Notes under the pieces: generated by a model
The model's database searches: none
Told to the model about the DNA's origin: nothing
What the model saw: only the letters and a program-made list of their open reading frames with translations
Made by a program: the position numbers and the translations under genes
In this document: positions 1 through 64,000 of the stretch, piece after piece
How the letters are laid out: the number at the start of each line of letters is the position of its first letter
How positions within the stretch are numbered: the first letter of the stretch is position 1
DNA from: an uncultured Hyphomicrobiales bacterium
GTDB lineage: Bacteria > Pseudomonadota > Alphaproteobacteria > Rhizobiales > Beijerinckiaceae
Reading direction: 5' to 3'
NCBI GenBank assembly: GCA_903861645.1
Contig: CAIOVE010000020.1
Span: forward strand, 1-64,000
DNA length: 64,000 nucleotides

Positions 1-100
1 GCTCGGGAGGTGCAGGCGCCTAGCCAAGGACTGGGAAAATCTCAACCGAAGAGCGCTCGCGTTCCTGCGCCTCGCGTCAATAAGGCTTATGCTCAGAAAG

Positions 101-289
101 CTATGCAATCCAGCATGATCTCTCCGGACAGACACTTAGAGTTTCCTGCACGTTATCGGGCAGCGCTTCACCGTCATAGCGAAGACCCGAGACGGTCGCC
201 CCGACGGCGGGCTGCCACGGATGAATGGAAACACCGGGTGGTAGTTCCCCGGAGGCGACAACGCGCAGGTTGGCGTTTGAACTCGACAT
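101..289 (-). pseudogene. TauD/TfdA-like dioxygenase, N-terminal fragment
   Basis: An ATG at 287-289 with an AAGG-type ribosome site upstream opens a frame whose first 51 or so residues resemble the start of Fe(II)/2-oxoglutarate dioxygenases of the TauD/TfdA family: IHPWQPAVGATVSGL followed by a stretch fitting the next helix (LPDNVQETL). The resemblance ends near 137 and the frame stops at 101. Most of a roughly 280-residue enzyme is therefore absent, including the HxD...H iron site. It lies downstream of the broken DapA-family gene on the same strand, so both may be leftovers of one catabolic operon. The family call rests on a short motif and is tentative. Confidence 0.4.
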
Positions 290-432
290 GGTCCTTGCCT
301 TTCTCGTGTAGGGCCGCGGGGCGGCGCCGATACAAAAATCTGGCACGGCATAATAAGTCAGTCTATTTAAATACTAGAATTATTGTTGATCTGGATCATG
401 GTGTGCTCGCAACCGGTCTTTCCGGGCCGTGC

Positions 433-1102
433 TTATGAGCGGTCGGTGGCTTGATGAGGTTGTTCAATCAACCGTCTGGCGAGCGGCGTGGTCGCCAGGT
501 GCGCGCGCAGGGCGGCTCGTTCTTGTGCGTCGAGCGTCTGGTAGGGAGGATAAAGGCCCCCGACCGGGATGCCGATCAACTCGAGCGCGGTCTTCATTGT
601 GGGCGTGAGACCACGATGCATCCATCGCGCGGGAAAGAGCGCGAAACCGAGTTGCAATTCCGTGGCCTTGGCATGATCGCCAACCGCAAGCGCGTCGATG
701 ACGCCGCGCGCGATTTCCGCCGCCGGCGCTGGCATCGTGGCGCCTGATCCGCCTAGCAGAAGCGAGATAAGGAGCATTTGCACCGTCGTGAGATACCGGG
801 CATGGCCGGCGTGATCGATCTCGACGATCAGACGCGACACGCGGGCGAGATCGCGCGAACTTTCCTTGATCAGGGCGACACGCGGCAGTTTCGACAGGGC
901 GATTGTCGTTGGTATCGAGACGTCGGCGCCGGGGCCCGGATTGAGATAGAGCACCTGCGGCAGGGCGGATTCCCGCGCGACCGCTTCGAAATAGGCGAGA
1001 AGGTCGCGTTCATCCGGCGGGCCGCCAAATGAACGCTGCGGCGCGAGAAGCTGGATGTAGCTGGCGCCAAGGCGCTCGGCCAACGTCGCCAGCTCGACGG
1101 CG
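433..1102 (-). pseudogene. DapA-family aldolase/lyase, 5' end lost
   Basis: The frame encodes the last two thirds of a dihydrodipicolinate synthase/N-acetylneuraminate lyase-type TIM barrel. It keeps the Schiff-base lysine segment (VALIKESS), the YLNPGPG strand and the C-terminal helices. Open reading continues past the TTG at 1083 as VELATLAERLGA up to about 1102, which matches the family's helix before the middle strand; there the DNA switches abruptly to an IS21 istB fragment. The N-terminal third, with the substrate-binding GTTGE-type loop, is missing, and no start or ribosome site remains. The pyruvate-handling chemistry of the family is known, but this copy should be non-functional. Confidence 0.75.
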
Positions 1103-1699
1103 CGCTTTCCAGCCTACAAGGATCTGACCGCGTTCGATTTTGCCTCCAGCGAGATCAACGAATCTCTCGCGCGGCAATTGCATCGCTGCGAGTTCATCGA
1201 CAGGGCTGACAATGTCGTCCTGATTGGCGGGCCAGGCACGGGAAAAACCCATGTCGCGACCGCGCTCGCCATCCAAGCCATCGAACATCATCGAAAGAAG
1301 GTCAGGTTCTTCTCCACCATCGATCTCGTCAACGCGCTGGAGCAGGAAAAGACTCATGGACGCGCGGGCCAGATCGCCGAGCGCCTGATCCGCCATGACC
1401 TCGTGATCCTGGATGAACTCGGGTACCTGCCGTTCAGCGCCTCTGGTGGAGCCTTGCTTTTCCACCTGCTCAGCAAGCTCTACGAGCGAACCAGCGTGAT
1501 CATCACCACCAACTTGAGCTTCAGCGAATGGGCTGGCGTTTTCGGCGATCCGAAAATGACGACCGCGTTGCTCGATCGCCTGACCCATCATTGCCACATC
1601 GTGGAAACCGGCAACGAGAGCTACCGGTTCAAGGCGAGCGCCGCCACCACAAAAGGACGAAAGGAGAAAGCAAGAATCTTGACCTCGGGACAGCACTGA
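1103..1699 (+). pseudogene. istB: IS21-family istB (transposition helper ATPase), 5'-truncated
   Basis: From 1103 the frame reads RFPAYKDLTAFDFASSEIN and onward, typical of the IS21 helper ATPase IstB. The AAA+ core is complete: Walker A GGPGTGKTH near 1217-1243, Walker B LVILDELGYLPF near 1403-1438, and the C-terminal LLDRLTHHCHI motif. IstB loads the transposase IstA on target DNA. About the first 50 residues are missing, no istA is present upstream, and the left end of the element is gone, so this is a dead relic. It is fused directly to the broken DapA-family gene. An ATG at 1178 could still give a 173-residue product, but probably without function. Confidence 0.88.
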
Positions 1700-1711
1700 A
1701 CCAACAATCAA

Positions 1712-1759
1712 CCCGGGTCACTTCTCGGTGAAAATCCCGGGTCAACTCTCAGCGGAAAT
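1712..1759. repeat. IS21-type terminal direct repeats (right end)
   Basis: Two imperfect copies of about 24 bases follow istB head to tail (about 1712-1735 and 1736-1759). Each starts CCCGGGTCA and continues with a CTC-rich core and GGAAAT or GGTGAAAAT. IS21-family elements carry several such repeats at their ends as transposase binding sites. The matching left end is not visible upstream of 1103, in line with a truncated element. Confidence 0.55.
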
Positions 1760-2873
1760 CAACAGCGACGCTCCATGTTTTCGATAAGTCAGCCTTACGG
1801 GCAGCGTCCGCCGCCTCCAGCGAGCGAGCGCCCGTTTGGCGGATCAGCAGGAGCGCCACATCAGGTTTCGCCTTGTTCGCCAATTCCCGGACAAAGCGGG
1901 GATTGCGCGGCAGCGCCGGACCCAGTCGCCGCGGCGCGTGGACGCTTTGGGAAGGGAACCCTGCCGACCGGCGCTCCTCATGGGGATGAACGTCGATAGG
2001 GGACGCCTGGCCAGCCTCCAAGCCGGTTTCCGGCGCAATAAAAAGGCTCGAGCCAAAATTGGGGCCACCAGCCGCCGTTCCCCCGTTTTGCCGACCAGGA
2101 GCGGACGGCAAAACACCGCCAAGCGGCTGATGAGACGATCTGACGGGTAAGCCCTGAATGCCCATATTGGACCTCATAATTATATTAAAAATATATAATA
2201 AGGCGAAATTTATGTGTCAATCCCAGGTCGATGTTGAAAAGTATATAAATTTGATATAATAAATTAATTTAGGTTGCCGGTTTAGCCCGGATCGCCTTTG
2301 GTTGCCAATTCGGCGGGATGGGATTCATGACGCTGATTGCGAGGTTCATCCATCGCGGATTTGATGTGGTGATGGCTTTCATTGGCGCATATGCGATTGT
2401 CGGCGTCAGTTATGCACTCCATTCGTCGCTCGATGGACCAGACGCTCTCTACATTCCGCCGGAGCGGGCCGACGTGCTGGCGCTCATGGATCCATTCTCT
2501 GAATCGGGGCTTCGGCGCGATTAGGCGCTCTTGTTTTGTTTGACACAGCGACACTGAGCTTATGTGCTCGTGTTTGCGCGGGAAACCGATTTGAACACGG
2601 CGTCTATCCCGGTCTACTGAGTGCGATCATCAACTGCCGCTGCGGACCGCCATGTGGCTTGGCCATGCAATGGCGGTCACTCACTCAACATATTTGGCCA
2701 GCGGGCTGGCTACAGGTTTCCAAGTTTCCAATTATCATTATTCAACTTGCCTTGGCGCCTCTGACCACGCCCTGCTGCGTTCAATCCGCTTGGCGCATGC
2801 GGCGAAGCTCTTGGATCTCATTTTCTTCGTGAGCGGTCCTTCAAGGTCTTTCGCGAGTCTTGTGATAGCCGTC
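1760..2873. other. No supportable gene; AT-rich patch inside
   Basis: About 1.1 kb without a convincing gene. Overlapping open frames on both strands at 1775-2177 have no recognisable domain and low-complexity, Arg/Pro-rich translations. Positions 2165-2275 are strikingly AT-rich (TATAAT at 2255-2260, runs of A/T) compared with the rest of the window, as seen at integration boundaries or old promoters. A 68-codon frame at 2318-2524 could encode one hydrophobic helix but has no other support. I regard the stretch as decayed mobile-element DNA. Confidence 0.5.
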
Positions 2874-3062
2874 TCATGTTGATTGCCGGATCGATCGCCC
2901 TGCGTCGTAAGCGGCAGATTGAGTCGTTTCGCGATGATCATCCTCGCCTTTTTCAATGGCGCCCAGCAACGCCTTGGCCCGCGACCGGGCCTCGTCCGGG
3001 GTGAGGCGCCCATGGTCGCCAATCGTCGCTCGTCGCTCGTCGCGCGGGACGATTTCGTTGGC
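2874..3062 (-). pseudogene. Tyrosine-type integrase relic (arm-binding domain scrap)
   Basis: A 62-codon frame (stop at 2874-2876) contains RRATIGDHGRLTPDEARSRA followed by KALLGAIEKGED. This is the sequence style of the N-terminal arm-binding (DUF4102-like) domain of phage and island integrases, in which a strand giving an xTxGxxG motif precedes a helix starting TPxEAR. No start codon, no core-binding domain and no catalytic R...HxxR...Y part can be found on either side. It is thus a fragment of an integrase that may once have mobilised this patch. The call rests on one motif. Confidence 0.45.
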
Positions 3063-3171
3063 AAGCGCTTGGTCGGGCTATATGCCGACCATGCGATTTC
3101 ACCGCGATCGTGATGCTCCAATGCGTCGCGTTGTCGAGCGGCGCTAGGCGCCGCCAAGCCATTCGCGATGG

Positions 3172-4080
3172 CTACAACAGGATTTCGCCGATGGCGCCGG
3201 AATCGTAACACCCAAAGTAAAGCCGACCGTTGGAATGCGCCATGATGCATCTGGGGCCGGCGTTGGCGGTAGGCACATCCCACGCGCCCAAAAAGGCTCC
3301 GTCCGGTGTCATCGCGCCGATCTGGTTCGCCCCGTTGGCCGTGAACCAGAGATTTCCATCCGGCCCAGCGATGACGCCGCGCAGCGACGCATGATCGATG
3401 GGCACCACGAATTCGCGGATCGCGCCGTCGCGTTCCACCCGGCCCAGGGCGTTCGAACTGGTTTCGACAAACCAGATCGTTCCATCCGGGTGATTGGCGA
3501 TGGCTCTTGGTTGACTGGCGGGGCTCGGAATAGGGAATTCCGAAAAGCGACCGTCGGACGCGATGCGGCCGATGCGGCCGCCGCCTGCTTGCGAGAACCA
3601 CAGCGCGCCATCGCGTTCGACGAGCGCCAACGGGCGACTGCCCGGACGGAGTCCCGCCGAAAACTCCTCGATTTCACCGTTGGGCCTTATGCGTCCGATC
3701 TTGTCGGCGTCCGTTTCCGAAAACCAGATCGCGCCATCCGGTCCCACGGCGATGGCGTCCGGACCAGAGGCCGGCGTGGGAACAGCGAAATCGGTGATGA
3801 CTCCATCAACGGTGATGCGACCAATCTTGTTGGCTTTCTTTTGAGCAAACCACAGACAGCCATCCGTCCCGGCGATGATCCCGACGGGCCCGGCGTCCCC
3901 GGATGAAAGGGGATATTCGCGCATTTCGCCGCTGGCGGGATCAAAACGGCCCACGCGCGAGCCGAGGTTTTCACAAAACCAGATTGCGCCATCGGGCCCC
4001 TCGCAAAGGATATAGGGTCCGCTGGGAAACGTGGGTATGCGATATTCACGGATCTCGACCGAACGTGGACCGGCGACCAT
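3172..4080 (-). CDS. Streptogramin lyase-like (Vgb/NHL-type) beta-propeller protein
   Basis: About 302 residues made of repeated blades of roughly 42 residues with the signature GPDGAIWF(S/C/V)E...IGRI, as in virginiamycin B lyase (Vgb) and related propellers. At least six repeats can be counted. Vgb itself opens streptogramin B using His and Glu residues; here the late blade reads LWFTANGANQIG where a catalytic Glu would be expected, so lyase activity is doubtful. I chose the ATG at 4078-4080 because a G-run ribosome site (GGGGGG) lies just upstream; the longer frame to 4134 would collide with the divergent gene. No signal peptide is evident. A sensor or lactonase-like role is equally possible. 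Confidence 0.7.
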   Translation of the reverse strand: MVAGPRSVEIREYRIPTFPSGPYILCEGPDGAIWFCENLGSRVGRFDPASGEMREYPLSSGDAGPVGIIAGTDGCLWFAQKKANKIGRITVDGVITDFAVPTPASGPDAIAVGPDGAIWFSETDADKIGRIRPNGEIEEFSAGLRPGSRPLALVERDGALWFSQAGGGRIGRIASDGRFSEFPIPSPASQPRAIANHPDGTIWFVETSSNALGRVERDGAIREFVVPIDHASLRGVIAGPDGNLWFTANGANQIGAMTPDGAFLGAWDVPTANAGPRCIMAHSNGRLYFGCYDSGAIGEILL

Positions 4081-4169
4081 TCGAATCCCCCCGATTTGTG
4101 AAATTTCCACGATCAGCATAGCCTCCACCTTCAATAATGAGAACCGATCAGGAATTTCCGGAGGAACGC

Positions 4170-5132
4170 ATGAAATTTCCAGGCTTGGGCGCCGCGATCA
4201 TGGGCGCCTTCATCGCGGGATCGTCCGCCACGGCCCAGACCTGGCCAACGCAGTCCATCAAAATGATCGTTCCAATCGCGCCGGGGTCGGTGACCGATGT
4301 CGCGAGTCGATTTCTCGCGCAGGAATTGCAGGCGCGCCTTGGCCAACCGGTGGTCGTGGTCAACCGGCCCGGCGGCAACATGGTGATTGGCGCGCAGGAA
4401 TGCGCGAGAGCCGAACCCGATGGCTACACGATCTGCGTTCTGGGCGCGGACGCGTTCTCCTACAATCCCTTTCTTCTCGATCAACTGCCTTACGATCCCG
4501 ACAAGGATTTCCGACCAATCACGAACATGTACTTCGTGAAGGAAGTTGTGCTCGCCAGCGAGAACACGCCCGCGAAAACAATGGATGAGATGAAGGCCTT
4601 GGCGAAAGCGCGGCCTGGCAAGCTGAATTTCGGAACCCTCGGCGGCGGATCGACCGTGGACATTTTCCGCAAATGGCTGTCCGACGAATGGAAGACCGAA
4701 TTCGCCGCCGTGCCCTACAAGGGCGGCAGCGAGATCGTGAACGCGGCGCTTGGCGGTCAGATCGACATCACGCGCATTGGACTTGGCAACGTCGCCGGCT
4801 TTTTCAACGATCCGCGCCTCAAGCCTCTCGCCGTGCGGAGCGAAAAGCGCCTCGCCGAGTTGCCGAATGTTCAGACAACGAACGAGGCGGGAATAGGCTC
4901 GTATCCCGGTTTGCCTTGGTGGGGGCTGGTCGCGCCGGCCAAGACGCCGGACGCCGTGATCGAGCGCGTCGGCAAGGAAGTTCGGGATATCCTGCAACAA
5001 CCGAAATCGCAGGAATTCATGAGCCGCCAGTTTCTCGAGACGGCCGTTGACACTTCCGAGGCCTTCGCGGCCTTTCTGCGCAAGGATCGCGCGGCGGCCG
5101 GATCCCTGATTTCCAAATACGGGCGGAATTGA
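4170..5132 (+). CDS. Bug/TctC-family solute-binding protein
   Basis: A periplasmic tripartite-tricarboxylate-transporter type binding protein of 320 residues. It has an N-terminal signal peptide (MKFPGLGAAIMGAFIAG... ending near SATAQ), then WPTQSIKMIVPIAPGS, RLGQPVVVVNRPGGN and the PYKGGSE motif typical of Bug proteins, which bind small carboxylates. The ATG at 4170 has GGAGG 6-8 bases upstream and gives a clean signal peptide, so it is preferred to the ATG at 4137. No TctA/TctB membrane genes are nearby, which is common for Bug orphans. It is divergent from the propeller gene. The ligand is unknown. Confidence 0.85.
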   Translation: MKFPGLGAAIMGAFIAGSSATAQTWPTQSIKMIVPIAPGSVTDVASRFLAQELQARLGQPVVVVNRPGGNMVIGAQECARAEPDGYTICVLGADAFSYNPFLLDQLPYDPDKDFRPITNMYFVKEVVLASENTPAKTMDEMKALAKARPGKLNFGTLGGGSTVDIFRKWLSDEWKTEFAAVPYKGGSEIVNAALGGQIDITRIGLGNVAGFFNDPRLKPLAVRSEKRLAELPNVQTTNEAGIGSYPGLPWWGLVAPAKTPDAVIERVGKEVRDILQQPKSQEFMSRQFLETAVDTSEAFAAFLRKDRAAAGSLISKYGRN

Positions 5133-5262
5133 ATCCGTCACGTATTCCGCTGGCTGGAAGGCGCGGGCGCTTGTTTGCCCGGCCGGTACGGTTGATCGAA
5201 TGAGATGGTCAGGCGCGACAGGGGGCTCATCTTTTTCCGCGCCGAGCCTCGCGCCGTGGCGA

Positions 5263-5718
5263 TCAAACCCGGCTATATCCGAGCGACGCGCTGCGCGATG
5301 TAAATTGCTCTTCCGTGCCGACCGTCAGGCCCGATACGTAAAGGCAAAACATTTCCATCCAGCTTCCCGCGAGAAGTCCCCAGTTTTCGAGCCCGCAGGC
5401 GACGCCACAACTTATCGCGGCGAGAATACCGCAAATATTGCCCTCCGCCCTGTCCGCGGGGTCTGCCGAGAGGCGCTCCCGGGCGTCCACCCACAACAGG
5501 AAAGGCGATAACCAGGCGACCACGGGAAGCCAGGTCGCTGGAAAATAGGCTTCGCGCAGCGCCAGATCGCCATTGTAACGAACAAACGCGAGCGCGCCGA
5601 GGGCCGCGCACGCGCGCAGGGTGACGGATACCGACTGCCCCCGGATTTTCCGATCAATCGCCGGCGTCGCGCCAAGAATTATGGCGGCGCCGATTTCAAT
5701 CAAAGTGACGGTTTCCAC
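5263..5718 (-). CDS. Small MgtC/SapB-like membrane protein
   Basis: Starting at the GTG at 5716-5718, preceded by GAGGGGA, the product has about 151 residues. Its first 40 residues (TLIEIGAAIILGATPAIDRKIRG, then SVSVTLRACAALGALAFV) follow the pattern of the MgtC/SapB membrane domain: a helix with a conserved charged IGLERE-like turn, then an RTxxLVALGA-like helix. The rest contains two or three further hydrophobic segments that I cannot match. MgtC proteins modulate membrane energetics and Mg or phosphate stress; that role is only suggested here. The longer frame to 5823 lacks a ribosome site and runs through a hairpin. Confidence 0.45.
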   Translation of the reverse strand: METVTLIEIGAAIILGATPAIDRKIRGQSVSVTLRACAALGALAFVRYNGDLALREAYFPATWLPVVAWLSPFLLWVDARERLSADPADRAEGNICGILAAISCGVACGLENWGLLAGSWMEMFCLYVSGLTVGTEEQFTSRSASLGYSRV

Positions 5719-5808
5719 GATGGTTCCCCTCGAAATGCGGGGTATTTTACGCGTATTAAAATCTAACGGTCGGTAAAATCGAGGTTGTCGCTTGGCCATA
5801 TAAAGAAC

Positions 5809-5829
5809 GCGCATTTCATTCAAATGCGC
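5809..5829. promoter_or_regulatory. Perfect inverted repeat upstream of the MgtC-like gene
   Basis: Arms GCGCATTT and AAATGCGC separated by CATTC form a perfect 8-bp inverted repeat about 90 bases upstream of the GTG start at 5718. It could be an operator or an mRNA hairpin for the minus-strand gene, or for the plus-strand GH8 gene 316 bases away. Confidence 0.4.
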
Positions 5830-6144
5830 GGCAAATGATAACTTAAATTAACTTAATTCGTGGCGTTCGTCGCGCGTGAATAATTGAAAATGCGGGAGTG
5901 ACCGCGCGCGGCGACGGGAATGGAGTTCGGCCCGAGGTCGGCGCCTAGCTTGCGTCGAAGCGTTCAGTCACCGAAATCAATCCGCCAAGCGATTGCTTGT
6001 TCAGTCGACAAATTAAATGAGTATATCGCCTTTTCATCAGGTCGAATTCGCGTTTCATTAGGATTTTAGTGTGAACGATACAATTCCTTAAATACTTCAA
6101 CACGTACCTATTGGCCTCGTCCTTCCCAGCCAGAAGCTTGTCCA
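5830..6144. other. Intergenic region upstream of the GH8 fusion gene
   Basis: About 315 bases with no gene. The DNA is AT-richer than its surroundings (for example 5835-5860 and 5999-6100), as expected for a divergent promoter region between the MgtC-like gene and the GH8 gene. I could not place a clear -35/-10 pair. Confidence 0.5.
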
Positions 6145-8229
6145 GTGATCAAAACGCTTGCCTGTATTGGAATCGTCGCCACGTTGTTGGGGCCGGTGGC
6201 CGCGCGCGCCCAGTTCGCGCCGGGTCAATTGGCGAACATGGGCGCGGCCGAACCCATCGCGGTCGGCGGCATGTTGGCGGGCGGCCCCATATGCCAGTAC
6301 CGCGACCGCTTTGTCGATCCGTCGGGACGCGTCATCGACACGGGCAATGGAGGCATCAGTCATAGCGAAGGGCAGGGCTACGGCATGTTGATCGCCGTGG
6401 CGGGAGATGATCGCGCCAGCTTCGACCGCATGTGGGCCTGGACCCGCGCCGAACTAGGTGTGCGTCGCGATCATCTGTTTGGCTGGAAATGGGATCCCTC
6501 GCGCGCCCGCGCCGTCGACGCGAATGACGCGAGCGACGGCGATTTGCTGATCGCCTGGGCGCTCGCGGAGGCCGCCAGTTACTGGAGCGATTCGAGTTAT
6601 CTGGTCAGCGCGACGAAAATCGTCGCCGACATCGAAAGCAAGCTGGTTCGGCGATACGCCAATCCGGGCGCCATTCTTCTTCCCGCCACCATGGGCTTCT
6701 CGGAAGCCGAGCGCGCGGATGGACCGGTCGTCAATCTGTCCTACTGGATATTTCCGGCGCTGGCCCGTCTGGCGCAGCTCGATGGACGCCCCGAATGGTC
6801 GGACATCACCAAGACAGGCCTGAGCCTGATCGAAACGGCGCGCTTTGGTAAGTCCAGGCTGCCCGTGGGCTGGACGTCCATCGGGAGGGAGATGCCCACG
6901 CTGGCCCGCGGCCACAAGATACGCTTCGGCTACAACGCGATCCGAATTCCGCTCTACATGTACTGGTCCGGGCTGACGTCGCAGTCATTGTTCCGTGATT
7001 TGATCGCCGCCTGGGATGGCGGGGCGGGGGGCGTTCGCGTGATCAGCGGCGAGGCCGCCGAGGTCGACGGGCCGCTCCCGGAACGCGGCTATGGCGCGAT
7101 CGCGGCCCTGGCGCGCTGCGCCGCCAACGGCCGGCCCTTCCCGCCCGAATTTTACAAGCCGACCGCCAACGAGAATTATTATCCAACCACCTTGCATATC
7201 CTGTCGATCATGGCCGCCGTCAGCCGCGGTGGTCCGTGCCTCGACGCCAGCGCGGTCAACGCATTGGTGGGACCGGGTTGGGTGGCGCGGCCGGTGGTCG
7301 CTTTCAGTTACGGCGCGCCGCCGCCTCTGTCCGCCGCGGCCGCCACGGCGCCCGGTCTGGCTCCGTATGCGCCCCCGTCTGTCGCGCGACCCGCCGGCGA
7401 ACTGCTGGATCGGATGCGGCCCAGTTCCGTCACAACTGGCTCCATGGGCGATACGATCGGCTTGGTCGCGCTGTTTGTCGTCCTGTTGAGCGGCTCGATA
7501 GGGGTCGCGGCATGGCTTGGCGACAAGGATGACACCGAGGTCGACGCCATTCCGGAGGTCGATCCGCGTCCGGTGATCGCGGCCGCCGCCACGCCGGTTG
7601 CGCTCGCCGGGCGGGTCGTCGCCGCGGCGCCCGCGTTGGCGGCGCCACTCGAAGCGATGGCGACCGTTCCCATGGCGCCCGTGACCGCCGCTCCGCTGCC
7701 GCCAGTCGCGCGCAACAGCGAACGTGTCGTGGAGGTGTTCGCTCCACCGCTTCCCTCGCGGCGGGCGGAATGGTCATTCGACGATCCGTCATTCCAGCGG
7801 AAGGTCGACGCGGCGATAGCGATCTCCAGCAGGTTTGGCCGGGCCGTGGCGCTCGCCGCGTTGCGGGTTGAGGGCTATGCGAGCGCCGAGCGCCGTTACG
7901 GCCGCCCCGACGCCGACGAAATGATCAGAATGTTCGTGGCCGACCTCAAGCCGGCGCTCGCCGTTGGCAGTTGCGTGTCGATCCAGGAGGGCGGGATCGT
8001 TTTCGTTTGTCTCGCTTTCGTTGATCGCGAAGCAAACCTTGAAAGCGCTTTCCATCCCATGCTTAACGCGGCGCTCGAACTTGTCGACGCGAACCCGGGA
8101 TACGTCGCCATAAGACCCGGCCACGCGGTCTGGCCCGTCGATGGCGATGACGCGACGCGGCTCATTAGCGTGGCCCATGAACGTTGCCAGGCAAGCGCGC
8201 CGCGCGCGGGACTTGCGATGAGCGCCTGA
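6145..8229 (+). CDS. Secreted GH8 glucanase fused through a membrane helix to a degenerate GGDEF-like domain
   Basis: 694 residues. Residues 1-22 are a signal peptide. Residues about 30-370 are a glycoside hydrolase family 8 domain (BcsZ-type endoglucanase) with the acid Glu in SEGQGYGML near residue 74 and an aspartate-rich DASDGDLLIAWAL segment near 130. A Pro/Ala-rich linker leads to a membrane helix at about 438-460, then a second linker. Residues about 545-690 look like a GGDEF-domain fold: an RFGRAVALAALRVEGY strand-helix start and a late GHAVWPVDGDDATRLISVA element. The active GGDEF loop is replaced by an SIQEGGIVFV-like segment, so cyclase activity is unlikely. Starts at GTG 6145 with a weak ribosome site. 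No bcsA/bcsB cellulose synthase genes are nearby. The substrate is probably a beta-1,4-glucan. Confidence 0.8.
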   Translation: MIKTLACIGIVATLLGPVAARAQFAPGQLANMGAAEPIAVGGMLAGGPICQYRDRFVDPSGRVIDTGNGGISHSEGQGYGMLIAVAGDDRASFDRMWAWTRAELGVRRDHLFGWKWDPSRARAVDANDASDGDLLIAWALAEAASYWSDSSYLVSATKIVADIESKLVRRYANPGAILLPATMGFSEAERADGPVVNLSYWIFPALARLAQLDGRPEWSDITKTGLSLIETARFGKSRLPVGWTSIGREMPTLARGHKIRFGYNAIRIPLYMYWSGLTSQSLFRDLIAAWDGGAGGVRVISGEAAEVDGPLPERGYGAIAALARCAANGRPFPPEFYKPTANENYYPTTLHILSIMAAVSRGGPCLDASAVNALVGPGWVARPVVAFSYGAPPPLSAAAATAPGLAPYAPPSVARPAGELLDRMRPSSVTTGSMGDTIGLVALFVVLLSGSIGVAAWLGDKDDTEVDAIPEVDPRPVIAAAATPVALAGRVVAAAPALAAPLEAMATVPMAPVTAAPLPPVARNSERVVEVFAPPLPSRRAEWSFDDPSFQRKVDAAIAISSRFGRAVALAALRVEGYASAERRYGRPDADEMIRMFVADLKPALAVGSCVSIQEGGIVFVCLAFVDREANLESAFHPMLNAALELVDANPGYVAIRPGHAVWPVDGDDATRLISVAHERCQASAPRAGLAMSA

Positions 8230-8246
8230 TCGCGGGCGCGCCCGTC

Positions 8247-9098
8247 CTAGTCGGCGGCCGCCGTCGTCGCGCCCGATTTCCACGATCGATCGGCATGGCC
8301 GCCATCGTCGCGGTCGGACACGATCCAGCGGGTGATTTCGGCCGAGGCTTTCAGCACTTCGTCCTTGAGCAACCCGTTCATGTCCTCGACCGTCACGCGC
8401 GCGTCGACGGCCGTGAGGTTGATCGCAGCGACAACCATGCCTTGCGCGTCGCGCACGGGCGCGGCGATGGCGTTGACGCCGTGCTCGAAGAAGGACTGGC
8501 TTGTCGCGTAGCCGCGCGCGCGATCGCCCACCAGCAGCGCGGCGAGCGCCGCGCGGGTGCGCGGCGTCTGCTCCGTGACTCGCGGCAGTTGCTCGTCCGG
8601 GTAAAGTTCCGCCAGTTGCGCATCGGTGAAATCGCATATGAGCATGCGGCCAAGAATGGTCGCGTGCACGGGAAAGCGCGTGCCGATATTGACGCTGCTC
8701 GCGATGGTCGTGCGCGCGGGAAAGCGCGCGACATAGACGACATCGCGTCCATCGCGCACGGCCATGTGCGAGGACAGGCCGGTGTCGTCGCGCAGTCGCT
8801 TCAGAATGGGGCGCGCGACCTCGACGAGGTCGAGGGAAGCGAGATATGCGAAGCCGCGATTAAGCACCGACGGGCCGAGGCGAAAGGCGCGCCCGCCGCT
8901 GTCGCGCACGACATAGCCGCTTGCTTCCAGCGTTTGCAGCAGGCGGAAAACCGTCGCGCGCGCGAGCGCGAGTTCCTGCGCGATTTCCGGCGGCGTCCAT
9001 GTCGGGCGATCGCGCGTGAAAAGCCCAAGCACCGCGAGGCCGTGCGCGAGCGCCGGCACGATATAGCGGGATTTGGCGTCCTGTTCCGCCATGCTCAT
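8247..9098 (-). CDS. IclR-family transcriptional regulator
   Basis: 283 residues with an N-terminal winged helix (VLGLFTRDRPTWTPPEIAQEL...ARATVFRLLQTLEASGYVVR) and a C-terminal IclR effector domain (ARTTIASSVNIGTRFPVHATILGRMLI; AAINLTAVDARVT). IclR proteins bind small organic acids and usually control neighbouring catabolic operons. The ATG at 9096-9098 overlaps the stop of the upstream hydrolase gene (ATGA), making this the last gene of a ten-gene minus-strand operon. It is the best candidate to bind the inverted repeat at 15402-15422. The effector is unknown but is probably an intermediate of the pathway encoded here. Confidence 0.9.
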   Translation of the reverse strand: MSMAEQDAKSRYIVPALAHGLAVLGLFTRDRPTWTPPEIAQELALARATVFRLLQTLEASGYVVRDSGGRAFRLGPSVLNRGFAYLASLDLVEVARPILKRLRDDTGLSSHMAVRDGRDVVYVARFPARTTIASSVNIGTRFPVHATILGRMLICDFTDAQLAELYPDEQLPRVTEQTPRTRAALAALLVGDRARGYATSQSFFEHGVNAIAAPVRDAQGMVVAAINLTAVDARVTVEDMNGLLKDEVLKASAEITRWIVSDRDDGGHADRSWKSGATTAAAD

Positions 9099-9919
9099 CG
9101 CGGCGCCTCCATGAAGTTCTGGAGCAGCGCGTTGAAGCGCCCGGGCGCCTCGACATAAAGCGCATGCCCGGCGCGCTCGATTGTTTCAATCGAGATATTC
9201 GCGCGCGCGCTGGCGGCGCGCTGGTTTGGTTCGGGCGGCGTGATGACATCGGCCGCGCCGTAAACCACTTGCGTTGGCATGGTCGCCGGCAGTCGCGCGA
9301 TATCGGCGAGCATGTCGCCGCCCGACAGCATGCGCGCGGCTTGCGCGTACCCGCGTGGATTGATGTCCGCCATGACATCGACGACGGCCCTGATGTGTTC
9401 GGGCGTGGCGTCCGGCCCGAGCAGGCGCGGCCCGCGCTTTTCAGCCATCCCGCGCGCGCCCAGCGCCTCGACGTCTCCGATCCGGCCATTGAGCAGTCGC
9501 GCGCGTTCCTCCGCGGGAAGCCGCGCGTGACCGATGGCGCAACTGGCGAGCGTCAATGTTTTGACGCGCTCGGGATATGTCGCGGCGAAGCGCGCGGCGA
9601 TCAGCGAGCCCAACGAGTGGCCGACAAGGTGGCAGGATTGCACGCCGCTGGCGTCCAGCCACGCGGCGACGGTCGCCGCGTAGGCGCCGACATCTGGCGC
9701 GTCGTCCGGAAGCGGCGTCGACTCGCCATAGCCCGGCGCGTTCCACGCCATCACGCGCCAGCGTGGCGCCAGCCCCTCGATCTGCGTGCGAAACGAACGC
9801 GCGGCGGAACCGACGCCATGCAACAGAACCACGGCGTCGCCGTCGCCGGCCTCGAGCCACGACAGATCGCCTTGCGGCAGCGCGACGGAGCGCGCCTTAA
9901 TTGAAGACGAAACCACCAT
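9095..9919 (-). CDS. Alpha/beta hydrolase
   Basis: 274 residues of the classical alpha/beta-hydrolase fold: oxyanion loop LLHGVGSA, nucleophile elbow GHSLGS (Ser), and a late IERAGHALYVEAP with the catalytic His. It resembles ring-opening (meta-cleavage product) or enol-lactone hydrolases of aromatic degradation, such as PcaD-type enzymes, though specificity cannot be read. Its start overlaps the end of the SDR gene by 23 bases and its stop overlaps the IclR start, so all three are translationally coupled. No signal peptide, so cytoplasmic. Confidence 0.85.
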   Translation of the reverse strand: MVVSSSIKARSVALPQGDLSWLEAGDGDAVVLLHGVGSAARSFRTQIEGLAPRWRVMAWNAPGYGESTPLPDDAPDVGAYAATVAAWLDASGVQSCHLVGHSLGSLIAARFAATYPERVKTLTLASCAIGHARLPAEERARLLNGRIGDVEALGARGMAEKRGPRLLGPDATPEHIRAVVDVMADINPRGYAQAARMLSGGDMLADIARLPATMPTQVVYGAADVITPPEPNQRAASARANISIETIERAGHALYVEAPGRFNALLQNFMEAPR

Positions 9920-10664
9920 TGATCGGAATGACCTGTCCTGTCACGAAGCCCGCGCCGTCGCCGAGTAGATGCATCACCGGACCAACGACGTCGTCGGGCG
10001 TTTGCGCGCGCTGGATGGAGCGACCATTGACGTAAAGCTCGTGGCGCTCGCGCGGCACGTATTCCGTCGCCTCGACGAGCGTCAGGCCCGGCGCGATTGC
10101 GTTGACGGTGATCGCGTCGGCGCCGAGTTCGCGCGACAGCGACCGCGTCATCGAAATGATGGCGCCCTTGCTGGCGACGTAGTGCAGCAGGCGCGGCGCC
10201 CCCCATAGGGCCGTGTCCGAGGCCACGTTGACGATGCGGCCGCCGCGCGTCGATTTTTTCAACAGCGGCGCGAACGCGCGGGTGACAAGCCATGGTCCGC
10301 GAATGTTCACGGCCATCACGCGGTCCCATGTCGCGATGTCGATTTCGTCATACAGCTTGCCGCCGATGCCCGTTGCGATCGCGGCGTTGTTGATGAGTCC
10401 ATCGATGCGACCGAATTTCGCCGCGACCGTCGCCGCGAAGGTTTCGATGGACGCTGGATCGCCCTGATCGTAGCGAATGAACTCGACATTGAAACCATCT
10501 GCGCGCATGTCGCGCGCCGTGGCCTCGCCGAGTTCCGTCTCGATGTCGGCGACCACGACGGCTTCGGCGCCCTCGCGCGCGCAAGATTCCGCGAAGGCGC
10601 GGCCAAGGCCACGCGCCGCGCCCGTCACGACGATGATGCGCCCCGCGAGTGTGTTGCTGGACAT
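9897..10664 (-). CDS. Short-chain dehydrogenase/reductase (SDR)
   Basis: 255 residues with the classical SDR pattern: cofactor glycine motif TGAARGLG near residue 15, NNAAIAT in the middle, and the catalytic YVASK tetrad segment near residue 155. It probably oxidises or reduces a hydroxyl or keto intermediate with NAD(P). It sits between the ABC permease gene (10 bases away) and the hydrolase (overlapping) in the Rieske operon, which suggests a pathway dehydrogenase, possibly acting on a dihydrodiol or alcohol intermediate. That role is inference. Confidence 0.88.
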   Translation of the reverse strand: MSSNTLAGRIIVVTGAARGLGRAFAESCAREGAEAVVVADIETELGEATARDMRADGFNVEFIRYDQGDPASIETFAATVAAKFGRIDGLINNAAIATGIGGKLYDEIDIATWDRVMAVNIRGPWLVTRAFAPLLKKSTRGGRIVNVASDTALWGAPRLLHYVASKGAIISMTRSLSRELGADAITVNAIAPGLTLVEATEYVPRERHELYVNGRSIQRAQTPDDVVGPVMHLLGDGAGFVTGQVIPINGGFVFN

Positions 10665-10674
10665 AGGTCTTCCC

Positions 10675-11466
10675 CTAGCTCGCGACGCGGGCGCGACCCG
10701 GCAGCCAGTGCAGCACGCGATTTTCGATGAGCACGATCCCGCCGTAAAGCGCGATGCCGACGACCGTCAGCATGATGATGGCGACGAACACCATCGCCGT
10801 GTTGCCGGCGCCCTCGCCATAGGTCAGCAGATAGCCAAGGCCGGAATTGCCGCCGACCAGCTCGCCCACGACGACGCCGATGACGGCGAGCGTCGCGGCG
10901 ATGCGCAGGCCGGCGAAAAAGGGCGGCAGCGCGGCGGGAAACTCGACCTTGCTGAAAATCTGCCAGCGATTGGCGCTAAACGATTTCGCCAGGCGCACGA
11001 CATCGGGGTCGATGGCGCGCACCGCGCCCAGCACGTTGATCATCACGGGGAAGAACACGATCAGCACCGCGACGAGAATTTTCGGATAGACCGTGTAGCC
11101 GAACCAGATGACGAACAGCGGCGCGAAGGCGACCTTGGGCGCGATCTGCAACGCCAGAATATAGGGCGAAAGCAGGAACTCCGCGGTGGGCGACATGCCC
11201 AGCGCGAAACCCACGACCATGCCAAGCAACATGCCCAGCAGGAACCCCACGAGCACCTGCATGCCCGTGATCAACGTGTGATAGATGAGATGATCATTGG
11301 CGAACATGCGCGCGAATTCGTGCCAGACCTTCGACGCGGGGGGAATGATGTAGGCCGGAATGCCGAAAGCGGTCGGCGCCCATTCCCACGCGGCGAGAAA
11401 GGCGAGCAGCAGCAAGACACTGCCGCCCATGATCCGCAACGTGGCGGGGTTTGACGTATCGCTCAC
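10675..11466 (-). CDS. ABC transporter permease, nitrate/sulfonate/taurine type
   Basis: 263 residues, about six membrane helices, and the EAA-loop region (SFSANRWQIFSKVEFPAALP) of SsuC/TauC-type permeases that form homodimers with an SsuB-like ATPase. Starts at GTG 11464-11466. It lies 34 bases after the binding-protein gene in the same operon, and the ATPase gene is just before that, giving a complete importer. Substrates of this subfamily include sulfonates, nitrate, pyrimidine precursors and aromatic acids; the Rieske neighbour favours an aromatic or heterocyclic acid. Confidence 0.9.
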   Translation of the reverse strand: MSDTSNPATLRIMGGSVLLLLAFLAAWEWAPTAFGIPAYIIPPASKVWHEFARMFANDHLIYHTLITGMQVLVGFLLGMLLGMVVGFALGMSPTAEFLLSPYILALQIAPKVAFAPLFVIWFGYTVYPKILVAVLIVFFPVMINVLGAVRAIDPDVVRLAKSFSANRWQIFSKVEFPAALPPFFAGLRIAATLAVIGVVVGELVGGNSGLGYLLTYGEGAGNTAMVFVAIIMLTVVGIALYGGIVLIENRVLHWLPGRARVAS

Positions 11467-11500
11467 GGTGTAAACTCCCGCCCGGTCGTGGCCGGTTCCG

Positions 11501-12496
11501 TTATTTCAGGAACTCGTTGGTGTAGAGATCCTTCACCGGCGTCTTCTGCTCGATGATCTTTTCCTTCAGATAGAAATCCTGAAGGTCGGACAGCCGCTGC
11601 TCGTTCATCTCGCCGAGCGTCTGCTGACCGGCGTAGACGTATTTGGCGAATCCCTTGAAGATTTCCGTCAGGTCGGCTTCCTTGCCGGCGTTCTCCGGCA
11701 CGGCCTTGGCGAAGTCGGCGGCCGCCGCGGCCGGATCGTCCATCTCCGCCTTCATGCCCTTGAGCGTCGCGCGCACGAGCTTGCGGAGCAGTTCCGGGTT
11801 CTTCTTGATCGTATCGTCGGAGGCGACGATCGCCTGCGCCATGCTCTTGAAGACGGTGTCGGACGGAATGATGTCGACGTTCATCTTCGGATTGGCCTGC
11901 AGGGCGTAGAAGGTCCAGTCCGGCACCGAGGCCATGGCGTCGGCCTGACCGGCGGCGAAAAGCTTCCAGATGTTCACCGGACCCGCGGCCTGCGCGTTGA
12001 CGTCGTCCTTGGTCAGGCCGACGGTCGCGAGCATGCCGAGCAGCGCGAAATAGGTCGTGTCCTGAAACGCCAGCGTCGTGACGGTCTTGCCTTTCAGGTC
12101 CTTGACCGACGTCACGCCCTTGTCCTTGTTGACGACAAGCTGCATCAGCGAGCCGCCGCCGAGAACGGCGATGGCCTTGACCGGCACGCCATTGGCGCGA
12201 ACGAGAATGGGCGTATCGCCGATCGCGCCGCCGACGACGGCGTTGCCCGCGCCGACCTGCTTGGCGACATCGACGCCGCCGCGCGCCACCTGGAAGGTGA
12301 CGTTCAAACCCTCGGCCGCGAAATATCCGCGTTGCTTGGCGATCATCCACGGCGCGAAGGCGGGCAGGGACGCCGGCGCGGGCAGTAGATACAGGACATC
12401 CTGCAATGGCGCTTGCGCGCTGGCCGGGCCAGCGGCGCCGAGCGCGCCCAGACAGGCGGCGAAAGCAAGTCCGATCGTGTTGCGACGCGTTTTCAT
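11501..12496 (-). CDS. ABC transporter substrate-binding protein (NMT1/SsuA-like)
   Basis: About 331 residues with a Sec signal peptide (KTRRNTIGLAFAACLGALGA..ASAQA) and an NMT1/SsuA/ThiY-type fold: a PWMIAKQRGYFAAEGLNV segment near residue 50, then a KGKTVTTLAFQDT hinge region. It captures the ligand in the periplasm for the adjacent permease and ATPase. The ATG at 12494-12496 is preceded by GGAGGG, better than the TTG one codon earlier. Ligand unknown. Confidence 0.9.
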   Translation of the reverse strand: MKTRRNTIGLAFAACLGALGAAGPASAQAPLQDVLYLLPAPASLPAFAPWMIAKQRGYFAAEGLNVTFQVARGGVDVAKQVGAGNAVVGGAIGDTPILVRANGVPVKAIAVLGGGSLMQLVVNKDKGVTSVKDLKGKTVTTLAFQDTTYFALLGMLATVGLTKDDVNAQAAGPVNIWKLFAAGQADAMASVPDWTFYALQANPKMNVDIIPSDTVFKSMAQAIVASDDTIKKNPELLRKLVRATLKGMKAEMDDPAAAAADFAKAVPENAGKEADLTEIFKGFAKYVYAGQQTLGEMNEQRLSDLQDFYLKEKIIEQKTPVKDLYTNEFLK

Positions 12497-12527
12497 CAAT
12501 CCCTCCTGAAGCCCTTCGGCCAGCCCG

Positions 12528-13313
12528 TTAATGCAGTTGATCGTCGATATGCAGCAGTTCCATCAGGCGCGCCACGTAGGGCCCGATTTTCGGGCTCTTG
12601 CGGCGCTCCATGCAATTGTCGCGGTCGGGAATGTCCACGACGATTTCCTCGATGATGCGCCCGGGGCGCTGGCTCATCACCAGCACGCGGTCCGAGAGGG
12701 AAATGGCCTCCACCAGATCATGCGTGACAAACAGCGCCGTCTTGCCCGTGTCGGCGAGCGTGCGTGACAGATCGTACTGGAGCACCATCTTGGTCTGCGC
12801 GTCGAGCGCGGAGAAGGGCTCGTCCATCAGCAGCACCGCGGGATCGACCGCCAGCGTGCGGGCGAGCGCCGCGCGCTGCCGCATGCCGCCCGAAAGCTGA
12901 TGCGGATAGTGATCGGCGAAGTCGGGCAGGCGGCACTTGCGCAGGAGTTCAAGCGCGGTGGCGCGCCGCTCGCGCGCCGGTCGACCACGAATTTCGAGGC
13001 CGAATTCCACGTTCTCGCGAATGGTGCGCCAGGGCAGCAGCAGATCCTTCTGCAACATGAAGGCGACGTGTTCGTTGGGCTTTGTGACGACCTCGCCATC
13101 GACGAGCACCTGACCCTCGCTGGCGGGATCGAGGCCCGAACCCATGTTGAGCAGGGTGCTCTTGCCGCAGCCGGAGGGGCCGATGAGCGAAACGACCTCG
13201 CCGTCGGCGATGGTGAAATTCAGGTCGCGCACGGCGACGATGGGATCCGCGCCCCGCTGCCGCGACGCGAAGCGCTTGGTCACGGCGCGACATTCCAGAC
13301 GAATGGCTTTCAT
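12528..13313 (-). CDS. ABC transporter ATP-binding protein (SsuB/TauB-like)
   Basis: 261 residues with Walker A GPSGCGKST, signature LSGGMRQR, Walker B VLLMDEPFSALDAQT and the switch His (TALFVTHDLVEA). It energises the permease encoded downstream. I chose the ATG at 13311-13313 because it overlaps the TGA of the RidA-like gene (ATGA), a typical coupled arrangement. Together with the two following genes it forms a complete importer inside the Rieske oxygenase operon. Confidence 0.92.
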   Translation of the reverse strand: MKAIRLECRAVTKRFASRQRGADPIVAVRDLNFTIADGEVVSLIGPSGCGKSTLLNMGSGLDPASEGQVLVDGEVVTKPNEHVAFMLQKDLLLPWRTIRENVEFGLEIRGRPARERRATALELLRKCRLPDFADHYPHQLSGGMRQRAALARTLAVDPAVLLMDEPFSALDAQTKMVLQYDLSRTLADTGKTALFVTHDLVEAISLSDRVLVMSQRPGRIIEEIVVDIPDRDNCMERRKSPKIGPYVARLMELLHIDDQLH

Positions 13314-13723
13314 GGCGTAACGGCCCACATGTCGACGTCGAGATTGGCGAAGGCGTCGATTTCCACCAGCAGTTCGGGGAAGGCGAAGCCATTGACCGCG
13401 ACCAGCGTCGAGGCCGGAAAATGCCGGCGGAATGTTTCGGCGCGGGCGGCGTTGATGTCGTCCTTGAAGGCGATGTCGGTCACGTAGATCACCAGCTTGT
13501 AGACATTGCGAAGTCCGCCGCCGGCGGCTTCAAGCATCCGTTCCACGCGCGCGAAGATCTCGCGCGCCTGTTCCCTCGCGCCATGCGCCTGCGCGCCCCG
13601 CGCCGTCACGCCCGACATGACCGCCTCGCGGCCGACGACAAGGCAATTCGACCATGTCGCCGATGGAGGCTCGATCAATCCGGGCGTATCAACCCGCCGG
13701 GCGCGAGCGCGTTCAGGCGACAT
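13310..13723 (-). CDS. RidA/YjgF-family protein lacking the deaminase Arg
   Basis: 137 residues of the RidA (enamine/imine deaminase) fold, with FARVERMLEAAGGGLRNVYKLVIYVTD and a C-terminal LVEIDAFA strand that keeps the conserved Glu. In active RidA an Arg sits in the (P)AR(S/T) segment near residue 105; here the corresponding residues read FPASTLVAV, so the Arg is missing. Non-archetypal Rid groups in catabolic operons share this loss and are thought to bind or hydrolyse pathway intermediates. The start overlaps the Rieske oxygenase stop and the stop overlaps the ATPase start. Confidence 0.85.
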   Translation of the reverse strand: MSPERARARRVDTPGLIEPPSATWSNCLVVGREAVMSGVTARGAQAHGAREQAREIFARVERMLEAAGGGLRNVYKLVIYVTDIAFKDDINAARAETFRRHFPASTLVAVNGFAFPELLVEIDAFANLDVDMWAVTP

Positions 13724-14747
13724 GCCGTCCCGCTTCCGCCAGCGCGGTCAGTTGCGCCACCGCCTGATTGCGCAAAACGCGACGCAAGCGGACGAGTCCC
13801 ATGTCGTGGGCGTAGAGACTCTCGTGCTTGTTGGCGTCGGGATCGCACTGTTCGAGCATGACGCGATCCTGCTCCAGCACGTGCCAGTGACGCGCCTCCA
13901 GACGGTTCTTGTAAAGGAAGCGCCAGGTGTCGCGCTCCCAGCCCTCGACCTTGCGGCAACGCCAATGCATGACCGCCGCCATGGTTTCCGAGATGGGCGT
14001 GTACATGCCGACGATGTGAAAATTGCCGCCGGGGCCGCCGGTCTTGGGGTAGGGGATCTCCAGCCGCATCCAGAACGCGCCGGTGTGGCCGTATTCCGTC
14101 CAGTCGAAATTGACGTTGCGCTGGCCTTCCTTCTCGAAGATGAAGCCCGTCGGCGTCTCGGCGATGCGGAAGCTCGCCTTGGTGTCGCCAAACGACATCG
14201 AATGCGACTGCTTGTGCAGGAACGTGCCGTGCATCGGGTCCATGACGTTGTCGATGACGTAGCGATAGTCGCCCGCCCATTCCGCGTAGCACGGGAACCA
14301 GCTGTATTCCGGCGAGCTCAGCTCTTCCGGCAGCACGAGTTCCGGCGGCTCCGGATGCAGTTCATCGCCGACATAGGCGAAGATCATGCCGTTGCGTTCC
14401 TGCAATGGAAACGTCTTGGTGCTCTTCGAGCCTTCCAGCTTGCTGCCCGGCGCGCCTGGCACGCAGACCGCGACGCCGTTCGTGTCAACCTGGACGCCAT
14501 GATAGCCGCAGGCGATGCGGTCGCCCATGACGATGCCGCACGACAGGGGAACGCCGCGATGGGGACAGCGATCCTCGAGCGCGTGGGCCTTGCCCGACGT
14601 GTCGCGCCAGAACACCATGCGATAGCCGCAGCGACGCAGCGACACGGGCTTTTCCGCGACGAAGCTCGACGGACAAATGACGTACCACTGATTGCGAAGG
14701 CCCTTGGCGAGCAAGGAGTCGATCGCCGGTTCCGGAATAGCGCTCAT
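13713..14747 (-). CDS. Rieske non-heme iron oxygenase, large subunit (VanA/phthalate dioxygenase type)
   Basis: 344 residues. The Rieske [2Fe-2S] ligands appear as CPHRG and CGYHG near residues 52-75. The mononuclear iron site is in the segment NVMDPMHGTFLH near 165-177 (two His), with an acidic third ligand later. The C-terminal domain is of the oxygenase type found in one-component-oxygenase demethylases and phthalate dioxygenases, which need a separate reductase. It would hydroxylate or demethylate an aromatic substrate. It is the third gene of the minus-strand operon. No matching ferredoxin or flavin-[2Fe-2S] reductase gene is visible in the window. Confidence 0.9.
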   Translation of the reverse strand: MSAIPEPAIDSLLAKGLRNQWYVICPSSFVAEKPVSLRRCGYRMVFWRDTSGKAHALEDRCPHRGVPLSCGIVMGDRIACGYHGVQVDTNGVAVCVPGAPGSKLEGSKSTKTFPLQERNGMIFAYVGDELHPEPPELVLPEELSSPEYSWFPCYAEWAGDYRYVIDNVMDPMHGTFLHKQSHSMSFGDTKASFRIAETPTGFIFEKEGQRNVNFDWTEYGHTGAFWMRLEIPYPKTGGPGGNFHIVGMYTPISETMAAVMHWRCRKVEGWERDTWRFLYKNRLEARHWHVLEQDRVMLEQCDPDANKHESLYAHDMGLVRLRRVLRNQAVAQLTALAEAGRHVA

Positions 14748-14763
14748 CGAAAATCTCCCTTGT

Positions 14764-14982
14764 TCAAGCGCCGAGGCGCTTCATTTCGTGTTTGAAGAGT
14801 TCGGGTGTCCAGGCCTTGCCGTCGGGCGCGGGCACGCAATCGGCGTTCAACTGGTCGCAAATGCCCAGCGGATCGTGAATGTTGGCGGCGAACGCCTTCT
14901 CGATGCCGTCGGCGAGCAGGTTCTCGTAGTCGGTCGGCTCGCGGTCGCGAGTTTGATGGGGATTGAGATACTGGCTCTGCAT
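14764..14982 (-). CDS. Small recombinase-like helix-turn-helix protein linked to Rieske oxygenases
   Basis: A 72-residue protein: YLNPHQT near the N-terminus, TDYENLLADGIEKAFAANIHD, then LNADCVPAPDGKAWTPELF. The second half resembles the recombinase-associated helix-turn-helix pattern (RAPDGxxWTxxxF). I recall similar tiny genes beside other Rieske oxygenases, but their function is unknown to me. The ATG at 14980-14982 overlaps the stop of the preceding gene (TGATG), and the oxygenase starts 16 bases downstream, so it is probably made in step with the oxygenase. It could be an accessory or assembly subunit or a regulator. Confidence 0.65.
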   Translation of the reverse strand: MQSQYLNPHQTRDREPTDYENLLADGIEKAFAANIHDPLGICDQLNADCVPAPDGKAWTPELFKHEMKRLGA

Positions 14983-15380
14983 CACTTGCCTCCCGCGCGC
15001 ACGCGCTCCCTGATCGTCTCGCGCACCGGCGCGAAATCATAAGCTGGATAACATTCGGTCTTGAACACGCCCCACGCGGAACGCTCGAGCTCGACATTGA
15101 TGGCGGCGAGGCGCGAGGGCGGCGTGCGCAGCGTGACGATCTGGCCAAAGCCCATCGCGACATACCAGGACACGACCTCGACGCCCTCGGGCGGAAAGCG
15201 TTCCCACCAATCGGCGTCCTTCAACTTGGATTGAACGGCGTCGAGGTTATTGGCCTGATCGTGACGCAGAAAGATCGTCAGCAGAATGGTGTCGGCGTTC
15301 TTCGTGCCGTCGGCGAACACTGGCGCGGCCGTCGGGCGGCCCGCCTCGTGCATTGGCGTCGATGGGTCTGAACGCGACAT
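14982..15380 (-). CDS. Uncharacterised 132-residue protein, first gene of the Rieske operon
   Basis: No known function recognised. The sequence has ILLTIFLRHDQANNLDAVQSK, then FPPEGVEVVSWYVAMGFGQIV, then RTPPSRLAAINVELERSAWG. The strand-helix-strand rhythm suggests a small alpha+beta barrel, as in muconolactone isomerase- or NIPSNAP-like proteins, but this is a guess from pattern only. No signal peptide. It starts at ATG 15380, 21 bases inside the shared divergent promoter region, and overlaps the 72-residue gene, so it is the promoter-proximal gene of a ten-gene operon. Its position argues for a direct pathway role. Confidence 0.6.
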   Translation of the reverse strand: MSRSDPSTPMHEAGRPTAAPVFADGTKNADTILLTIFLRHDQANNLDAVQSKLKDADWWERFPPEGVEVVSWYVAMGFGQIVTLRTPPSRLAAINVELERSAWGVFKTECYPAYDFAPVRETIRERVRAGGK

Positions 15381-15401
15381 TCAATCAACCCTGCGTTTCG
15401 C

Positions 15402-15422
15402 ATATGAAACTTAATTTCATAT
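15402..15422. promoter_or_regulatory. Perfect inverted repeat, likely IclR-type operator
   Basis: Arms ATATGAAA and TTTCATAT flank CTTAA, a perfect 8-bp inverted repeat in the 185-base gap between the divergent operons. IclR-family operators such as the KdgR box also place GAAA and TTTC half-sites around a short centre. It lies 22 bases upstream of the minus-strand first gene, so a bound regulator would cover or flank that promoter, and 144 bases upstream of the cupin gene. The IclR regulator at 8247-9098 is the obvious candidate ligand. Confidence 0.65.
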
Positions 15423-15565
15423 TTGCAACACGCTAGCGGATCGTGTAGGACTTGTCAAAATCAAAAAGCGGGCTTGCGGCGCCAAAAAAATCAGCCGCCG
15501 CCTTGAACCGCGGTCGTCCGTTTGAAGCTGTGCGTGTTTAACCGTCGCCCGACAGGAGACTTGTC

Positions 15566-16114
15566 ATGAACGAGCATGTGACCCCCGAAACGATGCCCGA
15601 GGACGTGAAAATTCCCGAGGGCAAGTCGCTTGGTCAATGGATTGAATCCCGCGTCGCCCGCTACAAGACCCGCACGCTGGACTGGAACGCGCTTAAATTT
15701 CAGGCGGATTACGATCCCAAATACAAGCGCGCGCAGATGCGTTATCTCGGCACCGGCGCGACCGGCGTTGCGAAGGATGATAATGTCATTCCCGCCGAGC
15801 ATTTCACTTTCTCGACGATGGTGCTCCCCGCCGGCTGCGAGGGCCCGCTGCACCTGCACACAGACGCGGAGGAAGTGTTCTTCATCCTGCGCGGCGAGCG
15901 CATCAAGCTGATGATCGAGCACAACGGCGAGCTGGTCGAGACGATTCTGTCGGATCGCGACCTGATTTCGGTGCCCGCCGGCGTCTATCGCGGTCTCGTC
16001 AACGAGGGTCGCGAGGAAGCGCTGATGTGCGTGATGATCGGCAGCCTCAAGCCGGAAACGCCGAGCTATCCCGATTACCATCCGCTGTCGAAGGTCAAGC
16101 GCCCCAAGCTCTGA
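15566..16114 (+). CDS. Cupin-domain protein
   Basis: 182 residues. A cupin barrel occupies about residues 75-165: motif 1 region GPLHLHTDAEEVFFILRG (His, His, Glu metal ligands), motif 2 DLISVPAGVYRGLVNEG. The usual second-motif His is replaced by Tyr in GVYRG, so metal binding may use fewer ligands. The N-terminal 70 residues include a WNALKFQAD segment and are specific to this branch. It could be a ring-cleaving dioxygenase, an isomerase or a binding protein. It is the first gene of the plus-strand operon facing the Rieske operon, starting at ATG 15566 with AGGAGA upstream. Confidence 0.8.
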   Translation: MNEHVTPETMPEDVKIPEGKSLGQWIESRVARYKTRTLDWNALKFQADYDPKYKRAQMRYLGTGATGVAKDDNVIPAEHFTFSTMVLPAGCEGPLHLHTDAEEVFFILRGERIKLMIEHNGELVETILSDRDLISVPAGVYRGLVNEGREEALMCVMIGSLKPETPSYPDYHPLSKVKRPKL

Positions 16115-16135
16115 ACCGCTGAACGGGAGGGGTTC

Positions 16136-16927
16136 ATGGATCTGGGAACGACCGGACGCGTCGCCGTGGTCACCGGCGGCTCATCGGGCATCGGCCTCGC
16201 CACGGCGCGCGCGCTGCTGGCGGAGGGCGCCGATGTCGCGATCTGCGGACGCAACGCCGAACGGCTCGCTGGCGCCGCGCGCGAGTTGCGCTCGGCGCAT
16301 GGTGACGGACGCGTCCTCGCCGAGGCCTGCGATGTCACCCGCGAGGCCGATGTCGTCGCCTTCGCGGGCGCGGTCGGCGCCTGGCGACCGAGGCTCGACA
16401 TTCTCGTCAACAACGCGGGCGAGGGTCGCATGTCGACCTTCGCCAACACCACCGACGAGCAATGGCGCGCGGAACTCGAGCTGAAGTTCTTCAGCCAGAT
16501 CTATCCCGTGCGCGCGTTTCGGCCCTTGCTGGAAAAGAGCGACGCCGGGGCCATCATCGCCGTCAATTCGCTGCTCGCGCTGCAACCCGAACCCTACATG
16601 GTCTGCACTTCGGCCGCCCGCGCCGGCGTGCAGAGCCTCGTGAAATCGCTGGCGCGCGAGTTCGCGCCGAAAATCCGGGTCAATTCCATCGTGTTGGGCC
16701 TCATTGACTCCGGCCAGTGGGAGCGTCGCTTTCAGGCGCGCGAGAACAAGGCGCAGTCGCGAGCCGAATGGATGGAGGAGCTTGCCGCGGGCAAGCACAT
16801 TCCCATGAGGCGTCTTGGCGATCCCGCCGAGGTCGCCCGCGCGATCGTTTTCATGGCGTCGCCCGCCGCCAGCTTCATCACCGGCGCGACGCTCGAGGTT
16901 TCCGGCGGCGTTTCCCGCCACATCTGA
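16136..16927 (+). CDS. Atypical SDR-family protein (YxxxK replaced)
   Basis: 263 residues with a normal N-terminal Rossmann motif (TGGSSGIGLA) and NNAGEG, so NAD(P) binding is likely. The catalytic segment normally reading Y-S-A-S-K reads TSAAR followed by AGVQSLVKSLA: Tyr is replaced by Thr and Lys by Arg. The enzyme may be inactive as a classical dehydrogenase or use another mechanism. The C-terminal ISGGVSRHI-like end (EVSGGVSRHI) is usual for the family. It follows the cupin gene by 21 bases and precedes the ThDP enzyme by 9. Confidence 0.82.
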   Translation: MDLGTTGRVAVVTGGSSGIGLATARALLAEGADVAICGRNAERLAGAARELRSAHGDGRVLAEACDVTREADVVAFAGAVGAWRPRLDILVNNAGEGRMSTFANTTDEQWRAELELKFFSQIYPVRAFRPLLEKSDAGAIIAVNSLLALQPEPYMVCTSAARAGVQSLVKSLAREFAPKIRVNSIVLGLIDSGQWERRFQARENKAQSRAEWMEELAAGKHIPMRRLGDPAEVARAIVFMASPAASFITGATLEVSGGVSRHI

Positions 16928-16936
16928 AAGACGACC

Positions 16937-18616
16937 ATGACCGCGAACACCCCTTCGCCCCGCGCCGAGGAACCCGTCGGCGACCTCATCGCCCGGGCGC
17001 TCGCCGACGCGGGCGTCACCCACGCCTTCGGCGTCATCTCCATTCACAACATGCCGATCCTCGACGCGATTTTCCGTCAGGGTCGCATCACGTTCGTGCC
17101 CGCACGCGGCGAGGCCGGCGCGATGAACATGGCCGACGCGCACGCCCGCGTGTCGCGTTCGCTCGGCGTCGTCATCACCAGCACGGGCACCGCAGCGGGC
17201 AACGCGGCGGGGTCGCAGGTCGAGGCGCTGACCGCGGGTTCGCCGGTCCTGCACATCACCTCGCAGCTCGACACCGTGTTCATGGATCGCGACCGCGCGG
17301 CCATCCACGACGTGCCGCGGCAGCCCGACATGCTGAAGGCCGTTTCGAAGGCCTATTTCCGCATCTGGGACGCCAACGGCGCGACGACGGTTCTGCACGC
17401 GGCCATGTCCGCCGCGCTGTCCGCTCCGAGCGGCCCCGTCAGCCTTGAAATCCCCGTCGATGTGCAACGCATGACGGCCGCCTATCCGCTGGCGGCTGGC
17501 GCGCCGACCTTAGCGCGCATCGAGCCCGACGCGGCACGGCTTGACGCCTTGGCGGCGCTGGTCCGCGCCGCCCGGCGTCCCATGCTTTATCTCGGCGGTG
17601 GCGCGCGCGCCGCCCGAGCGGCGGCGACCGCGCTTGTGGAGCGCGGTTTTTGCGCGGTTACAAGCACGAATGGCCGCGCCGTCGTCGCGGAGGATCATCC
17701 GCGCAATCTCGGCGCCTACAACATGACGCCCGTGGCGCAGGATATTTTCGATCGCTGCGACCTGATGATCGTCGTTGGTTCGCGCCTGCGCGGCAATGAA
17801 ACGCGCAACAACGCTCTTCGTCTGGGCAAGCCGCTCATCCAGATCGACGCCGACGCCTCGCAGGGCGGCCGCAACTACCCCGTCGATCTCTTCATTCACG
17901 GCGAGGCCGAGCCCGCCTTGCGCGGATTGCTGGAACGCCTGCCCGCGAAACTCGCCGTCGACGAGGCCTTCGCGGCGGAAATCCTGCCCGCGCGCGAGAA
18001 GAGCGAGGCTAATCTGGCGCGTTCGCTTGGTCCCTACAAACTGCTGGCGGATGTCATGAGCGCGCGCGTTCACGCGGGCGCCTTGCCCTTCGCGCGCGAC
18101 GTGACGATCGCGAACTCGATGTTCGGCAATCGCTATGTCCGGCTCGCCGAACCGCGCCTTGGCGTGCACGCGCTGGGCGGCGGTATCGGGCAGGGCGTCG
18201 CCATGGCGATTGGCGCGTCGTTCGCGCAACGCGACCACAAGACCATCGCGCTACTGGGCGACGGCGGCTCCATGGTCAATCTGGGCGAATTCGCCACCGC
18301 CGTCGACAACAACAGCGAAATCGTTTTCGTGCTGATGAACGATCAGGCCTATGGCGTGATCTCCAACATTCAGGACGCGCAATATGGCAATCGTCACGCC
18401 TATTGCCGGCTCCATACGCCTGATTTCGGCCTGTTCGCGCAAAGCATGGGGTTGCGGCACGAGAAGGTTCGCGACCTCGGCGATTTCGAGGCGACGTTCG
18501 ACGCCGCCATCGCGCGTCCCGGTCCGACGATGATTGAAATCGACATGCTCGCCATTGGCCCCTACGCCGAGGCTTTTGGCGGCCCACCCGCTGGCGCCGC
18601 GGGAGGCGCGCGTTGA
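16937..18616 (+). CDS. Thiamine diphosphate-dependent enzyme (acetolactate synthase/benzoylformate decarboxylase-like)
   Basis: 559 residues with the three-domain ThDP fold. The N-terminal Pyr domain contains the activating Glu (VPARGEAGAMNMADA near residue 60). A central Rossmann-like domain follows. The C-terminal PP domain has the GDGGSMVNLGEFATAVDNN cofactor motif near 435-455. Such enzymes cleave or join bonds next to a carbonyl, often decarboxylating 2-oxo acids or opening diketones. Its stop overlaps the TTG start of the aspartate dehydrogenase-like gene. In this operon it may split a ring-derived oxo acid; the exact reaction is unknown. Confidence 0.88.
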   Translation: MTANTPSPRAEEPVGDLIARALADAGVTHAFGVISIHNMPILDAIFRQGRITFVPARGEAGAMNMADAHARVSRSLGVVITSTGTAAGNAAGSQVEALTAGSPVLHITSQLDTVFMDRDRAAIHDVPRQPDMLKAVSKAYFRIWDANGATTVLHAAMSAALSAPSGPVSLEIPVDVQRMTAAYPLAAGAPTLARIEPDAARLDALAALVRAARRPMLYLGGGARAARAAATALVERGFCAVTSTNGRAVVAEDHPRNLGAYNMTPVAQDIFDRCDLMIVVGSRLRGNETRNNALRLGKPLIQIDADASQGGRNYPVDLFIHGEAEPALRGLLERLPAKLAVDEAFAAEILPAREKSEANLARSLGPYKLLADVMSARVHAGALPFARDVTIANSMFGNRYVRLAEPRLGVHALGGGIGQGVAMAIGASFAQRDHKTIALLGDGGSMVNLGEFATAVDNNSEIVFVLMNDQAYGVISNIQDAQYGNRHAYCRLHTPDFGLFAQSMGLRHEKVRDLGDFEATFDAAIARPGPTMIEIDMLAIGPYAEAFGGPPAGAAGGAR

Positions 18617-19425
18617 AGCTCGGGCTCATCGGATACGGCGCCGTCGCCGGTCAGGCCGTCGCGGCGCTGGAAAAGGCGTTGCCCGCGCCGCTGGATGAAA
18701 TCATCTGTCTGGCGCGACCGGATGGCGTCGCGCGCGCCCGCGCCTTGTTCGACAGATTTCCCGGCGCGGCGCGGCGCGCGCGCGTCGTCACCGCGCCCGG
18801 CGATCTGCTGGCGGCGCGACCGCGCGTCGTCGCGGAGGCGGCCGGGCATGGCGCGCTGAAAACGATTGGCGATGTCGTGCTGTCGTCCGGCGTCGATCTT
18901 CTCGTGACCTCCGTCGGCGCGCTCGCGACCGACGATATTCGTACGGCGCTCGAACAGGCCGCGCGCCGTGGCGGCGGCCGCCTCGTGATCTGCGCGGGCG
19001 CCATCGGCGGCCTCGATATTCTCGCCGCCGCCCGGCTGTCCGGGCTGCGCGAGGTTGTCTATGTTTCGCGCAAGCCGCCCAACGCCTGGCGCGGAACCCC
19101 GGCTGAAAACCTGATCAATCTCGACGGCGCCTTCGAGCCGCGCGTGTTCTTCGAGGGCGACGCGGCCCGCGCGGCCCGCGAATATCCGCGCAACGCGAAT
19201 GTCGCCGCGACCATCGCCCTCAAGGGTTTGGGCTTCGCCGGGACGCGCGTGCAAATGATCGCCGACCCCTCCGTCGAGCGCAATGTTCACGAGATCAGGG
19301 TGAAGGCCGTCTGCGCGGATTTCACCATTGTGATCGATGGCGCGCCGTCGCCGGAAAACCCGAAGACGTCGATGACCACGGGTTTCGCGCTGGCCAACCT
19401 CATCCGGGAACAACTGCGAGTCTAG
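18613..19425 (+). CDS. Aspartate dehydrogenase-like protein (NadX/DUF108 type)
   Basis: 270 residues: N-terminal Rossmann motif GLIGYGAVA, then the family's C-terminal catalytic domain with VSRKPPNAWRGTPAE, the FPRNANVAAT-like YPRNANVAATIALKG segment, ADPSVERNVHEI and NPKTSMTT. These match L-aspartate dehydrogenases, which interconvert aspartate and oxaloacetate with NAD(P). The TTG start overlaps the stop of the ThDP gene (TTGA). Catabolic operons sometimes carry such proteins acting on other amino acids. With a RidA-like protein in the facing operon, an imine intermediate is conceivable, but that is inference. Confidence 0.85.
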   Translation: MKLGLIGYGAVAGQAVAALEKALPAPLDEIICLARPDGVARARALFDRFPGAARRARVVTAPGDLLAARPRVVAEAAGHGALKTIGDVVLSSGVDLLVTSVGALATDDIRTALEQAARRGGGRLVICAGAIGGLDILAAARLSGLREVVYVSRKPPNAWRGTPAENLINLDGAFEPRVFFEGDAARAAREYPRNANVAATIALKGLGFAGTRVQMIADPSVERNVHEIRVKAVCADFTIVIDGAPSPENPKTSMTTGFALANLIREQLRV

Positions 19426-19548
19426 GACGCGTGGCCAGTTGAAAAGGTCGCCGTCGCCCAATAGCCGCTTTTAAATAGTGAATATATCGCTCGTTTCGCC
19501 CGCGGGCCGTGGTTGTGGCCGATCGTTCAAGCGTGCTATTTTGAGAAA

Positions 19549-20943
19549 ATGGCGCGGATCAAGCGATTCATGTTTGGGCAAGCTGAAAATTCAGGATCAC
19601 GCCGGGCGTCGCCGAGCGTCGCGCCCGCGGCGCGGGTCGCGCTCGTCTGCATGGCGGTCTGCGCCTTGGCGACGGTCGCGCGCGCGGAACCGCTGGAGGC
19701 CGCCAATCGCGCCGCCGCCTGGTCGCGACTGGGGGCGAAACCCACGGACTACGCCGCGACATTCGCCTATGTGCGCGAGGCGGAGGCCGCGCGCGATTAC
19801 GAAGCCGCGATCGCGGCGCTTGAGCGGTTGCTGTTTTTCAACCCTGGCCTGACGCGCGCCAAGGTCGAACTCGGCGTCCTGTATTTCCGCCTCAAGTCGC
19901 ACGGCATGGCGGTGCGGTATTTCGAGGAGGCGCTGAGCGACGGCGACCTCGACGCCGGATTGCGCCAGAGGATCGACGCCTATCTGCCGGTCTCGCGCAA
20001 GGAGTTGCTGCCCGATCACGTGTATGGCCTTCTTGAAACCGGTATTCGCTTCAATTCCAATCCGGCGAGTCTGCCTTCGTCATCGTTGCTGGCTTCGAGC
20101 GGCCTGGTCGCGCCCGGTGGCGCGAAATATCTGGGGCAGGGCGACGCGGCGGGCTTTGTCCTTGGCGACGTTCGCTATGTTCATGATTTTCAGAACGAGC
20201 GCGGCGATATTTTCGAGGCGCGCGTTCAGGGCTATGCGACGGCGCAATTCAGGTTTCCCGAATTCAACGTTGGCTTTCTCGATATCGTCGCCGGCCCGCG
20301 ACTGGCGCTCGCGCCCGAGGCCTTGCCGGGCGTCACGCTCCATCCCTATGGCGCTCTCACGGCGACGTCGCTGAACGGATCGCTCTATTCCTCGGCGGCG
20401 GGCGGCGGCGTTTCCATCGGCGTCCCGCTGTCCCCATGGTTTGCGCTCGAACCGGGCGTGGAATGGCGATCTGTCTCCGTTCGCGATCCCAATGAACTCA
20501 CGTCGAGCGCGACCTTGAATACCGGCTCGCTGACCACGGGCTTTCTGTCGGCGCGCTGGGCGGCGCTTGATCGCGTGACGCTCGACGCGCGCGTGTTCCT
20601 CGTTGGCAATCCCGCGTCCAACGCGGTGCTCTCCTCGTCGCAAAAGGGTGTCGAGGCCTCGATTAAATTCGATTTCGACCCCTTGCTCGCAGGCCCGCTG
20701 CTCTGGTCGCTCACGCCCTTCGCGCGCTACCTCGACATATCCTTCGACAAGGCGAATCCGGCGCTGTCGCCGGCCCTGGCGCGGCGCGATACGCTTTGGC
20801 GCGCCGGCGCCCAACTCGACATGCCCATCAACGGCTGGCTGGGCTTGACGGCGGTCGTCCAATACACGCGAAACGACTCCAATTTCGTCCAGTTCCGTTC
20901 GTCCGCCTGGTCGGCGGCGCTCGGCACGACCGTTCGTTTTTGA
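19549..20943 (+). CDS. TPR-containing outer-membrane beta-barrel protein
   Basis: About 464 residues. A signal peptide ends near ATVARA, followed by one or two TPR-like helices (YVREAEAARDYEAAIAALERLLFFNPG) and then a large region of alternating strands rich in aromatic ends. It finishes in TVRF, a C-terminal Phe as required by the BAM machinery. This layout (periplasmic TPR plus C-terminal barrel) is like the surface-assembly modifier/DUF560 type and unrelated export porins. The ATG at 19549 is used because it leads straight into a signal peptide, although its ribosome site is weak. It is 10 bases from the FecR-domain gene, so the two are probably one operon and one system. Confidence 0.75.
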   Translation: MARIKRFMFGQAENSGSRRASPSVAPAARVALVCMAVCALATVARAEPLEAANRAAAWSRLGAKPTDYAATFAYVREAEAARDYEAAIAALERLLFFNPGLTRAKVELGVLYFRLKSHGMAVRYFEEALSDGDLDAGLRQRIDAYLPVSRKELLPDHVYGLLETGIRFNSNPASLPSSSLLASSGLVAPGGAKYLGQGDAAGFVLGDVRYVHDFQNERGDIFEARVQGYATAQFRFPEFNVGFLDIVAGPRLALAPEALPGVTLHPYGALTATSLNGSLYSSAAGGGVSIGVPLSPWFALEPGVEWRSVSVRDPNELTSSATLNTGSLTTGFLSARWAALDRVTLDARVFLVGNPASNAVLSSSQKGVEASIKFDFDPLLAGPLLWSLTPFARYLDISFDKANPALSPALARRDTLWRAGAQLDMPINGWLGLTAVVQYTRNDSNFVQFRSSAWSAALGTTVRF

Positions 20944-20953
20944 GGGGCCGCCG

Positions 20954-21790
20954 ATGTCGCTTTCCACCTCGAAAATGCTCGCCCTGGCTGTTCTAGCGAT
21001 CGTCGCGGCCACGCGCCCGACGCTGGCCCAGTCGGTCGGCAACGTCGGCGCCGTCAATCAGGACGCGCATGGCGCGCCGCCCGGTGGCGCGTCGCGAACG
21101 CTCGACCTCGGTCAGGTTGTCGTGCGCAACGAACGTGTTCAGACCGATGCGCGGGGCTCCACCCAGATCGCCTTCACTGATGGTTCGGCGATGACGATCG
21201 GGCATGATTCAAGCGTCGTCATCGATAATTACGTCTACAATCCGGAGACCGGCGCGGGCGCGCAGGGCGCGAGCCTCCTGCGGGGCGCCATGCGGTTTGT
21301 CGGCGGTCGCGTCAGCCACGGCGAGGGCATGTCCATCAAGACGCCAACGGCGACAATCGGCGTGCGCGGGGGACTGGCGACCGTCGTCCTCGAGCCGATG
21401 GGCCGCGGCAAGGGCTCGCGTTTGCGGGTGATCAGTCATTTCGGTCTTGTCACCATCGAGAACGCGGCGGGCCGGCTGGCGATCTCGCGACCTGATTTCG
21501 AGGTCGCCGTCGACGGCGCTGGCCTATCGCCTCGCGCGGTTGGCATCGTTTCCCCCGCCGCCCTTTCCCGGATCGCGCTTCTGATGACGAGTCAGGGGCG
21601 CCAGCGGGGCGGCGCGGCAACCCAGCCGACCGACGCCATGCTGACGCGCGCCGGACTTGACCTGCCGCGCGCTGGCGTGGCGGCGCCCAGTTTCGACATC
21701 CACGCGGTTGGCGACCGCCTGACGGGCGCGGATGCGACGCCCGTGCCCGGTACGGTCAAGCGGCCGATAACGACGGGGCCGGCGCCCTAG
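20954..21790 (+). CDS. Secreted FecR-domain protein
   Basis: 278 residues with a signal peptide (SKMLALAVLAIVAATRPTLAQ). A FecR domain at about residues 50-170 shows VVRNERVQTDARGSTQIAFTD, GSAMTIGHDSSVVID and LLRGAMRFVGG..HGEGMSIKTPTATIGVRG. The typical SIKTPTATIGVRGT-like strand is clear. FecR domains bind or scaffold at the envelope; this type, without the FecI-interacting tail, is often next to outer-membrane export or adhesin components. The C-terminal 80 residues are Pro/Ala-rich and probably disordered. Ribosome site GAGGGG. Probably works with the preceding beta-barrel. Confidence 0.8.
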   Translation: MSLSTSKMLALAVLAIVAATRPTLAQSVGNVGAVNQDAHGAPPGGASRTLDLGQVVVRNERVQTDARGSTQIAFTDGSAMTIGHDSSVVIDNYVYNPETGAGAQGASLLRGAMRFVGGRVSHGEGMSIKTPTATIGVRGGLATVVLEPMGRGKGSRLRVISHFGLVTIENAAGRLAISRPDFEVAVDGAGLSPRAVGIVSPAALSRIALLMTSQGRQRGGAATQPTDAMLTRAGLDLPRAGVAAPSFDIHAVGDRLTGADATPVPGTVKRPITTGPAP

Positions 21791-21841
21791 ACAAACGCGC
21801 CGCGCGAATAATTGATAAGCGATGCACAAGGGAGAGACAGA

Positions 21842-22345
21842 ATGAACGCCGACGCCAAGAAAATCGTCTTGCGCATGATTCCCTATGGAATTTACGTGCT
21901 CACGGCCGACGACGGGCAGGGCAATATCGCCGCGGCCACGGTCAATTGGGTAACGCAATCCGCCTTTGGCCCGCCGCTGGTGGTGGTCGGCGTCAAGACC
22001 GATTCCGGCGCCTACAAGGTGTTGAAGGCGTCCGGCAAATTCGCGCTCAACATGTTGGGAAAGGACCAGAAGGGGCTTGCCTTCACCTTCTTCCGCCCGG
22101 CCGACGTGAGCGAGGGCAAGATCAGCGGGCAGCCCTATCGCAAGGGCGACAATGGCGCGCCGATTCTCGCGGACGCGCCGGGCGCGCTTGAGTGCAAGGT
22201 GACGACAATCGTCGAACAGGGTGATCATCACATCGTCGTCGCCGAGGTTACCGAGGCGCATCTGATGAAGCCGCCGGCAGGACGCCCCGACGCCGCGATC
22301 CTCGAAATGAAGGATCTCGGCGACAACGTCTTTTACGGCGGCTGA
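21842..22345 (+). CDS. Flavin reductase family protein
   Basis: 167 residues of the flavin-reductase-like split barrel: a MIPYGIYVLTADDG start, VNWVTQSAFGPPLVVVGVK, FALNMLGKDQK and a late EVTEAHLMKPP. Such proteins reduce FMN or FAD with NAD(P)H, or act as small flavoproteins. Starts at ATG 21842 after GGGAGAGA. About 0.8 kb downstream lies an LLM-class monooxygenase that needs reduced flavin, so this could be its reductase partner. Convergent with the CMD-family gene. Confidence 0.85.
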   Translation: MNADAKKIVLRMIPYGIYVLTADDGQGNIAAATVNWVTQSAFGPPLVVVGVKTDSGAYKVLKASGKFALNMLGKDQKGLAFTFFRPADVSEGKISGQPYRKGDNGAPILADAPGALECKVTTIVEQGDHHIVVAEVTEAHLMKPPAGRPDAAILEMKDLGDNVFYGG

Positions 22346-22393
22346 GCCGCCCGAACGCCAGGCGGGCCGTCGCGGACCCGCTTGGCGACGCGG

Positions 22394-22996
22394 TCAGAAC
22401 TTCCCCATCGCCGTGGTGCGATCCTCGGGATCGATCTGGATCTGCATGGCGCGAATGAAGACGCCCGTCGCCCAATACGTGGTCGACGTGTGCGTCAGTT
22501 CGACGATTTCCTGCGGCGAAAAGTGCTTCGCGACCTCGGCGAAGACGTCGTCGGGCGTTTCGCCGCGCTTCAGGCACAGGCAATCGACATAGGCGAGAAG
22601 CGCCCGTTCGGCTGGTTCGAACAGCGATTCCCTCGCCCGCCAGTCGCCCATGACGGCCTTCACCTGTTCCTCGGTAAAGCCGCATTGCAGCGCCATGGGA
22701 TAATGGTGCTTGAGTTCGTAGGGCTGCTCGCAGAGCGCCGCCGTGCGCACGATGACGAGTTCGCGCATGCGCCGTGAGGCCTTGCACTGGTTGCGCAGCG
22801 CGAAGGTCATCTTGCGCTTGGCGTCGGCGAGTTGCGGCGCGTGGGCGTTGACCAGATGCATGTTGAGGATATGGCCGCCGCGGGCGTGCTGTTCGTCGAA
22901 CATTTTCTGCGTGATCGGGTCGGGCGGCAGGGGCATCGGCGGCAGCCGCGACACCTTGCTCCTGATATGCGCTTCGTGGTCCTGCGATCCGCTCAT
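22394..22996 (-). CDS. Carboxymuconolactone decarboxylase (CMD)-family protein
   Basis: About 200 residues. The core region (RRMRELVIVRTAALCEQPYELKHH) matches the CMD/AhpD-like domain; it has one Cys before the His pair, whereas AhpD peroxidases have CxxC, so a peroxidase role is unlikely. Homologues are common beside aromatic degradation genes, though many are not true decarboxylases. The ATG at 22994-22996, preceded by GGGAGGA, replaces a longer frame to 23059. It is divergent from the LLM monooxygenase, sharing about 155 bases of promoter region. Confidence 0.82.
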   Translation of the reverse strand: MSGSQDHEAHIRSKVSRLPPMPLPPDPITQKMFDEQHARGGHILNMHLVNAHAPQLADAKRKMTFALRNQCKASRRMRELVIVRTAALCEQPYELKHHYPMALQCGFTEEQVKAVMGDWRARESLFEPAERALLAYVDCLCLKRGETPDDVFAEVAKHFSPQEIVELTHTSTTYWATGVFIRAMQIQIDPEDRTTAMGKF

Positions 22997-23152
22997 GCGG
23001 TCCTCCCGGTCATGGTGTGAGTTCGCGATCAAGGTGCCCCGTCGCGCCGCGTGGCGCAAGCGCGGCGCTGTGGATCATTGACTTGCCTTCGCGCGGGAGA
23101 TTAGCGTGGCTCCAGCGATAAAACTCATCGACCGGGGGAAACGTCCGTGACC

Positions 23153-24289
23153 ATGCACATGCGCGCGCCAACGCAGGCCAATCGCAATTCCTTCTACAGC
23201 GACAACAAGTTCATCATCGGCCTGTTCGGCGCGAACTGTTCGTCGGGCCGCGCGGTCACGCTGGTGGACGAGCGCTGGGGCGGCAGTTGGCGCGAGGGCA
23301 GGGCGCTCGCCCAGATGGCCGACGAGGTCGGCATCGACTTCATGTTGCCCATCGGCCGATGGAAGGGTTACGGCGGCGACACCGACTATCAGGGCGCGAC
23401 GCTGGAGACGTTCAACTGGGCGTCGGGCCTGCTGGCCTCGACCAAGCGCATCACGGTTTTCGGCACGATTCACGCGCCGCTGTTCAACCCGATCATGGCC
23501 GCCAAGATGTGCGTCACCGCCGACCATATCGGCGAGGGTCGGTTCGGCCTCAATATCGTTTGCGGCTGGAACGAGGGCGAGTTCGAGATGTTCGGCGTCA
23601 GCCAGCGCGATCACGACAATCGTTACAAATACGCGCAGGAATGGGTCGAGGTCGTCAAGAAGTGCTGGTCGAACGAGGATGACTTCACCTACGAGGGCGA
23701 ATTCCTCCAGCACCGCAAGACGCGCTCGAAACCCAAGCCATGGGGCGGCTCGCGTCCGGTGATCATGAACGCCGGCGCCTCCGACGACGGCAAGGCTTTC
23801 GCGGTGCGCAACTGCGACGCCTTCTTCACGCAGGCCAACCGCGAAAGCGTCGAGGGCATGCAGAAGCGCGTGCTAGATCTCAAGGCGGATGCGCGGGCGC
23901 TCGGCCGCGACATGGAAATCTACACCGTGGGCGTCGTCACCTGTCGGCCAACCATGAAGGAAGCCCAGGAATACTACCATTACGCCGCCGTCGAACGGGC
24001 CGACTGGTCGGCGGTCGATTCGATCATGGCGATCAAGGGACTGACGCCGGAAAACATGGGCAAGGAGGCGTTCGAACTGCGCCGTTCGCAGTTCGCCAAC
24101 GGCATGGGCGGCCTGCCGCTGACCGGCGACCCCGATTACGTCGCGGATCAACTTATTCGCCTCTCGGAATCCGGCCTTCGCGGCCTGGCGTGCTCCATGG
24201 TGAATTATTCCGCCGAACTCCCCTATTTCGCGCAGGAAGTTCTTCCGCGGCTTGAAAAGCGCGGGCTGCGCGCGCCCGTGCGCGCCTGA
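23153..24289 (+). CDS. LLM-class flavin-dependent monooxygenase (RutA/DszA-like)
   Basis: About 378 residues of the bacterial luciferase-like TIM barrel. Features include FIIGLFGANCSSGRAVTLV near the N-terminus, DEVGIDFMLPIGRWKGYGG, FGLNIVCGWNEGEFEMFG and RPVIMNAGASDDGKAFA, close to the RutA/SsuD/DszA group that uses FMNH2 and O2 to open pyrimidines or cleave C-S or C-N bonds. The GTG at 23147 and ATG at 23153 are both possible. It starts an apparent operon with a Bug protein 1 base downstream. The flavin reductase nearby could supply reduced flavin. The substrate may be a heterocycle or sulfonate. Confidence 0.88.
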   Translation: MHMRAPTQANRNSFYSDNKFIIGLFGANCSSGRAVTLVDERWGGSWREGRALAQMADEVGIDFMLPIGRWKGYGGDTDYQGATLETFNWASGLLASTKRITVFGTIHAPLFNPIMAAKMCVTADHIGEGRFGLNIVCGWNEGEFEMFGVSQRDHDNRYKYAQEWVEVVKKCWSNEDDFTYEGEFLQHRKTRSKPKPWGGSRPVIMNAGASDDGKAFAVRNCDAFFTQANRESVEGMQKRVLDLKADARALGRDMEIYTVGVVTCRPTMKEAQEYYHYAAVERADWSAVDSIMAIKGLTPENMGKEAFELRRSQFANGMGGLPLTGDPDYVADQLIRLSESGLRGLACSMVNYSAELPYFAQEVLPRLEKRGLRAPVRA

Positions 24290-24290
24290 C

Positions 24291-25328
24291 ATGAGCGTAT
24301 GTGGGGTTTTGCCGCGTCTCGCGTTCGTCGTCGCGGGCATGGGATGCGCTCTCGCGCCGGCGCGCGCGGCGGATGACGCCGCCGCGTTCTACAAGGACAA
24401 GACAATCCGGATGGTCGTCGGTTCGGCGGCGGGGTCGGGCTATGACATCGGCGCGCGTCTGGTGGCGCGCTACATGGCCAATTACATCCCCGGCCGTCCG
24501 ACCTTCGTGATCCAGAACCAGCCGGGCGCCGCCAGCGCGACGATGACCAACGCGCTCTACAACATCGCGCCGCGCGATGGCACGGTCATCGGCGCGGCGA
24601 TCAACGGCATGCCGACGGCGCCCTTGCTGGAGCCCGAGGGCGTGCGCTTCGATCCGACCAAGCTGTCATGGCTCGGCAGCGTCAACCGCGAGGTTCAGAC
24701 GACCTATGTCTGGCATACGTCGCCCGTGCTGAAGCTGGCGGACCTGTTTGATCGCGAATTGATCGTGGGCGCGACGACGCCCGGCACGACGCAGGTTGAT
24801 TTTCCCGTGGTCGCGCGCGCCGTTCTGGGTCTCAAATACAAGGTCATCAGCGGATACGAGGGCACCGCGCAAATCCACAAGGCGATGGAAATGGGCGAGG
24901 TCCACGGCGTCGGCTCGACCGCCTACGCCAGCCTGCGGACCCTGGCGCAAAACTGGCTCGACGAGGGCAAGGTGAAGGTCATCGCCCAATGGGGTCTGCG
25001 CCGCCACAAGGACTTGCCCGATACCCCCGCCATTCTCGATCTGGCGAAGAACGACGCCGACCGTCGCGCGCTGACCTTGATGATGGCGCGACTGGAATAT
25101 GGGCGGCCATTTTTCGCCCCGCCGGGCGTGCCAGCCGATCGCATGGCGGCCCTGACCATGGCCTTTGAAAAGACCATGGGCGACCCCGACTTCATCGCCG
25201 ACGCAAGAAAGCTCAATCTCGAGGTCGAGCCCGTCACCGGCGCGGAAGTCGCCGCGCTCGTGCGCGACGTCAACGCGACGCCGCCGGATGTCGTCGCGCG
25301 CGTTCGCGACGCCTTGCACGGCAGATGA
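24291..25328 (+). CDS. Bug/TctC-family solute-binding protein (LLM operon)
   Basis: 345 residues with a signal peptide ending at APARA and a TctC/Bug domain (DKTIRMVVGSAAGSGYDIGARLVARYM, PTFVIQNQPGA). The sequence is clearly different from the Bug protein at 4170-5132. The ATG at 24291 follows the monooxygenase stop by one base, whereas the longer frame from 24252 would overlap it; coupling to the monooxygenase suggests the ligand is its substrate or a relative. No TctAB transporter genes are adjacent. Confidence 0.85.
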   Translation: MSVCGVLPRLAFVVAGMGCALAPARAADDAAAFYKDKTIRMVVGSAAGSGYDIGARLVARYMANYIPGRPTFVIQNQPGAASATMTNALYNIAPRDGTVIGAAINGMPTAPLLEPEGVRFDPTKLSWLGSVNREVQTTYVWHTSPVLKLADLFDRELIVGATTPGTTQVDFPVVARAVLGLKYKVISGYEGTAQIHKAMEMGEVHGVGSTAYASLRTLAQNWLDEGKVKVIAQWGLRRHKDLPDTPAILDLAKNDADRRALTLMMARLEYGRPFFAPPGVPADRMAALTMAFEKTMGDPDFIADARKLNLEVEPVTGAEVAALVRDVNATPPDVVARVRDALHGR

Positions 25329-25346
25329 GAGCGTGGGGCGGCGAGC

Positions 25347-26285
25347 CTATTGCTCGTCGCCGGCCGGTTCGGCCTCGGTCGCGTCGGTGGTTGATCCGCC
25401 GCGCGACTTCGGCGCTTTCCACTTGTTCGTGCGCTTGCGGGCCTCGTGCATCATGTCGAGCTGGACCTGCTGAATTTCCGACAGGCGCTTCCACTGCCGC
25501 GAGATAAGGTAATCCATCTTTTCGTGCAGATGGCGAATTTCCAGTTCGGCCTTCAGGTTGACGCGATAATCGTTGTTCGAGCGCTGCCGGTCCTTCTGGT
25601 CCTGCCTGTTCTGGCTCATCATGATGACGGGAGCCTGGATCGCGGCGAGGCACGACAAGACCAAGTTGAGCAAGATGAATGGATAGGGGTCGAACGCGGC
25701 CGGATCGCCCTTCCATATATTATAGCCCATCCAGATAAGCATGAAGAAACCGAAGGAAATCAGGAAGCGCCAGCTGCCGCCGAAGCTCGCGAGCTGATCC
25801 GACAACCGCTCTCCGAAGGTGCGGTGCTCCTCGAATTCCTCTTCGGTGTTTTCCGCGATCGTGTCCTGCTTGGAAATGCTTTCGGCGACCTGCCGGTCAA
25901 GCTCGGTGAATTCGCCGTGTTCCTGTTGCAGCAGCTCCTCGACGAAAAGCATTCTGTAGCGCGCGAGTTCGCCGAAGCTGATCTTCGCGTTGGCCGGCAG
26001 GTCCGGATAATCCTGACGAACCCGCTCCGCCAGCGACGGACGCAGCTCGTCGATGCTGACGAGATCGCGCTTGCGATACTTGCGGCCGCTGATGTCGGAG
26101 GCGACTTTTTTCGACGAACGTGGGCGGGCGATCAGGTCCGAATCGGCGACATCTTCATCGCCGGTTTCGCTGGAATCGTCATCCATCATGGTGGAATCAC
26201 TGTCCATGTCCTGATCGAGGTCTTGATCCATGTCGTCTGGATCGAGGTCACGAGTGGGGCGCGGGGTCTTTTCTGGACCAGGCAT
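25347..26285 (-). CDS. DUF1003 membrane protein with an acidic N-terminus
   Basis: 312 residues. The first 60 are highly acidic (DLDPDDMDQDLDQDMDSD, then more Asp/Glu). A middle part reads LGELARYR-like ISFGELARYRMLFVEELLQ. The DUF1003 domain has two membrane helices (WRFLISFGFFMLIWMGYNIW and PFILLNLVLSCLAAIQAPVIMMSQNRQ) and a cytoplasmic coiled tail (RVNLKAELEIRHLHEKMDYLISRQW). The family function is unknown. The ATG at 26283-26285 has AAGGAG upstream. It is convergent with the Bug gene and divergent from hemB. Confidence 0.88.
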   Translation of the reverse strand: MPGPEKTPRPTRDLDPDDMDQDLDQDMDSDSTMMDDDSSETGDEDVADSDLIARPRSSKKVASDISGRKYRKRDLVSIDELRPSLAERVRQDYPDLPANAKISFGELARYRMLFVEELLQQEHGEFTELDRQVAESISKQDTIAENTEEEFEEHRTFGERLSDQLASFGGSWRFLISFGFFMLIWMGYNIWKGDPAAFDPYPFILLNLVLSCLAAIQAPVIMMSQNRQDQKDRQRSNNDYRVNLKAELEIRHLHEKMDYLISRQWKRLSEIQQVQLDMMHEARKRTNKWKAPKSRGGSTTDATEAEPAGDEQ

Positions 26286-26485
26286 TGGCGACTCCTTGGG
26301 ATGCGCTCGGGTACAAGGCTTTCGCATGGGCGACGGTTGCGACAATATTGTGACGCTTGCGGCGCCGCGCGCAGCGCCTCTACCCCAATCCGGTATCGGG
26401 TGAAATAGCCATTCCGGCGGGGCCACGTCGGTTGGCGCGAACGAACCGCTTCCAGCCGTCGCGCGGGCGCGTTAAACTTGGCTAA

Positions 26486-28395
<1,910 letters not shown>

Positions 28396-28477
28396 AAGTG
28401 TCTCCCAATCGACCCGGCCACGCCGGCGAGAGGAGGCTTATAACATTACTGTCCGGGTATTCGACTGGTTTGGCGGA

Positions 28478-28855
28478 TCAGGCCATTTCGCTCGTCATTG
28501 TCAGATAGGCGCGGCCCCAGCAATGGGCCATGTGCTCCGAGATGGAGATAGCCTTGCTCTTGATGGGCTCGGGCAGGCTGGCCTCGACGGCGGGAACCCA
28601 GAGCTCGCGCCAGCGATCGAAATGCTCCTGGCCCATTTTCAGCTTCAGATGGGGCGGGAAGGGCGCGGCCTTGTAGCGCTCGGTTGCGAGCAGCGCCCCG
28701 GACCAGAAGTTGTCCATGGTCGTCAGATGGGCGTCCCAGTCCTTGATCCAGCCATTGAAAACCGGACCCAGCAGGTCGTCCGCCCGCGCCGCGTCGTAGA
28801 AGCGCCTGACGCAATCATGGATGGCGGTTTCATCGGCGATCGCTGCAACGGACAT
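28478..28855 (-). CDS. Group III truncated haemoglobin
   Basis: 125 residues with the class III truncated globin pattern: VRRFYDAARADDLLGPVFNG, a WDAHLTTMDNFWSG segment, FDRWRELW with the proximal-helix region, and a late HMAHCWGRAY. The family binds O2 or NO; campylobacter Ctb is the studied relative. The ATG at 28853-28855 has AAAGGAG upstream, replacing a longer frame. A perfect FNR/FixK-type box lies 46 bases upstream, pointing to low-oxygen control. It follows no operon partner; thiM starts 83 bases downstream of its stop. Confidence 0.9.
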   Translation of the reverse strand: MSVAAIADETAIHDCVRRFYDAARADDLLGPVFNGWIKDWDAHLTTMDNFWSGALLATERYKAAPFPPHLKLKMGQEHFDRWRELWVPAVEASLPEPIKSKAISISEHMAHCWGRAYLTMTSEMA

Positions 28856-28901
28856 GACGGACTCCTTTGAGCGACCATCGGGGGTCGACCGCGCGCGGCC
28901 C

Positions 28902-28915
28902 TTGATCTGAATCAA
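28902..28915. promoter_or_regulatory. Perfect FNR/FixK-type box
   Basis: TTGATCTGAATCAA is an exact TTGAT-N4-ATCAA palindrome, the consensus for FNR/FixK-family activators of alphaproteobacteria. Its centre is about 53 bases upstream of the truncated haemoglobin ATG, leaving room for transcription starting near 28868 if it acts as a class II site at -41.5. It is the only such exact site I found in the window. Confidence 0.8.
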
Positions 28916-28989
28916 AGGCGCTTCGCGGCAGATTGATTGGCGGCTTGGCGCGGATCGTATTCGATATGATGTTGTTGATAGTATTCATG

Positions 28990-29010
28990 TGTTTATTACA
29001 AAAATAAACA
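28990..29010. promoter_or_regulatory. AT-rich perfect inverted repeat upstream of the GGDEF-EAL gene
   Basis: Arms TGTTTATT and AATAAACA around ACAAA form a perfect 8-bp repeat in the 275-base divergent region between the truncated haemoglobin and the GGDEF-EAL gene. It could be an operator or an upstream hairpin. A second, weaker repeat (CGAATA...TATTCG) lies at 29042-29064. Confidence 0.4.
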
Positions 29011-29130
29011 TATTTTAATTCATGGCCGATAACGACTAGTGCGAATAAAATAAGTAAATATTCGTTAGTATCCTCATGCAAGTGTGCTCTGGCGGCGGTC
29101 GCCGCGAAATAAGCATGGGAGATCAGCTTC

Positions 29131-31845
29131 GTGCGTGGGTGGTCGTTTGTAAGTCGGATCGCCGCCCTCGCCTTCGCCGTGATGGTTGGCGCGTTGTTCG
29201 CCATCTCGATGGAGCTCTGGAAGCTGCGCGACGACGCGCTGGATCAGGCGCGCGAGAGCGCCGGCAATCTGGCGACGGTCCTGGCGCGGCAGACGTCGTA
29301 CGCCGCTGGCGCGATGGAACTGGTGCTTGACGAAAGTCTCTCGCGGCTCGCGGCGCTTGACGCCGATACGCCCGAGCATTTCGGTCAATTGGCCGGTCGG
29401 CGTGAAATTCATGACTTTCTGGCCGCCCGGCTGGCCAAGTTGCCTCAAGCCGATGTCATCAATGTCGTCGACGCGCGTGGCGTTGTCGCGGCCTCCAGCC
29501 TCGATTATCCGACGCGGCCCGTGGATCTGTCCGACCGCGACCATTTCCGGCATTTCGCGACAGAACGGGATTCCTCGATTTTCGTTGGCGCGCCGGTGTT
29601 CAGCAAGTTCGGCGGCGCGTGGTCGATGTTTTTCGCGCGCCGTATTGAAAGCGCCAGCGGCGAATTCCTGGGCGAAATCGTGATCGGCGCGCGCCCGGCG
29701 CAGTTCATGAGGCTTTACGACGCCATCGGCGATGTCGATGGCGCCTCCTTCATGCTCCTGCGGCGCGATGGCGCGATTTTCCTGCGGCATCCCGACACGA
29801 CCGAGCGGGCTGGCGAAATGTTGCCGCGGCGCACGGGATGGTACGAGGCGGTGGGAAAAGGCGGCGGATATTTTCGATCCAACGGACTGTTTGACAATGA
29901 GTCCCGTTGGATCGCCGTGCGACCGATTGAAAAATTTCCCCTTGTCGTCAACGTGGCGATTTCCGAAACCAAGGCGCTGAGCGTCTGGCGTTCGCGGGCG
30001 AACGTGATTTTGCTGGGCAGTCTCGCCGTCTCCGCCGTCATGTCGCTGCTGATCTGGATGCTTGTCGACGGCTACCGGAAAGTGCGGGCGTCAAGGCGCG
30101 AGGTGCTGGAACGGGAAGCGAGCCTCGCCGCCGCGTCGCGTGAACTGTCGCGCGCCAATCTGCGCTTCCATTCCGCCCTGACGCACATGCGACAGGGACT
30201 CGCCATGTTCGACGCCAGTGATCGCATCGTCATCCATAATCGCGGCTACGCGGAACTCTACGGCCTGTCCAGCGATCAGATGCCGCCGGGCACGCCGTTG
30301 CAGGACATTCTGGACATGCGCGTGGCCAACGGCATGTACACGATGTCCGGGCCGGACGCCTATATGCGCAGGCATCGCGAGCATTTGGGCGACGACGGCG
30401 ATGAAATGGAACAGTTGCGCGACGGCCGCTATATCGTCCTGACCCATCAGAACATGCCCGACGGCGGCTGGATCACCACCCACGAGGACGTTACCGAGCG
30501 TCAACGGGCGATCGCCCGCATTTCGCACATGGCGCATCACGACGCGCTGACCAATCTGGCCAATCGTTCGCTGTTCCTCGAATGTCTCGAAAAACTGGCG
30601 CGCGACGCGGGGCAGGGGCGCCGCTACGCCGTGCTGTTGATCGACCTCGATCAGTTCAAGGCGATCAACGACACCTATGGCCATTCGGCGGGCGATGCCT
30701 TGCTGTGGGCGGTCGCGGCGCGCATGCAGCAGGCCGTCGAGCCGGGGCAGACAATCGCCCGGCTTGGCGGCGACGAATTCGCCATCGCCGCGTGGCTTGG
30801 CCCCGGCGAGAACGAGAGCGTCATTCGACGCCTCGCCGACCGGCTGCTCGACATCATCCGCGAGCCCTATCTGATCGAGGATCGCGAACTGAAAATCGGC
30901 GTGAGCATCGGCATCGCCCTGTCGCATGACCAGACGCGGGAATCCGGCGACATCATGCGTTTCGCGGACATGGCGCTTTATCGCGCCAAGGCCGAGGGCA
31001 AGAATTGCCACCGGTTGTTCGAGCCGGAAATGGAGGAAAATATCCGGTCGCGACGCGAGCTCGCGCGCGATCTCGACAGGGCGCTGGCGCGCGCCGCCCT
31101 CGATGTCTTTTACCAGCCCGTGGTCGACGCGGCGACGCGCGAGGCGCGGGGCATGGAAGCGCTCGCGCGGTGGCGGCATCCCGAGCACGGGTTCGTTTCG
31201 CCCGCCGTGTTCGTCTCCATCGCCGAGGAGGCGGGCCATGTCATCCGACTGGGCGATTTCGTGCTGGAGCGCGCGTGTCACGATGCGCTGGGCTGGCCCT
31301 CGTCGGTCAAGGTCGCGGTGAACATATCGTCCATCCAGATCGCCAGTTGCGATTTCGTTGAAAAGGTGCGCCGCGTTCTGGCGCGATCGGGACTGCCGGC
31401 GCGGCGTCTGGAACTTGAAATCACCGAGTCGGTGCTGCTCGCCAACAACGACCATAATCTCTCGGTCTTGCATGAACTGCGCGGTCTTGGCGTATCCATC
31501 GTGCTCGATGATTTCGGCACGGGCTTTTCCTCGCTGAGCTATCTGAACCGCTTTCCGTTCGACAAGATCAAGATCGACAAGTCGTTCATCGACGGACTTG
31601 GCGTCGACGCCGGAGCGACGGCGATCGTATCGGCGACGACCAGCATTGCCCGCGCGCTGGAGGCCGTCACCACCGCCGAGGGCGTCGAGACGGAAGCGCA
31701 GGCGACCCTTTTGCGCGCGGCCGCCGTCACCCAGCTTCAGGGCTATCTCGTCGGCAAGCCGCTCCCCGCCGCCGACTGGGCGTTCGTGGATGGCGTCGCG
31801 CGGGTGCGCGACGATAAAGTCGATCCGGCGTCGCGCGCCGCCTGA
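29131..31845 (+). CDS. GGDEF-EAL protein with a periplasmic Cache-type sensor and PAS domain
   Basis: 904 residues. Two membrane helices (about 5-30 and 290-310) bracket a dCache-like sensor with LVLDESLSRLAALD and SDRDHFRHFATERDS. A PAS domain follows (MRQGLAMFDASDRIVIHNRGYAELY, near 350), then a diguanylate cyclase domain with intact GGDEF near residue 546, then an EAL phosphodiesterase domain with EAL near 676, ITESVLL, DDFGTGFSSL, KIDKSFI and AEGVET. Both catalytic domains look complete. Starts at GTG 29131 with GGGAGA upstream. It would control cyclic di-GMP in response to an external small ligand. Confidence 0.93.
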   Translation: MRGWSFVSRIAALAFAVMVGALFAISMELWKLRDDALDQARESAGNLATVLARQTSYAAGAMELVLDESLSRLAALDADTPEHFGQLAGRREIHDFLAARLAKLPQADVINVVDARGVVAASSLDYPTRPVDLSDRDHFRHFATERDSSIFVGAPVFSKFGGAWSMFFARRIESASGEFLGEIVIGARPAQFMRLYDAIGDVDGASFMLLRRDGAIFLRHPDTTERAGEMLPRRTGWYEAVGKGGGYFRSNGLFDNESRWIAVRPIEKFPLVVNVAISETKALSVWRSRANVILLGSLAVSAVMSLLIWMLVDGYRKVRASRREVLEREASLAAASRELSRANLRFHSALTHMRQGLAMFDASDRIVIHNRGYAELYGLSSDQMPPGTPLQDILDMRVANGMYTMSGPDAYMRRHREHLGDDGDEMEQLRDGRYIVLTHQNMPDGGWITTHEDVTERQRAIARISHMAHHDALTNLANRSLFLECLEKLARDAGQGRRYAVLLIDLDQFKAINDTYGHSAGDALLWAVAARMQQAVEPGQTIARLGGDEFAIAAWLGPGENESVIRRLADRLLDIIREPYLIEDRELKIGVSIGIALSHDQTRESGDIMRFADMALYRAKAEGKNCHRLFEPEMEENIRSRRELARDLDRALARAALDVFYQPVVDAATREARGMEALARWRHPEHGFVSPAVFVSIAEEAGHVIRLGDFVLERACHDALGWPSSVKVAVNISSIQIASCDFVEKVRRVLARSGLPARRLELEITESVLLANNDHNLSVLHELRGLGVSIVLDDFGTGFSSLSYLNRFPFDKIKIDKSFIDGLGVDAGATAIVSATTSIARALEAVTTAEGVETEAQATLLRAAAVTQLQGYLVGKPLPAADWAFVDGVARVRDDKVDPASRAA

Positions 31846-31917
31846 CAAGTTGCTCCGTGGTCGGCGCGTCTCTAGAACGCTCCGCGATGGCGTCGGGTCA
31901 TCGGGGGGAAGCGGACC

Positions 31918-33120
31918 ATGACCACCAACGCGGCGACGGGTGTCTCGGCGTCGGCTTCCGGCAACATTGGGCGCCTGGCGATCGCGCAGGCGCTGGGCGG
32001 GGCCAACGCCAATGTCGTTTACGCCACCGGCGCCATCGTCGGGTCGCAGCTGGCGCCTGACCCCTCGCTTGTCACGTTTCCCATTTCGCTCTTCGTGGTC
32101 GGCATGGCCAGCGGGACATTGCCGACGGGCTATATTTCCCGTCGCCATGGCAGACGCGCGGCGTTCCTGATCGGCGCGACGCTCGGCGTCCTGGCCGGAT
32201 TGATCGGCTTGCTGGCGGTCCTGCGCGGCTCGTTCGCCCTTTTTTGCGTGGCGACCTTCGTCGCCGGCGTTTACTCGGCCGTTGTTCAATCCTTTCGCTT
32301 CGCCGCGACGGATGGCGCGCCACCCCTTCTGCGCGCGCGAGCCATTTCCTGGGTCATGGTGGGCGGATTGGTCGGCGGCGTCATCGGGCCACAGATGATC
32401 CAGCTCACGATGAACCTGTGGCAGCCCTACCTGTTCGCCGCCAGCTTCATCGGTCAATCCGCCTTCGCCCTGGCCTCGATGGGCGTGCTGGCCGGCGTGG
32501 ACCTTCGGAGGCCCGCCGCCGCCGAACTCGCCAGTGGTCGCCCGCTGCTCGAAATTGTCGCCACGCCGAAATTCGCGATCGCCGCCCTTTGCGGCGTGGT
32601 CTCCTACGCGCTCATGAATCTGGTCATGACCTCGGCTCCGCTGGCCATGCGCCTGTGTGGCCTGTCGCTGAGCGATTCGAATCTGGGCATCCAGTGGCAC
32701 GTGCTGGCCATGTTCGGGCCGAGTTTTTTCACTGGCGGCCTGATCGCCAGATTTGGCGCCGGGCGGATCGTGGGGGTTGGCCTGTTGCTGACCAGCGCCG
32801 CCGCGGTCGTTGATCTGTCGGGCCAGACCGTCTGGCATTTCTGGACCGGCCTCGTGCTGCTGGGCCTTGGCTGGAATTTCGGCTTCGTGGGCGCCTCCGC
32901 CATGGTTGTCGAGACGCACCGCCCCGAGGAACGCAATAAAGTCCAGTCCTTCAATGATTTCGTCATTTTTGGAACGATGGCGCTTGGCTCGTTTTCGTCC
33001 GGCAAGCTGTTGACGAGTTTTGGCTGGGACGCCGTCAACTGGGTCGCTTTCCCGCCGATCTCGATCGCCCTGGCGGCGCTTCTGGGCGTTGGCCTGCTCA
33101 GGGCGCGCGTGGCGTTCTGA
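31918..33120 (+). CDS. MFS transporter
   Basis: 400 residues, 12 predicted membrane helices, with the MFS loop motif ISRRHGRRAAFLIGATLG near residue 80, and a GxxxGPxxG-type segment (GLVGGVIGPQMIQL) near 155 that is frequent in exporters. It has no neighbour in operon; it lies 72 bases after the GGDEF-EAL gene. It resembles major-facilitator proteins of the YfcJ/arabinose-exporter type; the substrate cannot be predicted. Confidence 0.85.
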   Translation: MTTNAATGVSASASGNIGRLAIAQALGGANANVVYATGAIVGSQLAPDPSLVTFPISLFVVGMASGTLPTGYISRRHGRRAAFLIGATLGVLAGLIGLLAVLRGSFALFCVATFVAGVYSAVVQSFRFAATDGAPPLLRARAISWVMVGGLVGGVIGPQMIQLTMNLWQPYLFAASFIGQSAFALASMGVLAGVDLRRPAAAELASGRPLLEIVATPKFAIAALCGVVSYALMNLVMTSAPLAMRLCGLSLSDSNLGIQWHVLAMFGPSFFTGGLIARFGAGRIVGVGLLLTSAAAVVDLSGQTVWHFWTGLVLLGLGWNFGFVGASAMVVETHRPEERNKVQSFNDFVIFGTMALGSFSSGKLLTSFGWDAVNWVAFPPISIALAALLGVGLLRARVAF

Positions 33121-33135
33121 CGCCGGCCGCCGCCC

Positions 33136-33188
33136 GTTAACCCAACGCATCGGCAATTGGTCCAATCGCGCGCCATCAAAGGGTTAAC
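33136..33188. repeat. Spaced inverted repeat upstream of hppA
   Basis: GTTAACCC (33136-33143) and GGGTTAAC (33181-33188) are perfect inverted copies 37 bases apart, enclosing a smaller ATTGG-T-CCAAT stem. The set lies 130 to 180 bases upstream of hppA. It may form an extended mRNA hairpin after the MFS gene or bind a regulator; the TTAACC half-site resembles half a CtrA box but the spacing is wrong for CtrA. Confidence 0.35.
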
Positions 33189-33314
33189 AGATTGCGAACG
33201 CCTTGGCTTTCTGGCAAGAGGGGCGCGGCTCGGGGGCCCTTGGAACGCCATTCCATCGGGATTTCCTGAAACAAACAGAATTTCGGACGTTCCGAGAACC
33301 GAAGGCGAGGTTAC

Positions 33315-35456
33315 ATGAGTCCCTTATTGCTGGTCATCATCGGCGGTCTATTGTCCGTCGTATACGGCGCTGTCACCATCACCCAATTGATGGCGGCCGA
33401 TGCGGGCTCGAAGCGCATGCAGGAGATCGCTGGCGCGGTCGCGGAAGGCGCGCAGGCCTATCTCAAGCGCCAGTACATCACCATTTCGATCGTGGGCGTG
33501 GTCATTTTCGCGCTGGTTGTCTGGCTGCTCGGCGTCAAGGAAGGCGTCGGCTTCCTGATTGGCGCGATTCTCTCGGGGCTCGCCGGCTTCATCGGCATGA
33601 ACGTCTCGGTTCGCGCCAACGTGCGCACCGCGCAGGCCGCGACCAAGTCGCTGGCTGGCGGTCTCGACATCGCCTTCAAGGCGGGCGCGGTAACCGGCAT
33701 GCTGGTGGCGGGTCTCGCCCTGCTTGGCGTGGCCGTTTATTATTACGTGCTGACCGGCCCGATGGGCCTCAAGCCGAATGATCGCTCGGTCATCGACGCG
33801 CTGGTGTCGCTGGGCTTCGGCGCCTCGCTGATCTCGATCTTCGCGCGTCTGGGCGGCGGCATCTTCACCAAGGGCGCCGACGTCGGCGCCGACCTCGTCG
33901 GCAAGGTCGAAGCGGGCATCCCCGAGGATGATCCGCGCAACCCCGCCACGATCGCGGACAACGTGGGCGACAACGTCGGCGACTGCGCCGGCATGGCCGC
34001 CGACCTCTTCGAGACCTACGCGGTGACGGTCGTCGCGACCATGGTGCTTGGCTCGATCTTCTTCGCCGCCAACGCCGCGACCCTTTCGGCCGCGATGCTT
34101 TACCCGCTGGCGATCTGCGCCACCTGCATCGTGACCTCGATCGTCGGCACCTACTTCGTCAAGCTCGGCGCCAATGGCTCGATCATGGGCGCGCTCTACA
34201 AGGGCCTGATCGTCACCGGCATCCTGTCGATTGGCGGTCTGGCGCTGGCGACCCAGTTCGTCACGGGCTGGGGCGAATTCGGCAAGGTCGCCGGCCTGAC
34301 GATCACTGGCTCCAATCTGTTCATCTGCGGCCTCGTCGGCCTGCTCGTGACGGGTTTGCTCGTGGTCATCACCGAGTACTACACGGGCACGGGCAAGCGC
34401 CCGGTCGTCTCCATCGCGCAGGCCTCGGTCACCGGCCACGGCACGAACGTGATCCAGGGTCTGGCCGTGTCGCTTGAGTCGACGGCCATGCCGGCCATGG
34501 TGATCGTGGGCGGCATTCTCGCCACCTACCAGCTCGCCGGCCTCTACGGCACCGCCATCGCCGTTACGACCATGCTCGGCCTCGCCGGCATGATCGTCGC
34601 CCTCGACGCCTTCGGTCCGGTGACGGATAACGCCGGCGGCATCGCGGAAATGGCGGGCTTGCCGAAGGAAGTGCGTCACGCCACCGACGCGCTTGACGCG
34701 GTTGGCAACACCACCAAGGCGGTGACGAAGGGCTACGCGATCGGCTCGGCCGGTCTCGGCGCCCTCGTGTTGTTCGCCGCCTACACCAACGATCTCGAGG
34801 CCTTCACCAAGAGCGGCGTCAAGTACTTCCAGGGCATGGGCACGGTCTCCTTCGACCTCTCCAACCCCTATGTGGTCGCCGGTCTGATCTTTGGCGGCCT
34901 CATCCCGTACCTGTTCGGCGGCATCGCCATGACGGCGGTGGGTCGCGCGGCCGGTTCGGTCGTCGAGGAAGTGCGTCGTCAGTTCAAGGAAAAGCCGGGC
35001 ATCATGGCGGGAACGGAGCGTCCCGATTATGCGCGCGCGGTCGATCTGCTGACCAAGGCGGCGATCAAGGAGATGATCATCCCCTCGTTGCTGCCGGTTC
35101 TGGCGCCGCTCGTCGCCTATTTCGGCGTGCTCTGGATCTCCGGCTCCAAGGCTTCGGCCTTCGCGGCGCTGGGCGCCTCGCTGCTCGGCGTGATCGTCAA
35201 CGGCCTGTTTGTCGCGATCTCGATGACCTCGGGCGGCGGCGCCTGGGACAACGCCAAGAAGTCCTTCGAGGATGGCTTCATCGACAAGGACGGCGTGAAG
35301 CACCTGAAGGGCGGCGACGCGCACAAGGCGTCCGTCACGGGCGACACCGTCGGCGACCCCTACAAGGACACCGCCGGTCCGGCCGTCAACCCGGCGATCA
35401 AGATCACCAACATCGTGGCCCTGCTGCTGCTGGCGGTTCTGGCCCACGGCGGCTGA
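33315..35456 (+). CDS. hppA: Membrane-bound proton-pumping pyrophosphatase (K+-independent type)
   Basis: 713 residues, about 16 membrane helices. It hydrolyses pyrophosphate to pump protons. The catalytic segment is visible as [20 protein letters not shown] followed by [20 protein letters not shown]. The K+-dependence position reads GNTTKA, with Lys where K+-dependent enzymes have Ala, so it is the K+-independent, H+-translocating class. Such enzymes are common in purple phototrophs, where they save energy in the dark. Single gene with its own terminator. Confidence 0.97.
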
Positions 35457-35464
35457 TCGAACAC

Positions 35465-35490
35465 CTTGCGGCGCCCTCGGGCGCCGCAAG
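35465..35490. terminator. Strong hairpin directly after hppA
   Basis: An 11-bp perfect stem (CTTGCGGCGCC and its complement) with a CTCG tetraloop begins 9 bases after the hppA stop. It has no T-run of its own and probably works together with the second hairpin at 35515-35541. Confidence 0.6.
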
Positions 35491-35514
35491 CGTTTCACGA
35501 CAACGCCAGACGCA

Positions 35515-35541
35515 AAAAAGGCCGGTCAGACCGGCCTTTTT
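35515..35541. terminator. Bidirectional rho-independent terminator between hppA and bamE
   Basis: AAAAAGGCCGGT, a CAG loop and ACCGGCCTTTTT form a 12-bp stem with an A-run before and a T-run after, so it can end transcripts from both hppA (plus) and the convergent bamE gene (minus). Confidence 0.9.
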
Positions 35542-35570
35542 CATGTCCGAAACGGGGATTGTCGCCGGGG

Positions 35571-36053
35571 TCAGGACGAGAACTTGAGCAAGCCTTGCAG
35601 CATGTTTTGCACGAAGCTTGTGTCGCCGCCGGCCGTTGGCGTGGTGCGGTTGTTGAAGTCGACCACCTGACCATCCTCCAGGCCGTAGTTGGCGACGCGC
35701 TCGACGCGCTTCTTGCCGTCGAAGTAGACCGCGAAAATGCGGCGATCCACGACCTGCGGCTTCTGGAACGCCAGCGACTGGGAGGTCTTGCTGGAAATGT
35801 AGTACCACGCGCTGCCGCCGATCGTGGATGTCGTGGAGGGCGAACCAAGCACGACCAGGACCTGCTCGGCCGACGACCCCGTGCGCACCTGCTCCAGCAG
35901 CCGGCTGTCCATGACGTAGCCGGTCTGGAGGTCTCCGTCGTAACCGATGCAGCCGGCAAGGGGCAGGGCCAGCGTGGCCGCGAGAAAGATCGCCTTCAGG
36001 CGCGAGCGCCCGGCGCCCATGGTCTGCGAGTGGGACTTGTTAGCCTGCCGCAT
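35571..36053 (-). CDS. bamE: Outer-membrane assembly lipoprotein BamE (SmpA/OmlA family)
   Basis: 160 residues: a lipoprotein signal with lipobox LAGC near residue 35, then the BamE domain (VRTGSSAEQVLVVLGSPSTTS, AWYYISSKTSQSLAFQKPQVVDR, ...). It helps the BAM complex insert outer-membrane proteins. The ATG at 36051-36053 after AAGGACGG is preferred; a longer frame adds eight residues. Divergent from the bc1-complex chaperone gene, with about 170 bases between. Confidence 0.9.
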   Translation of the reverse strand: MRQANKSHSQTMGAGRSRLKAIFLAATLALPLAGCIGYDGDLQTGYVMDSRLLEQVRTGSSAEQVLVVLGSPSTTSTIGGSAWYYISSKTSQSLAFQKPQVVDRRIFAVYFDGKKRVERVANYGLEDGQVVDFNNRTTPTAGGDTSFVQNMLQGLLKFSS

Positions 36054-36223
36054 CGTCCGTCCGTCCTTCCGCGTCATCCGCCTCGCTCCGCGCGCCGTCG
36101 CCGTCCGCCGACGATGGTTTTTACTTGCATCGGACCCGGTCGTTGCCTAACCCCCGTACCGGGGATTTGCAAGCGCGCCGCGAGGCGACCCCTTCAGGAG
36201 CGCCCGGCGGGCGCGCGGGACGA

Positions 36224-36775
36224 ATGCCTATGATTTTCCGACTGTTTCGCGGCTCGGCCAATCGACGAACGGTGGAAAGACTTCACGGCGATATCGTGGC
36301 GGCCGTGCGTCAGCCGGCGTTTTTTGTCGATTACGCCGTCGCCGACACATTCGATGGCCGGTTTGAATTGCTGGCCCTGCTGTCGACGCTGGTCGTGCGC
36401 CGACTGGCGCGGCTGCCAGCGCCGGGCCCCGATATCGCGCAGGAATTGACCGACAAGGTCTTTCAGAGCCTTGACGACGATCTGCGGGAGATGGGCGTTG
36501 GCGACCTCGCCGTGCCCAAGCGGATCAAGAAACTGGCGGCGGCGCTGCTGGGTCGTCGCAAGGCCTATGACGAGGCGCTGGAGTCATCCGATCCGGCGGC
36601 GCTCGTCGAGGCGCTCGCGCGAAACGTGCACGCCAATGGTCTCGCGCCCGACGATCCCCGGACGCCAAGATTGGGCCGCTATGTCCGCGCCGCCGAAAAC
36701 GCCCTTTCCGTGACGTCGCTGGAAATCTTGATCAACGGGCCGACGCCATTCCCGGCGGCGGCCGACATCGCCTGA
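36224..36775 (+). CDS. Ubiquinol-cytochrome c chaperone family protein (Cbp3-like)
   Basis: 183 residues from the ATG at 36224 (another ATG at 36230). The Cbp3/UQCC1-like domain shows LHGDIVAAVRQPAFFVDYAVADTFDGRFELL, then a helical LVVRRLARL, and DLAVPKRIKKLAAALLGRRKAY. In yeast and mitochondria such proteins help assemble cytochrome b of the bc1 complex, and alphaproteobacterial homologues are presumed to do the same. It is followed 9 bases later by the yceD-type gene. Confidence 0.88.
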   Translation: MPMIFRLFRGSANRRTVERLHGDIVAAVRQPAFFVDYAVADTFDGRFELLALLSTLVVRRLARLPAPGPDIAQELTDKVFQSLDDDLREMGVGDLAVPKRIKKLAAALLGRRKAYDEALESSDPAALVEALARNVHANGLAPDDPRTPRLGRYVRAAENALSVTSLEILINGPTPFPAAADIA

Positions 36776-36784
36776 GGGGGTCAG

Positions 36785-37354
36785 ATGCCATCCCATCCGC
36801 TCGTCGGCGCCGCCGAACCGTTTTCCAGGCCCTTCGATGTCGAGTCCAAGCGCGAATATCCCCTGAAAATGGATATTGCCGCAACGCCCGAGGAATGTCT
36901 GGCGCTGGCCGAGGCGCTTGATATTCCCGCGATCTCGGCCGTCAAGGCGAGTTTCAGGATCGCGCGCGAGCCGCGCGGTCGCTTCATTGTCACCGGCGAG
37001 GTGAGGGCACGCGTGACGCGCGATTGCGTCGTTAGCCTTGAGTCCTTCGGGACGGACGTTGTCGAGCCCGTCGAGGTCGAGTTTTTGCAGGCGCCGGCGC
37101 CATCGCGCCGGGGGCCGGCGGCAATCGCTCGCGAAATCGACCTCGTCGCCGAGGCGGACCCGCCCGAGCCCATCGTCGACGGTCGCATCGATCTGGGCGC
37201 GGTCGCGCGGGAGTTCCTCGCCCTCGGGCTCGATCCCTATCCCAAGAAGCCGGGCGTCGCCTTCGACGAGATCGTGACGCCGGACGAGCCCGCGGCGTCG
37301 CCTTTCGCCGTTCTCGGCCGATTGCGGGGCAAGGGCTCCACCGAAAATGAGTAG
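36785..37354 (+). CDS. YceD/DUF177-family protein
   Basis: 189 residues of the DUF177 family, in which YceD is linked with 23S rRNA and ribosome-associated functions. The conserved segment ARVTRDCVVSLESF appears near residue 75, followed by acidic DLVAEADPPEPIVDG and a LDPYPKKPG ending. In many bacteria it precedes rpmF and plsX; here plsX follows after 102 bases and rpmF is absent from the gap. Ribosome site GGGGG immediately before the ATG at 36785. Confidence 0.9.
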   Translation: MPSHPLVGAAEPFSRPFDVESKREYPLKMDIAATPEECLALAEALDIPAISAVKASFRIAREPRGRFIVTGEVRARVTRDCVVSLESFGTDVVEPVEVEFLQAPAPSRRGPAAIAREIDLVAEADPPEPIVDGRIDLGAVAREFLALGLDPYPKKPGVAFDEIVTPDEPAASPFAVLGRLRGKGSTENE

Positions 37355-37456
37355 CCGGGGGTCCGGCGCCCTTTGCCAGCGCGTCGTCAGGGGCTATGGT
37401 CCGCCGCGCACTGGACAGGGTGGGTCGGCGCCGCGAACGGGAGCGTTCCAGGTTTG

Positions 37457-38536
37457 ATGCCGCAAAAAGTTCGTATCGCGCTGGACGCCATGGGCGGCGA
37501 TATAGGGCCGGCCGTCGTTATTCCCGGCGCGGCCCGCTTTCTCGATCAGCGCCCGGATGTGACATTCGAGCTGTTCGGCGACCAGGCGCAGGTTGGCCCG
37601 TTGCTCGACCAGTTTCCCCGTCTGAAGGCGGCGTCCCGCCTGACCCACACGGCGGTCTGGGTGAAAATGGGCGACAAGCCTAGCCAGGCGTTGCGGCAAG
37701 GTCGCCGCGTCTCCTCGATGTGGCTGGCGCTCGACGCCGTGAAGAAGGGCGACGCCGATGTCGCCGTCTCCGCCGGCAACACGGGCGCGTTGATGGCCAT
37801 GTCGAAATTTTGCCTGCGCACCATGGCGCAGATCGACCGGCCCGCCATCGCCGGCGTCTGGCCGACCTTGCGAGGCCAATCGATCGTGCTTGATGTTGGC
37901 GCGAGCATCGGCGCGGACGCCGGCCATTATGTCGATCTGTCGGTGATGGGCGCGGCCATGGCGAGCGTCATCCTCGGCGTCGAGAAGCCGACCGTCGGCC
38001 TGCTCAATGTCGGCGTCGAGGAGATCAAGGGCATCGAGGAGGTCAAGGCCGCCGGCCGGTTGCTCCGCGAACTCGACAGTCCCGCGCTCAGCTATCACGG
38101 TTTCGTCGAGGGCGACGATATCGGCAAGGGCGTCGTCGATGTGGTGGTGACCGAGGGATTCACCGGCAATATCGCGCTCAAGACCGCCGAGGGCACGGCG
38201 CGCCAGCTCGCCACGATTCTGCGGGAGGCCATGAGTTCCTCGCTGATGGCGAAAATCGGCTATCTGTTCGCGCGCTCGGCCTTCGCCACGCTGCGCGAGA
38301 AGATGGACCCGCGCCGCGTCAACGGCGGCGTTTTTCTGGGCCTGGACGGCATCGTTATCAAGAGCCACGGCGGCGCGGACGCCATTGGCTTTTGCGGCGC
38401 GATCGAAACCGGATACCAGATGGTCCGTCACGAACTGCTCCATCGAATCCGCGACGCCCTGGCGCATGCGCAGGAAGCGCGATTGGGCGCCGCTTCCGCC
38501 CCGGTCGCCGAACCGTCCGCAACCGAAACCCATTGA
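37457..38536 (+). CDS. plsX: Phosphate acyltransferase PlsX
   Basis: 359 residues; makes acyl-phosphate from acyl-ACP for phospholipid synthesis. The N-terminus [11 protein letters not shown] and the [11 protein letters not shown] segment near residue 100 are typical, as is [11 protein letters not shown] near 215. The ATG at 37457 follows CAGG and is the first that starts at the conserved domain. It begins a plsX-fabH-ihfA-merR order widespread in alphaproteobacteria. Confidence 0.96.
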
Positions 38537-38549
38537 ACGGAAACAGGCT

Positions 38550-39530
38550 TTGACTTTGCAGACCCCAAACATCCGATCCGTTGTCGTGGGCGTGGGCTCC
38601 TGCCTGCCGGAGCGCAAGGTCTCGAACGCCGATCTGGCGGCCATGGTCGACACGTCGGATGAGTGGATTGTGCAGCGCACGGGCATACGAACGCGCCACA
38701 TCGCCGGGCCGGGCGAAACAACCTCGACGCTCGCGACCCGCGCCGCCGAACGGGCCATCGCGGCCGCGGGCCTGCAACCTTCGGACATCGACCTCATCGT
38801 GCTGGCGACCTCGACGCCCGATTATACCTTCCCGGCGGCCGCGACGCAGGTGCAAGCGGCGCTGGGAATCACCCACGGCGTCGCGTTTGACCTGCAGGCC
38901 GTCTGCTCCGGTTTCGTCTTCGCGGTCTCCACGGCCGACAAGTTCCTGACGTCGGGGTCGCATAAACGCGCGCTGGTCATTGGCGCCGAGACGTTTTCGC
39001 GCATTCTCGACTGGGAAGACCGCACGACCTGCGTGCTGTTCGGCGATGGCGCCGGCGCCATCGTGCTGGAGGCGCGGGGGGACGACAGCGGTCGGGGCGT
39101 GCTCGCGTCGCGGCTGCGGTCGGATGGTCGCCATCGCGCCAAGCTTTATGTGGATGGCGGCCCGTCCACCACCCAGACCGTGGGCCATTTGCGCATGTCG
39201 GGCCGCGAGGTATTCAAGCACGCGGTTGGCATGGTGACCGACGTGATGACCGATGTGTTCAACGACACCGGCACGTCGGCCGCCGATCTCGACTGGTTCG
39301 TGCCGCATCAGGCCAACGAACGCATCATCGACGCCTCGGCGGACAAGCTCGGCATCCCCTTGAGTAAAATCATCAAGACAGTGTCAATGCATGGCAACAC
39401 ATCCGCCGCGTCCATTCCGCTGGCCCTGGCGACGGGCGTGGCCGATGGCCGCATCAAGCCCGGACAACTCGTCATGATCGAGGCGATGGGCGGCGGATTT
39501 ACATGGGGATCGGCGCTGATCCGTTGGTAG
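38550..39530 (+). CDS. fabH: Beta-ketoacyl-ACP synthase III
   Basis: 326 residues; condenses acetyl-CoA and malonyl-ACP to start fatty acid synthesis. The catalytic Cys is in [11 protein letters not shown] near residue 112, with the His in PHQANERI and Asn in [11 protein letters not shown]. There is no ATG between the plsX stop and the conserved start (residues [17 protein letters not shown]), so a TTG at 38550 (or 38556) must be used. It lies 13 bases after plsX. Confidence 0.95.
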
Positions 39531-39658
39531 TGATCGCCTGTAAGACAGCCTTGCCTTTGAACGCCACTTGTTCTAAAAGTTATGTATCTTGCGTAAATTG
39601 TTGTGTTGATGCTCTTTTTGCCAAAATCTGGTTATAAATTTTATCCTTGAGTTTGCCC

Positions 39659-39994
39659 ATGTCATCCGAAAGCTCGAAAGACCCGGACCAAAAAACCGTC
39701 ACTCGCGCCGATCTGGCGGACGCGGTCTACGAACGCGTGGGTTTGTCTCGCGCGGAATCCTCTGAATTCGTTGAAATCTTTCTTCGCGAAATTTCGGACG
39801 CGGTCGCTCGCGGCGAAAATGTCAAGTTGTCTTCCTTCGGTTCGTTTGTCGTGCGCTCAAAGGGCGAGCGCATCGGGCGCAACCCCAAGACGGGGATCGA
39901 GGTTCCGATCACGCCGCGCCGGGTGATGGTGTTCAAGCCTTCCAACAAGCTGAAGGCGAGGATCAATCACCTCGAGGAACCCGAGGACGACTGA
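39659..39994 (+). CDS. ihfA: Integration host factor subunit alpha
   Basis: 111 residues of the HU/IHF fold: [43 protein letters not shown], and the late [16 protein letters not shown]. The Gly-Arg-Asn-Pro DNA-wedge motif (GRNPKTG) is intact. The ATG at 39659 is preferred to the TTG at 39647. An AT-rich 128-base leader separates it from fabH, suggesting its own promoter. Confidence 0.94.
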
Positions 39995-40081
39995 GTCCTG
40001 TCCACTGGTTGATGCGTTCACGGGCGCCGCATTCTGCTAGACTGACGGGATTCGATCCGTTCATCCAGGATGTCCACGACC

Positions 40082-40495
40082 ATGGAAAAGAGCGAGGACG
40101 CCTTCCGCACCATCAGCGAGGCCGCCGAGGAACTCAAGGTTCCCCAGCACGTGCTTCGTTTTTGGGAGACGCGCTTCACGCAAATCCGCCCCATGAAGCG
40201 CGGCGGCGGGCGCCGTTACTATCGTCCCGCCGACATGGCTTTGCTGCATGCGATCCGGTCGCTTCTCTATGGAGAAGGCTATACGATCAAGGGCGTTCAG
40301 CGCATCCTGAAGGAGCAGGGGGCCAAGGCCGTGATCGCGGGCGCGGCGACGCCCGGTTCGATGCCGCCGCCGGCCGAGGATATCGATTCGGCGCAACCGG
40401 AAATGGGCGTGGCCGTGGATATGGCCGCGTTGCGCGCGGCGCTCGCCGATCTCGACGCTGCGCATCGCGCCTTGCTCGCGGCGCGGCTCGATTAG
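40082..40495 (+). CDS. MerR-family transcriptional regulator
   Basis: 137 residues: a MerR-type winged helix ([55 protein letters not shown]), then an Ala-rich tail with no Cys-rich effector loop. This is the IHF-neighbour MerR homologue common in alphaproteobacteria. The ATG at 40070 could add four residues. It ends before tRNA-Pro. Target and effector unknown. Confidence 0.88.
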
Positions 40496-40592
40496 CGCGC
40501 TCGGGTTGGCCGCGTGAATTTGCGGAATTGCGCGATTAATCCGACCGCGCGCGGTTGCGCCAGGCGCCGCCCTTCTCTATAAGCCGCTTCGT

Positions 40593-40670
40593 CGGAGTGT
40601 AGCGCAGCCCGGTTAGCGCACTAGTCTGGGGGACTAGGGGTCGTGGGTTCGAATCCCGCCACTCCGACCA
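40593..40670 (+). tRNA. tRNA-Pro(GGG)
   Basis: A complete cloverleaf: acceptor stem CGGAGTG/CACTCCG, D-arm with GCGCAGCCCGGTTAGCGC, anticodon arm CTAGT/ACTAG around loop CTGGGGG (anticodon GGG at 40628-40630), T-arm GTGGGTTCGAATCCCGC, and an encoded CCA end. Confidence 0.95.
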
Positions 40671-40955
40671 TTAAATCAAGGACTTAGGCCGCTAACCGCC
40701 AAGTTCTGCCGTGCCGCCGCTCAAGCGGTCGCGATGGTCCCGGATCCTTGCCGAGACACCCTGTTCCTTCCTCCCCATGAATGAAACGCGGATGCGCCGA
40801 GACAGGGCGTCTCTGGCCGCGTAATTCCGCGTGTCCATGCGTTCTCGCGAATGCGGGTTACGCGGCCATGGCGTCCGCTCTGGCGCGTTGAACGAGCCGT
40901 CGCGAGTCGCGACTCTTGTATTGGGACTGTCATATATTTCGATTAATCTGGAATC
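40671..40955. other. Intergenic region with no gene
   Basis: 285 bases between tRNA-Pro and arsR. No frame here shows coding character. The last 40 bases (TCATATATTTCGATTAAT) are AT-rich and probably hold the arsR promoter and operator. Confidence 0.5.
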
Positions 40956-41312
40956 ATGGATTTATCGGAAATCGTCGCCGCTCTCGCCGCCCTTGCCCAG
41001 CCAACCCGGCTTGAGACATTCCGCTTGCTGGTCGCTCGGGAGCCCGAGGGCGTCCCGGCGGGCGAAATCGCGCGCGCCATGGAAGTCCCGGCCAACACCA
41101 TGTCATCGCATCTGGCGATCCTGGCGCGCACAGGGCTGGTTATGGGCGCGCGACATGGCCGAACGATCACCTACCGCGCCAATCTGGATCGTTTTCGCGC
41201 GATGACGCTGTTCCTTCTGAAGGATTGTTGCGGCGGTCGCCCCGATGTCTGCGCGCCGCTGATCGCTGATTTGCCCCCCTATTGTCCCGCAAAGGAGCCC
41301 GTTCATGAATGA
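40956..41312 (+). CDS. arsR: ArsR-family arsenical repressor
   Basis: 118 residues: an ArsR winged helix (ALAALAQPTRLETFRLLV, VPANTMSSHLAILARTGLVMGARHGRTITYRAN). Cysteines lie in the C-terminal part (KDCCGGRPDVCAPL), suitable for As(III) binding. It would repress its own operon and be released by arsenite or antimonite. The stop overlaps the arsC start by 8 bases, so arsR-arsC-aquaporin is one operon. Confidence 0.9.
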   Translation: MDLSEIVAALAALAQPTRLETFRLLVAREPEGVPAGEIARAMEVPANTMSSHLAILARTGLVMGARHGRTITYRANLDRFRAMTLFLLKDCCGGRPDVCAPLIADLPPYCPAKEPVHE

Positions 41313-41832
41313 CCCGGTCTACAACGTCCTGTTCCTTTGCACGGGCAACACCGCCCGCTCGGTGATGGCGGAAGGCATCTTGCGCAAGCTCGGGGCCGGA
41401 CGCTTCAACGCTTTCTCGGCGGGCAGTCAGCCCAAGGGCGTGGTGAACCCCTTCGCCATCAAGGCGCTGGAGATGTTCGACTGTCCGACCGACGGCTATC
41501 GTTCAAAGAGCTGGGAAGAGTTCGCGACGCCCGCCGCGCCGAAAATGGATTTCGTCTTCACGGTCTGCGACAGCGCGGCTGGCGAGACCTGCCCGGTCTG
41601 GCCGGGCCAGCCCATGACCGCCCATTGGGGCATCGAGGATCCCGCCGCCGTCGAGGGAACCGACATCGAGAAGCAGCGCGCCTTCAACGAGGCTTTCCGC
41701 TACCTGCGCAACCGCATCGCCGCTTTCACGTCCTTGCCCATGAAAAGCATCGGGTCGCTGGCGCTGTCGGCGAAGCTTAGGGACATCGGCCAAATGGACG
41801 GCTCGACGTCAACATCGGCGAAGGCGGGATGA
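41305..41832 (+). CDS. arsC: Arsenate reductase, low-molecular-weight phosphatase type
   Basis: 175 residues with the P-loop CTGNTARS (CX5R) near the N-terminus and further cysteines in MFDCPTDGYRSKSW and FTVCDSAAGETCPVWPG for the disulfide cascade, as in thioredoxin-coupled ArsC. It reduces arsenate to arsenite. It overlaps the aquaporin gene by 4 bases (ATGA). Confidence 0.93.
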   Translation: MNDPVYNVLFLCTGNTARSVMAEGILRKLGAGRFNAFSAGSQPKGVVNPFAIKALEMFDCPTDGYRSKSWEEFATPAAPKMDFVFTVCDSAAGETCPVWPGQPMTAHWGIEDPAAVEGTDIEKQRAFNEAFRYLRNRIAAFTSLPMKSIGSLALSAKLRDIGQMDGSTSTSAKAG

Positions 41833-42506
41833 TGGCTGCGTTCGATCTGCCGCGTCGTCTCGCCGCCGAGTTTATCGGCGCCGCGATGCTAGTCGCGACG
41901 GTCGTCGGCTCCGGCGTCATGGCGACGAACCTCACGCGCGATATTGGCCTTCAGCTTCTTGGCAATACATTGCCGACTGGCGCGATCCTCGTCGTGCTGA
42001 TCACGATTTTCGGACCGATTTCCGGCGCGCATTTCAATCCGGCCGTATCGCTGGTGTTCATGGCGCGGGGCGATCTGTCGCGTCGCGACGCGGCCCTCTA
42101 CACCATGGCGCAAGTCGCCGGCGGTCTGGCGGGCACATTGATCGCACATGTGATGTTTGACCTGCCGGTCCTGCAACTGTCGGCCAAGGTCCGCACGGGC
42201 GGCCCGCAATGGTTCGCCGAGGGCGTCGCGACGTTCGGACTGGTCATGACAATCCTCGCCGGGCTGCGCTTCCAGAAGACGGCGATCCCATGGCTTGTCG
42301 GCCTCTACATCATGGCCGCCTACTGGTTCACCGCGTCGACGTCCTTCGCCAATCCCGCGGTGGCCATCGCGCGCTCGCTGACCGACACTTTCTCGGGCAT
42401 CCGACCCGTCGATCTGCCGGCCTTCATCGTCGCGCAGTTGGCCGGGGCCGCCGTCGCCATGGCCTGTTGCCGCTGGTTGCTCGCGCCGAGCGAGCCGGCG
42501 CGATAG
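41829..42506 (+). CDS. MIP-family channel, AqpS-like
   Basis: 225 residues, six membrane helices, with two NPA boxes: HFNPAVS near residue 75 and [11 protein letters not shown] near 180 (with the selectivity-filter Arg after the second). It belongs to the aquaporin/aquaglyceroporin family. In Sinorhizobium an equivalent gene (aqpS) in the ars operon lets arsenite leave the cell, replacing ArsB or Acr3; no arsB or acr3 is present here, so the same role is inferred. Confidence 0.9.
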
Positions 42507-42571
42507 AGCCGACGCGCGATCCACGGCGATCAAGTTGCGTTGACACATTTATCCATGGATACTGCCGCAAC

Positions 42572-42589
42572 TGACAAGATTGCTTAACA
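42572..42589. promoter_or_regulatory. PpsR-like box candidate upstream of bciB
   Basis: TGACAAGATTGCTTAACA fits TGT-N12-ACA with one mismatch (TGA for TGT). It lies 20 bases upstream of the bciB start. Nearby are TTGACA (42540-42545) and a perfect 12-bp palindrome TATCCATGGATA (42550-42561). Single boxes like this can occur by chance. Confidence 0.35.
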
Positions 42590-42608
42590 CGTCAGCGCGA
42601 GAGCGCCC

Positions 42609-43856
42609 TTGGAAACGCCGTCGAAGGTCACGCCGCCGCTCTGGACGCCCGCGATTGGCGCGGCTTCACCGCGAACGCTGTGCACGGACTGCGGCGTTTC
42701 CCGGACGGATGATCCCGGTCGATGTGGTCGCGCCTGTCAGTTCATCAAGCCTGATTACGAGAGGCTGGAAAAGCGAGTTCATGGCCGCGCGCGCGACGCG
42801 GCGCGGAGCGATGAACTGTTTTTCGGCCCGTTCCGGCGCATGCTGCGCGCGTCGCTGGCAAAGCCGCTCCCCGGCGCCCAATGGACAGGGATCACCACCC
42901 GCCTCGCCGAGCGGTTGCTGGAGACTGGCGCGGTGGACGCCGTGCTCGCCATGGCGCCCGACGCGAACGATCGCTGGCGACCCGTGCCGGTGCTGGTGAC
43001 ACGGCCGGAGGACATGGCGCGGTGTCGCGGCATGCGCATGGGCTACGCGCCGCTGCTGTCATTGCTGGAGCCCGCGCGCGCGGCTGGCTATCGCAGGATC
43101 GCGGTGATCGGCATTCCCTGTCAGGTCTATGCCTTGCGCGCGCTTGAGGCCGAGCTTGGCTTTGAACGGATTTACGTCGTGGGGACGCCCTGTTCCGACA
43201 ATACGACCACGGAGCGGTTCCACGAATTTCTTGGTCTGCTCGCGGATGATCCCGATACGATCGCGTATCTCGAGTTTCGCGCGGACTACCACGTGGAGTT
43301 GCGGTTCAACGATGGGCGAAAAAAAGAAATTCCGTTCCTTCAATTGCCGCTTTCGCGGTTGCCGCCTGATTTTTTCCCGCTCACCTGCCGGACCTGCGTC
43401 GATTACACCAATGTTCTCGCCGATATCACCGTTGGCTACATGGGCGGTCAGGGTGAACAATGGTTGCTTGTGCGTAACGAGCGCGGCGAGGAACTGCTGA
43501 AATTGCTGGGCGATGAGGTCCGCGTCGCGGCGCCGGGAAGCGCGGGCAGGCGCCAGGGCGCGGTGAAGGGGTTCAAGGCCAATGTGGAGCGCGCGGCGGG
43601 CGGTCTGCCATTACGGCGGATGCCCGACTGGTTGCGCCCCATCGTGGGATGGCTGATGCCGCGCGTTGGACCGCGGGGTCTCGAATTCGCGCGCGCCCGC
43701 GTCGAAATGAAGGCTGTTGAAACCATCCTGCATTTGCGTCGCGAGGCGCCTCGGAAGGCGCGCGCCATGGTGCCGGATCATGTCTGGAAGCTTGTTGAGC
43801 CCTACGGTCTCGCGCGTCGTCCGGATGAAGCGCCACGCATGGGGGATCGACGATGA
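42609..43856 (+). CDS. bciB: Ferredoxin-dependent 8-vinyl reductase BciB (F420-hydrogenase beta-like)
   Basis: 415 residues of the FrhB-type family. Two iron-sulfur motifs are seen: CTDCGV...CGRAC near residues 24-45 and CRTCVDYTN near 260. A domain with GIPCQVYALRALE lies near residue 160. BciB reduces the C8 vinyl group of divinyl (proto)chlorophyllide using reduced ferredoxin; its position directly before bchG supports that role over a hydrogenase subunit. It starts at TTG 42609 after a purine-rich site. Many purple bacteria use the unrelated NADPH-dependent BciA instead. Confidence 0.87.
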   Translation: METPSKVTPPLWTPAIGAASPRTLCTDCGVSRTDDPGRCGRACQFIKPDYERLEKRVHGRARDAARSDELFFGPFRRMLRASLAKPLPGAQWTGITTRLAERLLETGAVDAVLAMAPDANDRWRPVPVLVTRPEDMARCRGMRMGYAPLLSLLEPARAAGYRRIAVIGIPCQVYALRALEAELGFERIYVVGTPCSDNTTTERFHEFLGLLADDPDTIAYLEFRADYHVELRFNDGRKKEIPFLQLPLSRLPPDFFPLTCRTCVDYTNVLADITVGYMGGQGEQWLLVRNERGEELLKLLGDEVRVAAPGSAGRRQGAVKGFKANVERAAGGLPLRRMPDWLRPIVGWLMPRVGPRGLEFARARVEMKAVETILHLRREAPRKARAMVPDHVWKLVEPYGLARRPDEAPRMGDRR

Positions 43857-43932
43857 ACGCCGCGCCGCCAGACCCGGCCTTTTCGCCATTTTATTGTATC
43901 CATTGGCGTCCGCGCCATTTCCGGGGGTGTTC

Positions 43933-44820
43933 ATGTTGACGCGGGCTCGGTCATATCCGGCCGCCTCGGCGGTTCTCGAATTGCTCAAGCCGATCACGTG
44001 GTTCCCGCCCATGTGGGCGTTCGCCTGCGGCGTTGTCGCGTCGGGCGTTTCCATCGGCGAACGATGGCCGACCGCGCTTGTAGGCGTGCTGTTGGCTGGA
44101 CCGCTCGTATGCGCGATGAGTCAGGCGGTCAACGACTGGTACGATCGCGACGTGGACGCCATCAACGAGCCCGATCGGCCAATACCCTCGGGCCGAATAC
44201 CCGGCAAATGGGGCTATTACATCGCCGTTGCGTGGACGATCCTTTCGTTGCTCGTGGCCGCCGCGCTGGGCCGCTGGGTGCTGATCGCCGCGCTCGTGGG
44301 CGTGGCGTTGGCGTGGGCCTACAGCGCGCCGCCGCCACGGCTGAAACGCAACGGCTGGTGGGGCAACGCGGCCTGCGGCTTTTCCTATGAAGGGCTTGCC
44401 TGGATTACCGGCGGCGCGGTCATGCTGGGCGGCGCCTTGCCCGCGGCCAGTTCCATCGTGCTGGCGTTGCTGTACAGCCTTGGCGCCCATGGCATCATGA
44501 CCCTGAACGATTTCAAGTCGATCCGCGGCGACAGCCAGATGGGCGTCGACTCCCTGCCGGTCCTGCTCGGCCCGGATGGCGCGGCGAAGGTCGCGTGTGG
44601 CGTCATGGCCGCGCCTCAGGTCGTGGTGATCGCGCTGCTGATCGGGTGGGGACGTCCCGTTCAGGCCGGCGTCGTGGGATTGCTGCTGCTCGGCCAATTC
44701 GCGATGATGAAGCGGTTTCTGAAGGCGCCGGTTGAGCAGGCGCTCTGGTATAGCGGTTTCGGCGTGCCGCTCTATGTGCTGGGCATGATGGCGGCGGCCT
44801 TCGCGATCAGGACGCTCTGA
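43933..44820 (+). CDS. bchG: Bacteriochlorophyll synthase (prenyltransferase) BchG
   Basis: 295 residues, UbiA-type membrane prenyltransferase with eight or nine helices. It attaches geranylgeranyl or phytyl to bacteriochlorophyllide a. The first Asp-rich motif reads NDWYDRDVDAINEPDRP near residue 70 and the second NDFKSIRGDSQMGVDSLP near 190. The ATG at 43933 after GGGGG is chosen; the open frame upstream overlaps bciB. 76 bases separate bciB and bchG. Confidence 0.95.
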   Translation: MLTRARSYPAASAVLELLKPITWFPPMWAFACGVVASGVSIGERWPTALVGVLLAGPLVCAMSQAVNDWYDRDVDAINEPDRPIPSGRIPGKWGYYIAVAWTILSLLVAAALGRWVLIAALVGVALAWAYSAPPPRLKRNGWWGNAACGFSYEGLAWITGGAVMLGGALPAASSIVLALLYSLGAHGIMTLNDFKSIRGDSQMGVDSLPVLLGPDGAAKVACGVMAAPQVVVIALLIGWGRPVQAGVVGLLLLGQFAMMKRFLKAPVEQALWYSGFGVPLYVLGMMAAAFAIRTL

Positions 44821-44907
44821 GATCGGGCGAATATTCAGGCATATCCCGCGCGCCCGACGCCGGAGCCGGCGCATGGACGCCGTGGCGCCGATATTCCGGT
44901 GGTTTCT

Positions 44908-44925
44908 TGTAAAATGTTGTTGACA
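44908..44925. promoter_or_regulatory. PpsR box (TGT-N12-ACA) upstream of ppsR1
   Basis: TGT at 44908-44910, 12 bases, ACA at 44923-44925: an exact match to the TGT-N12-ACA core, with G before ACA as in the TGTcN10gACA consensus. It lies 57 bases upstream of the ppsR1 ATG, a position suited to autorepression. TTGACA inside it could be a -35 element. Confidence 0.55.
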
Positions 44926-44982
44926 GGCGCCCGTGTCGGCACCACGTGTGTCTTGCGGGATTGCATCCCCTCTGGAAGTCAG

Positions 44983-46305
44983 ATGATCGACGATTCCTTC
45001 GCGAAGCCAGACATCACGCTGACGCTTGACGCGAACGGCGTGATCCGTTCCGCCGTGCCGTCCGACGCCCTGGCCGAGGAAGGCATCGATTCGTGGCGGG
45101 GCAGGGTCTGGGGCGAAACGATAGGCCCGTCCGTCAGTCCGCAAATTCTGAAAATGATCGAGGATATGCGGCAGGGCGGGGCCTCCTCCTGTTTTCAGGT
45201 CCGCCAGCGACTGCCCAGCGGGCGCGAGTTGCCGCTTGAATACACGACGGTCAGCCTTGGTCCGGAGGCGGGTTTCATCGCCATCGGCAAGAACATTCAG
45301 GCGATCTCCGATTTGCAGTCGCGGCTGCAACTTGCCCAGCAAGAGCGCGAGCGGGACTATTGGAAGTATCGGGAAATCGAGACCCGTTACAAAATGCTGT
45401 TCGACGCCTCGACGGAAGTCGCGGTTGTCGTGCGCGTCACCAACTTGCGGATCGTCGAGGCCAATGTGGCGGCGACGAAAAACCTGGGCCTATTGCCCGG
45501 TCCGGAATTCTACCCGGACATGCCGCCGCGCGACCGGAAGTCCTTCGAGGCCATGTTGGTCAAGGTGCGCGAACAGGGTCGCGCGCCTGGCATCGCCCTG
45601 CGCCTCTCCGGGACCAACAGTCAGTGGAGCCTGCGCGCCTCGCTGATGAATACCAACGCGGGCGCCTTCTATCTGTTCCAGATGACGCCCATGGGGGCGT
45701 CCCTGGCGACAGCCGACGCGCCGGGCTCGCCCTCGGTTGAGGATGTCATCCAGCGCATGCTCGATGGCTTCGCCATCGTCGATCGCGAAGGGATCGTCCG
45801 ACATACGAACCACACGTTTCTCGACATGACGCAAATCGGCGCCGCCGGCGCGGTCATTGGCGAGAACATCAGGCGCTGGCTCGCGCATCCCGGCGCCGAT
45901 ATCCTGACCATATTGGGGATTGTGCAGCGGCATGGCGGCGTGCGCGCCATGATGACGACGCTTTACGGCGAACTGGGCTCCAACACCCTCGTCGAGGTTT
46001 CAGCCGTTGGCGACAGGGCGGGCGACCCGGAATATGTCGGCCTGTTGCTGCGAGACGTCACCATGCGATTTGCCGAGGCCCGCGGCGCGGGCGGCGCCCT
46101 CCTGTCGCCGACGCCGGAGGCCTATCCGGATGATTTTTCGCTCGAACATCTCGTGCGAACCTCGACCGAGGCGATTGAACGGAAGGCCGTTATGGCCATG
46201 CTGGAACTTTGCCGCGGCAATCGCACGGCCGCGGCCAAGCGTCTTGGTTTGAGTCGACAAAGCCTCCATGCCAAGCTGAGAAAGTACGAACTCGACGGCA
46301 ATTGA
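44983..46305 (+). CDS. ppsR: PpsR/CrtJ-type photosynthesis repressor, copy 1
   Basis: 440 residues: an N-terminal PAS-like region, two PAS domains (one with FDASTEVAVVVRVTNLRIVEAN, one with MLDGFAIVDREGIVRHTN) and a C-terminal Fis-type helix-turn-helix (AAAKRLGLSRQSLHAKLRKYEL). PpsR represses pigment and antenna genes under oxygen or in the wrong light. The ATG at 44983 is the first fitting the family start. A Cys in the region before the helix-turn-helix (MLELCRGNR) matches the redox Cys of CrtJ. It runs into bphP 40 bases downstream, so the pair is an operon. Confidence 0.93.
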   Translation: MIDDSFAKPDITLTLDANGVIRSAVPSDALAEEGIDSWRGRVWGETIGPSVSPQILKMIEDMRQGGASSCFQVRQRLPSGRELPLEYTTVSLGPEAGFIAIGKNIQAISDLQSRLQLAQQERERDYWKYREIETRYKMLFDASTEVAVVVRVTNLRIVEANVAATKNLGLLPGPEFYPDMPPRDRKSFEAMLVKVREQGRAPGIALRLSGTNSQWSLRASLMNTNAGAFYLFQMTPMGASLATADAPGSPSVEDVIQRMLDGFAIVDREGIVRHTNHTFLDMTQIGAAGAVIGENIRRWLAHPGADILTILGIVQRHGGVRAMMTTLYGELGSNTLVEVSAVGDRAGDPEYVGLLLRDVTMRFAEARGAGGALLSPTPEAYPDDFSLEHLVRTSTEAIERKAVMAMLELCRGNRTAAAKRLGLSRQSLHAKLRKYELDGN

Positions 46306-46344
46306 ACGATCGCGTCGCCATAACCCATCGGAGGAGCGTTTGAT

Positions 46345-48531
46345 TTGGGCCTAGGCCAGGGCAATTCCCCCGCCTTCGGAACAGCGAACCTGACCAACTG
46401 CGAGCGCGAGCAGATACACCTTGCCGCCTCCATCCAACCCCATGGCGCGCTGTTGCTCGTGCGGGAAACCGATGGCGTCATCGTTCAGGCGAGCGCCAAC
46501 GCCAGCGCATTCATCGGTCTGGGGAAGAACATCCTCGGCGTTGCCCTGGGCGATCTGGGGGGCGATCTTTGGGAGCACGTCCGCCAGCACATCGGCGATC
46601 GACTGGACGCCATACCCGTCGCCGTTCGGTGCCACCTTGGCGATCCGCGTCAGCCCTTGAACGCCCTGCTGCATCATCCGCCCGGCGGGGGATTCGTCGT
46701 CGAGATTGAGCGGGCCGGCTCGCGGCAGGATTTCTCGGAGCGGATCGAGCAAGCCTTGCAGGCTTTTCTCGACGCCTCGACCTTGCAGTCGCTGTGCGAC
46801 GAGACAGCGAGCATATTCCAGGATTTCACCGGTTACGATCGCGTCATGGTCTACCGCTTCGACGAGGCGGGGCACGGCGAGGTATTTTCGGAAACAAAAA
46901 AACCCGAGCTGGAGGCTTTTCTGGGCAATCGCTATCCAGCGTCCGACATTCCGCAAATCGCGCGACGCCTCTACGAACAAAACCGCGTGCGCCTGCTCGT
47001 CGACATCAATTACACGCCCGTGCCGCTCGTGCCGCGTCATTCGCCAATAACCGGCGAGGATCTCGACATGTCCCTGTGCTTTTTGCGCAGCGTGTCGCCC
47101 ATTCACGTTCAGTATTTGCAGAACATGGGCGTCGGCGCGACGCTTGTGATCTCGCTCATGGTGGGCGGCAAGCTGTGGGGCCTGATTTCCTGCCATCACT
47201 ATTCGACGCGCTTTCTCAATTTCGAGATGCGCTCGATCTGCGAATTGCTGGCCGAGGTCATCGGCACGCGCATCACGGCGCTGGAGAGTTTCACGCAGGG
47301 GCAGGGCGAGCTTTCGGTGCGCCGTCTCGAACAGCGCATGGTCGAAAGCATTTCGCGCGAGGGCGACTGGCGCAACGCGCTCTTCGATAGCGCGCGTTCG
47401 TTGTTGCTTCCCCTCAACGCCACGGGCGCCGCGCTGCTGTTCGAGGGGCAGGTCATGACGACGGGCGAGGTGCCCGGCACGGAGCAAATTCGCGACATTG
47501 GCAGGTGGCTTGAACCGCGCATCGCGTCGGGATGCTATTTCACGTCGAACCTGAGCGCGCAGGAACCCGCTTTCGCGCCGCTGACATGGGTGGCGAGCGG
47601 CGTCGCCGCCACGCGCGTTTCCAGCGAATCCAGCGAAATGTTGATCTGGTTCCGCAACGAGCGCGTGCGGACGGTGACATGGGGCGGCAACCCTTTCCAG
47701 AAGATTGCCGTTGGCGACGATCCCGCGGACCTTTCTCCTCGCCGCTCGTTCGCGCAATGGCATCAGGTCGTCGAGGGAACGTCCGATCCATGGACGTCGG
47801 CCGACATGACCACCGCCCGCCTGATCGGCGCCAGCGTGACCGATGTCATTCTGCAATTCCGCTCGGTCCGCATTCTGATAACGCAGGATCAGCTTGAGCA
47901 GGTGCTGCGGCAAATAAAGTCGGCGGACCAGCAGGTGGTGGTCGCCAGCGCCGATGGGCGCATTCTCGAGGCGAACGCCTCGTTCGAGGCTTTGCTCGGC
48001 ACGGGTAACCGACCGATCCGCAGCCTCGACGAATTGCCGCCCTATTTCGCGGACCCGAAAGATGTCGACCGCAAGCTTCAGGCCTTGCGTCGTTCGCGGC
48101 AGCCATGGCGCGGCGAGGTTGAACTCGCCACCAACCGCGGCGAGCGCAAGCCGTTGCTCGTCCGCGCCGATCCGGTCATGTCGTCGCCTGAGCGCGTGCT
48201 TGGGTTTGTGTTGCTGTTCACCGATCTGACCGAGCGCAAGGCCGCCGAGGCCGCGCGCCGACGTTTTCAGGAGGGCATTTTGCAAAGCCATCGCAAGCCC
48301 ATGGGCCAGTTGAATTCGCGCGGCGATCTGATGGCGCAGAATCTCATGTCGACGATCATCGAGAACGCGCAACTGGCCGCGCTTGAGATCACGGATGGCG
48401 CCGATACGGCCGGCATGCCCGGAATGCTGGAAAGCGTCCGGGCGTCCGTGGCGCGCACGGCCGAGGTTCTGGAGCAACTTTCATTTGGCGCCGAGGAGAC
48501 GCCGGGCCAAAATGGCGTTGATGAAGCGTGA
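46345..48531 (+). CDS. bphP: Bacteriophytochrome (PAS-GAF-PHY plus PAS) without a kinase core
   Basis: 728 residues. Bilin-attachment Cys19 (TNCEREQIHLAASIQPHG), GAF domain with PASDIP near residue 202 and SVSPIHVQYLQNMG, PHY domain about 330-500, then a PAS domain at about 520-640 (VVVASADGRILEANASFEALLG). The last 85 residues are helical and end without a histidine-kinase ATP-binding part. Such PAS-GAF-PHY-PAS phytochromes of phototrophic rhizobia act on PpsR by direct contact in far-red or near-infrared light; here ppsR1 is 40 bases upstream. TTG start at 46345 with GGAGGAG upstream. Confidence 0.92.
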   Translation: MGLGQGNSPAFGTANLTNCEREQIHLAASIQPHGALLLVRETDGVIVQASANASAFIGLGKNILGVALGDLGGDLWEHVRQHIGDRLDAIPVAVRCHLGDPRQPLNALLHHPPGGGFVVEIERAGSRQDFSERIEQALQAFLDASTLQSLCDETASIFQDFTGYDRVMVYRFDEAGHGEVFSETKKPELEAFLGNRYPASDIPQIARRLYEQNRVRLLVDINYTPVPLVPRHSPITGEDLDMSLCFLRSVSPIHVQYLQNMGVGATLVISLMVGGKLWGLISCHHYSTRFLNFEMRSICELLAEVIGTRITALESFTQGQGELSVRRLEQRMVESISREGDWRNALFDSARSLLLPLNATGAALLFEGQVMTTGEVPGTEQIRDIGRWLEPRIASGCYFTSNLSAQEPAFAPLTWVASGVAATRVSSESSEMLIWFRNERVRTVTWGGNPFQKIAVGDDPADLSPRRSFAQWHQVVEGTSDPWTSADMTTARLIGASVTDVILQFRSVRILITQDQLEQVLRQIKSADQQVVVASADGRILEANASFEALLGTGNRPIRSLDELPPYFADPKDVDRKLQALRRSRQPWRGEVELATNRGERKPLLVRADPVMSSPERVLGFVLLFTDLTERKAAEAARRRFQEGILQSHRKPMGQLNSRGDLMAQNLMSTIIENAQLAALEITDGADTAGMPGMLESVRASVARTAEVLEQLSFGAEETPGQNGVDEA

Positions 48532-48570
48532 GACGAAACATCGTCGCGCGCCACGCGCCGGGAGTCTGAT

Positions 48571-49224
48571 TTGATCGTGGGGACCAGTTTGCGCGAGCGT
48601 TTGAGGCTCGCGACAGCCGATGTGCATGGGCGACTGCACCGTCACTCCGGACTGGCGGCGGTTGCCGCGGGAACCATCTCGCGAACGGACTATTCAAAGT
48701 TGCTCGGGCGTCTGTGGGGGTTTCATCGGGCCTTCGAAGTCGTTCTGGCCGATCCGCCCGCCGGGCTGCATTTCGATCCATCGGATCGCGCGCGCGCCGG
48801 CACGCTCGGGGCGGACTTGCTTGCGCTGGGAATGAATCCCGCCGCGATCGAGGCCTTGCCCGTCTGCCGTTATCTTCACTGTCCCGCCGACGCGGCCGGG
48901 TTCATGGGGGCGCTTTACGTGGTCGAGGGATCGACCATGGGCGGCGCGCAACTCGCCCGCGCGCTTGCGCCTCTTTTTGGCGGCGATGGCGACTCTGGCC
49001 GGCGCTTTTTCATGGGATATGGCGCGCGCAATGGCGTGATGTGGCGCGAGTTTCTGGGCCATCTCGACCGCTTCGGCGGCGACGAGGGACTAGAAGCAGC
49101 GGCGGTGCGCGGCGCGGTCGCGACATTCGGTGATTTCGAGCGTTGGGTCGACGGTTGGAAAGACGCCGACCTTGAAACGGCGGGTGGCGCGCGCCGCGAT
49201 CATCGCGTTTCCGCGCCGGGTTGA
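48571..49224 (+). CDS. bphO: Heme oxygenase BphO, biliverdin supply for the phytochrome
   Basis: 217 residues of the bacterial heme oxygenase fold: LRLATADVHGRLHRH near the N-terminus with the proximal His, and GALYVVEGSTMGGAQLARAL near residue 115, which forms the distal helix. It opens heme to biliverdin IX-alpha, the chromophore bound by BphP. It follows bphP by 39 bases and starts at TTG 48571 after GGGAG, so ppsR1-bphP-bphO look like one transcription unit. Convergent with aerR1, which ends 10 bases away. Confidence 0.92.
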   Translation: MIVGTSLRERLRLATADVHGRLHRHSGLAAVAAGTISRTDYSKLLGRLWGFHRAFEVVLADPPAGLHFDPSDRARAGTLGADLLALGMNPAAIEALPVCRYLHCPADAAGFMGALYVVEGSTMGGAQLARALAPLFGGDGDSGRRFFMGYGARNGVMWREFLGHLDRFGGDEGLEAAAVRGAVATFGDFERWVDGWKDADLETAGGARRDHRVSAPG

Positions 49225-49234
49225 TCCGCGCGTT

Positions 49235-50116
49235 TCAATCCTCGCAAATGGCCTTCACGAGCAGAAGCTTCGCGGCGAGTATGACGGCGGCTGGAGCGTC
49301 ATCGGCGACGGCGTCGGCGCCCACCTGAATCGCGAGATCGGGATGGCCGGTAAACGCTGGCCCACCGACCATGACACCGATGCGGCGATTCAGCGAGGAC
49401 CGGCGAACCGCGTCAATGGTGCGTCCAACTTCCTGAAGTCCTGCGTCGCCGCTCAATGTCATGCCGAACACGCCATACCAGTCGCGCGCGACCTCGCGGG
49501 CGTTTTCCGTGGGACTCAGCCCCTTGCCGATGGTGACGTCCCAGCCAGCGCCCCGCATCAGCTTGGCGACCATGTCCACGCCAAACAGATGCTTCTCGCC
49601 CGGCGTGGAGACCAGATAGGCGCGATGCCTAAGATCGATCAGCGGAACGTCCTCGGCCGCGCCGAAAATGGTGAGCAATTCCTGCAAGCGGGCGACGCCG
49701 ATCGCGACATCGATGAAGTCGCAGAGGTCGCGATCCCACAGTTCGCCCAGATGCCGGGCGGTGGGCGCCAGCAGGTTGACGAAAAGCGTGTCCAGCGAGT
49801 GTCCCCGCGCGCGCATCCGGTCGAAATAGGCGAGGGCGGCGGCGTTGTCGGCGGCCATGGTCAGCTTGCCGAATTCCGCGATTTCATCGGGCGTGAAAGT
49901 CCGGGCATCATCGATCGCGACACGGGCGTTTTGATGAATCAAGAGCAGGCGGGGAATGATCGCCTCGGCGATCACGTTGGCGAGCCGCGCCTGGCGCTTG
50001 CGGATATCCGGTCGGCGCAGCACCTCCGGCATTGGACCGCCATGATACGCGGACATGCCGCCATCCAAATGCGAGGATGAAGCCGTCTGGGCGCCAGGAT
50101 CGCTGTCGTTTTCCAT
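49235..50116 (-). CDS. AerR/PpaA-type B12-binding regulator, copy 1
   Basis: 293 residues. A helical B12-binding-2-like part (FVNLLAPTARHLGELWDRDLCDFIDVAIGVARLQELL) is followed by a cobalamin-binding domain with VSTPGEKHLFGVDMVAKLMRGAGWDV; the His in PGEKH fits the axial ligand seen in AerR. AerR/PpaA proteins bind B12 in light and modify the action of CrtJ/PpsR. It lies just downstream of bphO, convergent, and would share the light-regulation island. The ATG at 50114-50116 has GGGGAG upstream. Confidence 0.87.
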   Translation of the reverse strand: MENDSDPGAQTASSSHLDGGMSAYHGGPMPEVLRRPDIRKRQARLANVIAEAIIPRLLLIHQNARVAIDDARTFTPDEIAEFGKLTMAADNAAALAYFDRMRARGHSLDTLFVNLLAPTARHLGELWDRDLCDFIDVAIGVARLQELLTIFGAAEDVPLIDLRHRAYLVSTPGEKHLFGVDMVAKLMRGAGWDVTIGKGLSPTENAREVARDWYGVFGMTLSGDAGLQEVGRTIDAVRRSSLNRRIGVMVGGPAFTGHPDLAIQVGADAVADDAPAAVILAAKLLLVKAICED

Positions 50117-50227
50117 GATTGCTCCCCGCGTCCCTCCCTGAAATCGCCGCTTGCGCCAGCCAGGCTGGACGGAGACGATCTAGGACGACCGATTGAAACC
50201 CAGAAACCGGAAAGAGTAAAGCTTGAT

Positions 50228-50261
50228 TGACGATTTCGTCAGTTGTAATCCTTGGTTGTCA
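50228..50261. promoter_or_regulatory. Palindrome and PpsR-like box in the aerR1/hydrolase divergent region
   Basis: A perfect 14-bp palindrome TGACGATTTCGTCA (50228-50241) is followed by TGT-N12-TCA at 50244-50261, one mismatch from a PpsR core. They lie 112 to 145 bases upstream of aerR1 and 94 to 127 bases upstream of the membrane hydrolase gene. Confidence 0.4.
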
Positions 50262-50354
50262 TTTACTGCTTTCGCCATCCCGGCGGGCGGTGTTCCGCAT
50301 TGCCAGGAATTCCTGTCGCCGCCCCCTCGCGCGCCTGGAAGGCGGTATTGAAAA

Positions 50355-51872
50355 ATGTTAAAAATCAATAATTTATGTCTTATCGCGACGGCTGCCGCGA
50401 TTGGCCTCGCTCTCGTCCGCCTGTTGGCGCCGGAGGCCAACGTCCGGGTCGAATTGTCGCGGCTCGGCGATATCCCCGTCAGCGTTTTTCGACCTCTTTC
50501 CACCGCCGATGGTCCTGTTGTCGTCGTGGCTCACGGTTTCGCGGGTTCCCAGCAATTGATGCAGCCCATGGCGATGACGCTGGCGAGCGCCGGATATACC
50601 GCGGTGACCTTTGATTTCGCGGGTCATGGCCGCAACGCCACGCCTCTTTCGGGCGGGATCAAGGACATGGCCGAAAGCACCCGCGCGCTGCTCGCCGAGA
50701 TCGACAGGGTCGCTATATACGCGCGCGGTTTGGGCGCGCCTGGCCGACCCATCGCCCTCGTCGGGCATTCGATGGCGGCCGATCTCGTCGTGCAATACGC
50801 GATGGGCCGAAACGATATCGCCGCGGTCGTGGCTTTATCGGTGTTTGGCGGTGGCGTCACCGCGACGGAGCCGCGCAATCTGCTGGTCGTCGATGGCGCC
50901 TGGGAGCCGGCCATGCTCACCGACGCGGGCTATCGCATAGCCGGAATGGCGGCGAACGGCCTGGCGCGCGAACGCGTCACCTACGGCGACCTGGCCGCGG
51001 GAACCGCGCGGCGTTTTGTTCTCGCCGCCGGCGCCGAGCATATCGGGGTGATCTACAGTCTCGATGCATTGACCGAGGCGCGCGACTGGTTGAACGCGGC
51101 GTTCGGTCGGACGGATGCGGGCGTCATCGACCGGCGCGGCAAGTGGCTCGCCCTGTTGTTCGCGGGTTTGGTCGCCATGGCGTCGTCGCTGGCGAGACTT
51201 CTGCCCGTGTTGTCACCCACGCCGTTGGGCGCGGGGCTCGGCTGGCGACGCATGGCGCCTGTCGCGATCGCGCCGGCGATCCTGACGCCGCTGTTGCTCT
51301 GGAAGGCGCCGACCGATTTCCTGCCCGTTTTGCTCGGCGACTATCTCGTCATTCATTTCATCGTTTATGGCGTTCTGACCGCCGTCGGGCTTTGGTTGAC
51401 GCGCGCCCGCGCGATGCCCGCGATCCCGCGCCCCTCGTGGACGCGCGTCATCGTGATCGCGGCGCCGGTGGCGACCTATTATATCGTCGTCATGGGCGCG
51501 CCAATCGACCTGTTCGTAACCTCGTTCATGCCAATGGCGATGCGCTGGCTCATCATTCCCGCGATGTTCGTTGGCACGAGCCTTTATTTCCTGACCGATG
51601 AATGGCTCACGCGGGGCGCGGGCGCCGCGCGCGGCGGCTACGCCTTTTCAAAGGCGTGCTTTCTCGCGTCGCTTCTCGGCGCGGTTGCGTTGAACCCCAC
51701 GAAGCTGTTTTTTCTGATCATCATCGTGCCGGTCATACTTGTCTTGTTTGTCGTCTATGGCCTCGTCAACCGCTGGATATACCGGCGCGTCAACGATCCG
51801 CGCGCGGCGGCGCTGGGCGCGGCGGCGGCTCTCGCATGGGCGATCGCGGTGACCTTCCCGATCGTCGGCTGA
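50355..51872 (+). CDS. Membrane-anchored alpha/beta hydrolase
   Basis: 505 residues. After one N-terminal membrane helix comes an alpha/beta-hydrolase domain: GFAGSQQL oxyanion loop, FDFAGHGRN, nucleophile GHSMAAD near residue 140, and AEHIGVIY with the candidate His. The second half has six or seven membrane helices (from about residue 255 to 500). I know no named function for this combination. It stands between aerR1 and dxs inside the photosynthesis region, so a role in membrane or pigment metabolism is possible. Single gene with a convergent terminator. Confidence 0.75.
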   Translation: MLKINNLCLIATAAAIGLALVRLLAPEANVRVELSRLGDIPVSVFRPLSTADGPVVVVAHGFAGSQQLMQPMAMTLASAGYTAVTFDFAGHGRNATPLSGGIKDMAESTRALLAEIDRVAIYARGLGAPGRPIALVGHSMAADLVVQYAMGRNDIAAVVALSVFGGGVTATEPRNLLVVDGAWEPAMLTDAGYRIAGMAANGLARERVTYGDLAAGTARRFVLAAGAEHIGVIYSLDALTEARDWLNAAFGRTDAGVIDRRGKWLALLFAGLVAMASSLARLLPVLSPTPLGAGLGWRRMAPVAIAPAILTPLLLWKAPTDFLPVLLGDYLVIHFIVYGVLTAVGLWLTRARAMPAIPRPSWTRVIVIAAPVATYYIVVMGAPIDLFVTSFMPMAMRWLIIPAMFVGTSLYFLTDEWLTRGAGAARGGYAFSKACFLASLLGAVALNPTKLFFLIIIVPVILVLFVVYGLVNRWIYRRVNDPRAAALGAAAALAWAIAVTFPIVG

Positions 51873-51893
51873 TCGCGTATCGGCGATCAGCCG
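51866..51893. terminator. Hairpin between convergent hydrolase and dxs genes
   Basis: CGGCTGATCG and CGATCAGCCG form a 10-bp stem with an 8-base loop spanning both stop codons. No T-run is present on either side, so it may act as a transcript-end stabiliser or rho-assisted terminator. Confidence 0.5.
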
Positions 51894-53803
51894 GCCGCGC
51901 GTTGCCCGGCGGCGGCGCTTGGCAGCGCCTCCATGACCTTGGCGACAATGCCTTTCGCGTCGAGGCCCGCGCGCGTGTAAAGGCGTTCGGGCTTGTCCTG
52001 GTCGAGGAACACGTCGGGCAATGTCATCGTGCGCACTCGCAGACCTTCGTCGAGCGCCCCCACCTCGGCGAGATATTGCAGGACGAAGCAACCGAAGCCG
52101 CCGGTCGAGCCCTCCTCGATGGTGATGAGCGCCTCGTGATCCCGCGCGAGACGGTCGATCAGCGCGGTATCGAGAGGTTTGGCGAAACGCGCGTCGGCCA
52201 CCGTGACCGATATGCCGCGCGCGGAAAGCTCCTCCGCCGCCGCGAGACATTCGGCGAGCCGCGTGCCCAGCGACAGCAACGCCACGTGCGATCCCTCGCG
52301 CACGACGCGTCCCTTGCCGATCTCGAGCGGAACGCCCTTCGCGGGCATTTCCACGCCGCTGCCGTCGCCGCGCGGATATCGAAAGGCGATCGGTCCTTCG
52401 TCGTGGGCGGCCGCGGTCGCGACCATGTGCACAAGCTCGGCCTCGTCGGCCGCCGCCATCACCACCATGTTCGGCAGGCACCCGAGATAGGCGATGTCGA
52501 ACGAGCCGGCGTGCGTGGAGCCGTCGGCGCCGACGAGGCCCGCGCGATCGATCGCGAACCGCACCGGCAGGTTCTGAATCGCGACATCATGCACGATCTG
52601 GTCGTAGGCGCGCTGGAGGAAGGTCGAATAGATGGCGCAGAAAGGCTTGTAGCCTTCCGTCGCCAGACCCGCCGCGAAGGTGACGGCGTGCTGCTCGGCG
52701 ATGCCGACATCGAAGATGCGACCGGGAAACGCCTTGCCGAAAATGTCCATGCCCGTGCCGGCGGGCATGGCGGCGGTGACGCCGACAATACGGTCGTCAT
52801 CCTCGGCGAGCGTCGCGAGGCTTTCGCCAAACACGCGCGTGTAGGAGGGCGCGTTGGCCTTGGGCTTCTGTTGCGCGCCACTGATCACGTCGAAGGCGTT
52901 GACGCCATGCAGCTTGTCCGCGGCCGCCTCGGCCGGAGCGTAACCCTTGCCCTTCTGCGTCACGACATGCACGAGGATGGGCCCTTGTTGCGCGTCGCGA
53001 ACATTCTTGAGCACCGGCAGAAGATGCTCGAAATTATGCCCGTCGATGGGGCCGACATAATAAAAGCCAAGCTGTTCAAACAGCGTGCCGCCGGTGAAAA
53101 ACCCGCGCGTCAATTCTTCGGCGCGCCGCGCGTGCTCGAAAATGAATTTCGGCATCTTGCGCGCGAGATGCTTGCCGCCCTCGCGCAGGCTGCGATAGGT
53201 CTCGCCCGACAACAAGCGCGACAGATAGGACGACAGCGCGCCCACGGGCGGCGCGATCGACATGTCGTTGTCGTTGAGGATAACGATCAGCCGCGAGTCC
53301 ATCGCGCCAGCGTTGTTCATGGCTTCATAGGCCATGCCCGCCGACATGGAGCCGTCGCCGATCACGGCGACGACATTGTTCGCGCGTCCGTCGAGGTCGC
53401 GCGCGACCGCCATGCCAAGTCCGGCTGAAATCGATGTCGATGAATGCGCCGCGCCGAAGGGGTCGAACTCGCTTTCGGTTCGCTTGGTGAAGCCGGAAAG
53501 TCCGCCGCCCTGACGCAGCGTGCGGATACGATCTCGCCGTCCCGTCAGGATCTTGTGCGGGTAGGCCTGATGGCCGACGTCCCAGATGAGCCGGTCTTCC
53601 GGCGTGTTGAAAATATAGTGCAGCGCGACGGTGAGTTCGACGACGCCAAGTCCCGCGCCAAGGTGCCCGCCGGTCGTTGACACGGCGCTGATGGTTTCGC
53701 GTCGCAATTCATCCGCGACCTGAACCAGGCTCGCGCGCGGCAAGCGACGCAGGTCCGCCGGCAACGAGATCATGTCGAGCAGGGGTGTCGAACTCTCAGC
53801 CAT
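51887..53803 (-). CDS. dxs: 1-deoxy-D-xylulose-5-phosphate synthase
   Basis: 638 residues, ThDP enzyme joining pyruvate and glyceraldehyde-3-phosphate, first step of the isoprenoid pathway for carotenoids, quinones and the phytyl tail. Motifs include [16 protein letters not shown], the ThDP motif [18 protein letters not shown], and a transketolase-type [18 protein letters not shown]. It is the last gene of the pucC-like-bchP-tspO-unknown-dxs operon, and its start overlaps the preceding stop. ATG at 53801-53803 or 12 bases earlier. Confidence 0.96.
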
Positions 53804-54167
53804 GGGAGGCCTCATCGTTTTGCGCCGGTGGCGCGGGACGGATACGGGACGGCTTTACGCGCAGGGAAAGCGTTGTGTTGATGGCGGCGGCGGAGGCGAT
53901 GGCCGAGGGGCTTCCCTCGCTCCAGCGACCCGCGAGATCGACGACATGCGCGACGCATGACGCGCCCAGACACAGCGCGATGATGGCGGGCGACGCGCCC
54001 GTCAGCGCGCCGCGCACGGCCAGCAGCAGAAACGCGCCGGCGACAAGATTGCCGATGAAGGCGACGGGCGAGGGGCCGCGACCGGACGCCAACCGCCAGC
54101 CCAGCACGAGCAGCGCCTCCAGCCCCACAAGGCCGATGATCCAGTCGATCAGTCTCCCGTCCGTCAT
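53796..54167 (-). CDS. Uncharacterised small membrane protein between tspO and dxs
   Basis: About 123 residues with three or four hydrophobic segments ([58 protein letters not shown]) and a basic, Pro-rich tail ([14 protein letters not shown]). I recognise no family. It begins 37 bases after tspO and its stop overlaps the dxs start, so it is cotranscribed with bacteriochlorophyll and isoprenoid genes. It may be a membrane helper of that pathway, but nothing direct shows it. Confidence 0.6.
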
Positions 54168-54204
54168 TGTCGCGACCATGCCGTTTTCCCTTCGCGGCTT
54201 GCGC

Positions 54205-54705
54205 TCACGCGCGCGCCTTGAACGGCCCGTTGAGTTGGACGATGCGTAAATTCAGCGCGCCGGCGAACGTCACCCACGCCAGATAGGGCGACATCAGCCA
54301 GCCCGCGGTTGTTGAAACGCGCGCGGTCAGAACTACCAATGCGAGGATCGACAGCCATAGCAAAAGCAGTTCGACGAAAGCCCAGTCGGGTCTGCGCAGC
54401 CTGAAGAAAATGCCGCTCCAGGCGATGTTCAGCGCGCCATTGATGGCGAGCAGCGCGACGAGCCAGGCGCGCGTCGCGTCGTCGTTCGCGCGCAGCCACG
54501 CGACGATGCCGCTGGCCGCGATGAAGGCGAAAATCACGGTCCACGCGGGGCCAAACATCCATGTCGGCGGGCGCCACGCTGGCATGCGCAGCGAGTCGTG
54601 CCATGGACCGGATTCGGTCAGCAGGCCGCCGATGATGGCGACGCCCAGCGCCAGAACGACGCCGATGGCGATGACCTCGGGGCGCGCCTGCGTCCAGTCG
54701 CTCAT
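54205..54705 (-). CDS. tspO: TspO/MBR-family protein (CrtK)
   Basis: 166 residues, five membrane helices rich in Trp: WMFGPAWTVIFAFIAASGIVAW near residue 50, INGALNIAWSGIFFRLRRPDWAFVELLLLW, ATTAGWLMSPYLAWVTFAGALN-like end. TspO binds porphyrins and in Rhodobacter dampens photosynthesis gene expression through pigment intermediates. The ATG at 54703-54705 overlaps the bchP stop (ATGA), and a longer frame is rejected. Confidence 0.92.
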   Translation of the reverse strand: MSDWTQARPEVIAIGVVLALGVAIIGGLLTESGPWHDSLRMPAWRPPTWMFGPAWTVIFAFIAASGIVAWLRANDDATRAWLVALLAINGALNIAWSGIFFRLRRPDWAFVELLLLWLSILALVVLTARVSTTAGWLMSPYLAWVTFAGALNLRIVQLNGPFKARA

Positions 54706-55889
54706 GGCGAGACCAGGCGAAACAGGTGCGCGAGATCCTTGAAGAAAATTCGCACGTGCGCCATCGGATCGGCGCGCACGAGCTCCTTGTTCATGTAGGC
54801 TTCCCACGTCAGCCGTTGCACGTCGGGGTCGCGGCAGATGCTGACGAAGCGCTCGCGGCGCTTGTCGTTCTTGTACCAGAAGTACTGCATCATCCCGAGA
54901 ATCCAGAACACGCGGCCATGCGCCTTCATGAAACGCTTGCGCGCGCTCGCCAGCGCGCGGGCGTCGCCGGTCTTGAGGAAATCCTCCGCCGCGTCGGCGG
55001 AAAGGCGGCCGCCCAGCATCGCGTAATATATGCCCTCGCCCGACGCCGGCGCGACGACGCCAGCCGCGTCGCCGGCGAGGATGACATCCTTTCCATTGTC
55101 CCAGCGCTTCAACGGCTTGAGCGGAATCGGCGCGCCCTCGCGGCGCAACGTTTCAACCTTTTCAAATCCGGTCAGGCCGCGCAGATCCTGCACGGAACCC
55201 TTCAGCGAAAAGCCCTTGTGCGCGCTGCCCGTGCCGATGCTCATCGTATCGCCATGCGGAAAAATCCACGCGTAGAAGTCGGGCGAGAGGTTGCCGCGGT
55301 AATAAATTTCGCAGCGCTTGGCCGCCTCGCCGCCATCCTCGGGCGCGCGCACGATTTCATGATAGGCGAAGACGAACTTCGTCTTGTCGGCGTCGGGCAC
55401 CTCCTGCCGGCCAACCGCGGACAGCGCGCCGTCGGCGCCAATGACAAGACGCGCGCGCGCGGATTCCATCGCGCCCGAGCCGTCCTTGCTTTGATAGTGG
55501 ACGGTCGCGACGCCATCCGCCCCGCGGGTGATTTTCACGTAGAGTCCGGAACGGCGCTCGGCGCCCGATGCGGCGGCGCGCGCGCGCAGCCATTCATCGT
55601 AGTCCTCGCGGTCGACCATGCCGACGAACCCGCCCTTGATGGGCATGTCGACTTCCTTGGCGGCGGGCGAAATCATGCGCGCCGAACTCACGCGCGCCTT
55701 GAGCAGATGATCGGGAATGTCGAAATCGCGCATCAGGCGCGGCGGTATGGCGCCGCCGCACGGCTTGATGCGGCCGGCCTTGTCGAGCAGCATCACCTTG
55801 CGGCCGCGTCGCGCGAGATCGTTCGCCGCCGTCGCGCCCGCCGGACCACCGCCGACAACGATCACGTCAAAGGTTTCCGCTGTCGTCAT
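54702..55889 (-). CDS. bchP: Geranylgeranyl reductase BchP
   Basis: 395 residues, FAD-dependent reductase converting the geranylgeranyl tail of bacteriochlorophyll to phytyl. The N-terminal dinucleotide motif is VVGGGPAGATAANDLARRG; further IKPCGGAIPPRLMRDFDIP and AGDAAGVVAPASGEGIYYA match the family. It is the second gene of the operon, 18 bases after the PucC-like transporter, with tspO overlapping its stop. Confidence 0.95.
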   Translation of the reverse strand: MTTAETFDVIVVGGGPAGATAANDLARRGRKVMLLDKAGRIKPCGGAIPPRLMRDFDIPDHLLKARVSSARMISPAAKEVDMPIKGGFVGMVDREDYDEWLRARAAASGAERRSGLYVKITRGADGVATVHYQSKDGSGAMESARARLVIGADGALSAVGRQEVPDADKTKFVFAYHEIVRAPEDGGEAAKRCEIYYRGNLSPDFYAWIFPHGDTMSIGTGSAHKGFSLKGSVQDLRGLTGFEKVETLRREGAPIPLKPLKRWDNGKDVILAGDAAGVVAPASGEGIYYAMLGGRLSADAAEDFLKTGDARALASARKRFMKAHGRVFWILGMMQYFWYKNDKRRERFVSICRDPDVQRLTWEAYMNKELVRADPMAHVRIFFKDLAHLFRLVSP

Positions 55890-55907
55890 GGGCGTCGAGC
55901 CTCCCTG

Positions 55908-57254
55908 TCAGGTTCCCGCGGTCAGTGGATTGTCCACGCGCGTTGAAGTCGCGCGTTGTTTTGTCGGATCGCGCGCGCCGATATTGAGCGCCAGCGCGGC
56001 GGATGAAATGAACAGCGCGGCCTCGCAAAGAAACACCAGCGCGAAGGCCAGTCGCGTCTCGCCCATCGCGTGACGGGCGATATCGACCGATACGGTTCCC
56101 ACGAGTCCGCCCAATCCGAAGGCCACGGCCTGCGCCGCGCCCCACAGGCCCATGCGCGTGCCTTCGCGCGCGCTCGCGCCGCTCGCCGCGAGGCCCATCA
56201 TCGAGCCGATGGCCGAAACCGCGAAGGCGCCATTCGAAAAGCCAAGGGCGAAGATCGCCGCCCGCAGCGAAAAACCCGGGCCCGCGTAGCCGCTCGCCGC
56301 GATCGCGACGAGCGAGACCGCTGAAGCGACGCAACCGCCAACCGTCCACAATTTCAGCGAACCGAATATCGGGCCCCCGATGAACGAGGCCATGAAGGCG
56401 ACGGCCAGCATGCCCGTCAGCACGCCGCCGTGCTGCATGCCCGCGAGCTTGGTCGTCTCGCCGGGGGTCATGCCGAACACAAGGCCGGCGAAGGGCTCGA
56501 TAATCAATTCCTGCGCGCTGTAGGCGAGCATGGACACGAAGATGAAGATCGTGAAGCGTCGCGCCGCGGGTTCGGCCCAGACGTTGCGGATCGCCTCGCG
56601 AAACGGCTGACGCGCCGCAGGTCGTTCGGCCGCGGACGCGCGCCCGTCCCTATTGTTCTTCTCAACGCCCAGCACGGCGAGCGTGGCGACGGTGAACGCG
56701 AGCGTCGCGACAGCCGCCGTGACCTCGATCAGCCGCGCGTGCGAATAGGGGTCGAGAAAATGCCCCGCGAGCGGCGCCGTCACCGCGAAACCGAGGATCA
56801 TCATGACCCAGACCGTCGTCGCCGCCGCCGCGCGTCGGGCGGGCGCCACGCAGGTCGCGAGCATGGTCAGCACCGACGTGCCGGCCGCGCCAACGCCCAC
56901 GCCAATGGCGAGGAATGAAAAGAGCGCGAGGCTCATGCCCAATACGAGATGTGTCGCCGCCAGCGCCGTCGCGACCGCCGCGCCGACGCCGCCCAACGCC
57001 AGCAAACCCATGCCGCCGATGATCCACGGCGTGCGGCGACCGCCGACATCCGAGCCGTATCCCCACGCGGGCCGAAGGATTTGCACGCCGTAATGCGAGG
57101 CGACCAGCAGGCCGGGAACGAAGGCGGGCAGGGCGAGTTCGATGATCATCACGCGGTTGATGGTCGACGTCATCAACACGACAATCGAGCCAAGCGCGGT
57201 CTGGACGAGTCCCAGGCGAACGACGCCAAGCCAGCCGAGGGGCGTCGCGCTCAT
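55908..57254 (-). CDS. PucC/BCH2-family MFS protein (bacteriochlorophyll delivery)
   Basis: 448 residues, 12 membrane helices, of the PucC/LhaA/BCH2 family needed for light-harvesting complex assembly. Characteristic segments are RLGLVQTALGSIVVLMTSTINRVMI near the N-terminus and PAWGYGSDVGGRRTPWIIGG near residue 65. Its place directly before bchP matches ORF428/bch2 of Rhodobacter rather than pucC of the puc operon. First gene of the operon, 103 bases after two tandem PpsR-like boxes. Confidence 0.9.
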   Translation of the reverse strand: MSATPLGWLGVVRLGLVQTALGSIVVLMTSTINRVMIIELALPAFVPGLLVASHYGVQILRPAWGYGSDVGGRRTPWIIGGMGLLALGGVGAAVATALAATHLVLGMSLALFSFLAIGVGVGAAGTSVLTMLATCVAPARRAAAATTVWVMMILGFAVTAPLAGHFLDPYSHARLIEVTAAVATLAFTVATLAVLGVEKNNRDGRASAAERPAARQPFREAIRNVWAEPAARRFTIFIFVSMLAYSAQELIIEPFAGLVFGMTPGETTKLAGMQHGGVLTGMLAVAFMASFIGGPIFGSLKLWTVGGCVASAVSLVAIAASGYAGPGFSLRAAIFALGFSNGAFAVSAIGSMMGLAASGASAREGTRMGLWGAAQAVAFGLGGLVGTVSVDIARHAMGETRLAFALVFLCEAALFISSAALALNIGARDPTKQRATSTRVDNPLTAGT

Positions 57255-57356
57255 GCTCGAAGGCCTCCGACGCGACCGGCCCGCCGACGGGGCGCCGTAT
57301 CCGGGCGCGTCGGCTCAAAAGACATCTTGAAACGGGGGTGCCCTGGCTGCATGGAA

Positions 57357-57399
57357 TGAAAGGTAAACTTGACAATCCAAGTGTCAAGTAAAACTTACA
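57357..57399. promoter_or_regulatory. Two tandem PpsR boxes at the PucC-like/bchP/dxs operon promoter
   Basis: Box 1 (57357-57374) is TGA-N12-ACA with G before ACA; box 2 (57382-57399) is an exact TGT-N12-ACA with C after TGT. Seven bases separate them (centres 25 bp apart), the spacing known for cooperative PpsR/CrtJ sites. Between them runs a perfect inverted repeat, ACTTGACA...TGTCAAGT (57367-57389), shared by the inner half-sites. The block lies about 103 bases before the PucC-like gene. Confidence 0.75.
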
Positions 57400-57436
57400 T
57401 TCATCGCGCGGGGGATGTGTAAGGCTAACGCGACGG

Positions 57437-58885
57437 TCAGTTCGGCGCGCCGTCATCCCCGTCAAGATCGCCGAGGCCATAGCGGCGCAGCTTGGCGTAG
57501 AGGCCCTGCCGGCTCAGGCCCAGCATGTCGGCCGCGGAAGCCCGGTTGTCGCGGGTCAATTCCAGGGCGGCTTCGATACAAAGCCGCTCGATGAGATCGG
57601 TTGTTTCGCGCACCAGGTTCTTGAGCGGCACGCGTCCGACGAGATCGGTGAATTGCTCCACCGTGCGGGGCAATTCCCGGCCGCCGAGACGGTCCTTGCC
57701 GACGCGCCAACCGCTGCTGCGGATCGTGAAGCCAATACAGGGCCGATCGCCATCGGCCACGCTGACGGCGGTGATCTCCACGTCCTCCGCGGCGCCATAC
57801 TCGCCCCGCAGAATCGTCGAAAAATGCCGGACGAAGCCATGGTTGCGCAGGTTCGCGAAAAGCACGTCGATGTCGACGCCCGGGCGGCCAAGCCACCGTT
57901 CAATGGACTGGCCGCGAACCTGTTCCTCGTTCGCCGCCTGCGCCAGATCGATGAAGGCCGAATTGGCGGTCAGCACGCGCCGTTCCGGGTCGGTTACGAC
58001 GAAGGCGTCCGGCATCTTTTCGACGATGCGCAGCAGATCGCCCTGTTCGGATGGCGCGACCGCGCCGGGTCCGTTCAGCGCCGACAGCAAAATCAGCAGG
58101 TGAGACTCGTTTTCCTGCCGGAACAGGGAACCCGACAATAGAAGGGATTCCTTGTCCTCGGCCATTTTGACGTGAACATTGTCGACTCGCGGCGCGACAC
58201 GCAGCGCCGCCATGAACGATTGGGCCGCCTGGCGACTCGCCCCGTCGAACAGGTCGGAGAAGCCCGCGCCGACGAGCTTCCGCGCGTCCTTGCCGAGCAG
58301 GGCGGCCGCGGCGGGATTCGCTTCGATGATGCGCTGGTTGCCCGCGTCGACGATGACGACCGCCTCGGCGGCGAGCTGGAAGAGCAACCGGTAACGCTTC
58401 TCCGAATCGCGGATGCGCGTGTATTCGCGCTCCATCGCCTGTTGGGCCTCGGCGAGGCGCTGTTGCAGCGTGGCCATGGCCCTGAGGTCGCGACCGACGG
58501 CCACGATGCGGCGATCCTTGTTATATCGGATCGCGCTGTAGCGGATGGGAACGTCGGGGCCCTGCGTCGCGGGATGATTGACCTGACGCCATCGCGAAAC
58601 CTGGAGGTTTTGCGATTCGCGGATCATTTCCTCGATTTTCGGCTTGCTTTCGACGGTGACCGTATCCGTCCATCGGCGGCCAATCCAGTTGCGATAGGCC
58701 TCGCGCGCGAGTTCCTCGTTGCCAAACGCGACATCGCGGATCACGCCGTCCTTGTCCATGACAAGCGCGACATCCGAGGAGGAAACAATCAATGCGGCCG
58801 CGGTCTCGGGATCGATCGATCCGAGGCTTTCAACAGGTGCGTTGAAGCGGGTCAAAGGCGCTGATGGCCTGAGAGCTTCGACCAA
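57437..58885 (-). CDS. ppsR: PpsR/CrtJ-type photosynthesis repressor, copy 2
   Basis: 482 residues with the same plan as copy 1: N-terminal PAS-like region, PAS 1 (LLFQLAAEAVVIVDAGNQRIIEANPAA), PAS 2 (KMPDAFVVTDPERRVLTANSAF) and a Fis-type helix-turn-helix (AADMLGLSRQGLYAKLRRYGLG). It lacks a Cys at the position used in copy 1 (ALELTRDNR instead of LELCRGNR), but has one earlier (ERLCIEAALEL). TTG start at 58883-58885 after GGAGACGG. It follows aerR2 by 51 bases on the same strand. In typical clusters this is the ppsR location. Confidence 0.93.
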   Translation of the reverse strand: MVEALRPSAPLTRFNAPVESLGSIDPETAAALIVSSSDVALVMDKDGVIRDVAFGNEELAREAYRNWIGRRWTDTVTVESKPKIEEMIRESQNLQVSRWRQVNHPATQGPDVPIRYSAIRYNKDRRIVAVGRDLRAMATLQQRLAEAQQAMEREYTRIRDSEKRYRLLFQLAAEAVVIVDAGNQRIIEANPAAAALLGKDARKLVGAGFSDLFDGASRQAAQSFMAALRVAPRVDNVHVKMAEDKESLLLSGSLFRQENESHLLILLSALNGPGAVAPSEQGDLLRIVEKMPDAFVVTDPERRVLTANSAFIDLAQAANEEQVRGQSIERWLGRPGVDIDVLFANLRNHGFVRHFSTILRGEYGAAEDVEITAVSVADGDRPCIGFTIRSSGWRVGKDRLGGRELPRTVEQFTDLVGRVPLKNLVRETTDLIERLCIEAALELTRDNRASAADMLGLSRQGLYAKLRRYGLGDLDGDDGAPN

Positions 58886-58936
58886 AACCGTCTCCGGATA
58901 AGCGGGAAGTTAGGCGTCTGATATGTACCGCAGTCT

Positions 58937-59794
58937 TTACACGGCGAATTGTCGATTTAGCAAGCTTCGAGCCAAAATCACGGCGTGCGGCGCATCCCGC
59001 GCGACGGCGTCGGCCCCGACGAATTGGGCCAGCTCGGGCTGGGCCGAGAAGATCGCGCCGCCGACGAGAACGGGGATCGAAGGGTTTCGCGACGCGGCGC
59101 GCGCTTCACCGACGGCTGTCCCGAGGTTCTCGGCGAGGCGGTCGCAACTCAGGGAAAAGCCCACGACATCGAACCAGTCGTCCGCCAAAGCGTCGAGATA
59201 GTCCCGTTCGGTCGACTGCTCGACGCGCCAGCCGTCGGTCGTGAAAAACCGCGCGACCATGGAAACCCCGAAGGCATGGGATTCGCCCGGCGTCGGCAAG
59301 AGCAAGATGCGGCGCGCCGGGCCCGGGTTCATGTCGAGGTCGAGATGCGTCGGCGCCAGCATTTGCAGGATGAACTGCAACCGGCGAAGCCCGACGGAAA
59401 CTTCGACGAAATCGCAATGGTCGCTTTCCCAAAGCTCGCCGAGGCGACGCGCCGCCGGCGCGAGGTGTTCCAGAAAAATCGCGTCCAGCGCGAGGCCGTC
59501 GCCGCGCAGCGCCTCCATGTGGGCAAGCCCCTTGTTGGAGTCCCGACAGAGCAGCAGGCGGACAAATTCGTCGGGTGTCGCCACTGTTTGAGCGGCGGAC
59601 CGAGCCGGCTCGGGCTTGTCAGTGGCGTGCGCCAAAAGCAGGCGCGGCAGGATTTCGGCCTGGATGACCCCGGCAAGCGTCTTTTTCCACGAACGTGAAG
59701 TGACCACTTTGGCTGACACTTCCCGGCTATCGGGCGTTTCGCCCTGACGCGCGAGGCGTTCCGTCAATTCCGGATACAGATCGAGTTCTTGCAT
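58937..59794 (-). CDS. AerR/PpaA-type B12-binding regulator, copy 2
   Basis: 285 residues. The helical region (FLEHLAPAARRLGELWESDHCDFVEVSVGLRRLQFIL) and the cobalamin domain (LLPTPGESHAFGVSMVARFFTTDGWRV) parallel copy 1; the His in PGESH is kept. It is in front of ppsR2 in the canonical aerR/ppaA-ppsR order and likely tunes PpsR with B12 and light. The ATG at 59792-59794 has GGAGG upstream; a longer frame adds 15 residues without a ribosome site. Confidence 0.9.
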   Translation of the reverse strand: MQELDLYPELTERLARQGETPDSREVSAKVVTSRSWKKTLAGVIQAEILPRLLLAHATDKPEPARSAAQTVATPDEFVRLLLCRDSNKGLAHMEALRGDGLALDAIFLEHLAPAARRLGELWESDHCDFVEVSVGLRRLQFILQMLAPTHLDLDMNPGPARRILLLPTPGESHAFGVSMVARFFTTDGWRVEQSTERDYLDALADDWFDVVGFSLSCDRLAENLGTAVGEARAASRNPSIPVLVGGAIFSAQPELAQFVGADAVARDAPHAVILARSLLNRQFAV

Positions 59795-59917
59795 GTGCGC
59801 CTCCGATCCAAAACCTGTCGAAAACGAAAAGGTCTGCAAAATATAGTATTATGCGCGTTCTGACGGCTTCCTTTGTCGGGCCTCGCGTCGTTCCCTCCCG
59901 ACGATTTAGGCGCACTA

Positions 59918-59978
59918 TGATGTAATACAAAAATTACGTCAATCTTAGTTGACAGTTCTTTCCGATGAGTCCTAGACT
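59918..59978 (+). promoter_or_regulatory. bchFNBH promoter with overlapping inverted repeats
   Basis: TTGACA (59949-59954) and TAGACT (59973-59978), 18 bases apart, look like a sigma-70 promoter 65 bases upstream of bchF. CGT-N12-ACA (59937-59954), one mismatch from a PpsR box with C and G at the inner positions, covers the -35. Just upstream, TGATGTAAT (59918-59926) and ATTACGTCA (59933-59941) form a near-perfect inverted repeat (8 of 9 pairs). Confidence 0.55.
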
Positions 59979-60042
59979 AACCCATGCCGATCCACCCCCG
60001 CGACCTCGGGGGTGATCAGGGCGCCGGTGGGGAAGCGGTGGC

Positions 60043-61862
<1,820 letters not shown>

Positions 61863-61864
61863 CC

Positions 61865-63448
61865 ATGCAACTTACGGTCTGGACCTACGAAGGACCGCCC
61901 CATGTCGGGGCCATGCGCGTCGCCACCGCGATGCAAGGCTTGCATTATGTCCTGCACGCGCCGCAGGGCGACACCTACGCCGACTTGCTCTTCACGATGA
62001 TCGAGCGGCGCGCGGCGCGCCCGCCCGTGACCTACACGACGTTTCAGGCGAGGGATCTTGGCGGCGACACCGCCGAACTTTTCAAGACAGCGGCGCGCGA
62101 GGCCTACGAGCGTTTCAAGCCGCGCGCGATGATCGTCGGCGCCTCCTGCACGGCGGAGCTGATTCAGGACGATCCCGGCGGTCTCGCCGCCGCGCTGGCC
62201 CTGCCCATTCCCGTCATTCCGCTCGAATTGCCAGCGTATCAGAAAAAGGAAAACTGGGGCGCCGCCGAAACGTTCTATCGGCTTGTCCGCGCGTTGGCCG
62301 GCGCCAGGCGCGAGCGGACCTCGCGCGCCCGCCCGCTATGCAATCTGCTCGGGCCGACGGCGCTCGGCTTTCGTCACCGCGACGACGTGATCGAAATCAC
62401 GCGATTGCTGGCGCGGCTTGGCGTTGATGTAAATGTCGTCGCGCCGTTGAACGCCACGCCCGACGATCTGACGATGCTCGGCGACGCGGACTTCAACGTC
62501 GTCCTCTATCCGGAGGTCGCCCTGCCGGCGGCACAGTGGCTGGAAAAGAATCATGGACAGCCCTTCACGAAAATCACGCCGATCGGCGTTGGCGCCACGC
62601 GCGAATTCATCGCCGAGGTCGCCGCGATCGCGAAAATCGACGCGAGCGCCGTCCTGGTCGAGGATTCCTCGCGCCTGCCCTGGTATTCGCGTTCCGTCGA
62701 CTCGACTTATCTGACCGGCAAGCGCGTGTTTATTTTCGGCGACGCGACACATGTCGTCGCTGCGGCCCGCATCGCGCGCGATGAACTCGGCTTCAAGGTG
62801 GTCGGCCTTGGAACCTACGCCCGCGAATTCGCCCGCGACGTGCGCGAGGCCGCCAAGCGATACGACGTCGAGGCGCTGATCACCGACGATTACCTCGAGG
62901 TCGAGGCGAAAGTCGCGGAATTGCAGCCTGAACTCATGCTTGGCACGCAAATGGAGCGTCATATCTCCAAGCGCCTCGGCGTGCCCTGCGCCGTGATTTC
63001 GGCGCCCGTCCACGTGCAGGATTTTCCCGCCCGCTATTCGCCGCAGATGGGATTCGAGGGCGCGAACGTCATCTTCGACTCCTGGGTTCATCCCCTGATG
63101 ATGGGGCTCGAGGAGCATCTCCTTTCGATGTTCCGCGAGGATTCGGAATTCCACGATGGCGCCGCGCCGTCCCATCTCGGCGGCAAGGCGACCGTTGCGC
63201 GGCAGCCGGTCGCGAGCGAGCCGGTCGAGGCCGCCGTCGCGCATACGCCCGAGCAACCCGAAGCTTTCTCCTCGGGGGCTCCCATTCAGATCAATTGGGC
63301 CGACGAGGCCGAGAAGGAACTCAGGAAAATACCGTTCTTCGTGCGTGGAAAAGCCAGAAAAAACACCGAACGCTTTGCTTGCGAGCGCGGCGTCGCGACG
63401 ATCACCATCGAGACATTGTACGATGCCAAAGCCCACTTCGCGCGCTGA
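61865..63448 (+). CDS. bchB: Dark-operative protochlorophyllide reductase subunit BchB
   Basis: 527 residues, partner of BchN. The N-terminal [20 protein letters not shown], the Cys in [14 protein letters not shown] near residue 95 (shared cluster ligand) and the C-terminal [20 protein letters not shown] helix-turn domain are typical. The ATG at 61865 is 2 bases after the bchN stop. Its end overlaps bchH by 26 bases. Confidence 0.96.
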
Positions 63449-64000
63449 CGCAACGCCGGTCCGGGTCGTCATCGTGACGATGGACACCCATGTCGCGAGC
63501 GCGACCGATCGCGCGCGGCTATCCTTGCAACGGCAAATTCCTGGCCTGTCCCTGCGCGTGCACGCGGCGTCGGAGTTCGCGGCCGAGCCCGCGGCCTTGC
63601 AACGTTGTCTGACCGACATAGCGCAAGCCGATATCGTCATCGCCTTCATGCTCTTCCTCGAGGAGCATTTCCTTCCGCTCTTGCCGGCGCTCAAGGCGCG
63701 ACGCGAGAGCTGCGACGCCATGATCTGCGCCATGTCCGCCGGCGAGGTCTCGAAGCTCACGCGCATGGGTCGCTTCGATATGAGCGCCCCGACGAGCGGG
63801 CCGATGGCTCTGCTCAAACGGCTGCGCGGGAACAAGGACAAGTCCGCCGCCGCCGGCGCGAACCAGATGAAGATGCTGCGGCGTCTGCCGAAAATCCTGC
63901 GCTTCATTCCGGGAACGGCGCAGGATGTGCGCGCATATTTCCTCACCCTGCAATATTGGTTGGCGGGGTCCGAGGAAAACATGGCCAACATGGTTCGTTT
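63423..64000 (+). CDS. bchH: Magnesium chelatase subunit BchH (5' part, cut by the window edge)
   Basis: The first 192 residues of the large Mg-chelatase subunit (full length about 1,200). An ATG at 63423, inside the bchB end, opens a frame with [20 protein letters not shown], a typical start, then [20 protein letters not shown] and [22 protein letters not shown] at the edge. It binds protoporphyrin IX for Mg insertion. In the standard order bchL and bchM would follow beyond the window. Confidence 0.95.

Follow-up and report, generated by a model that had tools for sequence, protein, structure and literature searches.

We found that one gene in the analysed DNA stretch of 64 kb, hereafter the window, joins a BcsZ-like GH8 enzyme through a membrane helix to a degenerate GGDEF domain, and that nine other genomes share this order. 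We give a probability of about 60% to the reading that the family consists of BcsZ paralogues which are tethered to the membrane and bear a c-di-GMP receptor, the window member being a lapsed one. The latter most likely serves at most as a glucanase, or as a glucan-binding protein, that is tethered constitutively and no longer gated by c-di-GMP at the I-site. It is regarded as lapsed because its I-site triad is lost, its C-terminal domain is relaxed and the bcs operon of its host is broken.

The gene occupies 6145–8229 on the forward strand as a single continuous reading frame, running from GTG at 6145 to TGA at 8229 and encoding 694 residues with zero internal stops. A probable signal peptide can be read at residues 1–22 (6145–6210; MIKTLACIGIVATLLGPVAARA, then Q), where the N-terminal hydropathy peaks at 1.86. 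Then come, on the same strand, the GH8 domain at residues 51–366 (6295–7242), the membrane helix at 438–460 (7456–7524), an Ala/Pro-rich and poorly conserved linker at 461–544 (7525–7776) and the degenerate GGDEF domain at 545–683 (7777–8193). An earlier note on this DNA had described the order of GH8, helix and GGDEF, and Pfam, hydropathy and the homologue profile all bear it out.

The domain architecture is thus confirmed, and its order is not a product of chance, because nine other genomes keep it. The fusion gene stands alone in the window, flanked by a TctC-type gene on one side and by a convergent gene for an IclR-type regulator on the other. A search for upstream RNA elements such as a c-di-GMP riboswitch gave nothing over threshold at 4500–9500 of the window.

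In the first search, of 119 genomes of the family, most GH8 relatives were single-domain BcsZ proteins of ~370 residues and few were long. A profile of the long form was then run on 397 genomes of the family and 397 of the order, and a ten-member profile on 385 of the class. The full order occurs in ten proteins, all in three genera of one family: the window protein and G769 in genus g1, G016, G113, G514 and G529 in g17, and G089, G638, G664 and G684 in g18. The architecture search suggested in the note hence added nine proteins, which form one clade with the window protein.

Outside the family, no full architecture was seen in the 397 order and 385 class genomes sampled. The ~1,300 whole genomes searched are samples from larger groups, so further members may exist. 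Within the window genus, the long form is present in only 2 of 51 genomes, and both species keep the full-length reading frame. There were no full-length relatives on plasmids, as no plasmid record covers 80% of the query, and a scan of genome contigs yielded no more than three GH8 relatives, of which two are distant.

A GH8 tree was built from 70 sequences, the ten fusions and 60 single-domain BcsZ proteins, with the catalytic-base column excluded. All ten fusions fall into a single clade (UFBoot 100, SH-aLRT 97), and the BcsZ proteins that the same genomes encode in bcs operons stand outside it. In nine of the fusion genomes, a single fusion is accompanied by a single other GH8 protein, and BcsB is found in 9/10. 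The remaining genome, G638, has the fusion alone (L093 on contig C6), with no bcs operon and no ordinary BcsZ found in it.

The fusion loci have no conserved gene neighbour, several of the nine other loci lying on short contigs. A conserved operon partner is rejected, since synteny is only local and confined within genera. One pair of loci shares an NMT1-type transporter gene, and another pair shares a YkuD gene, as probably does G113.

The enzyme domain is an unambiguous GH8 match (PF01270 at residues 51–276, E 3.7e-45, 154.9 bits against a cut-off of 24). Its best solved relatives are 1wzz, 6vc5, 5gy3 and 5czl, and its extent was drawn from alignments to 1wzz, 6vc5, 5czl and 3qxf. We used Glu38, Asp95 and Asp225 of AfmE1 as the GH8 reference residues (PMC5407803). 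The general acid E75 (6367–6369, in HSEGQGYG) equals Glu38, the −1 subsite aspartate D131 (6535–6537) equals Asp95 and Y200 is the active-site tyrosine; all three are invariant in the 72 GH8 sequences aligned.

Where GH8a enzymes have their general base, Asp225 in AfmE1, the window protein has N264 (6934–6936), both in the alignments to GH8 structures and in that of 72 sequences. The absence of Asp there is a matter of subfamily and not of GH8 membership. Among the fusions, the window protein and G769 have Asn and the other eight have Asp. Asn is also the majority state among the single-domain BcsZ proteins of the order, and the position has changed between Asp and Asn at least 6 times on the GH8 tree. 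On these two grounds, we rejected the idea that N264 shows the enzyme to be dead. Because Asn prevails in the ordinary BcsZ proteins of the order, N264 is no mark of inactivity peculiar to the window protein.

BcsZ, CelC2 and CMCax, endoglucanases from the cellulose operons of bacteria, resemble the window protein in that they are exported GH8 proteins in which the acid, the −1 subsite Asp and the Tyr are conserved. They differ in being single-domain, in lying in or beside bcs operons and in belonging to a separate clade. On the NCBIfam BcsZ equivalog model, the window protein scores 144.6 bits and its fusion relatives 152–169, under the cut-off of 299. By location too, the window gene falls outside BcsZ, as bcs genes occur only on other contigs of its genome.

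The strongest hydrophobic segment lies at residues 438–456 with a mean Kyte–Doolittle value of 2.44. The membrane helix at 438–460 that the note had called is upheld by this peak and by the helix found at the same place in the homologues. The GH8 domain is predicted to lie outside, in the periplasm, and the GGDEF domain inside, in the cytoplasm, because a signal peptide is followed by a single helix and because of the homologues. The C-terminal flank of the helix is mostly richer in K/R in the homologues and, unlike in most of them, acidic in the window protein. The flank charges of the window protein itself therefore do not favour an inward C-terminus.

The C-terminal domain retains the GGDEF fold. 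Pfam GGDEF matches it at residues 550–683 with E 1.2e-4 and 22.3 bits, slightly below the cut-off of 23.8, while a profile made from the ten homologous C-termini matches solved GGDEF domains with E values down to 8.5e-14 (5m3c). AlphaFold on the single sequence gave a weak model (pLDDT 52), nonetheless with an order of helices and strands compatible with GGDEF. With this model, the top 16 Foldseek matches are all GGDEF domains, and PelD also turns up. The structural comparison thus came out GGDEF-like, as the note had expected.

The cyclase signature GG(D/E)EF is missing in 10/10 family members. The motif position in the window protein reads EGGIV (residues 615–619, 7987–8001), so the note was right that the cyclase motif is absent.

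The I-site divides the family. In 8/10 members, all of g17 and g18, RxxD stands exactly five residues before the motif position, and an Arg in the following helix aligns with R390 of PleD and R402 of PelD. We take the PleD I-site to be R359, D362 and R390, and the family triad presumably aligns to PleD and PelD in this way. The triad R, D, R is invariant in all eight members of these two genera. Only 16 of the 131 columns are invariant among the eight, three of them being the I-site, with a chance probability of ~0.0015 if columns are drawn at random.

RxxD is frequent in ordinary GGDEF domains, so the relatives may have it by ancestry and not through selection.

The three I-site positions read A, S and P in the window protein and P, D and T in the sister protein of G769. 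The RxxD place reads AVGS in the window protein (residues 606–609, 7960–7971), so the inhibitory-site check proposed in the note shows the site to be absent with all three triad residues replaced. Because the triad is invariant in g17 and g18 and lost or mostly lost in g1, the family receptor appears to have been lost in the window genus.

The combination of RxxD and a second Arg that marks receptors of the PelD, PssE and BcsE type is found in 8/10 members and lacking in the window protein. In PelD, R367A, D370A and R402A each abolish c-di-GMP binding (PMC2170427). The I-sites of PssE (PMC4125290), YdaK (PMC5422440) and BcsE likewise bind or need c-di-GMP.

The loss of the triad coincides with fast divergence. 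The window protein and G769 are 27% identical in the C-terminal domain and 56% in GH8, and their dN/dS is 0.69 and 0.21, respectively; these ratios are rough, with dS near saturation and the C-terminal alignment uncertain at 27% identity. The two parts differ less in rate in the other close pairs, where dN/dS is 0.18–0.42 in the C-terminal domain and 0.16–0.28 in GH8. Thus, the C-terminal domain of the window protein is under relaxed constraint. Together with the A, S, P state, this makes direct c-di-GMP control by that site unlikely.

The fusions of g17 and g18 (L036, L037, L038 and L080–L084) also have basic C-terminal tails, e.g. RKRSRRRPARK, which neither the window protein nor G769 has.

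The 64-kb window contains no bcs genes, in agreement with the note's remark that no bcs synthase genes are nearby. The window is part of contig C20, and the other GH8 and BcsB matches of the host genome are on C94 and C90. On C94, the bcs operon retains bcsZ and bcsN, along with a TPR gene at the place of bcsC. Its bcsB (L035:10128-12689, G000:C94) is truncated on the 5′ side and frameshifted near the end.

Neither profile nor protein search found bcsA in the host genome, so bcsA is either lost or in an assembly gap. This broken operon fits, without proving, a host with decayed cellulose control. One long reading frame on C94 resembles a BcsB–BcsZ fusion; it was rejected, as it arises from a frameshift in bcsB, whose expected C-terminal helix and stop codon can be read in the next frame.

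Contig C94 ends in IS sequence (L035:12836-12976) beside the truncated bcsB. The window also starts with these 140 bp (1–140), which occur in the assembly at 28 places other than C94, in several cases at a contig end. The window also carries a gene for an IstB-type IS21 helper ATPase at 1178–1696 (Pfam E 8.5e-63).

As to the function, c-di-GMP activates cellulose synthesis by way of BcsA and its PilZ domain. A single helix would anchor each fusion protein in the membrane, with the BcsZ-like GH8 domain on the periplasmic side and the GGDEF domain, which is no cyclase, on the cytoplasmic side. The clade is a small orphan branch that split from the ordinary bcs-operon BcsZ and coexists with it. 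We propose that in a typical member c-di-GMP binds the cytoplasmic domain at its intact I-site, and that the binding dimerises the domain or recruits it to the cellulose synthase. The place or the timing of nascent cellulose trimming by the tethered glucanase would thereby be set. The computation shows the order of the domains, the clade, the residue patterns, the relaxed constraint and how the bcs operon stands in the assembly, whereas we infer the topology, the c-di-GMP binding in the relatives, the action on Bcs cellulose and the whole of the gating.

The signalling-coupled glucanase that the note envisaged accordingly survives in part. It fits 8 of the 9 relatives, which have the I-site triad, and fits the window protein poorly, with its A, S and P and its relaxed C-terminal domain. 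Several observations stand against our reading. No conserved neighbour links the fusion to cellulose, G638 carries the fusion without a bcs operon found, and the sister G769 lacks the I-site arginines yet has bcsA.

A stronger form of the proposal is that the clade provides cellulose with a second c-di-GMP input, gating a tethered periplasmic cellulase across the membrane, and that the window species is a natural loss-of-coupling variant. We consider this form less likely than not. Cellulose operons also carry a cellulase, and with a cellulase and a c-di-GMP receptor in one protein it would become possible to test directly how synthesis and trimming are coupled. The window genus offers a natural variant for this, in which the receptor site is gone while purifying selection still acts on the glucanase part.

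Signals might instead run in the direction opposite to that of the note, from outside to inside. The GH8 domain would then bind cellulose or an oligosaccharide, and the GGDEF domain would relay the signal to a partner in the cytoplasm through contact between the proteins, with c-di-GMP playing no part. A single membrane helix does join the two halves, and degenerate GGDEF domains can work by contact, as BcsE binds BcsQ independently of c-di-GMP. Such a sensor would also account for the persistence of the window's C-terminal domain without an I-site. However, the relaxed constraint falls in exactly those members that lack the I-site, and no partner gene is conserved nearby, so we consider this reading improbable.

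It is also improbable that the window gene is simply decaying toward a pseudogene without present function. The relaxed C-terminal domain, the lost I-site and the broken bcs operon in the same genome would all suit decay, as would the rarity of the long form in the genus. Yet the frame of 694 codons is intact, the GH8 part is under clear purifying selection at its dN/dS of 0.21, E75, D131 and Y200 are in place, and GC3 stays at ~0.74–0.83 throughout the gene. We therefore prefer the tethered paralogue with a receptor that has lapsed in the window member.

No paper on GH8 joined to GGDEF was found in the library searched, except for a study on GH126. The note knew of no described protein of this order. 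Among the papers searched this stands for GH8 itself and fails for a close parallel, since a GH126 domain followed by a C-terminal degenerate GGDEF (SAERF) is described in the 637-residue QHK13041.1 of Bacillus velezensis (PMC7479077).

This nearest described protein also has an (alpha/alpha)6-type hydrolase at the N-terminus, a degenerate GGDEF at the C-terminus and a similar length, and GH126 is related to clan GH-M. It differs in being GH126 and not GH8, in coming from a Firmicute, in being reported as a single sequence and in having a putative function; the likeness is drawn by description.

Elsewhere the parts occur apart. In Listeria, parts of these two kinds are found as separate proteins, PssZ and PssE (PMC7479077, PMC4125290), and the yda operon of B. 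subtilis has the degenerate-GGDEF I-site receptor YdaK (PMC5422440). Both are exopolysaccharide systems with such a receptor, as in the family, and that of Listeria also has a GH8/GH126-type hydrolase of exopolysaccharide. PssE and YdaK are separate proteins that retain RxxD, whereas the window protein is a fusion without it. PelD and BcsE share the degenerate GGDEF domain and use it in exopolysaccharide synthesis, their I-site serving as a c-di-GMP receptor. They have no hydrolase and an intact I-site, the opposite of the window protein on both counts.

A glycosyltransferase gene also lies next to a gene for a BcsB-like protein in the host genome (G000:C90, 58127-61843), and the pair resembles an NfrB-type synthase controlled by c-di-GMP. 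In the counterpart L105 (G769:C61), the glycosyltransferase carries an MshEN domain. Both g1 fusion genomes have matches to this system.

Follow-up and report, generated by a model that had tools for sequence, protein, structure and literature searches.

Within the window (the whole 64-kb stretch of DNA that was analysed), a short globin gene on the minus strand is preceded by a palindromic site resembling the boxes read by regulators of the Fnr type, followed downstream by thiM, and faced on its upstream side by a divergently oriented gene for a multidomain GGDEF-EAL protein. The features of this locus are given in Table 1, together with genes elsewhere in the same genome that are preceded by similar sites (referred to as boxed genes).

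Table 1. Features of the globin locus in the window, and other boxed genes of the genome.
Feature	Position	Strand	Basis or remark
Gene for predicted group III truncated haemoglobin, 125 aa	28478..28855	minus	PDB match, fold match, alignment
FNR-type box, TTGATTCAGATCAA in globin orientation	28902..28915	minus	Letters match two ChIP-bound FnrL sites; kept in the genus clade
Conserved G two bases past the box, as in TTGANCNNGATCAANG	28900	minus	21/23 globin loci, 26/28 ccoN loci
Predicted -10 element GATGGT	28874..28879	minus	A 24 nt past the box, the class II position
Shine-Dalgarno-like AAGGAG	28862..28867	minus	Read from the sequence
thiM (hydroxyethylthiazole kinase), next gene downstream	27544..28395	minus	
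Divergent dCache-PAS-GGDEF-EAL gene	29131..31845	plus	215 nt from the box to its start
Boxed ccoN (L002)			Fnr-type target
Boxed fnr-type gene (L010)			Fnr-type target
Boxed ubiD (L033)			Fnr-type target
Boxed ompW (L004)			Fnr-type target
Boxed hemN (L012)			TIGR00538 above cut-off
Boxed bchE (L009)			TIGR02026 above cut-off

By means of phmmer, we compared the encoded protein with the PDB and obtained Ctb of Campylobacter jejuni (2ig3) as the best match (E = 6.6e-11), plus two weak others. Likewise, when an AlphaFold2 model of the globin (32 sequences; mean pLDDT 94.7) was submitted to Foldseek, 2ig3 ranked first (TM 0.80, rmsd 1.7). More specifically, Tyr20, His43, His69 and Trp82 are invariant in all 32 aligned rows and align with residues that we take to be TyrB10, HisE7, HisF8 and TrpG8 of Ctb. 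The Pfam model Bac_globin scored 13.5 bits against a cut-off of 21; this model describes general bacterial-like globins and is not specific to group III, and a score under its cut-off is no defining failure of the assignment. The identity given in the preliminary description, a group III truncated haemoglobin, is thus upheld by sequence and by fold, the modelled 2/2 fold being nearest to Ctb. A second group III-like globin gene of the genome (C7:27808-28086; L123) lacks a box. To our knowledge, there is little agreement on what group III globins do physiologically; a C. jejuni ctb mutant is described as having no nitrosative-stress phenotype (PMC5577044).

The palindrome had been described as an exact TTGAT-N4-ATCAA lying 46 bases upstream of the start codon, and the sequence bears this out: the 14-mer TTGATCTGAATCAA is separated from the globin ATG (at 28855) by exactly 46 bases (28856-28901), and the window contains no second exact copy. 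When one mismatch was allowed, two matches were found in the window versus 0.91 expected, and 24 of 100 shuffles reached the same number, so that a count at window scale is uninformative as proof of the box. Across the whole genome (4.18 Mb in 108 contigs), the exact pattern occurs at seven sites versus one for the reversed control, and the relaxed pattern TTGAYN4RTCAA at 17 versus one. Moreover, the box scored higher than all 200 dinucleotide shuffles of the 250 bp upstream of the ATG (p = 0.005). An extended gene starting at a TTG within the box (ORF 28478-28915) was also considered, but the additional stretch is unlikely to be coding, because among relatives the gaps between box and ATG do not all differ by multiples of three. 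Near the left edge of the window (386-399) lies TTGATCTGGATCAT, which has one mismatch relative to the Fnr consensus.

To follow the box among relatives, we ran a profile of the globin against three overlapping genome sets: at order level 237 of 397 genomes gave a match, at family level 183 of 298 and at genus level 32 of 51. Every genus match scoring 100 bits or more was read (30 in all), along with a selection of the others. From the 124 loci read, eight duplicates (L025-L032, on the same contigs as L071-L075, L077, L079 and L080) and one locus with just 20 bp of upstream DNA (L080) were dropped before tree building and counting, leaving 115; a further 17 loci, 15 of them from family f35, were read later. 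First scans of the relatives, in which TTGA and TCAA ends were required, returned no box. A weight matrix derived from 24 FnrL ChIP sites, ignoring the spacer, was used instead on the 250 bp before each ATG, and a box was called when the matrix score was at least 10 and the site lay no more than 100 nt from the ATG. ccoN served as the positive control: 30 of its 45 listed matches were fetched, and 28 of these loci were boxed in a scan of 250-547 bp, i.e., longer than the 250 bp used for the globins. The matrix misses NnrR-type boxes (scores 2.0-8.9), and none of the 17 added loci reaches 10.

In the globin tree (115 rows, 149 columns, with many unresolved forks), a clade specific to the genus is supported at 100/99 and comprises 29 members with readable upstream DNA, the window included. 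This clade holds 23 of the 25 boxed rows. By subfamily, a box is present in 16/17 members of A, 7/8 of A' (L088-L095) and 0/4 of a paralogue branch (L136-L139), the six members without one being L086, L090 (from G445, in which Fnr is present) and the four paralogues. Twenty of the 23 clade boxes sit 44-52 nt before the ATG. Outside the clade, only 2/86 loci are boxed (L051 and L056, both from f35). This distribution, 23/29 versus 2/86, indicates that the predicted Fnr-controlled promoter of the globin was gained within this genus.

Several loci merit separate description. The box of L051 and L056 is Fnr-like, has a gap of 56-64 and differs from TTGCGCTGCGACAA, a box discussed below. Six loci fall just under the threshold, namely, L105 and L109-L112 (9.7) and L126 (9.3); L105 and L109-L112, which belong to genus g5 of the same family, have in common a 14-mer like CTGACNGTKCTCAA / CTGACTGTGCTCAA with a gap of 24-27. 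The unboxed L136-L139 are second globin copies beside an MFS gene (with thiM in two), and in genomes G441, G414 and G428 of this branch the other globin copy is boxed. The unboxed A globin L086 comes from G409 (82% complete), which yielded neither an Fnr-type regulator match nor a ccoN match; joint loss or an incomplete genome is possible in this single suggestive case.

Within the clade, the exact TTGAT-N4-ATCAA is found in only 2/23 boxes (window and L095), and the rest are mostly degenerate: 11 begin with TTGCG, and the commonest box, present in 10, is TTGCGCYRGATCAA. Boxes of the TTGCG type may be weak sites. At columns that the matrix leaves unscored, the boxed globin loci carry C at position 6 (20/23) and G at position 9 (21/23). 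These two bases, together with the G two bases past the box, agree with the published FnrN/FixK consensus as given in PMC4999443 (Table 1), and we have therefore counted them in favour of an Fnr-type site.

We then aligned the 23 boxed clade loci on their boxes, leaving out the six unboxed members and L080, and compared them with 28 ccoN promoters aligned in the same way (L167 and L170, in which no ccoN box was found, were left out). Among the 45 columns downstream of the globin box, the most conserved are the G at +2 and an A at +24 (19/23); the same columns stand out in the ccoN promoters, with A at +24 in 25/28 and T at +28 in 19/28. Column 24 shows no such conservation when the globin boxes are read on the opposite strand (IC 0.10). 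Thinning to 17 loci with <50% flank identity, a step that reduces kinship without removing it, left A at +24 in 13/17 (binomial 6e-7 versus 19% A). Eight other boxed genes of the genome are split, with A at +24 in four (ccoN, hemN, the ATPase and ompW) and another base in four. If the centre of the box is put at -41.5, this A takes the -11 position, which points to class II activation; the arrangement typical of that class (box near -41.5, -10 element about 23-28 nt past the box) is thus what the conservation pattern suggests. The implied transcript start would be 28867, at the AAGGAG, giving a predicted leader of twelve bases. The hexamer GATGGT is also found at this place in the ccoN promoters L160 and L169. 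A generic sigma-70 scan found no promoter.

Two Crp-family proteins of the genome, C29 and C93, carry the cysteine pattern C-X2-C-X7-C, a further central Cys and the recognition helix ETVSR, and the C29 regulator gene is itself boxed. Among solved structures, FixK2 and FNR come closest to them; among NCBIfam models, FnrL and FixK do, with scores below the cut-offs. Among five Crp-type proteins read, the ETVSR helix is present in only these two, which are the four-cysteine ones. A C29-like regulator (E ≤ 1e-10) was detected in 46 of the 51 genus genomes; where the globin is boxed, 22 of 23 genomes have it (hand tally). G428 (93% complete) has a boxed globin and no Fnr match, and in G404, also with a boxed globin, the Fnr match is a 52-residue fragment only.

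The remaining boxes of the genome place the globin in familiar company. Six of the 17 relaxed sites stand before genes that are classical Fnr targets (ccoN, the fnr-type gene, hemN, bchE, ubiD and ompW), one is the globin box, and the other ten are found upstream of a heavy-metal ATPase gene, a trypsin-like protease gene or genes not known to be linked to Fnr, or else within ORFs, as assigned mostly by eye. The FnrL targets listed for Rhodobacter sphaeroides include ccoN, hemN, bchE, ubiD, ompW and fnrL (PMC2908626), a set that overlaps the boxed ccoN, hemN, bchE, ubiD, ompW and fnr of the present genome. In the same source, the FnrL-bound TTGATtcagATCAA (fnrL/hemZ; coxII) equals the window box, read in globin orientation, letter for letter, and the FnrL-bound TTGCGcaggATCAA of hemN has the same degenerate half as the commonest clade box. 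At the sites sharing the window's letters, the table of that study marks coxII and fnrL with '-' and only hemZ with '+', so that the letters alone do not tell activation.

Taking together the observed box, its conservation and geometry, the regulator sequences and the set of boxed genes, we read the sequence, with a probability of roughly 85%, as a predicted class II promoter through which Fnr activates the group III truncated haemoglobin gene. The box is very probably a functional Fnr-type site acting on the globin, in view of its kept position and ccoN-like spacing, and the globin is very probably switched on at low oxygen. The preliminary description had named the site an FNR/FixK box; the Fnr half of that name stands, whereas FixK is the less likely of the two because the two regulators that were found to fit carry four cysteines, as Fnr does. 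We infer Fnr binding, activation, the oxygen response and the function of the globin along the following lines. As oxygen becomes scarce, a [4Fe-4S] cluster would be held by one or both of the four-cysteine Fnr-type regulators, which would then dimerise and attach to the box; with the box centred ~41.5 bp before the transcript start, RNA polymerase would be recruited at the weak -10 element, and the globin would be produced alongside the cbb3 oxidase (ccoN), HemN, BchE and UbiD. Most likely, the globin would deal with O2 or NO in the vicinity of the high-affinity respiratory chain at low oxygen.

An alternative that we consider unlikely is that an NO-sensing regulator of the NnrR/DNR type reads the box, in which case the globin would be an NO-response gene. 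The sites of Fnr, FixK, NnrR and DNR overlap, E. coli FNR is itself described as NO-reactive, and precedents exist. In Bradyrhizobium diazoefficiens, bll6222, annotated as 'Group III truncated hemoglobin', is reported to be 17.8-fold up in anoxia and 17.1-fold lower in an nnrR mutant, is regulated in the FixLJ-FixK2-NnrR cascade, and is listed with the box TTGCGCTGCGACAA (PMC6710368). Similarly, ctb of C. jejuni, a group III globin gene whose product is the closest solved structure, is reported to be activated by the Crp-family regulator NssR (PMC4601167, PMC5577044). Both precedents also differ from the window globin. Although bll6222 is likewise an alphaproteobacterial group III globin gene with a Crp/Fnr-type box, it belongs to the NnrR regulon of a denitrifier (PMC6710368) and its box differs in one half, whereas for ctb and NssR the signal is nitrosative stress rather than oxygen and the host is an epsilonproteobacterium. 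The box type of bll6222 was recovered among 18 f35 loci, exactly in five (L193, L196, L198, L200 and L201) and as close variants in three (L192, L197 and L199), but it lies farther out there (gap 73-89), before a distant globin (78-83 bits versus 246 for the window). In addition, the genome has two COX1-family genes, one nearest CtaD and one nearest CcoN, with no NorB in this search of the COX1 family, and the restriction of the ETVSR helix to the four-cysteine proteins, among the five Crp-type proteins read, likewise argues against an NO sensor and for Fnr.

The B. diazoefficiens precedent also bears on novelty. Low-oxygen induction of such globins by FNR/FixK had been called little described in alphaproteobacteria, which is too strong in light of the anoxic induction of bll6222 (PMC6710368). 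In the main texts of four alphaproteobacterial FnrL/FNR studies, including PMC2908626, words beginning with globin, hemoglobin or haemoglobin are absent, and within the accessible text of the open-licence PMC literature we found no report of a phototrophic alphaproteobacterium whose group III globin is under Fnr control. Fnr-like promoters have been claimed at 30/44 rhizobial globins (PMC4648194); we did not count this claim as support because the motif presented there is unlike TTGAT-N4-ATCAA.

Less probable still is a role of the box at the divergent GGDEF-EAL gene, whether alone or together with the globin. The intergenic region that holds it is indeed common to both genes, with 215 nt between the box and the GGDEF-EAL start codon, and hppA is the divergent gene in eight boxed loci; hppA of B. 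diazoefficiens is likewise listed with a Crp/Fnr box and is reported as NnrR-dependent (PMC6710368). Yet the divergent side of the 23 boxed loci is variable, with hppA in eight, GGDEF-EAL in two and MFS in two (hand tally); the other 11, among them L078, which ends at a contig edge, show no reference gene of the window on that side within the DNA covered. Because the divergent genes vary among relatives while the distance between box and globin stays, the box is assigned, as a prediction from the sequence, to the globin and not to its divergent neighbour; the turnover of neighbours and the lack of a conserved column at the -10 place of the opposite strand make GGDEF-EAL or hppA unlikely as the true target. 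As for a functionless chance palindrome, the window as a whole is indeed expected to hold about one match when a single mismatch is tolerated, but the genome count of seven versus one, the nearly fixed place and the conserved -10 position make this scarcely credible.

As to the neighbours themselves, the boxed loci with a globin-hppA intergenic region are L071, L072, L073, L076, L079, L081, L088 and L093. In the window, hppA (proton pyrophosphatase; 33315-35456) lies ~4.5 kb away, past the GGDEF-EAL and MFS genes, and has no box of its own. On the downstream side, a thiM match follows the globin in 19/30 clade loci (hand tally). No terminator-like site was found in 28300-29200, and read-through from the globin into thiM is possible.

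Reaction-centre genes on the same contig (C20:82483-84147) mark the organism as a phototroph, and a link between the globin and a photosynthetic lifestyle had been considered natural. Within the genus, this link finds no support: when reaction centres were scored by PF00124 in the 51 genomes, an A or A' globin was present in 8/14 genomes with reaction centres versus 18/37 without (Fisher p = 0.76, uncorrected for kinship and completeness), and boxed globins occur in genomes of both kinds. Nor did we see co-occurrence of ccoN with the globin, a ccoN match being present in 21/26 genomes with the globin and 20/25 without.

Placing the globin in the Fnr regulon, with the geometry of ccoN, tells under which condition this globin should be studied. 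One globin lineage appears to have gained a predicted oxygen-controlled promoter within one genus, and the genome's other group III globin did not; as such, the promoter would be a fairly ordinary addition to a known Fnr regulatory network. A wider idea, which we regard as possible but doubtful, is that this group III globin lineage came under Fnr control at the base of the genus (support 100/99) and became a dedicated low-oxygen partner of the cbb3 oxidase and of HemN and BchE, which make haem and bacteriochlorophyll without oxygen, for example, by clearing traces of O2 or NO harmful to radical-SAM chemistry, and that a C-terminal HCW motif is part of that role. The motif comprises globin residues 111-113 and is shared by 26/30 clade members and by none of the 86 other globins read; the clade members without it are precisely L136-L139, the paralogue branch that has no box either. 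The cysteine of HCW alone is also present in L103 and L110.
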